From NCBI RefSeq assembly GCF_000092305.1, contig NC_014122.1:744001-808000 (forward strand): a DNA stretch of 64,000 nt, given 5' to 3'. The notes under the pieces were generated by a model. The model had not been told where the DNA came from. It ran no database searches and saw only the letters and a program-made list of their open reading frames with translations. Below, one piece after another: positions 1 to 64,000 of this stretch. Within the stretch, counting starts at the first letter, position 1; every line of letters begins with the position of its first letter. A program made the position numbers and the translations under genes. This DNA is from Methanocaldococcus infernus ME. Its GTDB lineage: Archaea > AGJL01 > Methanococci > Methanococcales > Methanocaldococcaceae.

Positions 1-433
1 CAGCTCCCTTAGGGAAGACAGTAATCTCTATCTCTTTTTCAAGGGAGTGGTCAAATTCATAGCTTATATAAGGAATATCTAAACCAACATTTCCTAAGTT
101 TTCTCTACTTATTGGATGGACAACATTAGGCCTTAATGGAATCTCTTCAGTTGCTCTCTTCACTCCCTCTCTTATCTCATTGACAATTTTTAATACTTCT
201 TCTCCTTTTACACCTCTGCCAATCTTTAAAAAAACTATTGGTAATCCAGTATCTTGGCATAAGGGAATATTCTCTCTCTCAGCAATCTCAATATTTTTCA
301 ATATTGCCTTTAATGTTTCCTTTGCCAACTTACTACTCTCTTTTTCATAACTCTCTTTTAGAGCTTTTTTAACATCCTCTGGTAATTTAACAACAGCCTC
401 TCTAAAAAGCTCTATTACAGTTTCTTGAATCAT
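1..433 (-). CDS. fumA: Fumarate hydratase (class I), alpha subunit, N-terminal part
   Basis: The gene runs off the left edge; about 144 N-terminal codons are visible from an ATG at 433. It begins MIQETVIELFREAVVKLP and contains the stretch around IPLCQDTGLPIVFLKIG, which is typical of the alpha half of two-subunit, Fe-S class I fumarase/tartrate dehydratase; the Cys of LCQDTG is a likely cluster ligand. The enzyme interconverts fumarate and malate, part of the incomplete reductive TCA route of methanogens. It follows gltX by 20 bases on the same strand and is probably the last visible gene of an alaS-gltX-fumA transcript. The tartrate-dehydratase branch cannot be excluded from the N-terminus alone. 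Confidence 0.85.
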   Translation of the reverse strand, partial: MIQETVIELFREAVVKLPEDVKKALKESYEKESSKLAKETLKAILKNIEIAERENIPLCQDTGLPIVFLKIGRGVKGEEVLKIVNEIREGVKRATEEIPLRPNVVHPISRENLGNVGLDIPYISYEFDHSLEKEIEITVFPKGA

Positions 434-453
434 GAAGAATCACTTAAATATTT

Positions 454-2061
454 TTATCTATGAGCATAGCAACAAGTTATTACATCTCCAACATCATCAA
501 CTCTACAAAATCCAAATCTTTCAAATTGTATAATCTCTCCAACCTCTGGGTTGAAGTTGATCTCAGCTAACCCCTCTTTAACTTCTCCATCAGGCATTAG
601 TACTTTAACTCTCTTAGTTTCTTCAGTTGGGATCCAGTGAATAATCTTAGCCTTATTTTTTCTTGCCTCTTTAAAGTCATCTGAGTGGTACTTAGCTTTA
701 ACAATGTCTCCAACCTCTTCAACTACAACATTAAACAGCTCCATCAGCCTGTAAAATCTACCCTCTTCCATCTCATCCCTAACTACATAGGCTGAGCCTT
801 TAAATTTTAACACTCTATAGCCATAATCTACCTCAGGATGTAACCTTATCTTAACCTCTCTCTCCTCGGAACCTTCAACCAACATCTTAACAGGATTCCA
901 GACAAAGAAGAATCTCTTAGCCTCTTTATCTATCAACTCCTTGTTAATAGCATAGAGATTTTTCCATGAGAAGGTTATGTCAGCTTGTTTAATCCCAATG
1001 TCTAACATAATCCTATAAATGGCTTCTGGCTTAATTCCTCTTCTTCTTAAAGCTCTTAAGGTTCCTAATCTAACATCATCCCATCCTTCATAGATCCCCT
1101 CTTTAATACCTTCATAAATCTTAGAGGTTGAGAGGACAGTATCTTCTATCTTCAAAATTCCATAGTGTATAAACTTAGGCATCTCCCAATTGAAATATTT
1201 ATAAATATATTTTTGTTTCTCAGTATTTACTAAATGGTCTTTCCCTCTTAAGACATGAGTTATTTCCAAAAGATGGTCATCTACAGCAACAGATAGATTC
1301 ATTAGAGGATAGACAAAGGCTTCAACCCTTGGATGTTTCTCTTTCTCAACCCTGAATATTGGAAAGTCTCTTATAGAAGGATTCTTATGCTTAATATCTG
1401 TCTTTAACCTAACAACAACATTCTCTAACTCACCATTCAGCATTTTTTCCCAAAGCTCTAAGTTTTCCTCTACTTCTCTGTCTCTACATGGACAAGCTAT
1501 TCCCTTATTTCTTAGCTCTCTAAACTCCTCAGGAGGACATTCACAGACATAAGCTTTACCCATCTTTATTAGCTCTTCTCCATGCTTGTAATAAATCTTT
1601 AACCTATCTGACTGTATAACCTCTTCATCAATCTTCACATTTAGCCAATCTAAATCCTCTCTTATCATGTCATAAGCTTCAGACAAAACTCTTTTAGGAT
1701 CAGTATCTTCAAACCTCAAAATAAACTTCCCACCATATTTTTTAGCAAAGTAGTCATTGAGTACTGCAACCCTTGCATGCCCTATATGTAATGGGCCAGA
1801 GGGATTAGGAGCAAATCTTAAGATAACTTTATCTTCAACCTCTGGTAACTCTAACTCTCTCCCTCTCCTCTTTCCTTTAAAGCTCTTATTCACTTCCTCA
1901 ACAATCTTCTCAACAATTGGCTTTATCTCATTAACCTTCTCTCTATACTCCTTATTTTGAGATAGGAACATTCCTAAGACAGCTTTAACTTGAGCCTTCC
2001 CATACTTCTCAGCATTTTTTATAGCCAACTCTCTAATCTTCTCTTCTATCAAAGTTATCAC
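454..2061 (-). CDS. gltX: Glutamyl-tRNA synthetase (archaeal type)
   Basis: Class I aminoacyl-tRNA synthetase that charges tRNA-Glu, and in this lineage also tRNA-Gln for later amidation. The nucleotide-binding HIGH motif is at residues 92-95 in [17 protein letters not shown], and the KMSKS equivalent reads LSTSK near residue 310. The C-terminal half is the beta-barrel anticodon domain of the archaeal/eukaryotic GlnRS-like branch. The length of 535 is normal. The start is GTG at 2061, overlapping the alaS stop as GTGA, which implies translational coupling. A gatC-like gene at 59.4 kb fits the indirect tRNA-Gln route. Confidence 0.97.
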
Positions 2062-4679
2062 TCTTTTTTATTTTTTAAATACTCTTTAACAATCTTTTTA
2101 ATTTCTTCAACACTTTTATCACTCTTTCCTTGGGCTAAATCCTCTCTTCCTCCTCCTCTACCAAAGAGGTTAATAAGCTCTCTAACATCTAACTTTACTT
2201 CCCCTCTCTTACAGATTACAAAGTTTCCATTTGTTAGGATAACTAACCTATTCCCTAAGGCTAAGTGGTCAGCAAGGTTTAAAAGCTCTTTTGGATTCCC
2301 TTCAACCTTTTCGACTAAAAGTTCAACATCTCCAACTTTCTCAAATTTGTTAATTAACTCATATTTTTTAAGCTCTCCAACTTTCTTTTCAAGCTCTTCA
2401 ACTCTCTTCCTAAGCTCTTTCCACTCATTAACAAACTTGTCAAGAACTTTAACAACATTCTCAGGCTGACACTTTAGTGTTTCACTTACACTTAATAGAT
2501 TATCTTCTAACTCCTGAACCTTCTCTAAAGCCTTTAATCCAGCAGAGTAGATTAATCTCTCTACCCCATCCTGAACTCTCTCAGTTTTCAATATCTTTAT
2601 AAGCCCTACATCTCCAGTTTTTGAGCAGTGTGTTCCTCCACAGGCTTGGACATCTATATCATCTATTTTAACTATCCTTATCCTGTCTCCAGGAACTACT
2701 CCACCTTGATAGATGGAAAAGCCATATTTTTCTTCAGCCTCATTTCTATCCATAAATTTAGCTTCAATATTGTAATTTCTTACAACTATCTCATTGGCTA
2801 TTCTCTCAATCTCCTTAATTTCTTCTCTACTCAACCTCTTGTAGTGAGTTATATCCAACCTTGCCTTATCTATATCAACATCTGAACCAGCTTGATTAAC
2901 ATGCTTCCCTAAAACCTTTCTACAGGCTGATCCTATGATGTGAGTGGCTGTATGGTGTCTCATTAAGCTCTCTCTCCTATCCCAATCTATAACTCCTTTA
3001 ACCTCATCTCCTTCTCTTAACCCTTCAACACTCTCAAGCTTATGAGCTATAGCCTTCCCAAACTTTTGGACATCTAAGACTCTATACTTCTTATTGTCCT
3101 TTATTAAATAACCAGTATCTGCCTTCTGCCCTCCACCTTCAGGATAGAAGGCTGTTCTGTCTAAGATAACAAAGTTATCTATTATCTTAACAACCTTAGC
3201 CTTAAATTCTTTAAGGTTTTCATAGTATAAAGGCTTAGTTTCAATGTCTAAGCTTAACTCTTCCTTCTTCTCCCCTTCTCTCACATTCTCATGTCTCTCA
3301 GCAACAATTGTATAGAAGTTATCAGGAACCTTAACCTTGGCTATCTCCTCAATTAAATCAACTGGAATCCCATGGCTGTCATAAAGCTCTATGATATCTT
3401 CTAAATCTAAGCTCTTCTTTTTCTTTAATAGCCTTTTTATAATTCCCTCTCCTCTCTTTAATGTCTCTTTATATCTCTCAGTTTCTAAGGCTAAAACTTT
3501 TTCCATATAGTCTTTCATATCCAAGAGTTCAGGATAGAGAGCTTTAAGCTCTTTTAAGTGTAGCTCAACAACATCAAATAAACTTAAATTTAGATTTAAT
3601 TTATTTAAATGTCTTAAGCTCTTCCTAATTAGCATTCTTAATAGATAACCTTCCTTAACATTTGAAGGAACTACTCCATCCCCTAAGAGGAAGGTTATGG
3701 CTCTTGTATGATCTACTAAGGCATAGAGATTTTCATAAGGCTCTAAAATTCTCTCTAACTCTTCTACATCTAAACCAACTCTCTTAGCCACAACTTCCCT
3801 TAACTTTCTCAAGTCTCCAACATCTTTAACATCCATCAAGCCAGAGAGTTCTGTTATCTTAGCCAAGATCTCCTTATCAATCTCCTCTATCCCAGCCTCT
3901 TTTTTCAACTTCTCAATAATATCTTTAAAGAGTGCATCATAGATAGTTGGCTCTCCAGTTGAAACCCAGACAAACCTCTCTATCCCATAGCCAGTATCCA
4001 CAATCTTTAGAGGAATCTCCTTATACTCATTTCCAACCTTTTCATACTGCATAAAGACTAAGGTGGCAAGCTCAACCCCATGGGTTAAGACTTCAAAACA
4101 TGGCCCAGCATTTCCTCCTCCTTCCCACCAGCTCTCTATGAAAGTTATAGATTTTTCATCTATCCCTAAGTTTTTAAAGAAGTTAAAGCAGAGTTCAACA
4201 GTCTCATCTATCCAATATTTAAACTCTTCTTCAGAGTTAAAGGCATGATGCCCTCCCATGGTGAAGCAGGTTAGATGCCTTCCAGTTCTTCCAACATTGT
4301 CAATATCATTGAGCCTAATACATGGCTGGGCTATAACCAATGGATTGGCCTTAGGCTTGACCAAACCCTTAGTAACCCAAGGCTGAAATACAGCTATGGA
4401 GGCTATTGTTAGTAAGATGTCATCCCTCCATCTCTTAGCAACAACTGGAGCCCTCTTTATTGGCTCATGCCCATGCTTTTTAAAGAAGTTGATGAACTCT
4501 TCAACCATCTCCTTATAGCTATATTTTTTCTTTGTTATTGGCTTTCCTATGAAGCTATAGACATCACAAGGAGCATCTCCACAGGTTTCCCTCTCTTCTA
4601 AGCTCCAAAAGTACTTTCCACACTTCTTACACTTTCTCCTCTCAAATCCTAACTCCTCAAATAGCTTAGCTTTTATCAT
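2058..4679 (-). CDS. alaS: Alanyl-tRNA synthetase
   Basis: Charges tRNA-Ala and edits mischarged Ser/Gly. The 873-residue protein has the archaeal N-terminal extension with four cysteines (CKKCGKYFW, then two more Cys by residue 39), the class II catalytic core ([10 protein letters not shown] region), the editing-domain zinc motif HHTATH near residue 575 and CGGTHC near 680, and a C-terminal coiled-coil/oligomerisation region ending in the glycine-rich GRGGGRED segment of the DHHA1 domain. ATG start; 17 bases separate it from the upstream polyferredoxin gene, and it overlaps gltX by four bases. Confidence 0.97.
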
Positions 4680-4695
4680 GCTCTCCCTTAACTAT

Positions 4696-5379
4696 TTAAA
4701 TTTTGAAATCTATGGCATTTTTCTTACAGGCACTTTTACATTCAAAGCATCTTATACATTCTTTCTGATCAACTTTTTTAGTTAATGTTATTTGCATTGG
4801 ACATTTAAATTCACACAACTTACACTTTACACAGTTCTCATTTAATTTAATTTTAAAGATTGGTGATATGGAGAAGAGGGATAAGAAGGCTCCTAATGGA
4901 CAGATGTATCTACAAAACCCACGGGGGATAAATAAAGATAGTGCTAAGAAGAATATCAATAAAATTAGGGCTAATAGTGTTCCTGAGAGATTGGTTAAAA
5001 AGCCTATTGGACAGATCTTACAAAAGGCTAATGTGACTAAGTAGTATGAGAGTATTAAAAAGATAACCATAATAAAGTACTTTATGTATATTAACTTATT
5101 GTGTAAGCTTTCTCTAACCATGGGCAGTTTTTTTCTAAATCTTAGCTTATAAGTTAAATCTTGTAAGAAACCAAAGGGACAAATCCAGCCACAGAAGACT
5201 CTACCTAATATGATGGTTCCAATAACAACAATAACTAACTCTATTATTAAGTTTTTCCCAGAGCCTATAAAAAGTGCCTGTAAAACCCCATAAAAGCATA
5301 TACAGAAGCTTGCAGTTATAACAAACCTAAAAAAGAAGAAGCTTTGAACTATTTTTCTAAATATCTGTAGTTTGTCCAA
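4696..5379 (-). CDS. NapH/NosR-like polyferredoxin membrane protein
   Basis: An integral membrane iron-sulfur protein of the NapH/CcoG-like family, 227 residues. Four or five hydrophobic segments alternate with CxxxCP motifs (CGWICPFG at 63-70, CKICPIG near 121, CRYICPLG near 156). Two C-terminal ferredoxin-type 4Fe-4S motifs follow (CVKCKLCEFKCP and CIRCFECKSAC). Such proteins move electrons between membrane donors and extracytoplasmic partners; the partner here is unknown. The start is TTG at 5379 with GGTGA four bases upstream. It is co-oriented with alaS and divergent from the small 2TM gene. The secreted protein at 5.7 kb may be its partner (inference). Confidence 0.85.
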   Translation of the reverse strand: MDKLQIFRKIVQSFFFFRFVITASFCICFYGVLQALFIGSGKNLIIELVIVVIGTIILGRVFCGWICPFGFLQDLTYKLRFRKKLPMVRESLHNKLIYIKYFIMVIFLILSYYLVTLAFCKICPIGFLTNLSGTLLALILLIFFLALSLFIPRGFCRYICPLGAFLSLFSISPIFKIKLNENCVKCKLCEFKCPMQITLTKKVDQKECIRCFECKSACKKNAIDFKI

Positions 5380-5450
5380 GCTTTCACCCTAAAAGTTTTA
5401 TAATAATTTAAATAATACTAACTGGGGCTATAAAAAAGTGTTATAGAGAA

Positions 5451-5705
5451 GTGCTAAAAGAAAGGGCAAAAAAGAAATTAGTCAGACATATTATTTTATA
5501 TTTAGTTATTAATTCAATATTAGCAATAATTAATATAGTTTATTCTCCAAGTAATCTCTGGTTTCCATATGTATTACTTGGCTGGGGAATATTTCTATTA
5601 ATCCATATGATCAAATATTATTGTAAGTTAGATGAAGAACTTGACTATATAGAGTTTAAGGTTGAGCATAAATTAAGAGATCCAACCAATTATAAGCTCT
5701 CTTAA
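5451..5705 (+). CDS. Small 2TM-domain membrane protein
   Basis: 84 residues with a basic N-terminus (KERAKKKLVRH), two hydrophobic helices (about residues 14-29 and 37-54) and a charged C-terminus. This is the layout of 2TM-domain proteins, often found beside histidine kinases or redox genes in bacteria and of unknown function. The apparent start is GTG at 5451 with only a weak purine-rich site ahead. Its last 33 bases overlap the 3' end of the convergent gene at 5673-6224, so the two transcripts must be antisense to each other there. Confidence 0.6.
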   Translation: MLKERAKKKLVRHIILYLVINSILAIINIVYSPSNLWFPYVLLGWGIFLLIHMIKYYCKLDEELDYIEFKVEHKLRDPTNYKLS

Positions 5706-6224
5706 GTTTATTGGTGAAAATAATATTGAGAGAATCTTATCAATAATTGACTCACTCTTATTTGAAATTTTATCTTCCTTAACTGGAATTTCATCTTCTT
5801 TTTTAGAGCTTTCATTTATACACTCAGCTATAATATTCTTAATTTCCCTCATAGGGATATTATATTTTTCCTTAATTTCTTCAAATTTAGTATTATCAGA
5901 AACATCAATTCCAAGCTTCTCCTTTAAGATTTTAGGGTCTATATTATACTTCTCACAAATCTCTTTTATTGTCATTTCTTTTAATACACTGCCAGGAATT
6001 TCAAGTTCTCCATTATTTACCTCATTTATGTTCTCCTCTTTTGTATTTTCTTCTGTATTAGGCTCTGGTTCACTGTGATCACAGATTCCATTATGGTTAG
6101 TGTCAATATATAAACCACACTTTCCTGGGTAAGTACAATTTACCCTTCCATATGGACAATCTTCCCAGGCATAAATATATGACAAAAAGAATAATAGAAG
6201 TAAAAAAGTAAATAATTTTTTCAT
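5673..6224 (-). CDS. Secreted or anchored protein with Cys-rich 'DTNxxGICDHSEP' motif
   Basis: About 183 residues. A signal peptide (KKLFTFLLLLFFLSYIYAW) is followed by a short motif with four cysteines, CPYGRVNC...GKCGLYIDTN then GICDHSEPEP, which resembles the calcium-loop-like segment found in proteins associated with NapH-type ferredoxins. Next come an acidic linker and a region with two HTH-like repeats (EICEKYNIDPKILKEKLG and EIKEKYNIPMREIKNII), then a weakly hydrophobic C-terminus. The second ATG (6224) suits the GGGGAT site better than the first (6230). It lies downstream of the Cys/His-rich gene on the same strand. The function is not known; a redox or metal-linked extracytoplasmic role is inferred. 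Confidence 0.65.
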   Translation of the reverse strand: MKKLFTFLLLLFFLSYIYAWEDCPYGRVNCTYPGKCGLYIDTNHNGICDHSEPEPNTEENTKEENINEVNNGELEIPGSVLKEMTIKEICEKYNIDPKILKEKLGIDVSDNTKFEEIKEKYNIPMREIKNIIAECINESSKKEDEIPVKEDKISNKSESIIDKILSILFSPINLRELIIGWIS

Positions 6225-6247
6225 GGCCATCCCCCTAAGAATAAATT

Positions 6248-6565
6248 TTAGTGGTGTCCAAAGCCATGTCTATATCTATAATTATGTCTTTTACAGTGAC
6301 AGTATTGACAACATTCCTCATTTTTACAGTAACAATTTTCGTTACAGTATTCATTGTTACACTCATTACAACAAGTTTCATTATTTAAGCAATATTGATG
6401 GCTATGATTGTATTGATAACTATAATTGTAGTTATGATATTGGCATGAACTATTACAGTATAAACAAGTTTCATTAGGTTTAAACATTTCTTCTGTAGCA
6501 GCAAAGACTCCTGAAGCTATTAAGATTCCTCCAATAAGTAAGATAATGAAATCTCTAACTTTCAT
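6248..6565 (-). CDS. Secreted Cys/His-rich, probably metal-binding protein
   Basis: 105 residues from the ATG at 6565, which sits behind GGTGA; the upstream GTG at 6574 is part of that ribosome site. A signal peptide (residues 1-24, ending GVFAATEE) precedes a mature chain made almost entirely of Cys, His, Asn, Tyr and Glu: 17 cysteines, including CLYC, CCNEC, CNENCYC, CCQYCHC, and a His-rich tail ending GFGHH. No family is recognised. The composition predicts binding of soft metals outside the membrane (inference). A dyad at 6595-6618 lies just upstream, and an ArsR-type regulator is encoded 400 bases away. The opposite-strand reading frame here is treated as a shadow. Confidence 0.65.
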   Translation of the reverse strand: MKVRDFIILLIGGILIASGVFAATEEMFKPNETCLYCNSSCQYHNYNYSYQYNHSHQYCLNNETCCNECNNEYCNENCYCKNEECCQYCHCKRHNYRYRHGFGHH

Positions 6566-6594
6566 GGCTTTCACCTCAGTATCTTATTTGATAT

Positions 6595-6618
6595 ATATGT
6601 AGTCATTTAGCTACATAT
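6595..6618. promoter_or_regulatory. Inverted repeat, possible operator
   Basis: ATATGTAG and CTACATAT form eight-base arms around an eight-base spacer, 30 bases upstream of the Cys/His-rich gene start at 6565 and within a divergent intergenic region. The position and symmetry suit a repressor site, with the ArsR-like protein at 6971 as the obvious candidate (inference). Confidence 0.45.
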
Positions 6619-6646
6619 CATAAAAGCAATATATAAACTTTTTTAT

Positions 6647-6668
6647 TTTATTAATTTAAATTAATAAA
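6647..6668. promoter_or_regulatory. Perfect 22-base AT palindrome
   Basis: TTTATTAATTT is followed directly by its reverse complement AAATTAATAAA. It lies between the divergent genes at 6565 (minus) and 6736 (plus), about 70 bases ahead of the latter. Such symmetry could arise by chance in DNA this AT-rich, but together with the neighbouring dyad it suggests a regulated divergent promoter. Confidence 0.35.
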
Positions 6669-6735
6669 TTAAGTAGATAAGAATATATGCTTCATTATTT
6701 AATAGTAAGTTTAAAACTCTAAAAAGGGGGAAGTT

Positions 6736-6954
6736 ATGCCTTACTGGGGACATGGATTTATATATAATTCTAATTGGTTGCCCTTTAATATAATCATAAT
6801 TTTACTAATCTTATTACTAATTATAATTTTAGCTCTACAGCTCTATATTATTTTCAAAAAACCAGAAGAGGCTAAATTGGTTAAGATAGAGAAAGATGTT
6901 GAAGAGGTTAAGGAGATTGTGAAAGAGTTAAAGAGAAAGTGGGAAGAAATCTAA
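6736..6954 (+). CDS. Small single-helix membrane protein with coiled-coil tail
   Basis: 72 residues: a short aromatic N-terminus (MPYWGHGFIYNSNW), one hydrophobic helix (about residues 17-41), then a charged heptad-like helix (EEAKLVKIEKDVEEVKEIVK). The ATG is preceded by AAAGGGGGAAG. It lies 16 bases ahead of the ArsR-type regulator gene and is surely co-transcribed with it. The function is unknown; the topology resembles small SHOCT-like or sensor-associated proteins. Confidence 0.6.
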   Translation: MPYWGHGFIYNSNWLPFNIIIILLILLLIIILALQLYIIFKKPEEAKLVKIEKDVEEVKEIVKELKRKWEEI

Positions 6955-6970
6955 ATAAAGGGTTTAAAAA

Positions 6971-7255
6971 ATGAACTTGGAGAAGGTTGTTAAGTTATGT
7001 GATGCTCTCTCTCATCCTCTGAGATTGGAAATATTATATATACTATCAGAGAAACCTATGAATATTTATGAGCTTTCTAAAACATTAAAGGTGTCAAGGC
7101 CTGTTATCTATGCACACTTAAAGAAGTTGGAGGCCAGTAACTTGGTAGAGAGTGAAGTTATATTAGAAGGGAACAGGGCTAAGAGGATCTATAAAGCTAA
7201 GGAATTTAGCTTCTATATTGACAATGAAAAAATAAAAGAATTATTTAAGCACTAA
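6971..7255 (+). CDS. ArsR-family winged-helix transcriptional regulator
   Basis: 94 residues with the classic ArsR fold order: LCDALSHPLRLEILYILSE, then the recognition helix in ELSKTLKVSRPVIYAHLKKLE and the wing ESEVILEGNRAKRIYKAKEF. No obvious metal-binding Cys pair such as CxC in the alpha-3 helix is present (the only Cys is residue 10), so if it senses a metal the site is not the ArsR/SmtB standard. It probably regulates the surrounding small secreted and membrane protein genes (inference from position). Confidence 0.85.
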   Translation: MNLEKVVKLCDALSHPLRLEILYILSEKPMNIYELSKTLKVSRPVIYAHLKKLEASNLVESEVILEGNRAKRIYKAKEFSFYIDNEKIKELFKH

Positions 7256-7333
7256 ATATTCTCACATCTTCTCCCTATGAAGTGTAACTTCCCTGGGATA
7301 AAATGGAGGCTTATCCCATAAAACTAACTAATT
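7256..7333 (-). pseudogene. Decayed duplicate of the dphB 3' end
   Basis: The stretch from AATATTCTCACA through ATGAAGTGTAACTTCCCTGG to CCCATAAAACTAAC matches the 3' end of dphB at about 8284-8412 with internal deletions. The core of 20 bases at 7278-7297 is identical to 8322-8341. On the minus strand it would encode the C-terminal PGKLHFM region of diphthine synthase, but the frame is broken. It lies on the far side of the DUF2202 gene from intact dphB, as expected if an insertion or recombination event duplicated the junction. Confidence 0.8.
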
Positions 7334-7466
7334 GATCAATACATAAACACTATAATACATGCACCATAAATTATTTATATACTATAAAATTAAATAGTAG
7401 ATTTATGGCCATATTAGATTAGTAAATAATATTAATATGTTAAAGTTTAAATAATAAGGTGTAAAT

Positions 7467-8222
7467 ATGAATTATTTTTTGAAAATGGTAGCTATAGTGT
7501 TATTAATATCAATGGTAGCTTTTTCAGGGTGTATGGCTAATACAGACAATAATAATAATCAAAATATAGATAATCAAGTTAATACGCCAAATAATGTCCA
7601 AACCAATCATCATAATAATAGAAATGTGGTAAATAACAATGGTGATATAAATACAACAATAATGCATACAATTATTGCTTCATATCCTAAACAAGAATTA
7701 AGTGAAAAAGAAAAAGAAGGATTAATTGAAATGAGAGAGGAGGAAAAATTAGCAAGAGATGTTTATTTAGCATTATATAATAAATGGAAAATACCTATAT
7801 TTCAAAATATAGCAAATTCAGAACTTTCACACACTACTTCAATAAAAATATTATTAGATAAATATGGTATAAAAGACCCTGTTGTGGATGATACTCCTGG
7901 CAAATTTACAAATCCAAAATATCAAAAATTATACAATGATCTAATAGAAAAAGGATATAAATCTGTAATAGATGCATTAATTGTTGGATGTACTATTGAA
8001 GATTTAGATATCAAAGATTTACAATATTGGGCATCTATTACAGATAATGAAGATATTAAATTTACATATGCAAATTTAGAAAAAGGTTCAAGGAACCATA
8101 TGAGGTCATTTTATAGACTATTAAAAAATTATGGAGGGAATTATACACCAAAATATATTAGCCAAGAAGAATTTGAACAAATAATAAATAGTCAAATAGA
8201 AAGAGGACCTGTTAATAGGTAA
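7467..8222 (+). CDS. DUF2202 ferritin-like lipoprotein
   Basis: 251 residues. The signal sequence ends in a lipobox-like VAFSGC (Cys 22), followed by an Asn-rich low-complexity linker to about residue 70. The remainder is a DUF2202 four-helix domain of the ferritin-like superfamily: REEEKLARDVYLAL supplies a Glu cluster, ANSELSHTTSIKILL the E-x2-H pair, then YANLEKGSRNHMRSF the second E...H. These positions fit a di-iron site, probably surface-anchored. The gene is poorer in G and C than its neighbours and is flanked by a broken copy of dphB, so recent insertion is likely. Confidence 0.85.
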   Translation: MNYFLKMVAIVLLISMVAFSGCMANTDNNNNQNIDNQVNTPNNVQTNHHNNRNVVNNNGDINTTIMHTIIASYPKQELSEKEKEGLIEMREEEKLARDVYLALYNKWKIPIFQNIANSELSHTTSIKILLDKYGIKDPVVDDTPGKFTNPKYQKLYNDLIEKGYKSVIDALIVGCTIEDLDIKDLQYWASITDNEDIKFTYANLEKGSRNHMRSFYRLLKNYGGNYTPKYISQEEFEQIINSQIERGPVNR

Positions 8223-8278
8223 ATTATTTTTTATAATATTAGGTGGAATATCAAACTTTCACCTTAATAGTTTATAAT

Positions 8279-9049
8279 TTAATCAATATTCTCACAAAGA
8301 TATTTTAAAGCCTCTTCCTCCATGAAGTGTAACTTCCCTGGGATGATAATGGAGTGTAATGGCTTGCCAAAGTCATAGTTTAATAAATCCTTTATCTTCC
8401 CATAAACTAACTTTGGCTTTAAGCTTCCAGCTCTTGCTAAAACTATAACTTTCATATCCTCTGAAATAACTCCTTCTTTTTTTCTCTTCTCAAGCTCCAA
8501 CAAGATTTTTAAAGCCTCATTTGCTGTCATGAATCTATTTTCTTCTGCATGGATATCCAATAAGCAGAGAGTATGACAACCCCTTTCTAAGTTCTCCTTT
8601 ATCACATTGTAAGGAGTTTCTGGAAAGTAGTTTTTTTCTGGAAATACTATAGAGGCTGTCCTCCCAAACTTGTAGAGTTGTAAGCCTGTAATTCCAACAG
8701 CTGAATAGATGGAAGGGGCATTAATTATTATTAATTCAACTCCTTTCTTTTTAGCTTCAATGGCCAAATCTACATGTGTTGTAGCAACCATTGGATCCCC
8801 TGCAGTTAGGAACATAATATCCTTTTCCTTAGCCTCCTCAACTAACTTCTCACTTCCATACTCTACCTTTTTTCTATCTAAAACCTCTATCTCTCTACCT
8901 AAAACCTTCTCTATCTTCTCCACTGTTGTCCCTGTTAAGGCAGCAGTGTAAAATTCAGCATAAATTTTATCTACCTTCTTGGCAAATTCTAAAACTTTTA
9001 GAGGCATATCTTTTTCATCATAAAGTCCTAAGCCTGCTAAGATTAGCAA
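8279..9049 (-). CDS. dphB: Diphthine synthase
   Basis: SAM-dependent methyltransferase that methylates the modified histidine of elongation factor 2 on the way to diphthamide. 256 residues, normal for the archaeal family: GLGLYDEKD at the N-terminus, AGDPMVATTH and LLDIHAEENRFMT motifs, and the SIIIPGKLHFMEEEAL C-terminus. The start is TTG at 9049 with GGTGA four bases ahead, as in related genes. It is divergent from pyrF, with only 25 bases between starts. Part of its 3' end is repeated at 7.26-7.33 kb. Confidence 0.95.
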   Translation of the reverse strand: MLILAGLGLYDEKDMPLKVLEFAKKVDKIYAEFYTAALTGTTVEKIEKVLGREIEVLDRKKVEYGSEKLVEEAKEKDIMFLTAGDPMVATTHVDLAIEAKKKGVELIIINAPSIYSAVGITGLQLYKFGRTASIVFPEKNYFPETPYNVIKENLERGCHTLCLLDIHAEENRFMTANEALKILLELEKRKKEGVISEDMKVIVLARAGSLKPKLVYGKIKDLLNYDFGKPLHSIIIPGKLHFMEEEALKYLCENID

Positions 9050-9074
9050 GATCTCACCCTAAGGAGGTTAAAGA

Positions 9075-9722
9075 ATGGTTAAGTTAATGTTAGCATTAGA
9101 CTTAGATAAGGAGAGAGCTTTAAAAGTTGCTGAAGAAGTTAAAGACTATGTTGATGCTATCAAGGTTGGCTACCCTTTAGTGTTATCATCAAGCTTAGAA
9201 ATTGTTAAAGAGATTAAAGATATTTGTGAGAAAGAGGTTATCTTAGATTTTAAAGTTGCTGACATTCCAGCAACAAATGAGAAGATAGCTAAGCTCTCAT
9301 TAAGATATGGAGATGGAATAATAGTTCATGGATTTGTTGGAGAAGATAGTGTTAAAGCTGTGAGAGATGTGGCTAAGCCATTGAATAAAAAAACCATCTT
9401 AGTTACAGAGATGAGCCACCCAGGAGCTTTAAGGTTCATTCAGCCAATAGCTAATGAGTTAGCTATAATGGCTAAAAAATTGGAGTTAGATGGAATAGTG
9501 GCTCCATCAACAAGACCTGAGAGGTTGAGAGAGCTTAAGCATCTTTCAAACTTGCCAGTCTTAACTCCAGGAGTTGGAGCACAGGGAGGAAGGTTAGAGG
9601 AAATTATAAAAATTTTAGATGAAAATGACTATATTATCATTGGAAGAGCTATTTATAACTCAGAGGATCCTAAGAAGATGGCTAAATATTACAAAGAGAA
9701 AATTAGAGCATTGAGTAAATAA
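9075..9722 (+). CDS. pyrF: Orotidine 5'-phosphate decarboxylase
   Basis: Last step of UMP synthesis. The 215-residue TIM barrel begins MLALDLD; the catalytic DxKxxD motif is D58-K60-D63 in ILDFKVADIPAT; the phosphate-binding loop is TPGVGAQGG near 167 and the final strand IIGRAIY near 190. The length is typical for archaea. ATG start behind GGAGGT. Its last 20 bases overlap the 3' end of the convergent protease gene. Confidence 0.97.
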   Translation: MVKLMLALDLDKERALKVAEEVKDYVDAIKVGYPLVLSSSLEIVKEIKDICEKEVILDFKVADIPATNEKIAKLSLRYGDGIIVHGFVGEDSVKAVRDVAKPLNKKTILVTEMSHPGALRFIQPIANELAIMAKKLELDGIVAPSTRPERLRELKHLSNLPVLTPGVGAQGGRLEEIIKILDENDYIIIGRAIYNSEDPKKMAKYYKEKIRALSK

Positions 9723-10776
9723 TACTTCCTATTATTATCCACCAAACTAAGAGAGTTATAGAGTTTATAACTTTATCATCTAATACTCTCTCTAAGAATT
9801 CTCCTAACCTGTATGATCTCTCTTTAACCAACTCTGGGAGAGCTGTAAGGACATAGTAACCATCTAATGGCTTTGCTGGAATTAAGTTGAAGAGAGCCAA
9901 TATAAAGTTAAAGAAGGATGTCCAATAGAGAATATTGATAGCTTCTACTAACCCTTTATTAGTTGGAGCTACTAAGATCCCTAACCTTCCTAAGTCAGAG
10001 CTTTTTATATTAAACTCTAAAACTTTATTATCTCTCAGGACAGTTATTTTATATATTTTATTTGGCTCTATTTGCTTAGCTACACTTTTAAAATCTTCAA
10101 GGTTATTTATTTTCATATCATTTATTTTTAAAATAATATCTCCCTTCTTTAAGTACTTACTTGCTGGCTCTTTAACATCTAAGATCTCTAAGTTTGTTGG
10201 AGCAAAGTTAGCTAAAACAATTAGGAGAGAAGCTAACAGATAAATAAATAGGTTTGCCAATGGGCCTGCTGAGGCTATAGCTCCTCTAATCTTTTTATCA
10301 ACTTCCTTAAATTTATCATCAAGCTCTACAAAGGCTCCTAAGGGAATACCTAAGAGAAAGATAACTCCAGAGCTCTTTATTTTTATATTAAAGGATTTTG
10401 CAAAGATGCCATGAGCTAATTCATGAATTGTTATAGCTACAATTAAGCCAATCAATCCCGGAATCCAGGGAATGAGGGTTCCAAATAAAAAGATTACTGG
10501 CTTAGCCTCTTCCTTTGAGACATGTCCAAGGGCTAAATTTACACTCATTATAGTTAAGTTAATTAGCATAAAGATGCCCAAGATTGAGCATATGGGAATA
10601 GAAAGAATTCCTATTTTTCTCCAAAACTTATATTTCCCTAACTTCTCTATAATTCCAAACCCTAACTTTGTTCTCAAAATTCCAAAAATTCCATAATAAA
10701 CCTTTAAATTTGTCTTCTCCCTTACTGTATATAGGACAAGCCAAAGAATAATAAAGATTAATATTAGATACTTCAT
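9703..10776 (-). CDS. Site-2 protease family intramembrane metalloprotease with PDZ domain
   Basis: About 357 residues and six or more transmembrane segments. The zinc motif HELAH (His118, Glu119, His122) lies in a membrane helix. A PDZ-like domain (roughly residues 190-265, [19 protein letters not shown]) is followed by the second zinc-ligand motif [12 protein letters not shown] (Asp near 310). Such proteases cut membrane-bound substrates, often regulators. The ATG at 10776 is preferred over the TTG six bases upstream. It is convergent with pyrF and divergent from the 10.8 kb gene. Confidence 0.9.
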
Positions 10777-10803
10777 AAGCAAAACCTCTTTTTGGTGATC
10801 ATT

Positions 10804-11373
10804 GTGAAGCTATTTGAAAAACCTGGGAAAGAGAATACTGACGAAACCTTAAGGATAGCTGTTGAAAGAGCTAAGAAGGGAGATATAAAAAGTATAGTTG
10901 TAGCTTCATCAACTGGAGAGACTGCTAAGAAGCTCTTAGATTTATTAGAGAAGGAGAAGTTAAATTTAAATGTTGTTGTTGTAACCTACCATCAAGGTTT
11001 TCATGGGGAGGATAAGATATCAATGCCTCCAGAGGTTGAAGAAGAACTTAAAAAAAGAGGGGCTAAGGTTTTTAGAGGAACACATGCCTTAAGTGGGGTT
11101 GAGAGAGGGATATCTAATAAATTGGGTGGCTATGGGCCTGTTCAAGTGATAGCTGAAACCTTAAGAACCTTTGGGCATGGAGTTAAGGTTTGCTATGAAA
11201 TTGTTGTTATGGCATGTGATGCTGGCTTAATAAAGGCTAAAGAAGAAGTTATAGCCATAGGAGGGAGAGGTAGAGGAGCTGATACAGCTATGGTTATAAA
11301 GCCTGCTAATATGAACACCTTCTTTAACATAGAGGCAAGAGAGATTTTATGCATGCCAAGGTTAAAGAAATAA
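10804..11373 (+). CDS. Pyruvate kinase C-terminal-domain-like protein
   Basis: 189 residues from GTG at 10804, chosen because GGTGATC ends four bases earlier; an upstream TTG at 10792 would run through the ribosome site. The fold signature is that of the stand-alone pyruvate kinase alpha/beta domain: [36 protein letters not shown], and [18 protein letters not shown]. It is widespread in archaea and has no known activity; a nucleotide-sugar or phosphate-binding role is possible. No catalytic pyruvate kinase barrel is present. Confidence 0.8.
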
Positions 11374-11402
11374 AACTCTTTTTAATATTTTTTGGTGATT
11401 GA

Positions 11403-11477
11403 ATGAAATTTTTTGACAGAGAGGAAGAAATTAAAGAGGTTTTACACATCTTAAATAGAGAGCCAGAGGATATATAA
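11403..11477 (+). pseudogene. Remnant of an archaeal AAA ATPase gene (N-terminus only)
   Basis: A 24-codon frame, MKFFDREEEIKEVLHILNRE then a stop, preceded by a perfect GGTGAT site. The opening is the standard N-terminus of the large Methanocaldococcus-type archaeal ATPase family (compare MKFYNREKEVRYLK at 36.1 kb). Everything from the P-loop onwards is missing. It reads as a deletion scar rather than a working small gene. Confidence 0.65.
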
Positions 11478-11571
11478 ATTATATTTCAGTAAGTTATTTA
11501 TTAAGGCTCTCTAATTGTTATACTTAACTCTTTAACAGTCCAAATTTTAAAAACCTAAAGGGGGTGGATCT

Positions 11572-11715
11572 ATGAGGTTGAAGGCTATAAAGGTTGAGGG
11601 AAGATGGGGAACCTTCTTAAGATGTCCAAGGTGTGGCATGCTCTTTAAGGATCAAAAACAATATTCAAGACATGTAAATAAGGCTCATAGACACTTATTT
11701 AAAAAAGAGGAATAA
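11572..11715 (+). CDS. Small C2H2 zinc-finger protein
   Basis: 47 residues with ATG behind GGGGGTGG. The single zinc finger is C-x2-C (residues 18 and 21 in LRCPRCGML) followed by H-x4-H or H-x5-H ([12 protein letters not shown]), flanked by basic residues, so nucleic-acid binding is likely. Mini zinc-finger proteins of this size are common in archaea and are missed by length cut-offs. It lies 25 bases upstream of coaD and may be co-transcribed with it. Confidence 0.75.
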
Positions 11716-11740
11716 TTTTTAATTATTTTTTTGTGGAACT

Positions 11741-12187
11741 ATGAAAAAGGTGGTTGTTGGAGGAACCTTTGATATCTTACATAAAGGGCATAAAGAGCTT
11801 CTAAAGTTTGCCTCATCCTTGGGAAAGCTTATAGTTGGAATAACTTCAGATGAGTTTGCTAAGAAATATAAGAAACATGAGATAAACCCATTATCCATTA
11901 GATTAAAAAATTTAAAATATTTTTTGAACCAGATAAATGCTGAGTATGAGATAAAGGTTATAGATGATCCTTTTGGAGATGCTGTAGAAAAAGACTATGA
12001 CATAATTGTTGTCACTGAAGAAACCAAAAAAAATGCTGAGAAAATTAATGAGATGAGAGTTAAGAAAGGGCTAAAACCTTTAAAAATAGTTGTCTTTAAC
12101 TATATCTTGGCTGAGAATGGGAAGCCTATAACAACAACAAGGATAAGAAAGAGAGAAATTGATGAAGAAGGTAGATTATGGAAGTAG
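11741..12187 (+). CDS. coaD: Phosphopantetheine adenylyltransferase (archaeal type)
   Basis: Fourth step of coenzyme A synthesis from pantothenate. 148-residue nucleotidyltransferase with [11 protein letters not shown] at residues 7-17 (HxGH motif) and the C-terminal [14 protein letters not shown], the archaeal/eukaryotic PPAT signature in place of ISSTxxR. The length is typical. ATG start. The 3' end overlaps the downstream transporter by ten bases. Confidence 0.92.
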
Positions 12188-13086
12188 TTCTTATCATCTT
12201 AATGCTTATTGGCAGTGGCTATTTTTTAAAAATTTTAAATATTTTAAAGGAAGAGGACAGAGTTACTTTAAATAATATAGTTATTTACTTGACAATGCCT
12301 TCAACCATTTTCTTAACTATTTTAAAGCATGCTAAGCAAGCTGAGCTCTTAAATTTTTTAAAATTGCCAGTAGCTCTTTTTTTAACCAATCTACTTATAG
12401 CTCTTATTGTTTATTACCTTGGAAAGCTCTTAAAATTGGACAAAAAACTTTTAGGCTCTTTGATCTTAGTTTCTATGCTTGGAAATACAGGATTTTTAGG
12501 TTATCCTGTGGTTTTAGAGATGTTTGGAGATGAAGGGTTATTAAGGGCTATCTTCTGTGACATGGGTGGAGTCTTTGCCACTATGTTATTGGGAACCTAT
12601 GTAGGAATAAGCTTTGGAGAGAATAAGGGAAGTGTAATTAAAGAACTTCTAAAGTTTCCTCCTCTTATAACTATGGCTTTCTCAGTTCTTTTAGTATATT
12701 TTGGATTTAACTTAAGTTATTTGCCAGAGTTTATATTAAAATTTTTAAAGTATTTATCTTCAGCCACTGTTCCCTTAATTATGATGTCTTTAGGCTTATC
12801 TCTATCTCCATCAGCTCTAAAATTTGGAGTAAAGTATGGCTTGGTAGCAAGTTTTTTTAGATTTATCTTTTCTCCAATGTTAGCTTTAGCTCTCTCCTTT
12901 CTCTTTAATATTCAAGGCTTGGAAAGGAATGTTTTATTAGTGGAGAGTTCTATGCCCTCTGCCATGATGTGCTTAGTGCTTGGAACTCTATATAAGTTGG
13001 ATGTTAAAGCCATAGCTTCATCAATATTTATAACTACAACTCTCTCACTGTTGGTTATAGCATTCTGGAGCTTTCTTTTTAGCTAA
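12178..13086 (+). CDS. AEC-family (auxin efflux carrier-like) transporter
   Basis: 302 residues and about ten transmembrane helices. Family features are the N-terminal [12 protein letters not shown], the [12 protein letters not shown] segment, [12 protein letters not shown] and the second-half repeat [16 protein letters not shown]. In prokaryotes these carriers move malate, amino acids or similar acids; the substrate here is not evident. ATG start inside the coaD 3' end. Its final 42 bases overlap the convergent DUF368 gene. Confidence 0.88.
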
Positions 13087-13896
13087 TCTTTCTAAGGTTA
13101 ATACTAAAAGAAAGCCAGAGAGCAAGATAATGGTTGAGGTTAAGCTAAAGCTAACCTTGGATAGTGGATATCTCAAAGCTCCTAACATCACTCCAACTAA
13201 GAAAGATAATATTAAAGATCTATATTTTTCAAAGGCATAACTCAAAATTTTTGAAAAGATGAATAGTCCTAAAAAGGCTCCTAAGCCAAAAATAGATAGT
13301 TTTAAAATATCTAAATTTTTAACTAAATTAATCACATATTCATACTGATTTAGGAATAACAAGATGTAAGAGCCAGAAATTCCTGGGAGGATCATGGCAC
13401 AACTTGCTAAGAAGCCAGAGAGGAAGAGAGTTAGGGGAGATCTTGTTAGCATTATTGAGGAAGAGCCTGAGATAAAGAAAGCTAAGAGGAAGCCAAGGAA
13501 AAAGAAAATAACTGAGAAAATATTTATCTCCTTAATTTCTCTGTAAATTAGGATTGAAGAGCCAATAATTAAGCCAGAGAATAGAGAATAGACTAAAGAG
13601 CTATAGCTCTGTAATAAGAAGGCTATAATGTGAGACATAACTAAGAAAGCTGAACCTATCCCAAGAGCTAAAGGAATAAAAAGTTGGAAATCTATTTTTT
13701 TAAGATAGTGCTTAGCTCTCTCAATATCTCCTTTTATAAGATAAATGAGAAAGTGAATATTTAAATTACTAATTGCCTTTATTAACCTCTCATAAATTCC
13801 TGTTATAAATGCTATTGTCCCTCCAGAGATCCCTGGAATGATGTCAGCAATTCCCATAAGTATACCTTTTAGAAATATCTTTAACTCTTCTTTCAT
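13045..13896 (-). CDS. DUF368 integral membrane protein
   Basis: 283 residues, eight or more helices. The family motif GIADIIPGISGGTIAFITGIYERL is near the N-terminus (broken here into two parts: GIADIIPG and ISGGTIAFITGIY), and the symmetric CAMILPGISGSYILLFLNQYE is in the second half. DUF368/DedA-related PopT proteins are implicated in polyprenyl phosphate lipid translocation in bacteria and archaea; that role is inferred here. ATG with GGAGGAAT ahead. It overlaps the convergent transporter by 42 bases. Confidence 0.85.
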   Translation of the reverse strand: MKEELKIFLKGILMGIADIIPGISGGTIAFITGIYERLIKAISNLNIHFLIYLIKGDIERAKHYLKKIDFQLFIPLALGIGSAFLVMSHIIAFLLQSYSSLVYSLFSGLIIGSSILIYREIKEINIFSVIFFFLGFLLAFFISGSSSIMLTRSPLTLFLSGFLASCAMILPGISGSYILLFLNQYEYVINLVKNLDILKLSIFGLGAFLGLFIFSKILSYAFEKYRSLILSFLVGVMLGALRYPLSKVSFSLTSTIILLSGFLLVLTLERLAKKKAPECYNQQ

Positions 13897-13960
13897 TAAT
13901 ATTCCTCCTTTACTACTGGCTTAACATTAATTCAGAACTTTTAATATAAATACATAATTA

Positions 13961-14059
13961 TTGAAAAAATTAGTTAAGCTACAACAAGTAATAGAAGATC
14001 CAAATAAATTTTTAGGAGGCACTATTAAGTATCTAAGAGCACAATACTTAATTAATTGA
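13961..14059 (+). pseudogene. Possible short gene remnant
   Basis: A 32-codon frame from TTG, LQQVIEDPNKFLGGTIKYL then RAQYLIN and a stop. It looks protein-like, but there is no ribosome site, and frame disruption upstream suggests the tail of a lost gene. It occupies the 189-base gap between the DUF368 and EVE genes. I do not recognise the family. Confidence 0.3.
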
Positions 14060-14085
14060 AAAATTAAAATTGTTAGGTGGTATAA

Positions 14086-14535
14086 ATGGCTTATTGGCTT
14101 TGTATAACAAATGAGGATAACTGGAAAGTTATAAAAGAAAAGAAGATTTGGGGAGTTTCTGAAAGGCATAAGAATAGCATAAATAAGGTTAAGGTTGGAG
14201 ACATCTTAGTTATTTATGAAATTCAGAGAAGTGGGAAAGATTATAAACCACCTTATATAAGAGGAGTTTATGAAGTAGCTTCAAAAGTTTATAAGGACTC
14301 AACAAAAATTTTTAAACCCACTCCAAGAAATCCAAATGAAAGGTTCCCTTGGAGGGTTAAGTTAAAAGAAATTAAAGTTTTTGAGCCACCAATTAACTTT
14401 AAAGACTTGATCCCAAAACTTAAATTTATCACAAATAAGAAAAAGTGGAGTGGACATTTAATGGGAAAGGCCATGAGAGAAATTCCAGAGGAGGATTATA
14501 AATTAATCTGTGAGAGCTATGAAGGTTTATGTTGA
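14086..14535 (+). CDS. EVE-domain protein
   Basis: 149 residues covering a single EVE (PUA-like) domain: [20 protein letters not shown], the [23 protein letters not shown] core, and [22 protein letters not shown]-like domains bind modified bases in RNA or DNA. The TAGGTGG ribosome site lies just ahead of the ATG. The 3' end overlaps the tRNA methylthiotransferase start by 17 bases, which couples the two and hints at an RNA-modification link (inference). Confidence 0.85.
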
Positions 14536-15754
14536 AGGATATGGCTGTGTTCTAAACAAGGCAGACACTGAAATTATTAAAGAGTCTTTAATTAAGGAAG
14601 GATTTGAAATAACTGAGAGCTTAGATGAAGCTAATATAGTAATTATAAACACCTGTGTAGTAAGACTTGAAACAGAGAATAAGATGATGCATAGAATTAA
14701 CTATCTAAACTCCCTTGGAAAGCTTGTTATAGTTGCTGGCTGTTTGCCAAAGGCTTTAAAGGAGAAGGTTGAAGGATTCTATCATATCTATCCTAAAGAG
14801 GCTCATAGAGCTGGAGAAATTCTAAAGGATATATTAACCAAGAAAAAGAAAGAAGATAGGGGAGAGGAAAAAGAACTTTATAAAAAGCTTAACTACCTTA
14901 AGCCCAAGCTTGTAACTCCACTACCTATTTCAGAAGGTTGCTTAGGAAATTGCTCCTACTGTATTGTTAAGATAGCAAGAGGTAAACTAATTTCCTATCC
15001 AAGAGAATTTTTAGTTAGAAAAGCTGAGGAGTTAGTAAAAGGAGGGGCTAAGTGCTTACTTATCACTGCCCAAGATACTGCTTGCTATGGGTTGGATAGA
15101 GGAGATAACTTAGCTAACTTACTTAAAGATCTATGTCAAATTGAAGGAGAGTTTATAATGAGAGTTGGCATGATGCATGCTAAATATCTTTCTCCAATAT
15201 TAGATGAGATTATAGAGCTTTATAGAGAAGAGGAAAAGATTGGGAAATTTTTACATCTCCCTCTACAGAGTGGAGATGATGAGATTCTTAAGTTAATGGG
15301 AAGAGGTTATAGTGTTGATGAATTTATTAGCATTGTAAAAGAATTTAAAAGAAAGGTTAAAGACCTCTGTTTTACAACTGACGTTATTGTTGGCTTTCCA
15401 GGGGAAACAGAGGAAGCTTTTAACAACACTTTGGAAGTGCTAAGAAAGTTAAAGCCAGACTATATACATGGAGCTAAATACACCCAGAGGAAGGGAACAG
15501 AAGCAGCAAGAATGAAGCAGTTAGATACAAAGATAAGAAAGAGAAGGACAGAGATCTTAGACAAGTTGAGAAGAGAGCTTAGCTATCTAAATAATAAAAA
15601 ATATGTTGGTAGGGAGATGAGAACTTTAATAATAGAGAAAAATAAAGGATACACTGAAAACTTTAAAGTTGTAAGGTTTGAAAAAGAGCAAGAAGTTGGA
15701 AAATTTAAAAAAGTTAAAATTAAAGATGCTACAACATTCACATTAAGGGCTTAG
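14519..15754 (+). CDS. tRNA (t6A37) methylthiotransferase, archaeal MiaB/MtaB family
   Basis: Radical SAM enzyme expected to convert t6A37 to ms2t6A37 in tRNAs reading ANN codons. 411 residues from the ATG. The N-terminal MTTase domain has [18 protein letters not shown] and VVAGCLP cysteines; the radical SAM motif is [18 protein letters not shown] near residue 145; a TRAM domain ends the protein. The ATG at 14519 is preferred over the GTG at 14510. It overlaps the EVE gene and converges with hmd, the two stops overlapping by four bases. Confidence 0.92.
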
Positions 15755-16782
15755 CATTTTTTATGCTTCTCTAAAACCTTTAAAGCTGATGGTAAGATAT
15801 CAGCTAATGGACCAAAGCACATACTGTCAGCAGTTCCTAATAGTGCTCCTGGGTCTAAGGCTTCTTCCATATTTGCTATTCCCTTCTCCTTCATTAACTC
15901 CATCAATCTCTCTAAGGATTCTTCAGCCATCATCTGAGCAAAGTCAGCTGGAGCTCCTAAGATCTTGGTGACAGCATCTCTATAGGCTAATAAACCAGCA
16001 TAAACTACAGCTGTAACAGCTGATCCCATGTCACAGACAGGGCTAATTAACTTAGCTGGCATTCTGTAAGCATTTCCTCTTGCCTTCTTAGCTATCTCAT
16101 ATAACTTATCTATAGCCTCTGGCTTAGCATAACCTTCAGCTATATAAACTTGTCCCTTCATCTCAGGAACACATCCTGGATGGTAAGAAGAGACATTTAA
16201 ATCCTTTCTTCCTAAGTCTTCAAAGATCTTAGCAAACTTGACAGTAGGGATGGTACAGGCATGGGTTATAATAGCTCCTTCTGGGATGTCATTGATAAAC
16301 TTCTTTATTATATCTGGCTGTTTCTTTCCTTTTGGTAGCCAGGTTAAGATAAAGTCCGCATCTTGGACAGCTTCACTATCACTTTCAGCAACCTTTAAGC
16401 CAACGTCTTCAGGATGGACAAAGTGGATACATGCCTTAGGTGGCTTTGGTAACTCTTTAGCTTTAGCTAAAACAGTTTCTCTTATCTTTGGCATTATACT
16501 CTCAGGATCTCCATTTAAGTGTGCTTCCATAACCTCTTTAGGATCAAACTCATCAATAATAACTAACCCTGGCTCCTCTTTAAAGCATGGGTCAGCAACA
16601 ACAACCTCTTTAACCTCTGGAACTAAGTGTAAAAGTTCTGCAGCCATGGTTATACTTGAGTGGGTTAAAGCTATCTCTGGCTTACCAACCTCTTTAGCAA
16701 CTTGGCAAGCTCTCATGAAGTTGGTTATCCCTGCTGATGCATGGGTTCTGTAACATCCTATTCCCAAAACTGCAACTTTCAT
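15751..16782 (-). CDS. hmd: H2-forming methylenetetrahydromethanopterin dehydrogenase ([Fe]-hydrogenase)
   Basis: Reduces methenyl-H4MPT with H2 in CO2 methanogenesis, using the iron-guanylylpyridinol cofactor. 343 residues. The iron ligand Cys176 is present in ITHACTIPT, and catalytic His14 in GCYRTH. The NAD-fold glycine motif is VLGIGCYR. The intact active site argues for the true enzyme rather than an HmdII/III paralogue. ATG behind GGTGAAAGA; a TATA-like TTATATAA lies about 30 bases upstream. The hcg cofactor genes are not in the window. Confidence 0.97.
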   Translation of the reverse strand: MKVAVLGIGCYRTHASAGITNFMRACQVAKEVGKPEIALTHSSITMAAELLHLVPEVKEVVVADPCFKEEPGLVIIDEFDPKEVMEAHLNGDPESIMPKIRETVLAKAKELPKPPKACIHFVHPEDVGLKVAESDSEAVQDADFILTWLPKGKKQPDIIKKFINDIPEGAIITHACTIPTVKFAKIFEDLGRKDLNVSSYHPGCVPEMKGQVYIAEGYAKPEAIDKLYEIAKKARGNAYRMPAKLISPVCDMGSAVTAVVYAGLLAYRDAVTKILGAPADFAQMMAEESLERLMELMKEKGIANMEEALDPGALLGTADSMCFGPLADILPSALKVLEKHKKC

Positions 16783-16807
16783 TCTTTCACCTTTTTAAAG
16801 CTTTTTT

Positions 16808-16817
16808 ATTATATAAT
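16808..16817 (-). promoter_or_regulatory. TATA-like box upstream of hmd
   Basis: On the minus strand the sequence ATTATATAAT sits about 30 bases ahead of the hmd ATG, which implies a very short 5' leader. This is consistent with strong, simple promoters of methanogenesis genes; no other regulatory element is obvious in the 109-base gap. Confidence 0.5.
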
Positions 16818-16891
16818 TAGTTTAGGACAATCATTATATATTTTTCTATTTTTCTCCTAAAAAATCTATTACTTATTCAAAAATTTATTAG

Positions 16892-17755
16892 GTGATATTT
16901 ATAAGCTTAATAGAGTTTTCTAAATGGACAAAGGAAAAGAGAAAGTTGAATAACTTGGAAGAGCTAAAAAGAGATATATTAGAGCAATTTAAAGAAAATA
17001 ACTGCTTAAATAAGAAAATAGTGGCTATGGTTAGTGGAGGAAAGGATAGCTCAACAGCCTTAGCTTTGGCATTAGATTTAGGTTTAGAGGTTAAATATTT
17101 AGTTCACTTCACCCATAGATGGAGCTGGGACATTTGTAAAGAGGAAGTTATGAAATTAAGTGATAGGTTTGGGATAGAGGTTAAGTTTATAGATATAACA
17201 GAAGAGCTTTTAAAGAGGATAAAGGGAGCTAAGCCAAGTAGCATATGTAGGATATGTAAAAATATTATGAAGGATAAAGCTGTAGATATAGCCAAAAGAG
17301 AAGACTCCATAATTTTAACTGGAGATTCTGCACTTGAAAAGGTTTCTGGAGCTATTATGAACTATCTAAGGAGGAAGTATGGAGAAGTTAAATATAACAA
17401 GATGGAGCTAACAAAGGTTCCTGAGAAGTATAACATTTTCTTCTTTAGACCACTAATTAGGTTAGCCTATGAAGATGTTCTAAAGTTGATGAAATACTAT
17501 AACTTAAATATAAGGAGGGTTCATGAAGTAGGAGATAAAAAATTTTGGAGAGAGGGTTGTTGCTTACAGTATGCTAAGAAACTTGATGAGGAAACTTTTA
17601 ATAAACTCTATTTGTATAATAAAATAGCTACAGAGGTTGCAAGAGAACACAACTTTAGAGCTTCAGTAAAATATCCTCCATTAGAAATTATCACTGTTCC
17701 AAATAAAGAGGAGTATAAGGAGTTAATTATGAAAAGATTGAGGGAATTAGAATGA
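16892..17755 (+). CDS. PP-loop ATP pyrophosphatase, TtcA-like
   Basis: 287 residues in the longest frame. The PP-loop SGGKDSST is at about 48-55; CRICKNIM near 112 and the CC pair in [12 protein letters not shown] near 228 could hold an iron-sulfur cluster or sulfur carrier. This resembles TtcA/Ncs6-type sulfurtransferases acting on tRNA, but the exact product is unknown. Start uncertain: the GTG at 16892 is inside the GGTGAT ribosome site; the site points to an ATA at 16901, and no ATG is available. The ATG of the next gene overlaps its stop by four bases. Confidence 0.8.
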
Positions 17756-18288
17756 AAATTTATAGACTGACTGGAATTAAAGCACTTCTCTTTTTATTAA
17801 TCTTTTTTACAGCCTTATTTATCTTAATCTCTATCTCTTTAGTTTTAATACTCCCAATAATTATTATTTTTTTAATCTACATTCTCTACAAAGTAAAGAT
17901 AAAGAGATTTTTTAAAAAGCTCTGGTGGAGGATTAGAAGAAAAAGAATTAAGATTAAAGATCTCTCTGACAATGGAGAGGTTAAAATTCACTTTCCAAGG
18001 AGAATAGAGGTTGAGGATGAAAAGGATGAGTTTATTAAATACTTAATAAGCTTAGGAGGAAAAAAAGAGGGGAAATTTGTAGTGTTTAAAGGATATAAAT
18101 GCTTTCCAATATATAAGGAAAGTTATCCTGTTAATGAAATCATCTCCCTAAACTACCCAGAAGATTGTGAAGCTGTTATTTTAGGGCTAAAGGGTTCTCC
18201 AGCTAAGCCCAAGTTTTTATATTTAATTCCTAAGGAATACTTAAAGAGGAGAATGAGCTTAGAGGAAATTAAGAGGTTTATGGTCTAA
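17752..18288 (+). CDS. Membrane-anchored protein of unknown function
   Basis: 178 residues. One or two N-terminal hydrophobic helices (about residues 11-42) are followed by a strongly basic stretch ([19 protein letters not shown]) and a soluble alpha/beta domain with the [20 protein letters not shown] and [13 protein letters not shown] segments. The topology puts the domain in the cytoplasm next to the membrane. It is translationally coupled to the PP-loop gene (ATGA) and converges with endA, overlapping it by 11 bases. I do not recognise the family. Confidence 0.65.
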
Positions 18289-18781
18289 CATAAGCCATAT
18301 TGTAATAGACTATATCTCCATCATCATCAACTATAGCTATCAAAAGCTTTTTTCTTACAGAATGGGCTACTCTAACAAAGCCAGTTAGCTCATTAATAAA
18401 AATTTTGCCATTTTCAGGGAAAACTCTAACTAAGTATTCTGAATGCTCCTCCATCTTCCTATAAAGTCTAAAGTCAGAGCCATACTTTAGCCCAGTCTTC
18501 ACTATATAGCCCCTATTTCTAAGATCTTTATAAACTAAGTATTTGATGCATAAATACTCTTCAATTTCTTTAGCATATAAATAAAGCTCTTCAAAGCTAA
18601 GCTCTTTTTTTCCTTTTTTTACAGTTATCCAGCCCATCTCAACCAAGTAGAGAGCTTCAATTAAAGAAAGGGATAAAAAGTTTTTCTCAAGCTTTCCATA
18701 GTGTCTTGAAGTTAGCTTACTTACATTTTTGTTAAATATAACAACTCTATCTTTATCTAAATAGCCAACAATCTTACTCAT
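18278..18781 (-). CDS. endA: tRNA-splicing endonuclease (homotetramer type)
   Basis: Cuts bulge-helix-bulge introns in tRNA and rRNA precursors. 167 residues, the size of the homotetrameric archaeal form. The C-terminal catalytic domain is nearly canonical: [20 protein letters not shown], and [19 protein letters not shown]; Tyr107, His113 and Lys144 are the probable catalytic triad. ATG start inside the atwA 3' end (overlap of eight bases), so it is the last gene of the atwA cluster. Confidence 0.95.
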
Positions 18782-20372
18782 GCTTGAGCATCTCCTCCTT
18801 CTCTTCCTCAGTTAGTAGCTTAACTATCTTATCTGGCTTATCTACAGCCACTAACTTCCCATTCCTCATTAATCCAGCTCTATCACAGACATTTAACACA
18901 AAGTCCATGTCATGGGAAACAATAACATAGGTTTGCTCTAACTCAATTCTTGACTTTAATATTGATTCAGCCACTATATTCCTTGTAATTGGGTCCATGG
19001 TTCCAGTTGGCTCATCTAAGATAACAACCCTTGGCTCCTTTATTAGAACTTGGGCTAATGCTACTCTATGCCTCTCCCCAACACTTAACTCATTAGGATA
19101 CTTATCTAATAGCTCTTCAGCTTCTTCCTCTGAAAAACCAACTGATGTTAAGACATGTATAGCCTTCATCCTTGCAAATTCATCAGGAAGCTCTAAGCCT
19201 ATGGCTTCAGTTAAGTTCTGTAAAACAGTTCTGTGTGGATATAAGGCATATTCTTGGAACAGTATTCCAATATATCTCTTAGCCCTTCCTCTCCCTAATA
19301 ATCCTGGTTTTGTCATATCTACCCATTCATCTCCAACTCTAAACCAATACTCTCCCTTTGAAGGGGTTAGAACTCCAGCTATTATCTTGGCCAGTGTTGT
19401 TTTTCCAGCTCCACTTTTTCCAACAAGTCCAAAGATTTCCATCTCTCTTATGTTTAAGGTGACATTATCAACAGCCTTTATAACCCCTCTCTCAACTGAA
19501 CAATAATGTTTAGAGATATTTTTAAGCCTAATAATATCTTCTTTAATCTCAACTTCAACCTCTGGCTTCTCCAACTTCTTAACTTGTTCCAAGAACTTCT
19601 TAACAATCTCTTCAGAAGAGCCTTCAGCTATTATCTCTCCCTTCTCTAACCAGATAGCTCTCTCTGTAAGCTCAGCTATTACTTCTGGCCAGTGAGAAGT
19701 TAAAACTAAACTAATATTGTTATTAATAACCAACTTCTTAAGAGATTCATGAACCAACTTAGCAGTCTGAGGGTCTAAGGTTCCAGTTGGCTCATCAGCT
19801 AAGAAAATAAAAGGCTCTTTAGCTATCTGTCTCGCTAAGACAACCCTCTGTTTTTCCCCTCCACTTAGATCCCTTGCTATATGGGTTATTCTATGCTCTA
19901 ACTTAACCATCTTTATTAACTCTATAGCTCTCTTAATAGCCTCTTCTCCCTCATATCCAGCATTGTGTAAAGCTTCTAAGATGTTTTCAAGAACTGTTTT
20001 CTCTCCATAGAGAGCAAAGGTTCTCTGTAGCATAATAGCTATCTTCTTTTTCAAGATATGGCTATATTTCTCATCCTCCCAAAAATTAACCTCTATCTTC
20101 TTCATCTTACTTCCACATTTCTTACAAATCTCTTTAGATGGCACATCTACATATTTACATTTGTCACAGTAGGAGACATGATAAATAATAGAGCCTTCAG
20201 TTGGCTCATAACCATCCATTCCTCTAAGCATGTGTAAGAGAACACTCTTCCCAGCCCCACTTTTCCCTAAGATTCCTAAGCTTTCTCCTTCATTTAGAGT
20301 GAAGGAAATATTTTTTAAAACCCACTTATCACCAAACTTCTTAGAGACATTCTTAACCTCTAATAGGATCAT
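18774..20372 (-). CDS. atwA: Methyl-coenzyme M reductase activation component A2 (ABC ATPase)
   Basis: ATP-dependent activator of methyl-CoM reductase. 532 residues with two ABC domains: first P-loop GKSGAGKSV at about 36-44, signature LSGGEKQRV, Walker [12 protein letters not shown]; the second P-loop GKSGAGKTT near 312, signature LSVGERHRV, Walker [12 protein letters not shown]. The first domain carries a C-x2-C...C-x2-C insertion (YCDKCKY and CKKCGSK, about residues 70-92), likely a zinc knuckle. ATG at 20372 is chosen over the GTG nine bases upstream, and overlaps the DUF134 stop as ATGA. Confidence 0.93.
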
Positions 20373-20704
20373 AATCTCCACCCTCTACAGTGTCTTTTTG
20401 GCCCTATGCATCTTTCACAGGTTCTTAACTCAAAGGTTCCTCCTTCTATTCTAATAGTTTTCCCATGAATTAGAGCATCAGCTATTTTTTTCCTTGCAGA
20501 AGTTAAGAGGTTCCATAAAACTCTTCTTGAGATTCCCATTAGCTTAGAAGCTTCTTCCTGGGTGTAGTCAAGATAATCAACTAATCTAATAGCCTCTAAC
20601 TCCTCAAAGGTTAAAACCACTTCTCCACAGCTAACCTCTGGCTTAAAAACTCTAATCTTTGGCAGCTCAGTTATTAACCTTGGAATCTTTGGTCTTCCTC
20701 TCAA
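20369..20704 (-). CDS. DUF134 predicted DNA-binding protein
   Basis: 111 residues. [15 protein letters not shown] opens the DUF134 family; the helix-turn-helix is in [21 protein letters not shown] (about residues 47-67, here quoted in two parts: [13 protein letters not shown] and RRVLWNLL). The C-terminus has a Cys cluster ([11 protein letters not shown]) that could bind metal or Fe-S. It is coupled to atwA by ATGA, which suggests regulation of MCR activation or cofactor-linked genes (inference). Confidence 0.88.
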
Positions 20705-20706
20705 GC

Positions 20707-21036
20707 TTATTTCACCATATTCACAATAATTCCTTCCAATGGAATCTCAATAATTGTATATTTACACTCCTTTAACTTCTCATCTATTATCTTCTCAATC
20801 TCTAAAATCTTCTTATCATCAACAACTGTCCCTATCATAACAGCATTTTGAGAGAGATCATTAACAGCCTTTATAGCCATCTCAGGATCTTCATCCAATA
20901 AAAAGCCTTTCCAGTCTTGTGGGGACATTCCCTTATAGTCCATTAAGAAATAACCTGAAATGTCTCCTTCAGAGAGAGCATTTAAAGCCTTTCCTAAGTT
21001 CTCACTCTCAACAAATAGATATAGTAGGATTTTCAT
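20707..21036 (-). CDS. MJ1244/MJ1245-type small protein
   Basis: 109 residues with a beta-alpha-beta layout like PII/ACT-type sensor domains: [41 protein letters not shown] and a C-terminal strand [14 protein letters not shown]. It is a paralogue of the next gene (21049-21363), sharing the GTVV(D/S)KK segment and ending. Its role is unknown; the constant linkage to DUF134 and atwA suggests a signalling subunit for MCR activation (inference). ATG behind a GGTGAAAGC site. Confidence 0.7.
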
Positions 21037-21048
21037 AAGCTTTCACCT

Positions 21049-21363
21049 TTAAACCCTATGAACTTTCACTTTCAGCACAGGAACTATTAAAAGTTTCCAA
21101 TCTTCATTTTTTAACTTTTCCTTTAAGTTTTTCTCTATCTTCTCAGCTGTCTTCTTGCTAACAACAGTTCCAACTATAGCTATCTCTTCTCCTTCTTCTT
21201 TAATAACTTGATAAGCTTTTAAATAATCTTCTTCTTTCAATTCTTTAATGCCTTTACAGTACTTAACATAAAATCCAGTGATGTTACATAAGGTTAAGAT
21301 ATTAATAATCTTCCCAACATTTTCCTTGTTAGAGATAACTTTAACTAAAAATTTCTTTTCCAT
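21049..21363 (-). CDS. MJ1244/MJ1245-type small protein, second paralogue
   Basis: 104 residues from the ATG at 21363, placed by GGTGA eight bases before it; the longer frame from 21384 reads through the ribosome site. Layout as in its neighbour: MEKKFLVKVISNKENVGKII, IVGTVVSKKTAEKIEKNL and the closing strand LLIVPVLKVKVHRV. The tandem pair probably forms a heteromer (inference). It is the first gene of the five-gene unit that runs through DUF134 and atwA to endA. Confidence 0.7.
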   Translation of the reverse strand: MEKKFLVKVISNKENVGKIINILTLCNITGFYVKYCKGIKELKEEDYLKAYQVIKEEGEEIAIVGTVVSKKTAEKIEKNLKEKLKNEDWKLLIVPVLKVKVHRV

Positions 21364-21482
21364 AGAATTCACCTTTAAACACATATGAGATAAAGCTATA
21401 AATAATTTAATAAATAATTATGAAAAATAGGTATTAAAAAAATTTTATTTCTTGGCTCAAAATAATTAAAAAAAGAGAGGTT

Positions 21483-21668
21483 TTAAACTATTCTCTTCCT
21501 ATTAACCTTCTTGTTCTGCCATGAATATTTTCTCATTCTCTTGTTTGGATAGCCACAAGCTGCACATCTCTTTTTTCTGACATGGTAAGCCCTTCTCCCA
21601 CATCTTGGACATCTTATATGATAACTTCCCTTGTTTCTCTTACCCATTGATGGAGTACCTTTTGACAT
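21483..21668 (-). CDS. rpl37e: Ribosomal protein eL37
   Basis: Zinc-binding large-subunit protein. 61 residues with Cys20-x2-Cys23 ([12 protein letters not shown]) and Cys35-x2-Cys38 (RCAACGYP), followed by the conserved basic tail [14 protein letters not shown]. The length matches archaeal eL37. ATG behind GGTGAAGCCAA. It is separated from the SWIM gene by only 10 bases on the same strand. Confidence 0.97.
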
Positions 21669-21678
21669 TTGGCTTCAC

Positions 21679-22323
21679 CTAAAACCCTTCTATTTCTATA
21701 AACTCATCCACCATCCAGAGTTTTTCAGGATGTTTTTTATAGAGTTTATAGAGCTTTTCCTTTGTTTTTATGTTGTCTCTTTTAAAGATCTCTTCAACCA
21801 CTATAAAATAGCACTCTTCTTCCTCTATGTCATTTTTTATCATTAGCTCTATGAGTTTTAAAAGCTCTTCATCACTTGCTCTATTGATAAAGACATTCCT
21901 TAAAAAGGAGATAAATGTATATATATTTTTCCTTTCCAAGGGAATTATTTTTATTAAATCTTGAGCTTTTTTTAGTAAGCTTTCTTCACCTAAGAATTGC
22001 TCCCAGAGGAATTCTTTAACAACTATATCCTTTAAGATTTTTATTATCTCTTCCTTATCTTTCTCCTTTAACTCTTTAAAGATTAACTCTCCATCTATAT
22101 AGTCATTATTTTTATATGCCAATATTAAGGCATATGCATGCTTACAGTTATATTTATAGGGACAGCTACAGAGGCCAGAAAGATCTTTTAAGTTAACCTT
22201 AACTTTATATTCTTCAGAGCCAATAACCTTACCATATAGATAGTTCCCAAGCTTCACACAATATTTAACTAACCCACTCTTATAGTAATGTTCTCCTCTC
22301 CTCTTTATTATCTCATCATACAT
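21679..22323 (-). CDS. SWIM zinc-finger protein
   Basis: 214 residues. The SWIM motif CxCx5CxH is Cys52, Cys54, Cys60, His62 in GLCSCPYKYNCKHAYAL; the first 50 residues form the usual SWIM lead-in (RRGEHYYKSGLVKYCVKLGN). The rest is helical and charged and unfamiliar. SWIM proteins bind DNA or protein partners; the target is unknown. It lies between pelota and eL37 on the same strand, in a tight cluster with translation genes. Confidence 0.85.
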   Translation of the reverse strand: MYDEIIKRRGEHYYKSGLVKYCVKLGNYLYGKVIGSEEYKVKVNLKDLSGLCSCPYKYNCKHAYALILAYKNNDYIDGELIFKELKEKDKEEIIKILKDIVVKEFLWEQFLGEESLLKKAQDLIKIIPLERKNIYTFISFLRNVFINRASDEELLKLIELMIKNDIEEEECYFIVVEEIFKRDNIKTKEKLYKLYKKHPEKLWMVDEFIEIEGF

Positions 22324-22330
22324 AATAAAG

Positions 22331-23374
22331 TCACTCTATTGGAAACCTTAGTAAGCCAGCTATTCCTCCAAGAGCCTTTAACTGTTTTCCAGCATCATGC
22401 TCACTTGAAACTATTATAACCTTTGCTCCAATCTCTTCAGCTTTTTTTATAATTTCTTCTATCTCCTTATCTCTAACAAGATCATCAGAGACTAAGAGGG
22501 TTTCAACAGCAGAGTAGTCAATAGCTTTTAAAACTTCATCTTTCCCATAGACAGCTAAACCATTCTTAGCTATTTCTTCAATTAGCTTCTCTATTAGCTG
22601 TGTCTCTTTAGCTACTCTTGACTCTTTATAAATTCTATTTATTAAGCCTCTCTTAAAAGCTTCATTTAGCCCAGCCCTTGATGTGGTTGAGACACTCTCA
22701 ACCAATATCTTATTTTTTAGCTCAGGATAATTCTGAGAGATGAAGTTATAGAAGGTGTTTTTAGCAAATCCTGGACCTACAACTAAGATGTTGTCAGTCT
22801 CATACTCTTTTAAAACCTTGGCTATCTCATGGTAATACTCTTTTTTAAGCTCCTCATTGATTTTATGGTCTAACCTCTTGGAAGAATGAGACTTTATAGA
22901 GCAAATTTCCTTAACACAGTAATCCCTAACCTCATAGATCTCAGCTTCCTCATCATCCATAACCACAACCAAAATTTTAGGCCTCTTTGAAGATTCTAAA
23001 GCTTCATTTATCCTCTCAATTTGCCATCTCTTCCAATCCTTCTGGATGGAGATTTCATCAAAGGGCTTTATTTCAATGGTGTGGAAACTTCCCAATGGGA
23101 CATCATCAGGAGCATGAACAATATTTCCTAAAACTCTTACTCTCTTGGTGTTCTCATCAAATTCCACATTCTTAACCTTAACTCCTAAGAACATTTTTCT
23201 CTTAACTCCTCTATCAGCTCTTATCATATCTCCCTTGTCTTGAACCCTCCTCTCAGTGAGAGCATAGATTACATCATCCTCTTCTATAATGTTATAGAGA
23301 ACCCATAGGTCATCTAAGTTCTCAGGCATTATTTTAATAATGTTTTTTTGTGGAATTTCTTCAACTATTTTCAT
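22331..23374 (-). CDS. pelA: mRNA surveillance protein Pelota (Dom34)
   Basis: Ribosome rescue factor that works with ABCE1. 347 residues with three domains: an Sm-like N-terminus (LDDLWVLYNIIEEDDVIYALTE split here as LDDLWVLYNII and DVIYALTE), a central eRF1-like domain without GGQ, and a C-terminal L7Ae-like domain (LVSDDLVRD, VIIVSSEHDAGKQLKALGG). The ATG at 23374 is used; a GTG 12 bases upstream lies in the GGTGA site. It diverges from the CRISPR leader. Confidence 0.96.
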   Translation of the reverse strand: MKIVEEIPQKNIIKIMPENLDDLWVLYNIIEEDDVIYALTERRVQDKGDMIRADRGVKRKMFLGVKVKNVEFDENTKRVRVLGNIVHAPDDVPLGSFHTIEIKPFDEISIQKDWKRWQIERINEALESSKRPKILVVVMDDEEAEIYEVRDYCVKEICSIKSHSSKRLDHKINEELKKEYYHEIAKVLKEYETDNILVVGPGFAKNTFYNFISQNYPELKNKILVESVSTTSRAGLNEAFKRGLINRIYKESRVAKETQLIEKLIEEIAKNGLAVYGKDEVLKAIDYSAVETLLVSDDLVRDKEIEEIIKKAEEIGAKVIIVSSEHDAGKQLKALGGIAGLLRFPIE

Positions 23375-23402
23375 TTTCAGCTTCACCTGAGACTTTTAGA
23401 AG

Positions 23403-23610
23403 GAAACTTTTAGAAAAAGTTTCATCAAAAGGAATTAGTTTGATGGGTTTTTATTTTTTGTTATTAGTTATTTGGATATCGTTATTAATGTTTTTAATTA
23501 AGTTTTTCTTTGAAACTTTTAGGAAAAGTTTCATCAAAAGGGTTTAGCTTGATGAGTTTTTGTTATTAGTTATTTGGATATCGTTATTAACGTTTTTAAT
23601 TAAGTTTTCT
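23403..23610 (+). repeat. Tandem duplicated ~100-base unit in the CRISPR leader region
   Basis: Two near-identical copies, about 23403-23509 and 23512-23610. Each opens with a hairpin (GAAACTTTT, three-base loop, AAAAGTTTC), followed by a second inverted pair (CATCAA ... TTGATG) and then a shared stretch containing TTATTTGGATATCGTTATTAA. The differences between copies leave both inverted repeats intact. The copies lie upstream of the CRISPR array with no gene between. Confidence 0.85.
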
Positions 23611-23612
23611 TG

Positions 23613-23939
23613 CTTTTATATAGGGGTTGTTGGAAATTGGTACGAGAAAATTGGGAAAAAGTAATACTGATTTTTTCGTTGGAGAATTGTGATTTTTTAG
23701 TTTGTTGGATTGTTTGCTGTTATTTTATTGGTTTTAGGTTTAATTAGACTTTATTTTTAGTGAAATAAGGGTTAATTGCTGAGCTTTGTTTTAACGGTTG
23801 TGCATAGTATTTTTAAATGGAGGGAACAATCTTTCTTACTTTTATATAGGGGTTCAATAACCAACCAGTAAGAAAACTCGGGTTTAAAAAGAAAGTTTTT
23901 TATAGGAGTTTCGATATAAAATAAGAGCAGACATTAAGG
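23613..23939 (+). promoter_or_regulatory. CRISPR leader with two TATA-like boxes
   Basis: AT-rich, gene-free stretch directly before the first repeat. The 16-base sequence CTTTTATATAGGGGTT occurs at 23613-23628 and again at 23839-23854; each contains a TATA-like TTTATATA. The second would place a transcription start near 23868, about 70 bases before repeat 1. Array polarity (degenerate last repeat at the right end, 3' repeat end ATGGAAAC as the expected crRNA tag) agrees with this being the leader. Confidence 0.7.
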
Positions 23940-24488
23940 GTTTGAATCACCAGTCCATTAAAACAAGGATGGAAACATAAATAGATTAAAGGGGCTGGGA
24001 TTGATTGATAGGTTTGAATCACCAGTCCATTAAAACAAGGATGGAAACGAAATAATTACCCATTACTTCCTTAAAAAAGCTTAACGTTTGAATCACCAGT
24101 CCATTAAAACAAGGATGGAAACAGCTATGTTAGGGTATTTGTACTCCAGTAGTCTGAGCGTTTGAATCACCAGTCCATTAAAACAAGGATGGAAACAGGA
24201 TCAGTATGTCTGGTCTATATAGTTCAAGAATTTTGTTTGAATCACCAGTCCATTAAAACAAGGATGGAAACGTGGGTTTGGAGTAACTACTCATTCATGA
24301 TCACCTCGTTTGAATCACCAGTCCATTAAAACAAGGATGGAAACTTGTTTTTTGTATCTATTGATATGAATACTCCAGTTCCATGTTTGAATCACCAGTC
24401 CATTAAAACAAGGATGGAAACCCTCCTTTAGTTTTTCTACGTAAACCTCTTTGAGCGTTTGAATCACCAGTCCATTAAAACAAGGATG
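23940..24488 (+). CRISPR. CRISPR array, 8 repeats and 7 spacers
   Basis: The 37-base repeat begins GTTTGAATCACCAGTCC and ends CAAGGATGGAAAC. Repeats start at 23940, 24012, 24086, 24160, 24235, 24308, 24385 and 24457; the first seven are identical and the last is cut after GGATG (32 bases). Spacers are 35, 37, 37, 38, 36, 40 and 35 bases, all different. The ATGGAAAC end matches the eight-base crRNA tags of archaeal type I systems. No cas gene lies in this window, so the array must use machinery encoded elsewhere. Confidence 0.99.
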
Positions 24489-24506
24489 AATAATAAAACA
24501 AAAAAA

Positions 24507-25793
24507 TCATAAAACTCTTTTTTCAATAAATTTCAAAGCTAATAAGCTAAGGATGAAAGATATTAAAGAAGAGACTAATTCTCCAAGTATCAATCCAATA
24601 AAGATAAAGAACAGGTTAATAGCTAAGAGATATGGGAAAATTACTCTTAAAAAGTTCCTAAGCAAGGATAGAAAGAAAGCTTTTTCTCCCTCACCTATTC
24701 CCTGATATAAAGAGGTTGAGATAAAGAAGGGAGGCATAAATAGGAGATAGAGGGAAGCTATTTTTATATAAAAAACTAAATCTTTGTATATATTAGAGTT
24801 TTCAAATGTGAAGAGTAGAGCTAAGTAAGGGGATAAGATAATTAAGAGAACAACTATAAGAGCTTCCATAGCTAACCCTAACTTTATAGAAAAAAAGTAA
24901 GCCTCTTTTAGCCTTTTAATATCCTTAGCTCCATAATAGGCCCCTATAACTGATGTAGCCCCACTGGCTAAGCCAATGATTGGGATGAAGCCAAGGTCAG
25001 TAACCCTTAAAGATGCTGTATATATAGCTAAACCGTAATTTCCAGAAACCTTAGAAACAAGAGATGTTAAAAAGAAAAAAATTACTGCTGTTGATAGGTC
25101 TATAAATGTTGTTGGTAGCGAAACCCTTAACAAATCCTTAGCTATTTTAAAATTAAATCTTAAATGTAATTTAACTGATGACTTTACTGACAAGGCTCCA
25201 ATTATTAATGAGATTAAAGTAGCGTAAGCTGCTCCAGCTATGCCAAGGTTTAGGGTGTAAATAAAAATTGGATCCAATATAATATTTAAGAAGCTTCCTA
25301 TAACACTAACCTTCATAACCTTCTTACTCTCCCCCATTCCCCTCAAAATTCCTAAGACAATGTCAAAGAAGATAAAAATTATAGAAAACTTTAATATAGG
25401 AGCTATGTAAGAGATTGAAAGTTTCTTCACTTCTCCATAAATTCCCATAAGGGAGTAGATATCAGAGAGAAATAGAGAAACAATAAAGAGGAGAATAGAG
25501 AATAATAAACCTAACACTACAGAAGTTCCAATAACCTCTTTTATCTCCTCTTCCCTCTTAGCCCCTATTCTCCTTGATATTGCTGAACTAACCCCTATTC
25601 CCAAACCCCAACTGATAGCATAGAGTAAAATAAGTAGTGGAAAACTTGCTCCAATAGCTGATAAAGCTAAGGTTCCCAACTTTGAAACCCAGATGGTGTC
25701 AACAATACTATAAATAGACTCTACAAATGTAGCTAAGATGATTGGCTTTGAAATGTTTATAACTGCTCTTCTTGGATTCTCATCAAGTAACAA
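24507..25793 (-). CDS. MATE-family multidrug/Na+ efflux transporter
   Basis: 428 residues and twelve predicted helices in two bundles, with the MATE N-terminus (NISKPIILATFVESIYSIVD split as NISKPIIL and TFVESIYSIVDTIWV) and repeats such as AAYATLISLIIGAL and GLASGATSVIGAYYGAK. It exports cationic compounds in exchange for Na+ or H+. The start is probably TTG at 25793. It ends 18 bases from the CRISPR array and starts 26 bases from the divergent radical SAM gene. Confidence 0.92.
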   Translation of the reverse strand: MLLDENPRRAVINISKPIILATFVESIYSIVDTIWVSKLGTLALSAIGASFPLLILLYAISWGLGIGVSSAISRRIGAKREEEIKEVIGTSVVLGLLFSILLFIVSLFLSDIYSLMGIYGEVKKLSISYIAPILKFSIIFIFFDIVLGILRGMGESKKVMKVSVIGSFLNIILDPIFIYTLNLGIAGAAYATLISLIIGALSVKSSVKLHLRFNFKIAKDLLRVSLPTTFIDLSTAVIFFFLTSLVSKVSGNYGLAIYTASLRVTDLGFIPIIGLASGATSVIGAYYGAKDIKRLKEAYFFSIKLGLAMEALIVVLLIILSPYLALLFTFENSNIYKDLVFYIKIASLYLLFMPPFFISTSLYQGIGEGEKAFFLSLLRNFLRVIFPYLLAINLFFIFIGLILGELVSSLISFILSLLALKFIEKRVL

Positions 25794-25819
25794 TGTTTCA
25801 ACCCTTTTCAGTGATCTCT

Positions 25820-27292
25820 ATGATTATTATAGATTGCTTAGCTGTTGGAGATGGAAAAAAATTACTAACAAGGGATGTTATAGGAGCTGGCCCAAGGACA
25901 GTTAAGGGAATCTTAGAAAGTGAAGGCTTTAAAGTTAAAATTGTCCCTTATGAAGATTTTAAATCTATAGATAGGGAAGATATAGTCTTTATAAGTGCTA
26001 TGTCCTCTGACATAAGGGCTGTTAAAAAGCTTGTAGATAAAATTAGGATGAAAGTAGATAAAATTATCTTAGGTGGACCTATAGCCAATGATCTCAACAT
26101 CTTGAATAAGGTTAATGCTGACATCTCAATAGTTGGAGAGGCTGAGCTTACACTGAGAGAGTTGATAAAGAAAGACTTTAATCCTGAGGGAGTTAAGGGA
26201 GTAACTTACTGGAAAGACTTTAAGGTTTATAATAATCCTCTAAGAGAGGTTTTAAAAGATTTAAGCTTAATTACTCCATCAACAAAAATAAAAGACTATA
26301 AAAATTACTTCTCTGCAAGGGTTTATGTTGAGGTTGTAAGGGGCTGTAGCAACTTTAAAAGAGCTCTTCTTTTATGTAAATCTTACTGTGGAAAGTGTGA
26401 GAGAGGAACTTTAAGTTGTCCTCAGCATATAAACCCTGGTTGTGGCTTCTGCTCTGTTCCTTCAGTGTTTGGCTATGCAAAGAGTAGGGATGAAGATACT
26501 ATAGTGGAAGAGATAGAAGAGCTTTTAAAGGAAGGGGTTAAGAGAATTGTTCTATCAGCTCCAGACTTCTTAGACTATGGTAGAGACTCTTATAACCCTT
26601 ATGAACCTGTAAATTATGAAGCTATAGAGAGCTTACTAAGTAGATGTAAAGAGCTGTCAGAAAGGTTTAATAGTAAGATACTAATTGAGAATGTTAAAGC
26701 TAACCTATTTGATGAGAGAGTGGCTAAGATAATAAAAGAATATTTAGGCTCAACAACAATTTATATAGGATGTGAAAGTGGAGATAAAGAGCACTGCAAT
26801 CTTTTAGGAAGGCCTTCTGAGCCAAGAGATGTTTTAAAAGCTGTGAAGATAGCTAAGAAATATAATTTAAAGGCTCAGGTTTATTTTATCTATGGCCTTC
26901 CTGGAGAGAATGAGAGGAGTAGTAGAAACACTATAAGATTTATGCACAAGCTTAAGCCTTATATTGATAAGATCACTGTTTATAAGTTTAGACCTCTCCC
27001 CATGTCTGCATTCCAAAATTTTAAGCCTAATGTAACTAAGTTCTCCTTAAAGATTAAGGAAACTGCAAGAAGGATAAACTTAGAGATTAAGAGAAAATAC
27101 TTAGGGAAGAGGTTAGAGGTTATCATAGCTGAGAAACACTTTAATAAAAAGGAGGATGCTGTAGGTTATTTAAAAGATAGTGGTTTATTAGTTGTAGTGA
27201 AAGATGGAGCTAAGTATATTGGTGAGGTTAAGAAGGTTAGGATAAAAAAGGTTTATGAAAAATACTTAGAAGGTGTGATAGATGGAAGCTAA
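25820..27292 (+). CDS. Radical SAM protein with B12-binding-like and TRAM-like domains
   Basis: 490 residues from the ATG placed by GTGATCT. The N-terminal Rossmann region (about 1-130) has a B12-binding-like shape (MIIIDCLAVGDGK, FISAMSSDIRAVKKL, LGGPIANDL). In the radical SAM core the first Cys in EVVRGCSNF is separated from the last pair (PGCGFCSVP) by about 35 residues holding extra cysteines (LCKSYCGKCERGTLSC). IYGLPGENERSS is the typical mid-barrel motif; a TRAM-like end follows. The substrate is unknown. It is followed by aRF1 with an 11-base overlap. Confidence 0.82.
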   Translation: MIIIDCLAVGDGKKLLTRDVIGAGPRTVKGILESEGFKVKIVPYEDFKSIDREDIVFISAMSSDIRAVKKLVDKIRMKVDKIILGGPIANDLNILNKVNADISIVGEAELTLRELIKKDFNPEGVKGVTYWKDFKVYNNPLREVLKDLSLITPSTKIKDYKNYFSARVYVEVVRGCSNFKRALLLCKSYCGKCERGTLSCPQHINPGCGFCSVPSVFGYAKSRDEDTIVEEIEELLKEGVKRIVLSAPDFLDYGRDSYNPYEPVNYEAIESLLSRCKELSERFNSKILIENVKANLFDERVAKIIKEYLGSTTIYIGCESGDKEHCNLLGRPSEPRDVLKAVKIAKKYNLKAQVYFIYGLPGENERSSRNTIRFMHKLKPYIDKITVYKFRPLPMSAFQNFKPNVTKFSLKIKETARRINLEIKRKYLGKRLEVIIAEKHFNKKEDAVGYLKDSGLLVVVKDGAKYIGEVKKVRIKKVYEKYLEGVIDGS

Positions 27293-28535
27293 GGATAAGT
27301 ATTATTTTAAAAAACTACTAAAGGAGCTGAAGAAGAAGAAAGGTAAAGGGACAGAGTTAATTAGCCTCTACATTCCAGCTGGTAGAAGAATATCTGATGT
27401 AGCCCAACATTTAAGAGAGGAGATGAGTCAAGCAGCCAATATTAAAAGTAAGAGTACAAGGAAGAATGTTCAGTCTGCTATAGAGTCTATCTTACAAAGG
27501 TTAAAGTTATTAAAAGAGCCTTTAGAGAAAGGGGTAGTAATTTTTGCTGGGATGATCCCAAGATCTGGTCCTGGAACAGAGAAAATGGAAACCTATGTTA
27601 TAGAGCCACCAGAACCTATAAAGACTTATATATATAGATGTGACTCTGAATTTTACTTAGAGCCATTAGAGGAATTTTTAGAGGATAAGGATGTTTATGG
27701 AATCATCTTAGTTGATAGAAATGAGGCAACAATAGCATTAGTTAAAGGTAGGAATATACAGATATTGAAAAGACTAACTTCAGGAGTTCCTGGGAAGTTT
27801 AAAGCTGGAGGTCAGTCAGCAAGGAGATTAGAGAGATTAATAGACTTAGCTGCTCATGAGTTCTTACAGAGGGTTGGGCAAAAGGCTAATGAGCAATTTT
27901 TACCACTACTACAAGAGAAGAAATTAAAAGGAATCTTAGTAGGTGGTCCAGGGCATACAAAGAATGAGTTTGTTGAAGGAGACTATTTACACCATGAGCT
28001 TAAAAAGATAGTGCTAAATACTTATGATCTATGCTACACTGAGGAGTTTGGAATTAGAGAGCTCTTAGAAAAGGCTGCTCCTCTTTTAAAGGATGTTGAG
28101 TTAATGAAAGAGAGGGAAGCTGTCCAAAAGTTTTTAAAAGAACTTATTAAGGAAGATGGTGGGTTAGCAGCTTATGGAGAAAAAGAGGTTTTAAATGCCC
28201 TACTTATGGGAGCTGTTGACACTCTAATAGTCTCTGAGAATATAAATAAATATAAAGTAATTATTAAGTGTAACAATTGTGACTACACTGAGGAGAGGAC
28301 AGTTAATAAAGATGAGCTCTATAAATTAGAAGAAGAGATAAAAAATTTATCTTGTCCAAAGTGTGGAAGTGCTCTATCAATAGTTGAAGAGAAAGATTAT
28401 ATTGAATATCTCTCAGAACTCTGTGAGCAGAGTGGAACTAAATTAGTGACAGTTTCCTCAGAGACTGAGGAAGGAGCTATGATAGAAAAGGCTTTCAAGG
28501 GAATAGCTGCTATTTTAAGATATAAGGTTCAATAA
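27282..28535 (+). CDS. prf1: Peptide chain release factor aRF1
   Basis: Recognises all three stop codons and triggers peptide release. 417 residues: NIKS at 53-56 for stop-codon reading, YRCDSEF near 117-123, the catalytic GGQ at 176-178, and a C-terminal domain with a C-x2-C...C-x2-C mini-domain (CNNCDYTE and CPKCGSAL). The ATG lies in the 3' end of the radical SAM gene. Confidence 0.97.
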   Translation: MEAKDKYYFKKLLKELKKKKGKGTELISLYIPAGRRISDVAQHLREEMSQAANIKSKSTRKNVQSAIESILQRLKLLKEPLEKGVVIFAGMIPRSGPGTEKMETYVIEPPEPIKTYIYRCDSEFYLEPLEEFLEDKDVYGIILVDRNEATIALVKGRNIQILKRLTSGVPGKFKAGGQSARRLERLIDLAAHEFLQRVGQKANEQFLPLLQEKKLKGILVGGPGHTKNEFVEGDYLHHELKKIVLNTYDLCYTEEFGIRELLEKAAPLLKDVELMKEREAVQKFLKELIKEDGGLAAYGEKEVLNALLMGAVDTLIVSENINKYKVIIKCNNCDYTEERTVNKDELYKLEEEIKNLSCPKCGSALSIVEEKDYIEYLSELCEQSGTKLVTVSSETEEGAMIEKAFKGIAAILRYKVQ

Positions 28536-28550
28536 AAAAAGAGAGTTAAT

Positions 28551-29249
28551 TTAGTGACAACTCCATATTTGTCTAAACTTCTCTATAGCTTCAACAACAT
28601 CCTTTAACTTATTAACTGGGAATGCCACTATAACCTCTTCTGGCTTGATCTCAGCATATTTTCTTGATCCATTACATCCAAGTGTCATGTTAGGAGCTTT
28701 TCTTACATAAACAGCTGCTACTGCATCAGCACATAGGGATTGGATTCCTGCAAAGTCTGCTTGGAATCTAATTCCTTGGTGGTAGAGGAGAGCTTGAACC
28801 AATCTTAAAGCATACAATGGTAAGCCTATAAAGACTATAGAGTCTGGAATGAAGTCAGTTTCATCTAATGGAGCATAGACAGTAGCATAAATTTCTTCCT
28901 TAACCTTTGGAATTGCATCAACAACCTTCTTAGCAACATCTTCATTTATGTAGTTCCCTAACTTAACATAAAGCTTTCCTGTAGCTAATGGCTCTGGTGG
29001 GTTTCTAAAAACTCCAAGGGCATAGGCTCCTCCTTTACAGAGGTGTTTATCTACTGTTGCATACAACTTCTTTCTCTCTAATCTTGCCTTTTGTATCATT
29101 TCACAGTGTCTCATCTCTTTCTCTGGCTCTTCATAACCTTCTGGAATCTCATCCTTAGACTTGGCTAATTTAACAGCAACAAATGGCTTGTCTAACATCA
29201 TTAATTCCATTAACTTCTTTCCTAATTCTCTAACTTCTTTGACATCCAT
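28551..29249 (-). CDS. DUF169 family protein
   Basis: 232 residues. Conserved DUF169 features: KPFVAVKLAKSKDEIPEGYE near the N-terminus, RHCEMIQKAR, a central HLCKGGAYALG with Cys, FAGIQSLCADAVAAVY and MTLGCNGSRKYAEI. The repeated Cys positions suggest metal or Fe-S binding; the function is unknown, though family members often sit by methanogenesis or one-carbon genes. ATG at 29249 by GGTGAAAGAG; the GTG at 29258 belongs to that site. It is convergent with aRF1, and a long gene-free stretch follows upstream. Confidence 0.85.
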   Translation of the reverse strand: MDVKEVRELGKKLMELMMLDKPFVAVKLAKSKDEIPEGYEEPEKEMRHCEMIQKARLERKKLYATVDKHLCKGGAYALGVFRNPPEPLATGKLYVKLGNYINEDVAKKVVDAIPKVKEEIYATVYAPLDETDFIPDSIVFIGLPLYALRLVQALLYHQGIRFQADFAGIQSLCADAVAAVYVRKAPNMTLGCNGSRKYAEIKPEEVIVAFPVNKLKDVVEAIEKFRQIWSCH

Positions 29250-29258
29250 CTCTTTCAC

Positions 29259-29824
29259 CTTTTCATGGTTGTGTAGTTATTACGAACTATTATATCATGT
29301 TAATCCTTTATATATTTTTTGATATTTTCTATTATTTTATTTATAATTGTAAATATTAACACTTATTGTATATAAGTACTTTGGTAATACCGATCCCGGC
29401 GTAATTTTCAGATGGGTTATGACTTAGTAATGAGTTATTAAATTGTATTAAGACTTAATAGTACCAAACTATAAAAATAATATGATATCATAATAAAATC
29501 ACTACAGTATAATAAGATTTAGTAATTTTAAGTCCCGTGAAATTTTAGGTATATTATGATTAAGTAATAATTATTAAAGAAAATTAGGATCTAATAATAC
29601 CAACTATAAAAATTATAGTATGATTTAGTTATAAAATATTGTAATAGAGTAAGATTTAGTAATTTCAAGCTCGACGTAATTTTCAGATGTATTATGAATA
29701 AATAATAAATTATAAGTTTTTATTATTACTAAGTTGATATATAATCTAACTACTATAAAGATAACAAATTTTAAGTCCAAGTTTCAAAAGTTTTGTAAAT
29801 AAATGCCAAGGGAGGTTTAAAGTC
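29259..29824. repeat. Gene-free stretch with ~137-base degenerate tandem repeat
   Basis: No gene is seen here. A unit of about 137 bases recurs: cores GGCGTAATTTTCAGATG (29399), CCGTGAAATTTTAGGT (29535) and GACGTAATTTTCAGATG (29673) are spaced 138 and 137 bases apart. Shared flanks include AAGATTTAGTAATTT and AACTATAAAAAT. A shorter fourth copy (AATTTTAAGTCCAAG) ends near 29783. The rest is very AT-rich. Its function is unknown; iteron-like or decayed repeat DNA are both possible. Confidence 0.7.
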
Positions 29825-30091
29825 ATGATAAATAAAATATTAAGTATTTTCAAAAAAGAAAGTAATAAAAATGAAAAGTCTAAAATTGAAAATTCTAAAA
29901 ATAGTAAAAAGAGAGAAATATATATAGATTATAATTATTGTAAAAACTGCTTAGCATGCTATAGAGCTTGTAAGCTCAATGTTTTTGATTTAGTAGACAA
30001 TAGAGTTAAAATAGTTAATAAAGAGAATTGTGTTTTTTGTGAAGCTTGCTTAAAAGTTTGTAGATATGGAGCCTTAAAAATTCTAAACTAA
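29825..30091 (+). CDS. 2[4Fe-4S] ferredoxin
   Basis: 88 residues. Two CxxCxxCxxxC motifs (Cys39, 42, 45, 49 and Cys69, 72, 75, 79) hold two 4Fe-4S clusters; the usual Pro after the fourth Cys is replaced by Lys or Arg in both. A Lys/Asn/Ser-rich leader of about 30 residues precedes them. It is probably a soluble electron carrier or a partner subunit of an oxidoreductase. It ends two bases before the GTG that overlaps the pdxS ribosome site. Confidence 0.9.
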
Positions 30092-30101
30092 GGTGAGAGT
30101 G

Positions 30102-31097
30102 ATGAAAAAAGTAGGAACTGACTTATTAAAAAAGGGATTTGCTAAGATGGTTAAGCATGGAGTGGTTATGGATGTTACAAATGTTGAACAGGCTCAGATA
30201 GCTGAAGAGGCTGGAGCTGTTGCTGTCATGGCATTGGAGAGAGTTCCAGCTGATATAAGAGCAAGTGGTGGAGTAGCAAGAATGTCTGATCCAGCTTTAA
30301 TAGAGGAGATAATGGACTCTGTTTCTATTCCAGTTATGGCCAAGTGTAGAATTGGACATATAAAAGAGGCTGAAGTGTTGGAAGCTATAGGAGTGGATAT
30401 GATAGATGAGAGTGAAGTCTTAACCCAAGCTGATCCATTCTTCCACATCTATAAAAAGAGGTTTAAGGTTCCATTTGTCTGTGGAGCAAGGAACTTAGGA
30501 GAAGCAGTAAGAAGAATCTGGGAAGGGGCAGCCATGATAAGAACCAAGGGAGAGGCTGGAACAGGGAACATAGTTGAAGCTGTTAGGCATATGAGGTTAA
30601 TGAATGAAGCTATAAGACAAATTGGAGAGATGGAAGAAGAAGAGATTCATGAAGTAGCCAAAACCTTTGCTATGAGATATGCAGAGCTTGCTAAGATGGT
30701 TAGGGAAAGCTTAGGGTTAGAGCCAATTGTTTTAGACTGTGAGCCAATCTATGAAGGCTTCACCTTAGAAGAGATAATAGAGGGAATTTATAAAATATTG
30801 ATGGAGATAAAGAAGATTAACAGGTTGCCAGTTGTTAACTTTGCTGCTGGTGGTGTGGCAACTCCAGCAGATGCTGCTTTAATGATGGCTTTAGGCTCTG
30901 ATGGGGTCTTTGTAGGTTCAGGAATCTTTAAGTCAGAGAATCCTTTAGAGATGGCTAAGGCTATTGTTGAAGCTACCTACAACTATGATAAACCAGAGAT
31001 AATAGCTGAGGTTAGTAAAAACTTAGGCTTACCAATGAAAGGAATTGATGTTACCCAACTAAAAGAAGAGGAAAAAATGCAATATAGGGGAGATTAA
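30102..31097 (+). CDS. pdxS: Pyridoxal 5'-phosphate synthase, lyase subunit
   Basis: Makes PLP from ribose 5-phosphate, glyceraldehyde 3-phosphate and ammonia with the glutaminase PdxT. 331 residues; TIM-barrel motifs [34 protein letters not shown] (catalytic Lys near 80), [11 protein letters not shown] (second Lys near 148) and the phosphate loop [13 protein letters not shown]. The ATG at 30102 is behind GGTGAGAGTG; the upstream GTG at 30093 is inside that site. It is convergent with the CBS gene, stops overlapping by four bases. Confidence 0.97.
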
Positions 31098-31648
31098 TCC
31101 TCTTTATAATCTTCTAAGCACTCTTCACATAAGTATTTTCCTTGATAGTATCTAACTCTCCCCTGAGCTCCACAACTTTCACAGATTCCATAGGTTACTT
31201 CTTCCTCACTATACTTTGGAGGCTCTGAAATCTTAATATAGTCTTGTAAGATTTCAATAATTTTTGGTGACACCCTAACAATGTCATCCTGGGTTATGAT
31301 TCCAACTACTTCATTGTTTTCAACAACTGGAAGCCTCTTAACATTATGCTTACTCATTATCTTAGCTGCTTCAGTTAGTGTTGTATTCTTAGGAATAGTG
31401 ATAATATTCTTAGTCATCACTTCCTCAACCAAAACCTCTTTTGGCTTTAAATTCTTGGCTACAACTTTCTTTAATATATCTCTCTCAGTTAATATTCCCA
31501 CTGGCTTCTTGTTTTCAACAACTACAACAGCCCCTATGTCTTTTTCACACATAATATTGGCTGCATCATAGACAGTATCTTTTTTACTTACTGTATAGAC
31601 AGGGACTGACATCACTTCATAGACTGGGATTTCAACATTTACATTCAT
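31094..31648 (-). CDS. Two-CBS-domain protein with C-terminal zinc ribbon
   Basis: 184 residues. Two CBS motifs ([20 protein letters not shown], then [20 protein letters not shown]) form an adenosyl-ligand sensor module; the last 35 residues carry C-x2-C...C-x2-C ([11 protein letters not shown] and [10 protein letters not shown]). This layout is common in archaeal regulators whose ligand and target are unknown. It overlaps tmk by 17 bases and is probably co-transcribed with it. Confidence 0.88.
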
Positions 31649-32186
31649 AAACCTTCACCCTAACCTTGTTGTAAGCTTCCTCTATACTTATATTTGTAGT
31701 ATCAATAACTATAAAATTAAATCTCTTAGCAAGCTCTAAATACTTTTCCTGAACCTTCTCCAAAAAATTTTTATTTTCAAATATATCTTTACCCTTAACT
31801 CTCTTCATAGCTTCATCAACATCTACAACAAGTAAGAAGACAAGATCAGGCTTTATAGCATATTTGTTAATCTCCCATAGGAAATTTTCTTCCACTCCTA
31901 AGGAGGATTGATAGGCTATTGAAGAATATAAATATCTGTCACAAATAACATCCCTTCCACTATTAAGAACTTTCTCTATCTCTTTACAATGCTCTACCCT
32001 ATCAGCAGCAAAGAGTAGGGAGAGGGAAATGTTATCAATATTTCCTGAACTTAAATAACTTCTTATTAACCTTCCTATCTCTCCATCAGTTGGCTCACAA
32101 GTCCAATATCCTGACAACTCCTTAGCCAACATCTTAGACAGTGTAGTTTTCCCACTCCCATCTATTCCCTCAAAGACTATAAACAA
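31632..32186 (-). CDS. tmk: Thymidylate kinase
   Basis: Phosphorylates dTMP to dTDP. 184 residues with the P-loop GIDGSGKT at 7-14, the DRY-type motif DVICDRYLYSSIAYQ near 93 and the lid region MKRVKGKDIFE. Slightly shorter than bacterial enzymes but normal for archaea. The start is TTG at 32186 with GGTGAG ahead, as is common in this genome. Divergent from the EhbC-like gene. Confidence 0.95.
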   Translation of the reverse strand: MFIVFEGIDGSGKTTLSKMLAKELSGYWTCEPTDGEIGRLIRSYLSSGNIDNISLSLLFAADRVEHCKEIEKVLNSGRDVICDRYLYSSIAYQSSLGVEENFLWEINKYAIKPDLVFLLVVDVDEAMKRVKGKDIFENKNFLEKVQEKYLELAKRFNFIVIDTTNISIEEAYNKVRVKVYECKC

Positions 32187-32260
32187 AGTAGCTCACCAAA
32201 ATATATTTAATAATATTTTGTCATTATTAATCATTATAGATTTTTGTTAGGTGAAGCTCA

Positions 32261-32518
32261 TTGATTAGAGAGCTTTTAATATTAATAGCATCTATAGGAA
32301 TTCTTGTAGCATCTTATAGGCTGTGGGTTGAGAAGGATAGAAAGAATATAGTTTATGCAAGAATTCACATATTAGGAGTTATAGATTGTGCCTGCTTTCT
32401 CATCTTCTTAGCCTTAGGGGAAACTTTATTAGCCTTCACTTACTTAATATTAACTCCCTTCTTAGCCCATGCTATAGCCAATGCCTCTTATAAAGATGAA
32501 TTGAAGGAGGAAACATGA
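32261..32518 (+). CDS. MnhG/EhbC-like membrane subunit
   Basis: 85 residues and three hydrophobic helices. The core ARIHILGVIDCACFLIFLALG followed by LILTPFLAHAIANASY matches the pattern of the MnhG/PhaG subunit of cation/proton antiporters and of the corresponding small subunit (EhbC) in energy-converting hydrogenase B. In Methanocaldococcus ehb genes are scattered, so a lone subunit is not odd. TTG start with GGTGA ahead. It overlaps the next gene by four bases. Confidence 0.6.
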   Translation: MIRELLILIASIGILVASYRLWVEKDRKNIVYARIHILGVIDCACFLIFLALGETLLAFTYLILTPFLAHAIANASYKDELKEET

Positions 32519-32964
32519 TAAACTATATAAAGTTAAGTGCTATCTGTCATGCAACTGAAGATGAGGAAAAAGTTTTAGAGGCTATCTCCTTTTTTATCCC
32601 TGAAAATGTTGATGAGGAAAAGGTAGAGGTTGAGGTTGTAGAAACTGAGGGACACTTTAGAAACCCAATAAAAATTATTAGTGTAAATGTTAAAGATAAA
32701 GAGGCTAAGAAAGTCTTTAAGCACATTGTAAATTTAATAAAGTCTAATCCTAAAAACTTGGAGAAGTTAAAGAAAGATTTAGATTTAAGAATTGAGGATA
32801 ATAAATTTTTTGTTAGATTTGACAAGCAAAAGGCTTATTTAAAGGAGTGTAAAGTGATGGATGGAGATGACATTGTAAGAGTTGTATTTAACTTTAAAAT
32901 TTTCTCTCCTAAGGAGAAGGAGAAGAAAGTTAAAGAACTCTTAGAGAAAGAGCTTTTCAGTTAA
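32515..32964 (+). CDS. RNA-binding protein of the COG1325 (exosome-associated) family
   Basis: 149 residues. Family features: ICHATEDEEKVLEAISFFIP at the start, VEVVETEGHFRNPIKIISV in the middle and NKFFVRFDKQKAYL near residue 102. These proteins resemble ribosomal L5-like folds and are often encoded near exosome or rRNA genes. ATG in the stop of the preceding gene. Its stop codon is immediately followed by, and partly pairs into, the C/D-box sRNA. Confidence 0.85.
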   Translation: MINYIKLSAICHATEDEEKVLEAISFFIPENVDEEKVEVEVVETEGHFRNPIKIISVNVKDKEAKKVFKHIVNLIKSNPKNLEKLKKDLDLRIEDNKFFVRFDKQKAYLKECKVMDGDDIVRVVFNFKIFSPKEKEKKVKELLEKELFS

Positions 32965-33036
32965 AAAGACTCTCAATGATGAAACCTTTAAGCTGAGTGG
33001 TGATGATCCCTTCGGGGTAACTGAGGGAGTCTTTTT
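32963..33036 (+). ncRNA. C/D-box guide sRNA
   Basis: Box C ATGATGA (32976-32982), box D' CTGA (32993-32996), box C' GTGATGA (33000-33006) and box D CTGA (33021-33024). A perfect ten-base terminal stem pairs 32963-32972 (AAAAAGACTC) with 33027-33036. The D' guide is 10 bases, AACCTTTAAG; eight bases next to D' are complementary to the conserved archaeal 16S rRNA sequence CUUAAAGG (about positions 910-917). The D guide is 14 bases, TCCCTTCGGGGTAA, target not identified. It lies between COG1325 and tgtA and begins in the stop codon of the former. A terminator reading of the stem and T-run is possible but does not explain the boxes. Confidence 0.8.
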
Positions 33037-33050
33037 TATAGGGTGGTTAG

Positions 33051-34991
33051 ATGTTTGAAATTAAATATAGAGATGCCTTAGGAAGAATTGGAATTTTAGA
33101 CATAAATGGGAAAAAAATAGAAACTCCAACAATTATGCCAGTGATTCACCCAAATCCTAAAAAGCAAGTGGTTCCAATTGACTTTATAAAGAAGCTAACA
33201 GATATCATTATTACAAATTCATACATAACCTATATAACTAAAAGCTTAAGAGAGCTTGCTTTAAAAGTTGGAATTCATAAGCTTATAGGCTTTGATAAGG
33301 TTATAGTTACAGATAGTGGCTCTTTTCAGCTTGGAACTTATGGAGATGTTAAGGTTTCTCCAAGGGAAATTATTGAGTTTCAAGAGAAGATAGGGGTAGA
33401 TGTTGGAACCATCTTAGATATTCCAACACCTCCTGATGTAGAGAAGGAGAAGGCTGAGAAAGATTTAGAAGAAACCTTAAGGAGGGCTAAGGAAGCCATA
33501 GAGTTAAAGAGAGAGAAGAACTTTAAAATGCTGTTAAATGGGACTATTCAAGGTTCTACATATTTAGAGCTAAGACAGAGAGCTGCAAGGGAGATGGCTA
33601 AGCTAAACTTTGACATCTACCCTATAGGAGCAGTTGTCCCACTAATGGAAAGCTATAGGTTTAAAGAGGTTGCTGAAATTATTATAAATAGTAAGATGAA
33701 CCTCCCAACTAATAAGCCTGTCCATCTCTTTGGCTGTGGCCATCCTATGCTCTTTGCCTTAGCTGTAGCTTTAGGCTGTGATCTTTTTGACTCTGCTGCT
33801 TACATCTTGTATGCAAAGGATGACAGATACTTAACAGAGAGAGGAACTCTAAGCTTAGAAGAGCTTAAAGATTTAAAAAGCTTTCCATGCTCTTGCCCAA
33901 TCTGTTCCCAATACACTCCAAAAGAGCTTTATCAATTAGAGAAGAAGGAGAGGGAAAGGATTTTAGCTGAGCATAACTTATATGTAACCTTTGAAGAGAT
34001 GAATAGAATTAAAGAGGCTATAAAAAATGGCTCTCTTTGGGAGCTTGTGGAAGAGAGGGTTAGAGCTCATCCAAAGCTCTTAGAGGCTTACAGAGTTTTA
34101 AAAAATTATATGTACTATATAGAGAGATTTGACCCAGTCATAAAAAAGACAGCCTTCTTTTACTCTGGAGTAGAATCTCTTTTCAGGCCAGAGGTTTATA
34201 GGCATAAGAAGAGGTTGAAGAGAATAAAGTATGAGAAAGTTTATATTACAACAGTCTCAAAGGATATTGAAAGACCTTACAGTGAAAACTTAAATGTTAA
34301 AGAGACAGATGTTGATATCTTAATAAAGCATCCTATTTTTGGATACATCCCTTACTATATAGACACTATCTACCCTCTCTCACAACATGAGGCTCCTGAA
34401 CTCTATGACTTTGAGAAAGAAATAAATAAGAAGTTTCAAGAAGAGTTTTTAGAATTTTTAAAAAAGAAAGGAGTTAAAGTCTTGAATATTGTTGAATATA
34501 ATTATTATATAAACTCCATTGGTAAGTTTAACTCTGACAGCTTTAGAATAAAGAGGATGCTTGAGTATCAGTATGGCTATGACATCATAAAGGATAAGAA
34601 AATAAAAGTTGTTAGAAGTAAGAATACAGGAAGGCTAAGACAAGTTTTAGATGAGAATGATAATATTTTATTCTCAGTTAGAAGCCATGACAATCTCTTA
34701 ATCCCTTCTAAGTTAGGAGCTAAATTACTCTGGGAAAATATTCCTTTCCCTAAGTATAGGGTTGTGGTTAATAAAGAGGCTGAACCCTTCATTAGAGAGG
34801 GGAGAAATGTCTTTGCCAAGTTTGTTATAGATTGTGATGAAGACATTAGACCTTATGAAGAGGTTTTAGTTGTTAATGAAGATGATGATCTATTAGGCTA
34901 TGGGACAGCTATATTAAATGGAATAGAGATGAAAGAGTTTTCAACAGGATTGGCTGTCAAGGTTAGAGGTGGAATAAAATGTGTGGAATAA
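33051..34991 (+). CDS. tgtA: Archaeosine tRNA-guanine transglycosylase
   Basis: Exchanges G15 of tRNA for preQ0, the first tRNA step of archaeosine synthesis. 646 residues: catalytic barrel with [12 protein letters not shown] (nucleophile Asp near 86-95), the second catalytic region DIPTPPD, the zinc motif [11 protein letters not shown] with His further on, and a C-terminal extension ending in a PUA domain ([20 protein letters not shown]). arcS, the next enzyme, is encoded 6.5 kb downstream. ATG behind GGGTGG. It overlaps the gltB1 start by 13 bases. Confidence 0.97.
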
Positions 34992-36064
34992 TAGGCTTTG
35001 TCAGTAGAAAGAAGAGAATGATAAGTGGAGAGAAGATAGCTTTAGCTTTAAACTCTTTAAAAGAGAGAGGGAATGGAAGAGGCTCTGGTTATGTTGGTTA
35101 TGGAATATATCCAACAAAGTATAAGGATTGTTATGCCTTCCATATCTTAATTGACAACAACCCAAAGTTTGAAAAAATTAAGGTTGAGGTTGAAAATGTC
35201 TTAGAACAGTATGGAACAATTATAAAAGATGAGGAAATTCCTACTGAGGAAGGGATTATTGAAAAAGTACATATTCCTTGGAGATACTTCTATGAGGTTG
35301 ATGAGAAATACTCTGAGAGAGAGGAAGATGTTATAGTTGATATAGTCATGGAAATTAATGATAGGGTTGATGGAGCCTATGTTATCTCAAGTGGAAAAGA
35401 CTTAGGAGTTTTTAAAGCTGTTGGCTGGCCTAATGAAGTAGCAGAGTTTTATAGAATAGATAGGTATGAAGGCTACCTATGGTTAGCTCATGCAAGGTAT
35501 CCAACAAACACAAAAGCCTGGTGGGGAGGGGCTCATCCATTTAATCTATTAAATTGGAGTGTTGTACATAATGGAGAGATAACAAGCTATGGAACCAACA
35601 GAAGGTTTGTTGAGAGCTATGGTTATAAGTGTAGATTATTAACAGATACTGAGGTTGTAACCTATATTATGGACTTACTGATGAGAAAGCATAAACTTCC
35701 TGTTGAATATGCCTTAACAGCCATGGCTCCAAGATTTTGGAATGAGATTGATGACATGCCAGAGGAAGAAAGGGAGTTACATAAAGCTATCAGGATGGTT
35801 TATGGGGGAGCCATGTTAAATGGTCCATTTGCCATAGCTGTTGGAACCCCTAAGGGATTAATATTTATGAATGGAGACATTTCAAAGGAAACAACCATGA
35901 TAGGCTTAACTGATAGGATAAAATTAAGGCCATTGGTTGCTGCTGAAAAAGATGACTTACTATTTGTTTCAAGTGAAGAAGCAGCAATAAGGAGAATTTG
36001 CCCTAACTTAGATAGAGTTTGGATGCCAGATGCTGGAATTCCTATAATTGGTAGAGTAGAATAA
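34979..36064 (+). CDS. Glutamate synthase, glutaminase (class II amidotransferase) part
   Basis: Archaeal glutamate synthase is split into separate proteins; this is the amidotransferase piece. 361 residues; the N-terminal nucleophile Cys2 in [11 protein letters not shown] is exposed after Met removal. [23 protein letters not shown] and NGPFAIAVG are class II landmarks. It releases ammonia from glutamine for the FMN subunit encoded downstream. An AAA ATPase gene separates it from that subunit. Confidence 0.92.
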
Positions 36065-36105
36065 ACAAAAATTTTTTCTATTTTAAGGTTTTAATGGTGA
36101 TCTAA

Positions 36106-37113
36106 TTGAAATTCTACAATAGAGAGAAAGAAGTTAGATATCTAAAAACTTATTGCCAGTTGGAGCCAAACTCTATTTTATTCGTTTATGGCCCTAAATC
36201 TTCTGGAAAATCTACAGTAATAAGGAAGGTTATTAAAGAACTTGAAGATAGTGATATCGTATTTTTTTATTATAATTTAAGAAAGTATGCTACGCCAACA
36301 AAGGAAGAGTTTTTTAAAATATTTTTTGAAAGATCTGATAAAAAATATGTTCCTAATAAGCTGGAATTTAACTTAGGAGTTTTTAAATTCGGAGTTGAGA
36401 GAGAGCTAAATTTTAAAGAGTTCTCTTTAAACGATGTCTTTGCTAAGATAAATGAAAGCATTAATGAAGTTATAAAAGAGGGAAAGAGGCCTGTCTTAAT
36501 TATAGACGAGCTTCAAAAGTTGAAGAATATTTACTTTAATGGAGAAAAATCTCTATTAAATGAGCTATTTAACTTATTCGTCTCTCTAACCAAGATGGAA
36601 CATCTTTCCCATGTCATCTGCTTAACTTCTGACACTCTATTCATAGAAGAGATCTACAATAATTCAACACTAAAGAACGCTTCCGAATATTATTTAATTG
36701 ATTGGTTAGAAAAAGAAGACATTAAAAAAATCTTAAAAGAAGAGAACTTCAGTGAAGAGGAGATAGATTACGCTATAAACTACCTCTCTTTACCATATGA
36801 AATAACTGAACTAATAAATAATAAAAAACTTGGCTTAACAGTTGAAGAAACCATAAAAAGATGGATAAATATTGAAAAGAATGGAATAAAGTATCTTATA
36901 GATTCAGTAGATTTAGATGAAGAAAAGCTCTATAAAGTTTTATCAAAGTTTAAAGATAAAATAAAGATTTCCTATAACAAGGAAGTTAAAAAAGAAGAAA
37001 TGAAATATATAAAATTTTTAATTGAAAATGAGATCCTATTCTACGACGTAATTAACGGCATAATAAAACCAACGTCAATTATTGAATGGCACGCTATAAG
37101 AGAACTTATATAA
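36106..37113 (+). CDS. Archaeal AAA ATPase (accessory, possibly mobile)
   Basis: 335 residues of the archaeal ATPase family known from many paralogues in Methanocaldococcus. P-loop GPKSSGKST near 32-40, Walker B VLIIDELQKL near 130, and a winged-helix-like C-terminus. The start is TTG with GGTGATC ahead. It interrupts the otherwise tight glutamate synthase operon and uses CG-containing codons (for example in ACGTCAATT and CACGCTATA) more than its neighbours, which suggests transfer. Function unknown. Confidence 0.88.
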   Translation: MKFYNREKEVRYLKTYCQLEPNSILFVYGPKSSGKSTVIRKVIKELEDSDIVFFYYNLRKYATPTKEEFFKIFFERSDKKYVPNKLEFNLGVFKFGVERELNFKEFSLNDVFAKINESINEVIKEGKRPVLIIDELQKLKNIYFNGEKSLLNELFNLFVSLTKMEHLSHVICLTSDTLFIEEIYNNSTLKNASEYYLIDWLEKEDIKKILKEENFSEEEIDYAINYLSLPYEITELINNKKLGLTVEETIKRWINIEKNGIKYLIDSVDLDEEKLYKVLSKFKDKIKISYNKEVKKEEMKYIKFLIENEILFYDVINGIIKPTSIIEWHAIRELI

Positions 37114-37131
37114 CTTTTTCACGCAAAAAGC

Positions 37132-37157
37132 TTTATATTGAAAATTAAAATTTTCAA
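37132..37157 (+). promoter_or_regulatory. TATA-like box with adjoining 20-base palindrome
   Basis: TTTATATTG (37132-37140) runs into a perfect inverted repeat at 37138-37157 (TTGAAAATT, AA, AATTTTCAA). The pair lies 30-55 bases before the ATG of the glutamate synthase FMN subunit, where archaeal repressors commonly bind. It suggests the downstream genes have their own regulated promoter. The sequence does not match the GGAA-N6-TTCC style of NrpR sites. Confidence 0.55.
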
Positions 37158-37186
37158 CAACACTAAATAAGAGAAAGAGGGAAAAG

Positions 37187-38707
37187 ATGATTCCAAGCTA
37201 TGTGCCACCTAAGTATAAGCCAATAATAGATAGAGAGAAGTGTATGCTCTGTGAAAGATGTACTGTTGAGTGCTCATGGGGAGTCTATAGAAGAGAAGGA
37301 GATAGAATAGTTATATATGCTAATAGATGTGGAGCCTGTCAAAGATGTGTTTCCATGTGCCCAAGGGATGCTATAAAGATTGTTGAGTATAAGGAATGTT
37401 GGAGATCCCATCCATTATGGACAGAGGATGTTAGAAGAGATATTTATAACCAAGCAAAGACTGGCTGTATCTTATTAAGTGGAATGGCTAATGCCATGGA
37501 TCATCCTAACTACTTTGACAGGATTGTCTTAGATGCTTGTCAAGTTACTAACCCATCTATAGACCCTCTAAGGGAGCCAATGGAGTTAAGAACTTACATA
37601 GGAAAGAAGCCAAAACAGCTTGAATTTGACTTTATTGAGGAAGATGGGGTTAAAAAGGCTAAGTTGAAAACAAAGATAGCTCCAAATTTGAAGTTAGACA
37701 CTCCTATAATGATAGCCCACATGTCCTATGGAGCTCTCTCATTAAATGCTCATCTATCCTTTGCCAAGGCTGTTAAAGAATGTGGAACTTTTATGGGAAC
37801 TGGTGAAGGAGGACTACCAAAGGCTCTCTATCCATATGCTGATCACATTATAACCCAAGTGGCAAGTGGAAGGTTTGGGGTTAATGAAGAATACTTAATG
37901 AAAGGAGCAGCCATTGAGATTAAGATAGGACAAGGAGCTAAGCCAGGGATTGGTGGGCACTTACCAGGGGAGAAGGTTACAGTTGAGATATCTAAGACAA
38001 GAATGATCCCAGAAGGTTCTGATGCCATTTCTCCAGCTCCTCATCATGATATCTACTCTATAGAAGACTTAGCTCAATTAGTTAGAAGTTTAAAAGAGGC
38101 AACAAGATGGAAAAAACCTGTCTTTGTTAAAATAGCAGCTGTCCATAATGCTCCAGCTATAGCTGTTGGAATAGCTACAAGTGATGCTGACGCTGTAGTT
38201 ATTGATGGATATAAAGGGGGAACAGGAGCTGCTCCTAAGGTGTTTAGAGATCATGTTGGAATCCCTATAGAGATGGCTATAGCTGCAGTTGATCAGAGGT
38301 TGAGGGAAGAAGGATTAAGGAATGAGATTAGTATTATAGCAAGTGGAGGAATTAAGAGTTCAGCAGATGTTTTTAAAGCTATAGCCTTAGGGGCTGATGC
38401 TGTCTATATAGGAACTGCTGCAATGGTAGCCTTAGGTTGTAGAGTCTGTGGAAGATGCTATACTGGCCTATGTGCCTGGGGAATAGCTACACAGAAGCCA
38501 GAGTTGGTTAAGAGGTTAGATCCAGAGGTTGGAGCAAGGAGAGTAGCTAATTTAATAAAGGCTTGGACACATGAGATAAAAGAGCTTTTAGGGGCAAATG
38601 GAATTAATGCCATTGAAAGCTTGAGAGGAAATAGGGATAGGTTAAGAGGAGTTGGACTAAATGAGAGAGAGTTGAAAGTATTGGGAATAAAGTTAGCTGG
38701 TGAATAA
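37187..38707 (+). CDS. Glutamate synthase, FMN/Fe-S central domain
   Basis: The synthase core that aminates 2-oxoglutarate. 506 residues: an N-terminal two-cluster ferredoxin domain (CMLCERCTVECSWG and CGACQRCVSMCPR, about residues 18-65) is fused to the FMN-binding barrel (AHMSYGALSLNAH, GTGEGGLPK, GGTGAAPKVFRDHVG). The CRVCGRCYTGLCAWG segment near 425 provides the 3Fe-4S cluster. This is the standard archaeal form. It is followed after three bases by the GltB3-type gene. Confidence 0.95.
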   Translation: MIPSYVPPKYKPIIDREKCMLCERCTVECSWGVYRREGDRIVIYANRCGACQRCVSMCPRDAIKIVEYKECWRSHPLWTEDVRRDIYNQAKTGCILLSGMANAMDHPNYFDRIVLDACQVTNPSIDPLREPMELRTYIGKKPKQLEFDFIEEDGVKKAKLKTKIAPNLKLDTPIMIAHMSYGALSLNAHLSFAKAVKECGTFMGTGEGGLPKALYPYADHIITQVASGRFGVNEEYLMKGAAIEIKIGQGAKPGIGGHLPGEKVTVEISKTRMIPEGSDAISPAPHHDIYSIEDLAQLVRSLKEATRWKKPVFVKIAAVHNAPAIAVGIATSDADAVVIDGYKGGTGAAPKVFRDHVGIPIEMAIAAVDQRLREEGLRNEISIIASGGIKSSADVFKAIALGADAVYIGTAAMVALGCRVCGRCYTGLCAWGIATQKPELVKRLDPEVGARRVANLIKAWTHEIKELLGANGINAIESLRGNRDRLRGVGLNERELKVLGIKLAGE

Positions 38708-38710
38708 GGA

Positions 38711-39487
38711 ATGGAAGTAGTAGAGATAGATGCTAAGGACATGGATTATAGAGAATTGAATGAGAAAATTCATAAAATTTTAGAGGAGAACCCTGAAGTG
38801 AAAAAAATAATTATTAAAAATGTTTTAGGACAGAGGTTTATAGGAAATGGCTTACAGAAGAAAGATTTAACAATAGAAATTTATGGAATCCCTGGGGGAG
38901 ACTTAGGAATGTTCATGAGTGGGCCTACAATAATAGTTTATGGAAATGCTGAGTTTGCCCCAGGGAATACAATGGATGATGGAACTATAGTTATACATGG
39001 AAACAGTGGAGATGTTACAGCCCACTCTATGAGAGGGGGTAAGGTTTTTGTTAGGGGAGATGTTGGTTATAGAAGTGGCATTCACATGAAGGCTTATAAG
39101 GATAAAGTCCCTGTCTTAGTTATCGGTGGAACAGCCAAGGATTTCTTAGGAGAATATATGGCTGGAGGTTTAATTATTGTATTAAATATAGATGAGAAAG
39201 GAAATGACTTAGGAAAGATAAAAGGAAGGATGATAGGAACAGGGATTCATGGAGGTTCTATATACATAAGAGGGGAAGTTGATAAAAAACAGCTTGGTGT
39301 TGCTGCTGACATAAAGGAATTCACAAAGGAAGACTTAGAGAAGATAAAGCCATACATTGAAGAGTTCTGTAAATGGTTTAATTTGTCAGAGGAAGTTAAA
39401 GATAAGTTGATAAATTCAAAATGGACAAAGATAGCTCCTATATCTAAGAGGCCATTTGGAAAGCTCTACACTCCTGACTTAATGTAA
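38711..39487 (+). CDS. Glutamate synthase, C-terminal beta-helix (GXGXG) domain
   Basis: 258-residue right-handed beta-helix domain, the GXGXG part of glutamate synthase that links glutaminase and synthase sites. Repeats include GNGLQKKDLTIEIYG, GNAEFAPGNTMDDGTIVIHG, GNSGDVTAHSMRGGKVFVRG and GYRSGIHMKAY. The same fold forms FwdC-type subunits, but operon context identifies this one. ATG with GGTGA ahead, and 12 bases to the FrhB-like gene. Confidence 0.93.
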   Translation: MEVVEIDAKDMDYRELNEKIHKILEENPEVKKIIIKNVLGQRFIGNGLQKKDLTIEIYGIPGGDLGMFMSGPTIIVYGNAEFAPGNTMDDGTIVIHGNSGDVTAHSMRGGKVFVRGDVGYRSGIHMKAYKDKVPVLVIGGTAKDFLGEYMAGGLIIVLNIDEKGNDLGKIKGRMIGTGIHGGSIYIRGEVDKKQLGVAADIKEFTKEDLEKIKPYIEEFCKWFNLSEEVKDKLINSKWTKIAPISKRPFGKLYTPDLM

Positions 39488-39499
39488 GAAGGTGAAACA

Positions 39500-40558
39500 G
39501 TGAGAAGCTATAAGGATTTAGAGAGGGAAGTTTGGCTAAAAAATAGATGCTCTGGCTGTGGAGCCTGTACAGCTGTTTGCCCAGCCAACAATTTATATTT
39601 TAAAGAGGAGAGTCCTGTAAAGTTTAACTGTACAGAGTGTTACTGTGAAATTGTTCCTCCTGAAGACATTGAACACCCAATCTCAGCAGAGTTTTGTAAG
39701 ACAACAGTCTATGATGTCCCCTGTGGAGCTTGCCATGATGCCTGTCCAAGGGTTGAAGTTAGAGAGATGGAAGATAAATACTTAGGAATTTATAGAGCTA
39801 AAAGTAAATTGGAAATAAAGAATGCTCAAAATGGTGGAGTAGTTTCAGCTATCTTAATTAATGCCTTAGAGGAAGAGCTAATAGATGGAGCTATTGTTAT
39901 TAAGCAGGATAACTGGACTTTGGAGCCAATCTCTTACTTAGCCACTACCAAGGAAGAGGTAGTTAAAGCTGCAGGAAGTAAGTATTTAAGAAAAGTATCT
40001 CCATTAAATGCCCTAAAAAAGGCTGTTATGGAGGAGAAGTTAGAGAGATTAGCCATAGTTGGAACTCCTTGTATAATTGAGGCTATGGCTAAAATTCAAA
40101 GTAGTGTAAATGATCTACTAAAACCTTTTAGAAAGGCTATTAGACTAAAAATTTCTCTCTTCTGCTTTGAAATTTATGACTATGCTAAGATGTTAAAGAA
40201 GTTAGAAGAAGAAGGAATAAATCCTTGGGATATCAAAAAGATGGAAATTGAGAGAGGGAAATTTTTACTTTACTTAGTTGATGGTTTCATTAAGGAATAC
40301 AAGATAAAGGAATTGGATCCAGTGATGAGAGAAGGATGTAAGAGTTGTATAGACTTCACTGGCTTATACTCAGATATCTCAGTTGGTAATGTGGGAACAC
40401 CTGAGGGCTACTCAACAGTTATTATAAGAAATAAGTGGGGAGAAGGGTTCTTTAAAAGAGCTTGCTACAATGGGTTAATTGACTTTGACAGCAGTGTGAA
40501 GATAGAGGAGATTAAAAAGTTGGCTGAGCTGAAGATGAAAAGAAAAAATTATAAATAA
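39500..40558 (+). CDS. FrhB-like F420-interacting subunit (glutamate synthase-associated)
   Basis: 352 residues of the coenzyme F420 hydrogenase/dehydrogenase beta family. It starts with an Fe-S motif (CSGCGACTAVCPANN), a further Cys cluster (CTECYCE; CGACHDACPRVE) and contains the FrhB core with GGVVSAI, GTPCIIEAMAKIQ and SCIDFTGLYSDISVG. In the glutamate synthase operon it most likely passes electrons from F420H2 to the FMN subunit. GTG start with GGTGAAACA ahead. Confidence 0.88.
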   Translation: MRSYKDLEREVWLKNRCSGCGACTAVCPANNLYFKEESPVKFNCTECYCEIVPPEDIEHPISAEFCKTTVYDVPCGACHDACPRVEVREMEDKYLGIYRAKSKLEIKNAQNGGVVSAILINALEEELIDGAIVIKQDNWTLEPISYLATTKEEVVKAAGSKYLRKVSPLNALKKAVMEEKLERLAIVGTPCIIEAMAKIQSSVNDLLKPFRKAIRLKISLFCFEIYDYAKMLKKLEEEGINPWDIKKMEIERGKFLLYLVDGFIKEYKIKELDPVMREGCKSCIDFTGLYSDISVGNVGTPEGYSTVIIRNKWGEGFFKRACYNGLIDFDSSVKIEEIKKLAELKMKRKNYK

Positions 40559-40611
40559 TTTTTCTCTAAAAATTTAATTTGATATACTACAAAAATTAAG
40601 AGGGAGGAAAG

Positions 40612-41514
40612 ATGGAGATAAATGGAGTCTATATAGAGGATACATTTGCTGAAGCTTTTCCAATATGGGTTTCAAGAATTTTAATTACAGCAGCTACTAA
40701 AAGATGGGCTAAGATAGCTGCTACTGAAGCTACTGGATTTGGAACCTCTGTTATCATGTGCCCAGCTGAGGCTGGAATTGAGAAGTATGTGCCACCATCA
40801 AAAACTCCAGATGGTAGGCCAGGGTTTATAATTCAAATTTGCCATCCTAAGAAGAAAGGTTTAGAGGAGCAAATGTTAGAGAGAATTGGACAGTGTGTCT
40901 TAACTTGCCCAACCACTGCAGTCTTTGATGCTATGGAAGAGGAAGATGAAAAGGTAAAAGTTGGATTTAAGTTAAAGTTCTTTGGAGATGGATTTGAGAA
41001 GAAAGATGAGTTAAATGGAAGAAAGATATATAGAATTCCAATTATGGGAGGAGAGTTTATAACTGAATCAAGCTTTGGAATTAAAAAAGGAGTTGCTGGA
41101 GGTAACTTCTTTATAATGGCTGACACCAATGCCACTGCCTTAATGGCTGCTGAGGCTGCAGTGAATGCTATACAGAGTGTTGATAAGGTTATAACTCCAT
41201 TCCCAGGAGGAATAGTAGCCTCTGGAAGTAAGGTAGGGGCAAGCAATCCTAAGTATAAGTTTATGGTGGCTACAACAAACCATAAGATGTGCCCAACCTT
41301 AAAGGATGTTGTTGAAGACTCTGAAGTACCAGAGGATGTTAATGGAGTTTATGAAATAGTTATCAATGGTTTAACTGAGGATGCTGTAAAGATGGCTATG
41401 AGAGAAGGAATATTAGCAGCTACAAGGGTTAAGGGGGTTAAGAAGATAACAGCAGGAAACTATGGAGGTAAGTTAGGACCTTACCAAATAAAGTTAAGAG
41501 AGCTTTTTGAATAA
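40612..41514 (+). CDS. ftr: Formylmethanofuran:tetrahydromethanopterin formyltransferase
   Basis: Second step of CO2 reduction to methane. 300 residues, the normal size of the homotetrameric enzyme. Landmarks are [20 protein letters not shown] at the N-terminus, [18 protein letters not shown] and [30 protein letters not shown] precedes the ATG. A 53-base gap separates it from the glutamate synthase genes, and the arcS gene follows. Confidence 0.97.
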
Positions 41515-41551
41515 AATTTTTTTTAATCTCCTATTTTTTGAGGGTTTTACA

Positions 41552-43075
41552 ATGTTAGAGCCTATTGTTTATGATGTTGGTAGGCTATGTAAGTTTAAAG
41601 ATTCCTACACTCCAAATATAATAAATCTAAATATTGAAATTGATGAGCCTAAGCTTCTTTATGACACACCTGAACCTCTTTTAGAGAAGTTTAAAAAATC
41701 TTTTATTGGAGAGCTTAAAATTGATGGAGAAACTTATAAGTATCAAGTTCTAAACTATGGGAAGTATATAGAGAGAGCTAAAATAGAGGAAGTTGATCTC
41801 TATATCATAGCTGACAGGAAGATTATTGAAAGAAAAGAGCTTACTTACATAAAAAAATTGAGAGAAAAGATTTCTCCAAACTCAGCTATCTATTTTCCCT
41901 TAGCCAATCCTTGGGAAATTCCTCTTTTAGCTTACTTAGGAGCTGACTTTTTTGGAACTCTCTCTGAGTTTTATGCTGTTAAGGGATATAAATTAACTAA
42001 GAATAGGGCTATAAAGAGTGATAAGAGCTTTGAAGAACTTATAGAGGAGAATAATAAAGTCTATCTTGATATTATTGAAGAGGTTCAAGAGGTTATAAAA
42101 AAAGGATATCTAAGAAATTTGGTTGAGGAAACCTCTATCTCTCATCCATATCTCTGGGCTAACTATAGAAGATATGAGCCAGATTTAAGGAATATTTCAA
42201 CCTTTAAGAAGCATAAGGTTATAGTTACAGCCAATATAAAGATTCCAGAGGTTAAAAAATACTTGGAAAGGTTAAAAAATTATGAGCCTTACACAAACAT
42301 TATTCTCCTTCTCCCTTGCTCTTCAAAGAAACCATATTCAGAGTCTAAGACACATAGGAAAATAATTAAAGCCATAGGAAAGGCTGTAGTTGAAGAACTC
42401 ATCCTAACCTCTCCCTATGGATTAGTGCCAAGAGCCTTAGAGTTGGCTGTAAATTATGACATTCCAGTGACAGGAGAGTGGAGCTTAGAGGAAATAGAGT
42501 TAATAAATAAGCTATTAAAAGAGTTTTTAAAGAAGGTTGAGGAGAAGTTTGGAGATTATAAAGTAATTTCCTATCTTCCTGATCACTACTTAGAGATCTT
42601 AGAGGTTGAGAGCTTAGTTGTTAAAGACCTTGAAGAGCTAAGAAAAATTTTAAAAGAATATAGAGGGGATAAGAGGAAACAGAGGGTTCATAACTTAAAA
42701 GAGCTTTGTAGATATCAATTTTATCATAACTTCCTTCCAGACAATATCTATATAAATAGGAAAAATCAGATAATCTATAAAAATAAAATTTTAGCTACTT
42801 TGAAAGATAAATTTATCCTCTCCTTAGAGGGAGGAAAGCTTATGTGGGAAACCCTTGGTAGGGATAGCTTTTATGTTGAAACAAACTTTGATGTAAAGAA
42901 AGGTTCTCTCTTCCCTCCTGGATTTGTTGATTGTAATGAAAAGATTTCTTATGATGATGAAGTCATCCTAATTAAGGATAATAAATTTTTAGGTGTTGGT
43001 AGGGCTAAACTTCCAGGACATGAGATGAAAAAGGCTAAACATGGAGCTTTAGTAAATATAAGGAAGGTTTTGTAG
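41552..43075 (+). CDS. arcS: Archaeosine synthase subunit alpha
   Basis: Modifies preQ0 at tRNA position 15 with lysine on the way to archaeosine. 507 residues from the ATG at 41552; the longer frame from 41507 overlaps ftr without a ribosome site. TGT-like catalytic-dead barrel, then the ArcS core motif LLPCSSKKPYSESKTHRK near residue 255, and a C-terminal PUA-type domain (FPPGFVDCNEKISYDDEV). The partner TgtA is in the same window. Confidence 0.93.
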   Translation: MLEPIVYDVGRLCKFKDSYTPNIINLNIEIDEPKLLYDTPEPLLEKFKKSFIGELKIDGETYKYQVLNYGKYIERAKIEEVDLYIIADRKIIERKELTYIKKLREKISPNSAIYFPLANPWEIPLLAYLGADFFGTLSEFYAVKGYKLTKNRAIKSDKSFEELIEENNKVYLDIIEEVQEVIKKGYLRNLVEETSISHPYLWANYRRYEPDLRNISTFKKHKVIVTANIKIPEVKKYLERLKNYEPYTNIILLLPCSSKKPYSESKTHRKIIKAIGKAVVEELILTSPYGLVPRALELAVNYDIPVTGEWSLEEIELINKLLKEFLKKVEEKFGDYKVISYLPDHYLEILEVESLVVKDLEELRKILKEYRGDKRKQRVHNLKELCRYQFYHNFLPDNIYINRKNQIIYKNKILATLKDKFILSLEGGKLMWETLGRDSFYVETNFDVKKGSLFPPGFVDCNEKISYDDEVILIKDNKFLGVGRAKLPGHEMKKAKHGALVNIRKVL

Positions 43076-43076
43076 T

Positions 43077-43446
43077 ATGGAGGAAATTATAGAGAGAATA
43101 ATGAGGGGAGAGATAAAGGATGAGGAAGTATTAGAAATTTATAAAGAGTATTTAAAGGTTAAGGATGAGGTTAGCTACTTAGAAGACTTGTTAGATGACC
43201 TTGAACTCCTCTGTAGAAGGTTTGAGGAGATTAAAGATAGTGTGAAAGGCTTAAAATATCTAATCCCTAAGGTTAGTAAATATTTAAATTGTAAAGAAAG
43301 TGTTGAAGAAACCTTAAGAGTGTTAGATAATTTTGAAAAGCTTGATCTCAACCACTACTATGAAGTGAGAGCAAGATACTTTAATGAACTTGAGACTCTA
43401 AAGAAAAAACTTAACCAATTGGAGAAAAAATTAAAAGAGGCTGTAG

Positions 43447-43460
<14 letters not shown>
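43077..43460 (+). CDS. Coiled-coil protein of unknown function
   Basis: 127 residues, almost wholly charged helix: EIIERIMRGEIKDEEVLEIY, a leucine-rich acidic stretch (YLEDLLDDLELL) and a final KKKLNQLEKKLKEA coiled coil. The ATG is one base after the arcS stop, and the end overlaps thiL by 14 bases, so it is embedded in the operon. No family recognised. Confidence 0.7.
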
Positions 43461-45130
<1,670 letters not shown>

Positions 45131-45133
45131 GTA

Positions 45134-47104
45134 ATGAGTGAGACATTTAAAGAGTTTAAAGAGCATTCTGTAGCTGAATTCTTTAGGAAGAATAAACACA
45201 TGCTTGGATACAGTGGAAAAATTAGAAGTATGACCACTATAGTCCATGAGTTGGTAACTAACAGCTTAGATGCCTGTGAAGAAGCTTTAATATTGCCAGA
45301 GGTTAAGGTGGAGATAGAGAAGTTAGGAACTGATCACTATAGGGTGGCTGTTGAAGACAATGGTCCAGGAATCCCTCCAGAGTTTGTTCCTAAGGTTTTT
45401 GGTAAGATGTTGGCTGGATCAAAGATGCATAGGCATATTCAGTCAAGAGGACAGCAAGGAATAGGGGCAGCTGGAGTTTTACTATTTTCACAGATCACAA
45501 CAGGAAAGCCTTTAAAGGTTATTACTTCATTGGGAGATGGGAAGATCTATGAGATGAAGGTTAAGATGGATGTTGAGAAAAATGAGGGAAAGATAGTTGA
45601 GATGAAGGTTAAAAAAGGAAATTGGAGAGGGACAAGGGTTGAAGGAGAATTTAAAGAAGTCTCTTACAATAGAGGAGAGTATGGACCTTATGAATATTTG
45701 AGGAGAATAAGTATAGCTACACCACATGCTAAGATTATACTTAAAGATCCTTATGGAGAAGTTGTCTTTGATAGAGTTATAGATGAGATTCCAACAAAGC
45801 CTAAAGAGTTAAAGCCACATCCTTATGGCTTGACAGTTGATGAACTCCTCTACATAGCAAGGAAAACTAAGGCTAAGAAAGTTTCTTCCATGCTCACCTC
45901 AGAGCTTTCAAGGGTTTCATCTAAGAAGGTTAAGGAACTTGAGAGACATATTTTAAGAGATTTAATATTAAAAAACTTTAAAGGTTCTATCTTCTTTGAT
46001 AGGGTTGTTAATCTCTATTTAAATTACAATGTTAAAGGCTTAGTCAAGAAATTTAAAGAGTATCTCTCAGAGGAAGAGGTTGAATATGTAAAATCCTTAA
46101 TAAATTCTCTACCAGAGAGCTTAGAAGAACTGAAAGATTTTGTCCTAAAATACTTAATAATGGATTATTTACTCAAGAAGTTGAATAAAGAGGAGATAGA
46201 GAAGATTAAGAATCACTTTAAAAAGTCCCCTGACAAGTTTATAGAGTGGGCAGAAAAGAATTATCTCTCAGCAACAACCATAAGTGAGATGAACAAGAAA
46301 ATTAAAAAGCTTGTTAGAGATCCTGAAGAGTTCTTAGAAGAGATAAAGAAGAAAAAACTTATTTCTAATGAAGAAATTAAAAAACTTGAGGAGAAGGTTA
46401 AAGAGCTTTTAAATAAGGAGCCAAGAGCATTAACCTGGGAAGAGGCTGAGTTAATAGTTAGATGTCTCCAAAACATGGAGTTTAAGGCTCCACCAACCTC
46501 TGGACTAAGGCCTATAGGTGCTGAAAACATAGAAAAGTCTTTAAAAGAGCTATTAAAGCCAGACTTTGTTAAGGCAATAACAAGGAATCCTAAAACCTAT
46601 AGGGGAGGAATTCCCTTTATTGTTGAGGTTGGCTTAGCCTATGGAGGAGAGGCTGGAAGGCAGGGAGATGAAGGTAGAAAGATGGAAATTATGAGATTTG
46701 CTAACCATGTTCCTCTTCTATATGATGCCTCAGCCTGTGGTATAACAAGGGCTGTTAAGAGTATAAATTGGAAGAGATATGGAATTAAGGAAGATGCTCC
46801 AATAACAGTTTTTGTTAATTTAGTCTCTACCTTCATCCCATATACTTCAGCAGGAAAGCAAGCTATAGCCTGTGGAGAGCATGAGAATGAAGAGATATAC
46901 AATGAAATTAGACATGCTCTAATGATCTGTGCAAGGGAGTTGGAGAAGTATCTATCAAGGATAAGGAAGGAGATGGAGGAGGAGAAGAAGAGAAAGTATG
47001 TTATGAAATATGCTAAAATCTTTGCTGAAGCTTTAGCAAATATCTTAAATAAGCCAGTTGAGGAGATAGAGGAGAAAGTTATTAAGCTATTAGAAAAATC
47101 TTAA
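45134..47104 (+). CDS. top6B: DNA topoisomerase VI subunit B
   Basis: ATPase subunit of type IIB topoisomerase. 656 residues: GHKL motifs [11 protein letters not shown] (about 42-52), [16 protein letters not shown] and [17 protein letters not shown]2TH domain in the middle, and transducer domain with the catalytic Lys in [17 protein letters not shown]. The A subunit is not in the window. ATG behind GAGGGATAAG. Confidence 0.97.
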
Positions 47105-47119
47105 AGAAGGTTTTCTCCT

Positions 47120-47773
47120 ATGGAAATTGGGCTAAGTATTGAAGCTAAGAATGAGATAGGAGTTTTACATAAAATAACTGGGGTAATCTCTGAGTTGGGG
47201 GGAAATATAGTTTATACTCAACAGTTTATTAAGGATGGAAACATTGGCTTCATCTATATGGAAATTGAGAACTTGGAGAATATTGAAGAGCTGAAAAAAA
47301 GGTTGGGAAATTTTAATTTTATATATTCCTTTGAGATTCACAACTCTCTAAAAAAGATCTTTGGGAAGAGGGTTATTATCATAGGTGGAGGAGTTCAAGT
47401 AGCTGAAGTTGCAAGAGGAGCCATAAGTGAGGCTGATAGGCACAACATAAGAGGAGAGAGGATAAGTGTTGACACCCTTCCAGTGGTTGGAGAGGAAAAC
47501 TTAGCTGAGGCTGTTAGAGCTGTAGCCAACTTACCAAGAGTAGGAATCTTAGTATTAGCTGGCTCTCTAATGGGAGGGAAGATAACTGAAGCTGTAAAAG
47601 AGCTTAAAGAGAAAACAGATATTCCAGTGATAAGCTTAAAGATGTTTGGCTCTGTCCCACAAGTGGCTGATTTAGTTGTTAGTGATCCTCTACAAGCTGG
47701 AGTTTTAGCTGTGATGGCCATAGCTGAAACTGCAAAGTTTGATATTAATAGAGTTAGAGGGAGAGTTTTATAA
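47120..47773 (+). CDS. ACT-domain protein of the COG2061 type
   Basis: 217 residues. N-terminal ACT domain (LSIEAKNEIGVLHKITGVIS; about residues 3-75) joined to a DUF5612-like domain with VIIIGGGVQVAEVARGAISEA and DLVVSDPLQAGVLAVM. COG2061 proteins have been proposed as allosteric regulators of homoserine dehydrogenase; not proven here. It lies 15 bases downstream of top6B. Confidence 0.82.
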   Translation: MEIGLSIEAKNEIGVLHKITGVISELGGNIVYTQQFIKDGNIGFIYMEIENLENIEELKKRLGNFNFIYSFEIHNSLKKIFGKRVIIIGGGVQVAEVARGAISEADRHNIRGERISVDTLPVVGEENLAEAVRAVANLPRVGILVLAGSLMGGKITEAVKELKEKTDIPVISLKMFGSVPQVADLVVSDPLQAGVLAVMAIAETAKFDINRVRGRVL

Positions 47774-47844
47774 TTATAAAATATTCTATAAAATTTTAAA
47801 ATATTGTATGGTTATTTTATATGAGGAAATAAAGAGGTGAAATT

Positions 47845-48303
47845 ATTAAAAAATTATTATTTCTCTTATTTTTACTCCTATTTTTACCTTATGGATCTTC
47901 TTTATCTATTGGAGATTTAAAGATAGACAATGAAAGTTTAGAAGCTTCAAAAACCTTTACAATTGAGAAAAGTGAAAATTTAGAATATTTTATCAGTTTC
48001 CAACATTATGGGACAAGGACCAAGGATATTACTTATGGAGTCTATTTAAATGGAGAATTAATTTATTCAATAAAGCCCGTGCATATAAAAAATAAGCCAT
48101 ATCCAGTAGTTAAAATTAATGTATCTAAACTATTAAAAAATGGTTCTAACACTATAACCTTAAAGTTAGAGAAAGGAGATATTAAAGGAGGTTACTATAA
48201 GTTAAATGACATATCCTTAGAAGTTAAAGCCTCAGCTCCTATTCCTATATTGGCTATAGCTTTAGTTTCATTAGTTGTTCCTCTTTTAGTGGTGAGACAA
48301 TGA
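47845..48303 (+). CDS. Signal-peptide/membrane-anchored protein, apparent ATT start
   Basis: A frame open from 47830 encodes IKKLLFLLFLLLFLPYGSSL (signal peptide), a beta-rich domain (SIGDLKIDNESLEA, ISFQHYGTRTKDI, NVSKLLKNGSNTITLKLEK) and a C-terminal hydrophobic anchor (PIPILAIALVSLVVPLLVV). About 152 residues. The only standard start in frame gives a 74-residue protein lacking the signal and much of the domain. AGGTGA at 47835-47840 lies exactly four bases before ATT at 47845, the usual spacing in this genome. The next gene starts in its stop (ATGA). Function unknown. Confidence 0.7.
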   Translation: MKKLLFLLFLLLFLPYGSSLSIGDLKIDNESLEASKTFTIEKSENLEYFISFQHYGTRTKDITYGVYLNGELIYSIKPVHIKNKPYPVVKINVSKLLKNGSNTITLKLEKGDIKGGYYKLNDISLEVKASAPIPILAIALVSLVVPLLVVRQ

Positions 48304-48836
48304 AATCTCTTAAAATACTAATTCTTATTTTTATTTTGTTATCTGGTTGTTTATCCTTTCATTCTTCTAAAGAATATTATCATGGAAAAGTTGTTAAGGT
48401 TGTTGATGGAGATACAATTTATGTTAATGTCAATGGTTCCCTTTGGAAAATTAGGTTACTTGGAGTAGATTGCCCAGAGATTCATAAAAAGAATAATCCT
48501 TATGAGTATAAGATTGATGGGAAATATATAACAAACCTGACCTACCTTTATATATGGGGGCTTAAGGCTAAAGAATTTGCTGAGAGAGAGCTTGATCATC
48601 ATGAAGTGTTAATAGCCTTTGATCCTGAAGCTCCAAAGGAGGATAGATATGGAAGATACTTAGCCTACATTTACATAAATAAGTCTGGAAAATTAATTAA
48701 TTTTAATGAAGAGCTTTTAAAATATGGATATGCAAGGGTATATATTTCAAAATTTACTTTACTGCATAAGTTCTTAGAGTTGGAGAAAGAGGCTAAAAGG
48801 GAGAGGAGAGGGATGTGGAATTATGAAAACACATGA
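48300..48836 (+). CDS. Staphylococcal nuclease-like lipoprotein
   Basis: 178 residues. Lipobox-like LLSGCLSF (Cys 17) after a hydrophobic leader, then an SNase/thermonuclease domain: GKVVKVVDGDTIYVNVNG, catalytic Arg and Glu in IRLLGVDCPEIHKK and EAPKEDRYGRYLAYIY. It is probably a surface-attached Ca2+-dependent nuclease that degrades external DNA or RNA. ATG overlaps the preceding anchored protein's stop; the two may work together at the envelope (inference). Confidence 0.92.
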   Translation: MKSLKILILIFILLSGCLSFHSSKEYYHGKVVKVVDGDTIYVNVNGSLWKIRLLGVDCPEIHKKNNPYEYKIDGKYITNLTYLYIWGLKAKEFAERELDHHEVLIAFDPEAPKEDRYGRYLAYIYINKSGKLINFNEELLKYGYARVYISKFTLLHKFLELEKEAKRERRGMWNYENT

Positions 48837-49341
48837 AAAACTTTTACTAAGTCTAAGTAGCTTAAGAAGCTTTTCCTTAGAGCTTAAGAGAGCTATGCAA
48901 GAGTTTAATCTATCTTTAAAAGAGTTATCTGAACTCTCTGGGATTCCATATAGTACATTACATAAAATTATAAAAGGTAGAGACTTTAGGGTTTCAACAC
49001 TAATTAAGATAGTTAATACTTTCAAAAAACTTGAAACTGTTGAAGAGCCATTTATTGCTGTAATTGCTGCAAGGCCAGTATTAAATAAGATAACTCCAAG
49101 AAAACTAACCATAAATGGAGAGGAATTTTTAATTAAAGAGTATCCTGCAAACACCTTAGAAGAGTGTATCATCTCAGCTATAAAGGCTGAGAAAGAGGGA
49201 GCTAAGGGAATAGTTTGTGCTCCAATAGTTAGCTCAACCATTGAGAAGGTTGTTAGCTTACCTGTAGCTGTAGTTATCCCTGAAGAAAAAGCTTTCTTAA
49301 CAGCTCTTGAGATATTAGCTAAAAAAATAAAAGAGGTTTAA
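48823..49341 (+). CDS. XRE-type helix-turn-helix regulator with C-terminal ligand-like domain
   Basis: 172 residues. The HTH is in LSLKELSELSGIPYSTLHKI (about residues 29-48), followed by GRDFRVSTLIKIVNTF. The C-terminal half (AVIAARPVLNKITPRKL, GAKGIVCAPIVSSTIEKVV) forms an alpha/beta domain seen in the MJ0272-type regulators of methanogens. The target is unknown. It overlaps the nuclease end by 14 bases and argH follows after three bases. Confidence 0.85.
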   Translation: MKTHEKLLLSLSSLRSFSLELKRAMQEFNLSLKELSELSGIPYSTLHKIIKGRDFRVSTLIKIVNTFKKLETVEEPFIAVIAARPVLNKITPRKLTINGEEFLIKEYPANTLEECIISAIKAEKEGAKGIVCAPIVSSTIEKVVSLPVAVVIPEEKAFLTALEILAKKIKEV

Positions 49342-49344
49342 ATT

Positions 49345-50796
49345 ATGAATATTTTGAGAGGGAAAAGGTTAAAGGAGGTTAAGGAGGAAGTAGCAAGATA
49401 TACAACAAGCTTAAGCTTTGATAAAGAAATTTTTGAGTCAGATATACTTTGTGACATTGCTCACACCTTTATGTTGTATAAGGTTGGAATTCTTAAAGAA
49501 GATGAGGCTAAGAAGATAATAGAAGGTTTAAAAGAGATCTATAAGAAGGGATATGAAAATCTAAACTTGGATCCTTCTTTAGATGACATACATATGGTTA
49601 TTGAGAATGAGCTTCATAAATTAGTTGGAGATGTAGCTGGAAAAATGCATACAGGGAGAAGTAGGAATGATCAAGTAGCTACAGACTTGAGATTAGCTTT
49701 AAGAGAGAAATTATTGGAGATCTTAGAATTATTATTAAGGATGCTAAAAGACTTAACAGAAAAAGCTGAGGAGTATAAAGATGTAGTAACTGTTGGTTAT
49801 ACACACTTACAACATGCTCAACCTATCACTTATGGTCATCTATTGTTAAGTTATGTCTCCTCCATATTAAGAGATGTTGAAAGACTATTAGATTGTTATA
49901 AGAGGGTTAACATCTCTCCACTTGGCTGTGGAGCTTTAGCCACAACAGGGTTTAAAATTGATAGGGAATTAACTAAAGAGCTTTTAGGCTTTGATGACTT
50001 AATAAAAAATTCAATAGATGGAGTGGCTACAAGAGACTTTATATTAGAAACTCTCTCATCTCTATCAATTTTGGGAACTAACTTATCTAAGATCTGTGAA
50101 GAGCTCATCTTATTTTCAACCTATGAATTTAATACTATTGAGATAGCTGATGAATACTGCTCAACCTCTTCCATCATGCCACAAAAGAAAAATCCTGATG
50201 TTGCTGAGATAGCAAGGGCTAAGCTAAGCTCAATCAATGGAAACTTGGTTACTGCTTTAACCATCTTAAAAGCTCTACCAAATGCCTACAATAGAGATTT
50301 ACAGGAACTTACTCCCTATTTATGGGACTCTATTTATAAAATGAGAGATACTATAAAGATGGTTCATGGTATGTTAAAAACTCTAAAAATTAATAAGGAG
50401 AGGATGGAAGAGTTAGCTAAGAGTAACTACTCAACAGCCACAGAGTTGGCTGACACTTTAGTTAGAGAAACTGGAATTTCCTTTAGAAAGGCACATAATA
50501 TAGTTGGAGAAATAGTAAGGAAGAGTATTGAAGAAAAGAGAGATATCATAGAAGTGGCTAAGGAAGTTTTAAGACATTATCAATTAGAAGTTTCAGAAGA
50601 TTCTTTAAAGAAGGCTTTAGATGTTCATGAAAATGTTAAGCTTAGAGGCATTATAGGAGGACCAGCTCCTAAGGAGGTTGAAGAAAGGGCTAAGGAGTTT
50701 AAAGAAATTATTGAAAAGTATAAAGAAGAAGTTGAAGAGAAAAAAGAGAAAATTGAAAAAGTTAAGGAAAATTTATTAAATATTTTTAGTAGATAA
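49345..50796 (+). CDS. argH: Argininosuccinate lyase
   Basis: Last step of arginine synthesis. 483 residues of the fumarase/aspartase superfamily: GKMHTGRSRNDQVATDLRL, TVGYTHLQHAQPITYGH and the signature SSIMPQKKNPDVAEIARAK. The C-terminus is extended by a charged helix (EEKKEKIEKVKENLL). ATG start. Ends before an 82-base AT-rich gap. Confidence 0.96.
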   Translation: MNILRGKRLKEVKEEVARYTTSLSFDKEIFESDILCDIAHTFMLYKVGILKEDEAKKIIEGLKEIYKKGYENLNLDPSLDDIHMVIENELHKLVGDVAGKMHTGRSRNDQVATDLRLALREKLLEILELLLRMLKDLTEKAEEYKDVVTVGYTHLQHAQPITYGHLLLSYVSSILRDVERLLDCYKRVNISPLGCGALATTGFKIDRELTKELLGFDDLIKNSIDGVATRDFILETLSSLSILGTNLSKICEELILFSTYEFNTIEIADEYCSTSSIMPQKKNPDVAEIARAKLSSINGNLVTALTILKALPNAYNRDLQELTPYLWDSIYKMRDTIKMVHGMLKTLKINKERMEELAKSNYSTATELADTLVRETGISFRKAHNIVGEIVRKSIEEKRDIIEVAKEVLRHYQLEVSEDSLKKALDVHENVKLRGIIGGPAPKEVEERAKEFKEIIEKYKEEVEEKKEKIEKVKENLLNIFSR

Positions 50797-50878
50797 TGCT
50801 TAAATAATAAATATATAGAAAATTAACATTTATAAGTTAAATATTTAAAAGGGTTATAAAGTTCATGGATGTGATAGT

Positions 50879-51937
50879 ATGGTAAAGAAAATTGTAATAT
50901 TTTACATTTTTTTAATTTTAGGATTAAATGTAATTTATGCTGAATACTTAGAAGATATTCTAAAGGATAATGTAAAAATTAATGGAGATCTTGAGGGTAA
51001 TGTTTATGGAAAAGTTACAGGTTTTGGAGTTAATTTAGATATAAATACAAAGATACCGCAAGGATTTTTAAATGGTGAAATTAAAAATGGTAAAATTTCA
51101 TTAAATATCAAAGGAAACGTTTTGGGTAATATAGTTGGGGATTTTCCATTAATTGGATATAAAAATATAAACTTAAAAGATGCTAAATTTGTAGGGTCTA
51201 TTGACGGAACTATAAATAATGGAAATATAATTGGAACTTTTAATGGAGAAATTGTTGGGAAAGTAGGAAGCTTTGATTTTAATGAAGTTATCTCTGGAGA
51301 ATTTAATGGATATATAAGTGGTAACACTATTAAAGGAAGCTATAAAGGTAAAATTTCTGGAATAGTAAATGGAGACTGTTCAGGAAATGTAGAATTTAAG
51401 ATTGTTTCTTTAAATATAAACAAAGAAGAAATAGATACAAAAGAGAATGGTGACATTAAAGAGGCAAGTACAAAGGAAGCTAAAGACATTAAAAAAATAG
51501 ATACAAAGGATCTAAAAAAATATTTTATAAATAGAGCCGAAATTGTTGCTGGTAAAGGAATAGATTTAAAATTTGGATATGAGTTAAAAAAATATGATCT
51601 AACATTAATTTCAAAAAATATAGAAATAACAAAAGACACTATCCTAATCGGAGGGCCAGTGGCAAACCCATTAACCAAGAAGTTAATGGATAAGTTCCCG
51701 GTTAAAGTAACTAATGAATATCCAGGAAAGAATAAAGGAGTTATTGAAATGATTAAGTTGAATGTTAAGGTCTCCGATAACATTTACAAAGAAGTTAAAG
51801 TTCTACTCTTAGCTGGTTCAGACAGATGGGGAACTAAAGCCGCTGTAGAGTACTTTAAAACCTTAGATTACATTCCAGAAGAACCAATCTTCGTAGAATG
51901 GAAAGACGGAAAGGCTGTTAGAATAGAGAAGCCTTAA
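50879..51937 (+). CDS. Secreted S-layer-like protein with Gly-repeat beta-helix region
   Basis: 352 residues. Signal peptide (IVIFYIFLILGLNVIYA), then about 150 residues of short repeats with the pattern G-x-I-x-G (GDLEGNVYGKVTGFG, GNVLGNIVGDF, GTFNGEIVGKVG, GSYKGKISGIVNGD), suggesting a beta-helix or bactofilin-like stack. A Lys/Asp linker follows (DTKENGDIKEASTKE), and the last 100 residues match the C-terminal domain of methanococcal S-layer proteins (ILIGGPVANPLTKKLM, LLLAGSDRWGTKAAVEYF). The 3' third is visibly richer in G and C than the rest. Confidence 0.78.
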   Translation: MVKKIVIFYIFLILGLNVIYAEYLEDILKDNVKINGDLEGNVYGKVTGFGVNLDINTKIPQGFLNGEIKNGKISLNIKGNVLGNIVGDFPLIGYKNINLKDAKFVGSIDGTINNGNIIGTFNGEIVGKVGSFDFNEVISGEFNGYISGNTIKGSYKGKISGIVNGDCSGNVEFKIVSLNINKEEIDTKENGDIKEASTKEAKDIKKIDTKDLKKYFINRAEIVAGKGIDLKFGYELKKYDLTLISKNIEITKDTILIGGPVANPLTKKLMDKFPVKVTNEYPGKNKGVIEMIKLNVKVSDNIYKEVKVLLLAGSDRWGTKAAVEYFKTLDYIPEEPIFVEWKDGKAVRIEKP

Positions 51938-52018
51938 GGATTTTTCTTTTTTTAATCTTATTTGTTCTTTAATACTTGTTTTAAGTTATATAACTTGGTT
52001 GAACTTTTAAAATAAAAC

Positions 52019-52026
52019 TATAAAAA
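52019..52026 (+). promoter_or_regulatory. TATA-like box for the C/D sRNA
   Basis: TATAAAAA lies about 25-30 bases upstream of the first base of the sRNA terminal stem (52050), the expected archaeal spacing. A second candidate, TTATATAA, is at 51986-51993. Confidence 0.5.
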
Positions 52027-52049
52027 GCATAAAAATATAAAAACTAAAA

Positions 52050-52112
52050 GGGGTAGATGATGACGTTTATCCCCGGCTGATTGATGATGAGTAGCAAGCC
52101 GGCTGATACCCC
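52050..52112 (+). ncRNA. C/D-box guide sRNA
   Basis: All boxes are canonical: C ATGATGA (52057-52063), D' CTGA (52077-52080), C' ATGATGA (52084-52090), D CTGA (52103-52106). The terminal stem GGGGTA (52050-52055) pairs perfectly with TACCCC (52107-52112). Guides are 13 (CGTTTATCCCCGG) and 12 bases (GTAGCAAGCCGG). Ten bases next to D' are complementary to CCGGGGAUAA of the 23S peptidyl-transferase loop (E. coli 2442-2451); the fifth-base rule points to G2446. It lies alone between the S-layer-like and rubrerythrin genes. Confidence 0.93.
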
Positions 52113-52140
52113 TCTTTTAATAAAAAATAAAAAAGTAAAA

Positions 52141-52722
52141 TTAGAATTTTTCACATCTTAGCTCAAAGTATTTTCTTGGATGTGAACAGGAAGGACACTC
52201 TTCTGGTGGCTCATTGGCTTTATGTACATAGCCACACTTCATACATACCCATTCAACTTCTTCATCTTTCTTATATATTTTTCCTTCTTCTAAGGCTTTT
52301 AAGATAGCTTCATATCTCTCCTTATGATGCTTTTCAGCTATTGCTATAGCTCTCAATCTATCAGCAATTTCTTTAAGACCTTCTTTTTCTGCTATCTCAG
52401 CAAATTCTGGATACATGCTTTCATATTCATAAGATTCTCCTTCAATAGCAGCTTTAAGGTTCTCTTTAGTATCTCCTAAAACTATTGGAACCTCAACCTC
52501 TATTTTTATAGGCTCATCTATATTATACTTCTTTTTTAGTTCAGTAGCTAAGTAGTAAAGCCATTTAGCATGCTCTCTTTCATTTTCAGCAGTTAGTAAG
52601 AATATCTCAGCTATCTTCTCATAACCTTCTTGCTTGGCAATCTTGGCAAAGCATGTATATCTATTTCTTGCCATACTTTCTCCAACATAGGCCTTAGCTA
52701 AGTTTATTAAAGTTTCTTTCAT
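52141..52722 (-). CDS. Rubrerythrin
   Basis: Peroxide-reducing di-iron protein. 193 residues: four-helix domain with Glu/His ligands (YVGESMARNRYTCFAKIA, LTAENEREHAKWLYYLA, AIAEKHHKERYEA) and a C-terminal rubredoxin domain with C-x2-C pairs (WVCMKCGYVH and CPSCSHPRKYF). Length and domain order are typical. It is the last gene of the oxygen-defence island; a GGTGAGAG site precedes its ATG, and it follows the small rubredoxin-like gene by 10 bases. Confidence 0.96.
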   Translation of the reverse strand: MKETLINLAKAYVGESMARNRYTCFAKIAKQEGYEKIAEIFLLTAENEREHAKWLYYLATELKKKYNIDEPIKIEVEVPIVLGDTKENLKAAIEGESYEYESMYPEFAEIAEKEGLKEIADRLRAIAIAEKHHKERYEAILKALEEGKIYKKDEEVEWVCMKCGYVHKANEPPEECPSCSHPRKYFELRCEKF

Positions 52723-52732
52723 TCTCTCACCT

Positions 52733-52912
52733 TTAAATTCTTCTTTTGTCTAATCTTGCAACTAACTTAGGGTCATAACCTTGACAGCCACACTCTGGAG
52801 TGTAGCAAGTGACATCATAGAAGGTACAAACTTCTCCACAGCTTGGACATCTCTCTGGAGGCTTGTCAGCTTCAAATAGATAACCACAGTTAGAGCATTT
52901 CCACCATGTCAT
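52733..52912 (-). CDS. Small rubredoxin-like protein
   Basis: 59 residues from the ATG at 52912, placed by GTGATC; the longer frame reads through that site. [26 protein letters not shown] carries two C-x2-C knuckles in a short loop (quoted in parts: [12 protein letters not shown] and RCPSCGEVC), as in the rubredoxin domain of rubrerythrin; three further Cys follow (CYTPECGCQ). It could shuttle electrons to rubrerythrin or superoxide reductase, between whose genes it lies. Confidence 0.82.
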
Positions 52913-52923
52913 AGAGATCACTT

Positions 52924-53274
52924 CTACTCTATTTTAACCTCTTTCTTAAACTCCCAAATTCCATGTAGGTTACATCTCATTAAAGCCCTTAAGGTAAAGG
53001 ACTTATGCCCCTTAGATGGAGCCTTAACAACAAACTTAACCTCTGGCTTAACAAATTGGGTAAAGTCAGCTCTTGCTAAGTAGATATCTGACATGTAAAG
53101 CTCTACCCACTGGATATAGTGAGAATCCTCTATTGGGTGTGGATAACCAGTTTTTATAGTAACTTCAAAAAACTCATCTGGCTTAACTGTGTCTGGACAT
53201 TCAATAAATGGAGTATGCTTTCTCTCAAACTCTGTTCCTTCTTTCATCCTATTTATACCACAGAAATAATTCAT
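52924..53274 (-). CDS. Superoxide reductase (neelaredoxin type)
   Basis: Reduces superoxide to peroxide without making O2. 116 residues of the single-iron class: ligands His20 (RKHTPFIE), His46, His52 ([11 protein letters not shown]), Cys101 and His104 (RCNLHGIW) are all present, and Glu13-Lys19 provide the usual substrate loop. No N-terminal desulforedoxin domain. It lies two bases from FprA in the defence operon. Confidence 0.96.
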
Positions 53275-53276
53275 AG

Positions 53277-54437
53277 TTAAACACCTTCTCCTAATTTAAG
53301 GGCAAAGTCATAAATCTTTTTTAGATCTTCTTCTTTTGGAACAAATCTGACTTTTAAGCAACTATCTTCAATAATCTTAAAGTTTAATTTCTTGAAGACC
53401 TCTTTTATTTCCTCAGTAGCCATCTCCATCCAACCATAGGAGCCAAAGGCCACTCCTATTTTCCCCTCTGGCCTTAACCCTTTCATGTAGTTTAAAAACT
53501 TAGCTATGGTTGGTAGGCAACCTTGATTTAATGTAGATGAGCCAACTAAAACATACTTAGCATCTAAGATCTCTCTCATTATTACATTTATAGGAGTTTC
53601 TGAAACTTTATATATTAGAGTTTTAACTCCAGTATCTATTAAACCATCAGCAAGAGCATAGGCCATACTTTTGGTTGAGTTATACATGGTGTCATAAACA
53701 ATAACTGCCTTATTCTCAACCTTATCATTGGCCCAATCAAGATACTTCTTTATAATCTCTTCTTTCTTTTCCTTCCAAATAACACCATGTGAAGGGCAAA
53801 TAAGCTCTATCTCTAAGTCTTTTATATTCTCTATAGCACTTGGAATTAGCTTTCTATATGGCATAAGTATATTTGCAAAGTATTCCTTTGCATATTCAAT
53901 AACTTCATCTATTTCATAATCATATCTCTCAGAGCTTGCTAAGTGCTGGCCAAAGGCATCATTTGAGAATAATATCTTTTCCTCTTTATAATAAACAATC
54001 ATATTGTCAGGCCAGTGGAGCATTGGAGTTTTTATAAACTTTAAAGTACTTTCTCCAATTGAAAGCTCTTCTCCATTATCTACAATAAGGAAATCCCAAT
54101 CCTTTACATTATAGTGTAAGGATAAATGCTCCTTTCCTTTATCATTGGTTATTATTGTAGCTCCACTAATCTCTATGAGCTTCTCTAAGCTTCCACTGTG
54201 ATCTTTTTCAACATGATTTACTACTATGTAATCAATGTCTTTAGGATCAATAATTCTATTAATCCCATTTATTAGCTGAGCAAATAAATACTCTTTAGCA
54301 GTATCAATTAAGATATTTTCTTTCCCTTTAATTAAGTAGGAGTTATATGTTGATCCAGAGAGTGTAGTATAACCATGAAAATCTCTAATATCCCAATCTA
54401 TAACTCCTACCCAATAAACATTATTTTTTATTTTCAT
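53277..54437 (-). CDS. fprA: F420H2 oxidase (A-type flavoprotein)
   Basis: Reduces O2 to water with electrons from F420H2. 386 residues: metallo-beta-lactamase domain with di-iron ligands in VVNHVEKDHSGSLE and PMLHWPDNMIVYY, then a flavodoxin domain (VIVYDTMYNSTKSMAYALAD, GSSTLNQGCLPTIAKFL). ATG start. Gene order with superoxide reductase and rubrerythrin matches the oxygen-defence cluster of Methanocaldococcus. Confidence 0.96.
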   Translation of the reverse strand: MKIKNNVYWVGVIDWDIRDFHGYTTLSGSTYNSYLIKGKENILIDTAKEYLFAQLINGINRIIDPKDIDYIVVNHVEKDHSGSLEKLIEISGATIITNDKGKEHLSLHYNVKDWDFLIVDNGEELSIGESTLKFIKTPMLHWPDNMIVYYKEEKILFSNDAFGQHLASSERYDYEIDEVIEYAKEYFANILMPYRKLIPSAIENIKDLEIELICPSHGVIWKEKKEEIIKKYLDWANDKVENKAVIVYDTMYNSTKSMAYALADGLIDTGVKTLIYKVSETPINVIMREILDAKYVLVGSSTLNQGCLPTIAKFLNYMKGLRPEGKIGVAFGSYGWMEMATEEIKEVFKKLNFKIIEDSCLKVRFVPKEEDLKKIYDFALKLGEGV

Positions 54438-54455
54438 GTTATTTCCCTAAAATTA

Positions 54456-54806
54456 TTATAATTCAATAACTCTATAACCTTCATCTAAGTATTTCTTTAA
54501 ACTTATATGGCCAAATAAGTCATTCTCTAACTCTAATTTTCCTTTTATTTCATCCTTTATCTTAAACATGTCAGAGCAAGCTTCACAAACTACAAAGTTC
54601 TCTTTTAGCTTCTCAAAATGATTTTTTAATGGATGGTTTTCACTTAATAAATCTTTTGCCCAATTTACAGCCTCACCTTCTAATAAGATTTTTACTTCAT
54701 CTCCTTTCTCTTTCATCTCATTGGCAAAGAGTAAGGTGTGGAACATTATAGGCATATTTGGCTTACCTTCCTTCTGATAGCTAAATATTAAAAAAGCTAC
54801 TTTCAT
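54456..54806 (-). CDS. DsrE-family protein
   Basis: 116 residues of the DsrE/DsrF-like fold: MKVAFLIFSYQKEGK, HTLLFANEMKEKGDEVKILLEG and the Cys-containing FVVCEACSDMFKI (Cys near 74 and 77). DsrE-type proteins move sulfur or sense redox state. Here it sits inside the oxidative-stress operon between rubredoxin and FprA. Role not established. Confidence 0.82.
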   Translation of the reverse strand: MKVAFLIFSYQKEGKPNMPIMFHTLLFANEMKEKGDEVKILLEGEAVNWAKDLLSENHPLKNHFEKLKENFVVCEACSDMFKIKDEIKGKLELENDLFGHISLKKYLDEGYRVIEL

Positions 54807-54815
54807 CTTACCACC

Positions 54816-55040
54816 TTAAAACTCAACATATTCATCTAATGGCTCAAATGATTCTTTTCCAACTTTTCCTCTACATATTGGGCAAATCCAATCCTCTGGA
54901 AGCTCTTCAAATGGTGTCTTTGGAGGAATATTTTGGCTTGGATCACCCTTTAGAGGATCATAAACCCAGCCACAAACTCTACACTTATATTTTCTATATT
55001 TTTTCTTCCCCTCCTTACCAACTAATTTAATTTCTACCAT
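54816..55040 (-). CDS. Rubredoxin
   Basis: 74 residues with the complete iron site Cys20-x2-Cys23 ([11 protein letters not shown]) and Cys53-x2-Cys56 (WICPICRGK), preceded by an extra basic leader of about 15 residues. It is the standard electron donor to superoxide reductase and rubrerythrin. ATG with GGTGCGAAT ahead; nine bases before the DsrE gene. Confidence 0.96.
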
Positions 55041-55094
55041 ATTCGCACCTATAACTATTTGGATATTAAAAAATATAAAAAAATATAATTAGGA

Positions 55095-55772
55095 TTATTC
55101 TAACTTCTTGTAGCAGAGCCACCAATCTAAGCACTTGATCTCTCCTTTCTCACAGGCTTTCTTTCTCTCTTCAATCTCTTTTATTGAAGATGCTGGTGGG
55201 ATGATAACAGCTCCTTCTTCTGGGAAGTCATTCTCAGGCCAATTTGCTGGAGTAGCCACTCCATACTTGTCAGAAGTTTGTAAAGCTTTAACTAACCTTA
55301 CTATTTCATCTAAGTTTCTACCAACCTCTTGAGGATAGTAGATGATAGCTCTAATAATTCCCTTGTCATCAACAACAAATACAGCTCTAACTGTATTGCT
55401 TCCCTTGAATGGGCTAATCATTCCTAACATTTCAGCTAATTCTCCTCTGTCATCAGCAATAACTGGGAATTCTATCTTAACTCCTAATTTTTCCTCTATC
55501 CATTCAATCCACTTTAAGTGGCTAAATACTTGGTCAATACTTAAACCAATTAATTCACAGTTCATTTCTCTAAATTGATCGTATCTCTTTTGGAAGCCTA
55601 TAAACTCAGTTGTACAAACTGGAGTAAAATCTGCCGGGTGGCTGAAGAGGACAAACCACTTCCCTTTATAATGGTCTGGTAACTTAATAACTCCATGGGT
55701 AGTTTTAACCTCTACCTCTGGAAACTTGTCCCCAATTACTGGTAATCCACAGTAGTTTTCTTCTCCACACAT
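55095..55772 (-). CDS. Peroxiredoxin (Prx6/1-Cys-like)
   Basis: Thiol peroxidase. 225 residues; peroxidatic Cys53 in [13 protein letters not shown], resolving region with extra Cys near the C-terminus ([17 protein letters not shown]), and the archaeal long C-terminal arm ([17 protein letters not shown]). The extra Cys residues suggest an atypical resolving arrangement, as in other archaeal Prx6 proteins. ATG start with GAGAG ahead. Confidence 0.95.
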
Positions 55773-55773
55773 T

Positions 55774-56055
55774 TTACTCTCCTTCTTCTTTTTTTATTAA
55801 GCATTTATTAGCTAATTTTTTAATGAGGTCATCAACATCTTTTATAGGGAAGTCATTGTCAGTTAATAATTTAACCAACTCATTAGCCTCTATTTCTCCA
55901 CAAGGTAGGGAAACTTGGCATGGTAAAGCATTGGCTAACTCAACCCTACTCTTTATTGGGAATACATCTTTATCTTTAAAGTACTCATAAAGTCTTAGCT
56001 TAAACTCTTGAATGTCTCTTAAAGCTTCATAGAGAGGATGGTTAGTTGTAATCAT
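55774..56055 (-). CDS. Small conserved protein of the oxygen-defence island
   Basis: 93 residues from the ATG at 56055. [20 protein letters not shown] then [20 protein letters not shown] with two Cys, and a basic tail. The GTG at 56067 is an alternative start but lacks a ribosome site; GGTGA is at 56064-56068. The gene lies one base from the peroxiredoxin gene and four bases after a rubredoxin. I do not recognise the family. Confidence 0.65.
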
Positions 56056-56059
56056 CTTC

Positions 56060-56221
56060 TCACTCACCTAATTTCCTAAATGCACTCTTGCCTAAGCCAC
56101 ACTGAGGGCATCTAAAGTCTTCAGGAAGCTCTTCCCATTTAGTTCCTGGCTCTATTCCTTGCTCAGGTAAGCCTTTCTCTTCATCATAGATCCAGCCACA
56201 CATACATTGATACCTTGCCAA
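56060..56221 (-). CDS. Small rubredoxin with atypical first knuckle
   Basis: 53 residues, too short for common cut-offs. From TTG at 56221 with GGTGGAAGG ahead: [20 protein letters not shown], then [20 protein letters not shown] and GLGKSAF. This is a standard rubredoxin fold except that the first iron knuckle reads C-M-C (C-x-C) instead of C-x2-C; the second (CPQC) is normal. The rest of the domain is conserved and the frame is intact. It lies in the defence operon between the CMD gene and the small conserved gene. Confidence 0.8.
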
Positions 56222-56234
56222 CCTTCCACCAGAA

Positions 56235-56549
56235 TTAAAGATTTTTTAATATTCTAACAGCCTTCATAAATGCAGGCATTCCACTGGTTAATAAAACCAC
56301 CTTAAGAACATCCATAATTTCATCTTTAGTTATTCCAAGCTCTTTCATCCCACTTCTCATTTGCTTTTCAGTTGCCTTTTCATCACACTTTGCAGCAGTT
56401 ATAGCTATAGCAACTAACTTTAGAGTTTTATAGTCAAGAGCCTTCCCAGTGTAAGCAACTTCATTTAATTGAACTATAGTATCATAGAGCTCTTTATAGT
56501 TCTCTTTGATGTATTTTATCCCTTCTCCATAGAAAACTTCATTCTTCAT
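56235..56549 (-). CDS. Carboxymuconolactone decarboxylase (AhpD-like) protein
   Basis: 104 residues with the CMD alpha-helical fold: [39 protein letters not shown] and a final [15 protein letters not shown]. AhpD-type enzymes use a C-x2-C pair, but here only one Cys (AAKCDEK) is present, so it is a non-canonical member. Probably a peroxide-response partner in the same operon. ATG behind GGTGAATTTTTT. Confidence 0.88.
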
Positions 56550-56672
56550 AAAAAATTCACCAAGATTTTCTCATAATTTATTTGTGAAATTCATAACTAT
56601 AAATAGTTATTGGTTTGTTTTAAGGAAAATAGTTTTTAAATAGCTTAAAAAATAGAATAATAAGTTTATAAA

Positions 56673-57950
56673 TTAATGTTCCAAATTAGTACTTTTCACT
56701 TCACCAAATAGTTTTTTAGCTAAAATTCCTGCCCAAGAGGCTTCTAAGATGACACTTAACAGTATTGTTAAAAATGTAGCTACTAATATTATCCCTGACA
56801 AGTCTGTAGGAGATATATACTTAGTAACAAACTCAGGCAATAGGTTAGCATGTTTCTTAATTAATATACTTACAGTAACTCCCAAAGCAGCTGGAACTAC
56901 CCCCCTTGGTCCTTCTAAGGCAAAGTAGATAAGCTCTTTTAAGCTATGTTTAGACTTTATTAGTCCTAAGAAAACTCCAATAGGTCTGGCTAAGAAGATT
57001 GAGCCAAGGGCTATAATTAGCCCAGGAACAAAATATTTTAACAATAACTCTAAGTGTAAACAGGCTCCTAAGAAAACAAAGATTAACATCCTTGCCAACA
57101 GTGAGAGGTCATCACAGAAATTAACCACATATCTATAGTCTTCTTCATTCTCAACCCTTCTAAATAATGAGTCTCCCAAGTATAAAGCCATAATAGCAAC
57201 AGCCATATATCCACTAATCCCATAACCTATTAAATTTGGTAGTAAATAATCTCCTATATAGACAAGTAGCATTCCTCCTCCAATAACCAGAGGGGCTACA
57301 TATTCATGAAACTTAGCATGGGTTATAATTTCTTCATAAACCTTAGCTAATAAAATCCCTGCTATTATTGCTCCACCAGCAAGAACTATAAAGTCTATAA
57401 CAGGGTTCTTAGCTGGGTAGAGATTCAAGATCCCTAACATCACTGAAGTGGCTACAATTCCTAAGGGATCATTGAAGATACTTTCAGCTTCTAAGATTAT
57501 AGCTAATTTAGGATCAATCTTAACCTTGGAGAATACTGGAATTAGTGTAGCTGGGTCAGTGGCACAAGTGATAGCTCCAAAGAGATAGCCAGCAGGATTT
57601 TGTAGAGGAAGGCCAAGAACTAAGTTAAAGATGACACCAGAAACTATTAAAGTGACTATTAAAGTAATAAGATCTAACCTAATTACTGTAGGTAAAACCT
57701 TCCTTAAAAGTGAAATTCTCATTGTAAAAGAACCACCTAAGAGAATGAAAATTAAACCAATTGGCCCAGCATATTCAAAAATATTAGAGGCTTGTTCTGG
57801 AGTTATAATTTGAAAAATAGGCCCAATTAATAAACCTAAAAGTAAGAACAATGGAATATCTGGAATTTTGAAATTTTCAGCAGCTTTAGCTATAAATGCC
57901 CCTAAAACAAGGGCTAAGCCAATTAAGCCAATGGCTATTATACTTTCCAT
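56673..57950 (-). CDS. nhaP: Na+/H+ antiporter (CPA1, NhaP type)
   Basis: 425 residues, about 12-13 helices. The NhaP ion-binding motif is in AITCATDPATLIPVFSKV and AESIFNDPLGIVATS (the ND pair); LEGPRGVVPAALG near the C-terminus is typical. It expels Na+ to balance the sodium gradient used by methanogenesis. ATG behind GGTGTGAGAG. Divergent from aroQ. Confidence 0.94.
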   Translation of the reverse strand: MESIIAIGLIGLALVLGAFIAKAAENFKIPDIPLFLLLGLLIGPIFQIITPEQASNIFEYAGPIGLIFILLGGSFTMRISLLRKVLPTVIRLDLITLIVTLIVSGVIFNLVLGLPLQNPAGYLFGAITCATDPATLIPVFSKVKIDPKLAIILEAESIFNDPLGIVATSVMLGILNLYPAKNPVIDFIVLAGGAIIAGILLAKVYEEIITHAKFHEYVAPLVIGGGMLLVYIGDYLLPNLIGYGISGYMAVAIMALYLGDSLFRRVENEEDYRYVVNFCDDLSLLARMLIFVFLGACLHLELLLKYFVPGLIIALGSIFLARPIGVFLGLIKSKHSLKELIYFALEGPRGVVPAALGVTVSILIKKHANLLPEFVTKYISPTDLSGIILVATFLTILLSVILEASWAGILAKKLFGEVKSTNLEH

Positions 57951-58034
57951 GCTCTCACACCAAAAAATAAAGTTTTAAATTGAAATGGGGTTATGATATA
58001 TATAATTTTTCAAAATATATTTTTGGGTTCAAAT

Positions 58035-58325
58035 ATGGAACATAAAGAATTAAAAGATATTAGGAAGAGGATTGATGAGATAGATAAAAAAATCTTAGAA
58101 CTTGTTGCTGAGAGGAATAGATTGGCTAAGAATGTTGCAGAAATTAAAGTTAAGAACAATATTCCAATAGATGACAAGGAGAGAGAAAAATATATATATG
58201 AAAGGATAAAAAATCTCTGTAATCATTATAATATAGACCCTAATTTTGGGCTAAAGCTATTTAAGTTGTTGATTGAACATAACAAAGAACTCCAAAGAAA
58301 ATACATAGAAACACTTAAAAAATAA
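58035..58325 (+). CDS. aroQ: Chorismate mutase (AroQ type)
   Basis: Converts chorismate to prephenate for Phe and Tyr. 96 residues from ATG at 58035; an upstream ATG at 57993 would add an unrelated hydrophobic leader. The single helical domain has the catalytic Arg and Lys set in KDIRKRIDEIDKKILELVAE, RLAKNVAEIK and IPIDDKEREKYI. The ribosome site is weak. eS17 follows 15 bases downstream. Confidence 0.92.
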   Translation: MEHKELKDIRKRIDEIDKKILELVAERNRLAKNVAEIKVKNNIPIDDKEREKYIYERIKNLCNHYNIDPNFGLKLFKLLIEHNKELQRKYIETLKK

Positions 58326-58340
58326 AAATTAGGTGAGAAG

Positions 58341-58535
58341 ATGGGTAGGGTAAGACAGGCATTTATAAAGAGAGCAGCTTTAGAGCTAATAAAGAAGTAT
58401 AAGGATTTATTCACAACTGACTTTGAGACAAACAAGAGGTTGGTTGAGGAAGTAGCTCAGATATCAACAAAGAGGCTAAGAAATAGAATAGCTGGTTATA
58501 TAACCCACAAGATGAGGCAATTAAATAGACATTAA
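58341..58535 (+). CDS. rps17e: Ribosomal protein eS17
   Basis: 64 residues, GRVRQAFIKRAALELIKKYK then KRLRNRIAGYITHKMRQL, the full archaeal/eukaryotic eS17 signature. ATG behind AGGTGAGAAG. It sits between aroQ and dapA in a tight plus-strand cluster. Confidence 0.97.
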   Translation: MGRVRQAFIKRAALELIKKYKDLFTTDFETNKRLVEEVAQISTKRLRNRIAGYITHKMRQLNRH

Positions 58536-58547
58536 GAGGGAAAATCC

Positions 58548-59417
58548 ATGTTTGAAGGAGTTTATCCAGCCATTATTACCCCATTTAAGGCTGGAGAAAT
58601 TGACTATGATGGGTTGAGAGAGAATATTAATTTTTTAATAGAGAATGGGGTTGATGGCTTAGTTGTTGTTGGAACCACTGGAGAGAGCCCAACATTGAGC
58701 CATGAAGAGCATAAAAAGGTTATAGAGAAGGCTGTTGAATTTGTTGATGGTAGAGTTAAGGTTATAGCTGGAGCAGGATCAAATAGCACAAGAGAAGCTA
58801 TAGAGCTTTCAGTTTTTGCTGAAGATGTTGGAGCTGATGCTGTTTTATCAATAACCCCTTACTATAACAAGCCAACACAGGAAGGGTTAAAGAGACACTA
58901 TAGTGAGATAGCAAAATCTATAAATATTCCAATTGTTATATATAATCTTCCCTCAAGAACTGGAGTAAACATAGAGATAAAAACCCTAAAAGAGCTATCT
59001 GAGGAGTTTAGTAACATAGTGGCTATAAAAGAGGCTAATCCAGATTTATCAAGGGTTTCAGAAACCATATTAAATACTAACTTAACGGTTCTCTCTGGGA
59101 ATGATGAGCTAACCCTTCCTATCTTAGCCCTTGGTGGGAAAGGGGTTATAAGTGTTGTAGCCAATATCATGCCAAAGGAAATGGTTGAGTTGGTTAGATC
59201 AGCTCTAAATGGAGATTTTGAAAGAGCAAGGGAGTTACATTATAAGCTTTACCCACTGATGAAAGTCTTGTTTATTGAAACTAACCCTATCCCTGTAAAG
59301 ACTGCCTTAAACCTCTTAGGAAGGCCTGCTGGAGAGTTAAGGCTTCCATTATGTGAGATGAGTGAAGAGCATAGGAGAGAGTTAGAGAAGGTTTTAAAAG
59401 ATTTAAATTTATTGTGA
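58548..59417 (+). CDS. dapA: 4-Hydroxy-tetrahydrodipicolinate synthase
   Basis: First committed step of lysine (diaminopimelate) synthesis. 289-residue barrel: VVGTTGESPTLSHEEH, TPYYNKPTQEGLKRHY, IYNLPSRTGVN and the Schiff-base Lys near 161 in VAIKEANPDL. Length normal. ATG start; stop overlaps the ribosome site of gatC. Confidence 0.96.
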   Translation: MFEGVYPAIITPFKAGEIDYDGLRENINFLIENGVDGLVVVGTTGESPTLSHEEHKKVIEKAVEFVDGRVKVIAGAGSNSTREAIELSVFAEDVGADAVLSITPYYNKPTQEGLKRHYSEIAKSINIPIVIYNLPSRTGVNIEIKTLKELSEEFSNIVAIKEANPDLSRVSETILNTNLTVLSGNDELTLPILALGGKGVISVVANIMPKEMVELVRSALNGDFERARELHYKLYPLMKVLFIETNPIPVKTALNLLGRPAGELRLPLCEMSEEHRRELEKVLKDLNLL

Positions 59418-59422
59418 GAGAT

Positions 59423-59650
59423 ATGGAGGAGAAGATAAAAAAGGAAGCTATGGAGATCATTGAAAAGTTTAGCTCCATCTTGGAGAAGTATAATTTAGAT
59501 GAGGAAGAAAGCTTATACATTATTGACAAAAGAAATGTTTTAAGGGAAGATGAAGCTAAGAATCCAGAGTTTAGAGAGAAATTTTTAAAATTGGCTCCTA
59601 AAACAAAAGATGGCTATGTGGTAGTTGAAAAAGGAAGTTGGGTTAAGTAG
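59423..59650 (+). CDS. gatC: GatC-like subunit of Asp/Glu-tRNA amidotransferase
   Basis: 75 residues from the ATG; the GTG at 59414 overlaps the dapA stop. Helical N-terminus, then the archaeal GatC signature LREDEAKNPEFREKFLKLAP and KDGYVVVEKGSW. GatC holds GatA and GatB together in the tRNA-dependent Asn route; archaea may use a shorter version like this. The other subunits are not in the window. Confidence 0.72.
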   Translation: MEEKIKKEAMEIIEKFSSILEKYNLDEEESLYIIDKRNVLREDEAKNPEFREKFLKLAPKTKDGYVVVEKGSWVK

Positions 59651-59711
59651 AAAAATTTTATATAGAGCTTAAATAATATCTTCCCTAAAAAAATTTGAAG
59701 AGGGTGAGAAC

Positions 59712-59819
59712 ATAAAGAGATCAAGTAGAAGATGGAAAAAGAAGGGAAGAATGAGATGGAAGTGGTACAAGAAGAGGTTAAGAAGGTTGAAGAGAGAAAG
59801 AAGAAGAGCAAGAAGCTAA
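59712..59819 (+). CDS. rpl41e: Ribosomal protein eL41, apparent ATA start
   Basis: A 35-codon basic frame: [20 protein letters not shown], then [15 protein letters not shown]. The second part (from ATG at 59751) has the size and pattern of eL41 elsewhere (WRKKRMRRLKRKRRK). GGTGA at 59703-59707 lies four bases before ATA at 59712, exactly the genome's spacing for starts, so the longer form with a non-standard ATA start looks preferred. GGGAAG before the inner ATG is an alternative. Below the size cut-off of ordinary gene finders. Confidence 0.72.
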
Positions 59820-59848
59820 ATTCTTTTATTTAAATTTTTTGTGAGAGT

Positions 59849-60364
59849 ATGGAGATAGAGGTTAAGGCTAAGATAGATGATAAAGAGAGAGTGGTTAAAG
59901 CTCTTTTATCCTTAGGCTTCACATTCTTAAGAAAGGAGTTTCATGAGGACATTTATTTTAATGGGATTGACAGAGATTTTAAAGAGACTGATGAAGCTTT
60001 AAGGGTTAGAGATAGTAATGGAAAATACTTCTTAACTTACAAAGGGCCAAAGTTAGATAAGATATCAAAGAGCAGGGAAGAGATTGAAGTTGAAGTTAAG
60101 GATAAGGAGAAGATGATAAAGATCTTAGAAAAATTAGGCTTTAAAAAGGTCAGAGTTATTAAAAAAGTTAGAGAGGTTTATAAGCTTAATGACATTACAG
60201 CCTGTATAGATGAGGTTGAAGGCTTAGGACTTTTCTTAGAGTTAGAGAAAGAGGGAAGCTTAGAAGATGTAGAGAAACTTTTAAATATTTTGGATAAGTT
60301 AAATTTAAGAAATAATATTATTAGAAAGTCTTACTTAGAGTTGTTAGAGGAAGGGATAAAATGA
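59849..60364 (+). CDS. cyaB: CYTH/CyaB-type protein (class IV adenylate cyclase-like)
   Basis: 171 residues. The CYTH signature E-x-E-x-K is at residues 2-6 (MEIEVKAKI); further acidic and basic strands of the tunnel fold follow (ALRVRDSNGKYFLTYKGPK, SREEIEVEVKD, LELEKEG). Members act as adenylate cyclases or inorganic triphosphatases; which applies here is unknown. GTGAGAG precedes the ATG. The next 30-residue gene starts in its stop (ATGA). Confidence 0.9.
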   Translation: MEIEVKAKIDDKERVVKALLSLGFTFLRKEFHEDIYFNGIDRDFKETDEALRVRDSNGKYFLTYKGPKLDKISKSREEIEVEVKDKEKMIKILEKLGFKKVRVIKKVREVYKLNDITACIDEVEGLGLFLELEKEGSLEDVEKLLNILDKLNLRNNIIRKSYLELLEEGIK

Positions 60365-60453
60365 AGCTAACAAAAAAACAGATATTGGCTATTTTTGTGG
60401 CTATAGCCATGTTATTATCAGTTGTTCCAATCTTTCTTATAGGTTTACACTAA
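60361..60453 (+). CDS. 30-residue membrane peptide gene
   Basis: MKLTKKQILAIFVAIAMLLS then VVPIFLIGLH: a basic start and one hydrophobic helix. ATG overlaps the cyaB stop (ATGA), the same coupling used by other real gene pairs here. It is too short for routine detection. The function is unknown; it could be a membrane-embedded regulator. Confidence 0.6.
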   Translation: MKLTKKQILAIFVAIAMLLSVVPIFLIGLH

Positions 60454-60460
60454 AAAAGAT

Positions 60461-61570
60461 TTATAGATATAGGTGAGCAGGCACCTCCTTAAACTCCTTC
60501 TTAGCCTTCTTTAATGCCCATTCTAAGTCTTCTTTACTAACATATTCTCTATCTTCTAAAATAGCTCTATGTAAAGCTGGCTTTAAGAGCTTCTCTTTAA
60601 TATCTCTTCCACTGAATCCTTTAGTTTTTTCAACAAACTCTTTTAAATTAGCTTTAACAGGAAGAGGCATTTTTTTCACATAAAGCTCCATAATCTTTAA
60701 TCTTTCTTCATCATTTGGTAATTTAAACTCTATCTCTTCCTCAAATCTACTTCTTATAGCTGAGTCTAACATAGCTGGGTTGTTAGTAGCTGCTATGGTA
60801 ACAACTCCCTTATTCTCCTTAATCCCATCTAACTCTGTTAATAGTGCATTAACAACCTCAGCCACATCTCCCCTTAAGGATTGATACTCCCTACTTAATC
60901 CAATAGCATCAAGCTCATCTATAAATATTATACAAGGAGCACTCTCTGAAGCTTTTTTATAGAGCTCTCTTATCATCTTTGCAGAGTCTCCTACATGCTC
61001 TCCTATTAGTTCAGGAGCCTTAACCATAATAAATGAAGAATCTGTTTCAGTAGCTAAAGCCCTTGCCATCATGGTTTTTCCAGTCCCTGGTGGGCCATAG
61101 AAGAGAACATTCTTAGGAGCCCACTCTCCAAATAATTCGGGATTCTGTAAATACTTCATAATAATTTTACATTTCTTTTTAGCATCCTCTTGTCCTATAA
61201 TTTCATCAAATCTTGCCTTTTTAAATTTTGTTTTAATTACCTTTGTAGGCTTCTGTAATTTGAAGACAGTTTCATTAGTTATCATTCCTCCTTCCTTTGG
61301 GAAAACAGACACTACTTTAAAGGCATAGTCTGGTAAAATAGAGTTGTCAAATAAATAGTCCCCTTTCTTAACAATCTCTCCATGCCACTGGTCTCTTGCA
61401 TAGATGGTGAAAAGAATAGGATCATCAGTTGTAACCTTAACAGGTTCAGAGCTAACCTTTATAGGAAAACCAACAGGCTCTAAAACAACATACTTAACTG
61501 ATGGGATTGTATTGTCAATAATTGTAGCAGAAGAGAATAGCTTTTTAGTGGTAATTGGAAGCTTTGCCAT
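60461..61570 (-). CDS. AAA ATPase related to 26S protease regulatory subunits
   Basis: 369 residues from the ATG at 61570 (GGTGATTATC ahead). N-terminal beta-rich domain of about 120 residues, then an AAA module: Walker A GPPGTGKTMM near 162, Walker B IIFIDELDAIG, and sensor ATNNPAMLDSAIRSRFEEE. It resembles MJ1494-type proteins, distinct from PAN and Cdc48. Role unknown; unfolding or membrane protein quality control are possible. It diverges from the 38-residue gene across the TCATGA region. Confidence 0.85.
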   Translation of the reverse strand: MAKLPITTKKLFSSATIIDNTIPSVKYVVLEPVGFPIKVSSEPVKVTTDDPILFTIYARDQWHGEIVKKGDYLFDNSILPDYAFKVVSVFPKEGGMITNETVFKLQKPTKVIKTKFKKARFDEIIGQEDAKKKCKIIMKYLQNPELFGEWAPKNVLFYGPPGTGKTMMARALATETDSSFIMVKAPELIGEHVGDSAKMIRELYKKASESAPCIIFIDELDAIGLSREYQSLRGDVAEVVNALLTELDGIKENKGVVTIAATNNPAMLDSAIRSRFEEEIEFKLPNDEERLKIMELYVKKMPLPVKANLKEFVEKTKGFSGRDIKEKLLKPALHRAILEDREYVSKEDLEWALKKAKKEFKEVPAHLYL

Positions 61571-61639
61571 GATAATCACCATGGAAAAATAATTTAGTTA
61601 GGAATATTCCATTTGTTAGAAGTAGTATATAAATTTTTA

Positions 61640-61714
61640 TCATGATTGATCATGAAAAATAAAGGCAATCTTTAATGATTTTTCATGATAAAAATTTATC
61701 ATGATTTTTCATGA
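61640..61714. promoter_or_regulatory. Cluster of five TCATGA boxes with a 22-base palindrome
   Basis: TCATGA occurs at 61640, 61650, 61683, 61699 and 61709. The third and fourth form a perfect palindrome (TCATGATAAA, AA, TTTATCATGA; 61683-61704). The cluster fills the gap between divergent starts at 61570 and 61785. Repeated dyads of this kind usually mark cooperative regulator binding; no matching regulator is identified. Confidence 0.6.
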
Positions 61715-61784
61715 GCAAAAAGTAATAAATATAACTTTTTTGAAAATAATAAGTAGATTCTGAGCTTACAAGGAGGTGAGATAT

Positions 61785-61901
61785 ATGAATGTTATAAAAG
61801 ATATTGGAAGAAGCTTTACAGGAAATAGTATTTCTAAGATCTTAGGTTACTTCTTAGCCTTTCTCATTGTTCTTACTGTTCTCTCAATAATCTTCTCATA
61901 A
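61785..61901 (+). CDS. 38-residue single-helix membrane protein
   Basis: MNVIKDIGRSFTGNSISKIL then GYFLAFLIVLTVLSIIFS: a short cytoplasmic part and one transmembrane helix. An exceptionally strong GGAGGTGAG ribosome site lies six bases ahead, and the cluster of TCATGA boxes lies upstream, so regulated, high expression is likely. Not of a family I recognise. It ends one base from the convergent TPR gene. Confidence 0.68.
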   Translation: MNVIKDIGRSFTGNSISKILGYFLAFLIVLTVLSIIFS

Positions 61902-61902
61902 A

Positions 61903-62607
61903 CTATTCATATTTTTCATAGGTTTCAAATACTGAATTACAATATTCAACTGCTTTCTCATGATCTCCTAATTTTTCATAGCACAAAGCCAACCCTATTT
62001 TAGCCTCTATATGATTTTTATTAATTTCTAAAACTTTTTTGAAGTATTCTATAGCTTTTTCAAATCTTTTGAGTTTCATATAGAGGATTCCAGCTAAAAA
62101 TAAAGCTGTAGTATCTTTTGGATTTATGGAGAGTATTTTTTTAATGGTTATGAGTGCTTCATCAACCCCTCCAGTTGCAACCAACCACCTAATTTTATGA
62201 AGGTTGGCAAAATAATCATTTGGTGAAAGTTTTAAAATCTTATTTAGGCATTCTAATGCCTCATCATATCTTCCTAAATTCATAAGAGCATAGTATTTGC
62301 CCATAAGAGCCTCAACAGATTCATAATAGTTTAGTGATTTATCAAAAGCTTCTATAGCTTCTCTAAACCTGCCTAACTTATTTAAAATCTTCCCCTTAAA
62401 GTTCCAAATTAAGGAAGATTCATGTCCATTTTCTATGATAGTGTTTAGATCAGAGAGACATTCCTCATATCTACCTAAGTTTTTTAAAATAAGTGCTCTA
62501 AATAAATAATAAATATAATTACCCTCATCTTTATCTATTAATTCATTTAGTTTTTTTAAACATTCTTCTAAATCACTACAAGAATTTAATAATTCACTAA
62601 AATCCAT
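61903..62607 (-). CDS. Tetratricopeptide repeat protein
   Basis: 234 residues built of about six TPR units: YIYYLFRALILKNLGRYEEC, LIWNFKGKILNKLGRFREAI, ALMGKYYALMNLGRYDEALE, FLAGILYMKLKRFEKAIEYF and AKIGLALCYEKLGDHEKAVE. TPRs mediate protein-protein contacts; the partners are unknown. Three Cys near the N-terminus (SCSDLEECL) are unusual. ATG behind GGGGGTGG. Confidence 0.9.
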   Translation of the reverse strand: MDFSELLNSCSDLEECLKKLNELIDKDEGNYIYYLFRALILKNLGRYEECLSDLNTIIENGHESSLIWNFKGKILNKLGRFREAIEAFDKSLNYYESVEALMGKYYALMNLGRYDEALECLNKILKLSPNDYFANLHKIRWLVATGGVDEALITIKKILSINPKDTTALFLAGILYMKLKRFEKAIEYFKKVLEINKNHIEAKIGLALCYEKLGDHEKAVEYCNSVFETYEKYE

Positions 62608-62717
62608 AATCCACCCCCATCACAAGAAAATTAAATAATATATTTTTTATAATATTGAATACCACATTTAGTTATTGCACAATATAAAATTTACCCATAT
62701 TAGATTTGGTGAAATAG

Positions 62718-63563
62718 ATGATTAACAAGGCTGTTATCCCTGTAGCTGGATTTGGGACAAGGCTGTTACCAATAACCAAAGCTCAGCCTAAAGAGATGTT
62801 GCCAGTTGTCAATAAGCCAATAGTTCAGTATGTGGTTGAGGATCTTGTAGAGGCTGGAGTTAAAAATATTTTATTTGTTACTGGGAAAGGGAAGCAAGCT
62901 ATTGAGAATCATTTTGATGCCAATTATGAGTTAGAGTGTAAGTTAGAGAAAAGTGGAAAGTTGGATAAGCTTGAAGAGCTTAAAAGAATAAACAACTTAG
63001 GAAATATATTCTATGTTAGACAGAAGGAGCCAAGAGGTTTAGGAGACGCTATACTACATGGAGAAAGCTTTGTTGGGGATGAGTATTTTATAGCCATGGT
63101 TGGAGATACAATTTACTCAAAAAATATAGTTAAAGATCTAATAAAGGCTTATGAAAAATATAACTGCTCTATCATAGCCTTGGAGAGAGTTCCTAAGGAA
63201 GAGGTTTATAAGTATGGAGTTATAGATGGAGAGGAAATAGAGAAAGGAGTTTATAAGATAAATAACATGGTTGAAAAGCCAAAGGTTGAGGAGGCTCCAT
63301 CAAATTTAATAATAACTGGAGCCTATCTTTTTTCTCCAAAGATATTTAAGAAAATTAAAGAAACTAAACCAGGAAGAGGAGGGGAGATACAGATAACTGA
63401 TGCTATGAACCTACTATTAAAGGAAGAGGAGATAATAGGGATTGAAATTAACTGTAAAAGATATGACATTGGAGATCCATTAGGTTGGTTAAAAGCTAAT
63501 ATAGAGATAGGAATTGAGATGTTCCCAGAGTTAAAAGAATTTTTAAAAGAGCTAATAAAGTGA
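62718..63563 (+). CDS. galU: UTP-glucose-1-phosphate uridylyltransferase
   Basis: Makes UDP-glucose for glycan synthesis. 281 residues: nucleotide-binding GFGTRLLPITKAQPKEMLPV, KPIVQYVVEDLVEAG, RQKEPRGLGDAILHGE and MVGDTIYS. Length normal. GGTGAAATAG before the ATG, and its stop overlaps the GTG of the next frame. Confidence 0.95.
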   Translation: MINKAVIPVAGFGTRLLPITKAQPKEMLPVVNKPIVQYVVEDLVEAGVKNILFVTGKGKQAIENHFDANYELECKLEKSGKLDKLEELKRINNLGNIFYVRQKEPRGLGDAILHGESFVGDEYFIAMVGDTIYSKNIVKDLIKAYEKYNCSIIALERVPKEEVYKYGVIDGEEIEKGVYKINNMVEKPKVEEAPSNLIITGAYLFSPKIFKKIKETKPGRGGEIQITDAMNLLLKEEEIIGIEINCKRYDIGDPLGWLKANIEIGIEMFPELKEFLKELIK

Positions 63564-63574
63564 GGTTTCCATAT

Positions 63575-63985
63575 ATGGATATAGCCATTATATTAGGCCT
63601 ATTAGTAGCTTTATTTTATGGCATTGGAACCTTCTTTGCAAAAATAGTTTGTGAAAAGGATCCTATATTCCAGTGGGTAGTTGTAAATATTATTGGAATA
63701 ATTTTAACTCTTATTATTTTTTTAAAATTTAGAAATTTTTCAATAGATAGCCCAAAAATTATTATCTATTCTATAGTTGCTGCTCTCTTTGTAGTCTTAG
63801 GCTCTCTAATTTTATACTATGCCCTATACAAAGGAAAGGCCAGCATTGTAGTCCCTTTATCTTCAATTGGCCCAGCTATAACAGTTGTTCTCTCTTTAAT
63901 ATTCTTGAAGGAAACCCTATCTATAAATCAAGTTCTTGGCATCATATTAATATTGATAGGCATCTTCTTACTATCTATTCATTAG
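63575..63985 (+). CDS. Single-domain EamA (DMT) transporter
   Basis: 136 residues with five hydrophobic helices, one EamA unit: LLVALFYGIGTFFAKIV at the start, YYALYKGKASIVVPLSSIGP and VLSLIFLKETLSINQVLGI. Two copies would assemble as a dimer, like half-size DMT carriers. ATG at 63575 is preferred (GTGAGG ahead), GTG at 63560 possible. Likely co-transcribed with galU. Substrate unknown. Confidence 0.85.
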   Translation: MDIAIILGLLVALFYGIGTFFAKIVCEKDPIFQWVVVNIIGIILTLIIFLKFRNFSIDSPKIIIYSIVAALFVVLGSLILYYALYKGKASIVVPLSSIGPAITVVLSLIFLKETLSINQVLGIILILIGIFLLSIH

Positions 63986-64000
63986 ACAAGCCTAAGACAT

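Follow-up and report, generated by a model that had tools for sequence, protein, structure and literature searches.

The window analyzed here, a stretch of 64,000 nucleotides from the single-contig, 1,328,194-base genome of Methanocaldococcus infernus ME, carries a genuine archaeal guide RNA gene at positions 52050-52112 of the + strand, a new but ordinary member of a well-known kind. Its product is very probably a canonical double-guide C/D box sRNA of the archaeal type, directing the predicted methylation of two 23S rRNA positions, equivalent to E. coli G2446 and 2491. The result provides a concrete, testable pair of candidate methylation sites by the peptidyl-transferase center of a hyperthermophilic methanogen. 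The gene was recognized from its boxes, spacing and terminal stem, which were read directly, and from its conservation throughout the genus and the covariation of its stem.

Organization of the sRNA gene

The full RNA reads GGGGUA-G-AUGAUGA-CGUUUAUCCCCGG-CUGA-UUG-AUGAUGA-GUAGCAAGCCGG-CUGA-UACCCC, with all its elements on the + strand. The 5' strand of the terminal stem (GGGGUA, 52050-52055) pairs with its 3' strand (UACCCC, 52107-52112), and A52049-U52113 adds a seventh pair on top of these six. The C box (AUGAUGA, 52057-52063) is invariant in 23 of 23 aligned homologues, and so are the D' box (CUGA, 52077-52080) and the D box (CUGA, 52103-52106). The C' box (AUGAUGA, 52084-52090) is RUGAUGA in the Methanocaldococcus homologues and more variable outside the genus. 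Upstream of the D' and D boxes lie the D' guide CGUUUAUCCCCGG (13 nt, 52064-52076) and the D guide GUAGCAAGCCGG (12 nt, 52091-52102). A T-rich tract just 3' of the stem (52113-52118) is a putative termination signal, and runs of 3-6 T follow the terminal stem in the Methanocaldococcus homologues. The initial annotation had described four boxes, a perfect six-base terminal stem and guides of 12-13 bases at this place, and that description was confirmed to the base.

The RNA thus has the RUGAUGA and CUGA boxes near its ends, the short closing stem and the internal C' and D' boxes of archaeal C/D RNAs, and guides of about 12 nt whose rRNA complementarity covers position 5, the N+5 position (10 bp for D' and 11 bp for D). 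The gene is intergenic, located between an upstream ORF at 50879-51937 (+), which encodes 352 aa with a match to an S-layer outer domain, and a downstream rubrerythrin gene at 52141-52722 (-). C, D' and C' boxes with guide spacing occurred twice in the 64-kb window against 0.00 expected, and none of 100 shuffles gave any. Genome-wide, the box pattern had 10 matches in 9 distinct places, versus 0 for the reversed pattern.

Target of the D' guide

The D' guide forms 10 bp with CCGGGGAUAA, which occurs once in the 23S rRNA of the host, at positions 2537-2546 of its own numbering. The N+5 base is G2541, corresponding to E. coli G2446 in a pairwise alignment with an E. coli 23S gene. The E. coli gene used has 2906 bases versus the standard 2904, and two leading bases were subtracted from the positions; this offset was checked against A2451, the catalytic base, and against D2449, whose positions are established in the literature. 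The initial annotation had proposed G2446 as the target from a near-universal 23S sequence, and its proposal of a 10-bp pairing is supported by the presence of CCGGGGAUAA in the host's own 23S rRNA in the N+5 register. The D' spacer, at 13 nt, has one U more than in Methanococcaceae, and its last three bases are unpaired. Since the D' guide is C-rich, a 10-bp rRNA match is by itself only moderately improbable: 3.0% of composition-shuffled D' guides reached 10 bp covering position 5.

None of the papers searched names G2446 as an archaeal target, although the M. maripaludis sRNAs of PMC4644070 may already include such a guide.

Target of the D guide

Complements of both guides were sought in the host rRNA and both were found in 23S rRNA, including a D target that was missing from the initial annotation. 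The D guide forms 11 contiguous bp with CGGCUUGCUAC, at positions 2583-2593. Base 1 of the duplex, beside the D box, is unpaired (G-G), so the site does not match CCGGCUUGC, which is complementary to the whole D guide. Counting from box D, the N+5 base is C2586, equivalent to E. coli 2491 and located 45 nt downstream of the G2446 site. Only 0.27% of the composition-shuffled D guides reached 11 bp covering position 5. Both target sites are present in both rRNA operons of the host. In the predicted fold of a 61-nt segment, most of the D target lies in the 3' strand of a stem that matches helix 89.

Conservation and covariation

Of the 13 other Methanocaldococcus genomes, 12 contain the whole RNA with both guides, at 86-90% identity; the one lacking a match is represented by an assembly that is 85% complete. 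All the Methanocaldococcus copies have the same D guide (GUAGCAAGCCG) and the same D' guide (CGUUUAUCCCCG), with only the box-adjacent base of each varying. Five of the six terminal stem pairs change on both sides among 23 homologues (17 cells versus 6.8 in shuffles; 0/500). Flanking genes, compared over ~1.5 kb per side where the contig allowed, include none common to any homologous locus, indicating that selection acts on the RNA itself.

The core of the D' guide is kept across Methanococcales. In Methanococcaceae it is present as UGUUAUCCCCGG and similar sequences of 12 nt, one U shorter. The D-side spacer of these homologues is A/T-rich and variable in length and has no convincing rRNA match, although the 23S target is identical; compared with the rRNA of M. 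infernus, the Methanococcaceae D guides gave no fit beyond 7-8 pairs. One relative within the order (G024) showed 8 pairs with the helix 89 loop, which is too weak to claim. Among the 36 genomes that make up the phylum set, 25 contain the strict G2446-guide pattern and none has a hit for the reversed-pattern control. The species genomes collection, scanned for exact matches, also yielded it in a Nanoarchaeota MAG and in an archaeal MAG that is unclassified, and in these two the C, D', C' and D boxes are all present. Matches of the scan in Bacillus and Victivallales lacked the C' and D set and were taken as chance, and two matches in another genome (G040) were rejected for lacking boxes.

Covariation between guide and target was sought and none was visible, the target being identical in all the Methanococcales examined. 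The A-to-G change found in some guides (UUGUCCCC; G014 and G024) produces a G-U pair with the unchanged U2449.

This distribution, with the D guide missing outside Methanocaldococcus, argues that methylation of G2446 would be the conserved core function, and that the helix 89 contact would be a lineage-specific addition or retention. An order-wide guide combined with a second guide in one genus, over an unchanged target, represents a clean case of guide turnover. The same distribution could be explained if only the D' guide were a working methylation guide and the D guide contacted helix 89 either non-productively or purely as a chaperone, given that Methanococcaceae homologues are devoid of the D guide despite the identical 23S target, and that the target is within a strong helix where access could be blocked after folding. 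We regard this as unlikely, because all Methanocaldococcus copies agree in the D guide apart from the base beside box D, whereas the spacer between D' and C' varies, and because it has an 11-bp match in the correct register.

In homologues from outside the genus (L027/L069, L028-L030 and L049/L075) the D'-C' spacer is 11-20 nt long, versus 3 nt in Methanocaldococcus, and in some of them the expanded spacer could form a small hairpin (UUGGGGCUUCCCUUAA). In the Nanoarchaeota MAG (L077, 1731-1860), a near-copy with a shortened front and no C box (UUAUGAUAUCCCCGACUGA...) directly follows the G2446 guide RNA, representing a partial tandem duplication.

Relationship to known C/D RNAs

No family was matched by an Rfam scan at the gathering score. 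Below threshold, the best scores for the whole RNA were all with C/D families, namely sR1 (40.8 bits), snoPyro_CD (38.1), sR11 (29.0), sR5 (28.7) and snoR38 (28.3). The archaeal sR1 (RF01152) and snoPyro_CD (RF00095) share with it the size, the RUGAUGA and CUGA boxes, guides of 12-13 nt upstream of D' and D, and a short terminal stem; however, their guides differ, and 40.8 and 38.1 bits are below their gathering scores of 45.

In eukaryotes, Gm2815 of yeast is guided by snR38, Gm4362 of human (in the numbering of PMC8817022) by SNORD38, and the equivalent plant position by AtsnoR38. In the cross-species table of a 2024 review (PMC11542601), the site equivalent to G2446 is given for plants, human, yeast and an alga, while the Pyrococcus abyssi column is empty, 2446 being absent as a methylated site for this archaeon. 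The snR38/SNORD38/plant snoR38 family (RF00213) has in common with the M. infernus RNA a UUAUCCC core, a few other bases and CUGA at the D' box, and the match aligned UUAUCCC of the D' guide together with the following CUGA. It is a weak match, with 28.3 bits against a gathering score of 45, and the eukaryotic RNAs are longer and carry another guide that is not shared. Yeast 2815 is presumably E. coli 2446, on the basis of the common GGGAUAAC register and of the yeast numbering. Judged from their position relative to this GGGAUAAC in the target, the guides of the archaeal and the eukaryotic RNAs are predicted to address the same base, so that E. coli G2446 would be reached identically by C/D RNAs of both domains.

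It is conceivable, but improbable, that the G2446 guide and its placement at D' are ancestral and related by descent to snR38/SNORD38, with the helix 89 guide added or kept in Methanocaldococcus. If true, this would be one of the few guides to have persisted across the archaea-eukaryote split. Two observations bear on descent versus convergence: the G2446 guide targets a near-universal sequence, and no Asgard example turned up when the species genomes collection was scanned for exact matches to the strict pattern.

Proposed function and alternative explanations

The host genome encodes the partner proteins of a C/D particle, with genes for fibrillarin (310.6 bits), a Nop-domain protein (236.7 bits) and two members of the L7Ae family. 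Once transcribed, the RNA would form C/D and C'/D' kink-turns that bind L7Ae, leading to the recruitment of Nop5-fibrillarin. The D' guide, annealed to CCGGGGAUAA, would then lead to a ribose methyl group on own G2541 (E. coli G2446), and the D guide, annealed to CGGCUUGCUAC, to one on own C2586 (E. coli 2491). One target lies immediately 5' of helix 89 and the other on the 3' strand of that helix, only 45 nt apart, so one particle could bind both; given these positions, a particle using both guides would have to act before helix 89 closes, which agrees with the chaperone proposal of Dennis et al. 2015 (PMC4644070). With both sites occupied, helix 89 might fold later or in a set order next to the peptidyl-transferase center.

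Such an effect could be taken further, with the RNA serving chiefly to hold the two flanks of helix 89 as a chaperone of rRNA folding, and the methyl groups being secondary. The two targets, 45 nt apart and flanking or within helix 89, would suit this role, and Dennis et al. proposed chaperone action for double-guide archaeal sRNAs. As in the double-guide sRNAs considered in that study, among them sR15 and sR17 of N. equitans, the sites targeted by the two guides flank or fall within one helix region; the present sRNA differs in that its targets are 45 nt apart at 23S helix 89, and M. infernus is outside the species covered there. We consider a chaperone-first role quite unlikely, since both duplexes carry the methylation register, and since Methanococcaceae kept the G2446 guide alone, without a second guide fitting rRNA well, indicating that bridging is dispensable there.

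It is hardly credible that the element is an L7Ae-bound regulatory kink-turn in the UTR of a neighboring mRNA, of the kind through which L7Ae is proposed to regulate translation in archaea (PMC5539422), since its neighboring genes are common to no homologous locus, two full guides fit rRNA, and C, D', C' and D are complete. Equally far-fetched is a chance or degenerate C/D-like sequence without a product, which is opposed by the shuffle controls, the conservation and the stem covariation. The double-guide methylation sRNA is therefore the reading retained here.

Other C/D box sRNAs of the host genome

The other sRNAs of the host genome were located by the box pattern alone. The second one in the window, at 32965-33036 (+), is flanked by ORFs of 149 aa and 646 aa, the latter resembling by eye an archaeosine tRNA-guanine transglycosylase. 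Its boxes extend from 32976 to 33024, and both a T run and a terminal stem (GACUCUC/GGGAGUC) are present. The D guide of this sRNA may pair near positions 2533-2542 of the host 23S rRNA (8 Watson-Crick and 2 G-U pairs), adjoining the G2446 site, and the sRNA is poorly conserved in the genus.

The D' guide of another sRNA (C1:825831-825863) forms 10 bp with 23S positions 2592-2601, with N+5 at own 2595, equivalent to E. coli U2500, and adjoins the 2491 site. The C/D sRNAs of this host seem to target helix 89 and the peptidyl-transferase ring densely. A further C/D sRNA (C1:918182-918216) contains the guides GGAUUGGCUUUA, with 10 bp to 23S rRNA, and UCCGUAUGAGCU, and appears to resemble the sR8 of M. 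jannaschii used in structural work.
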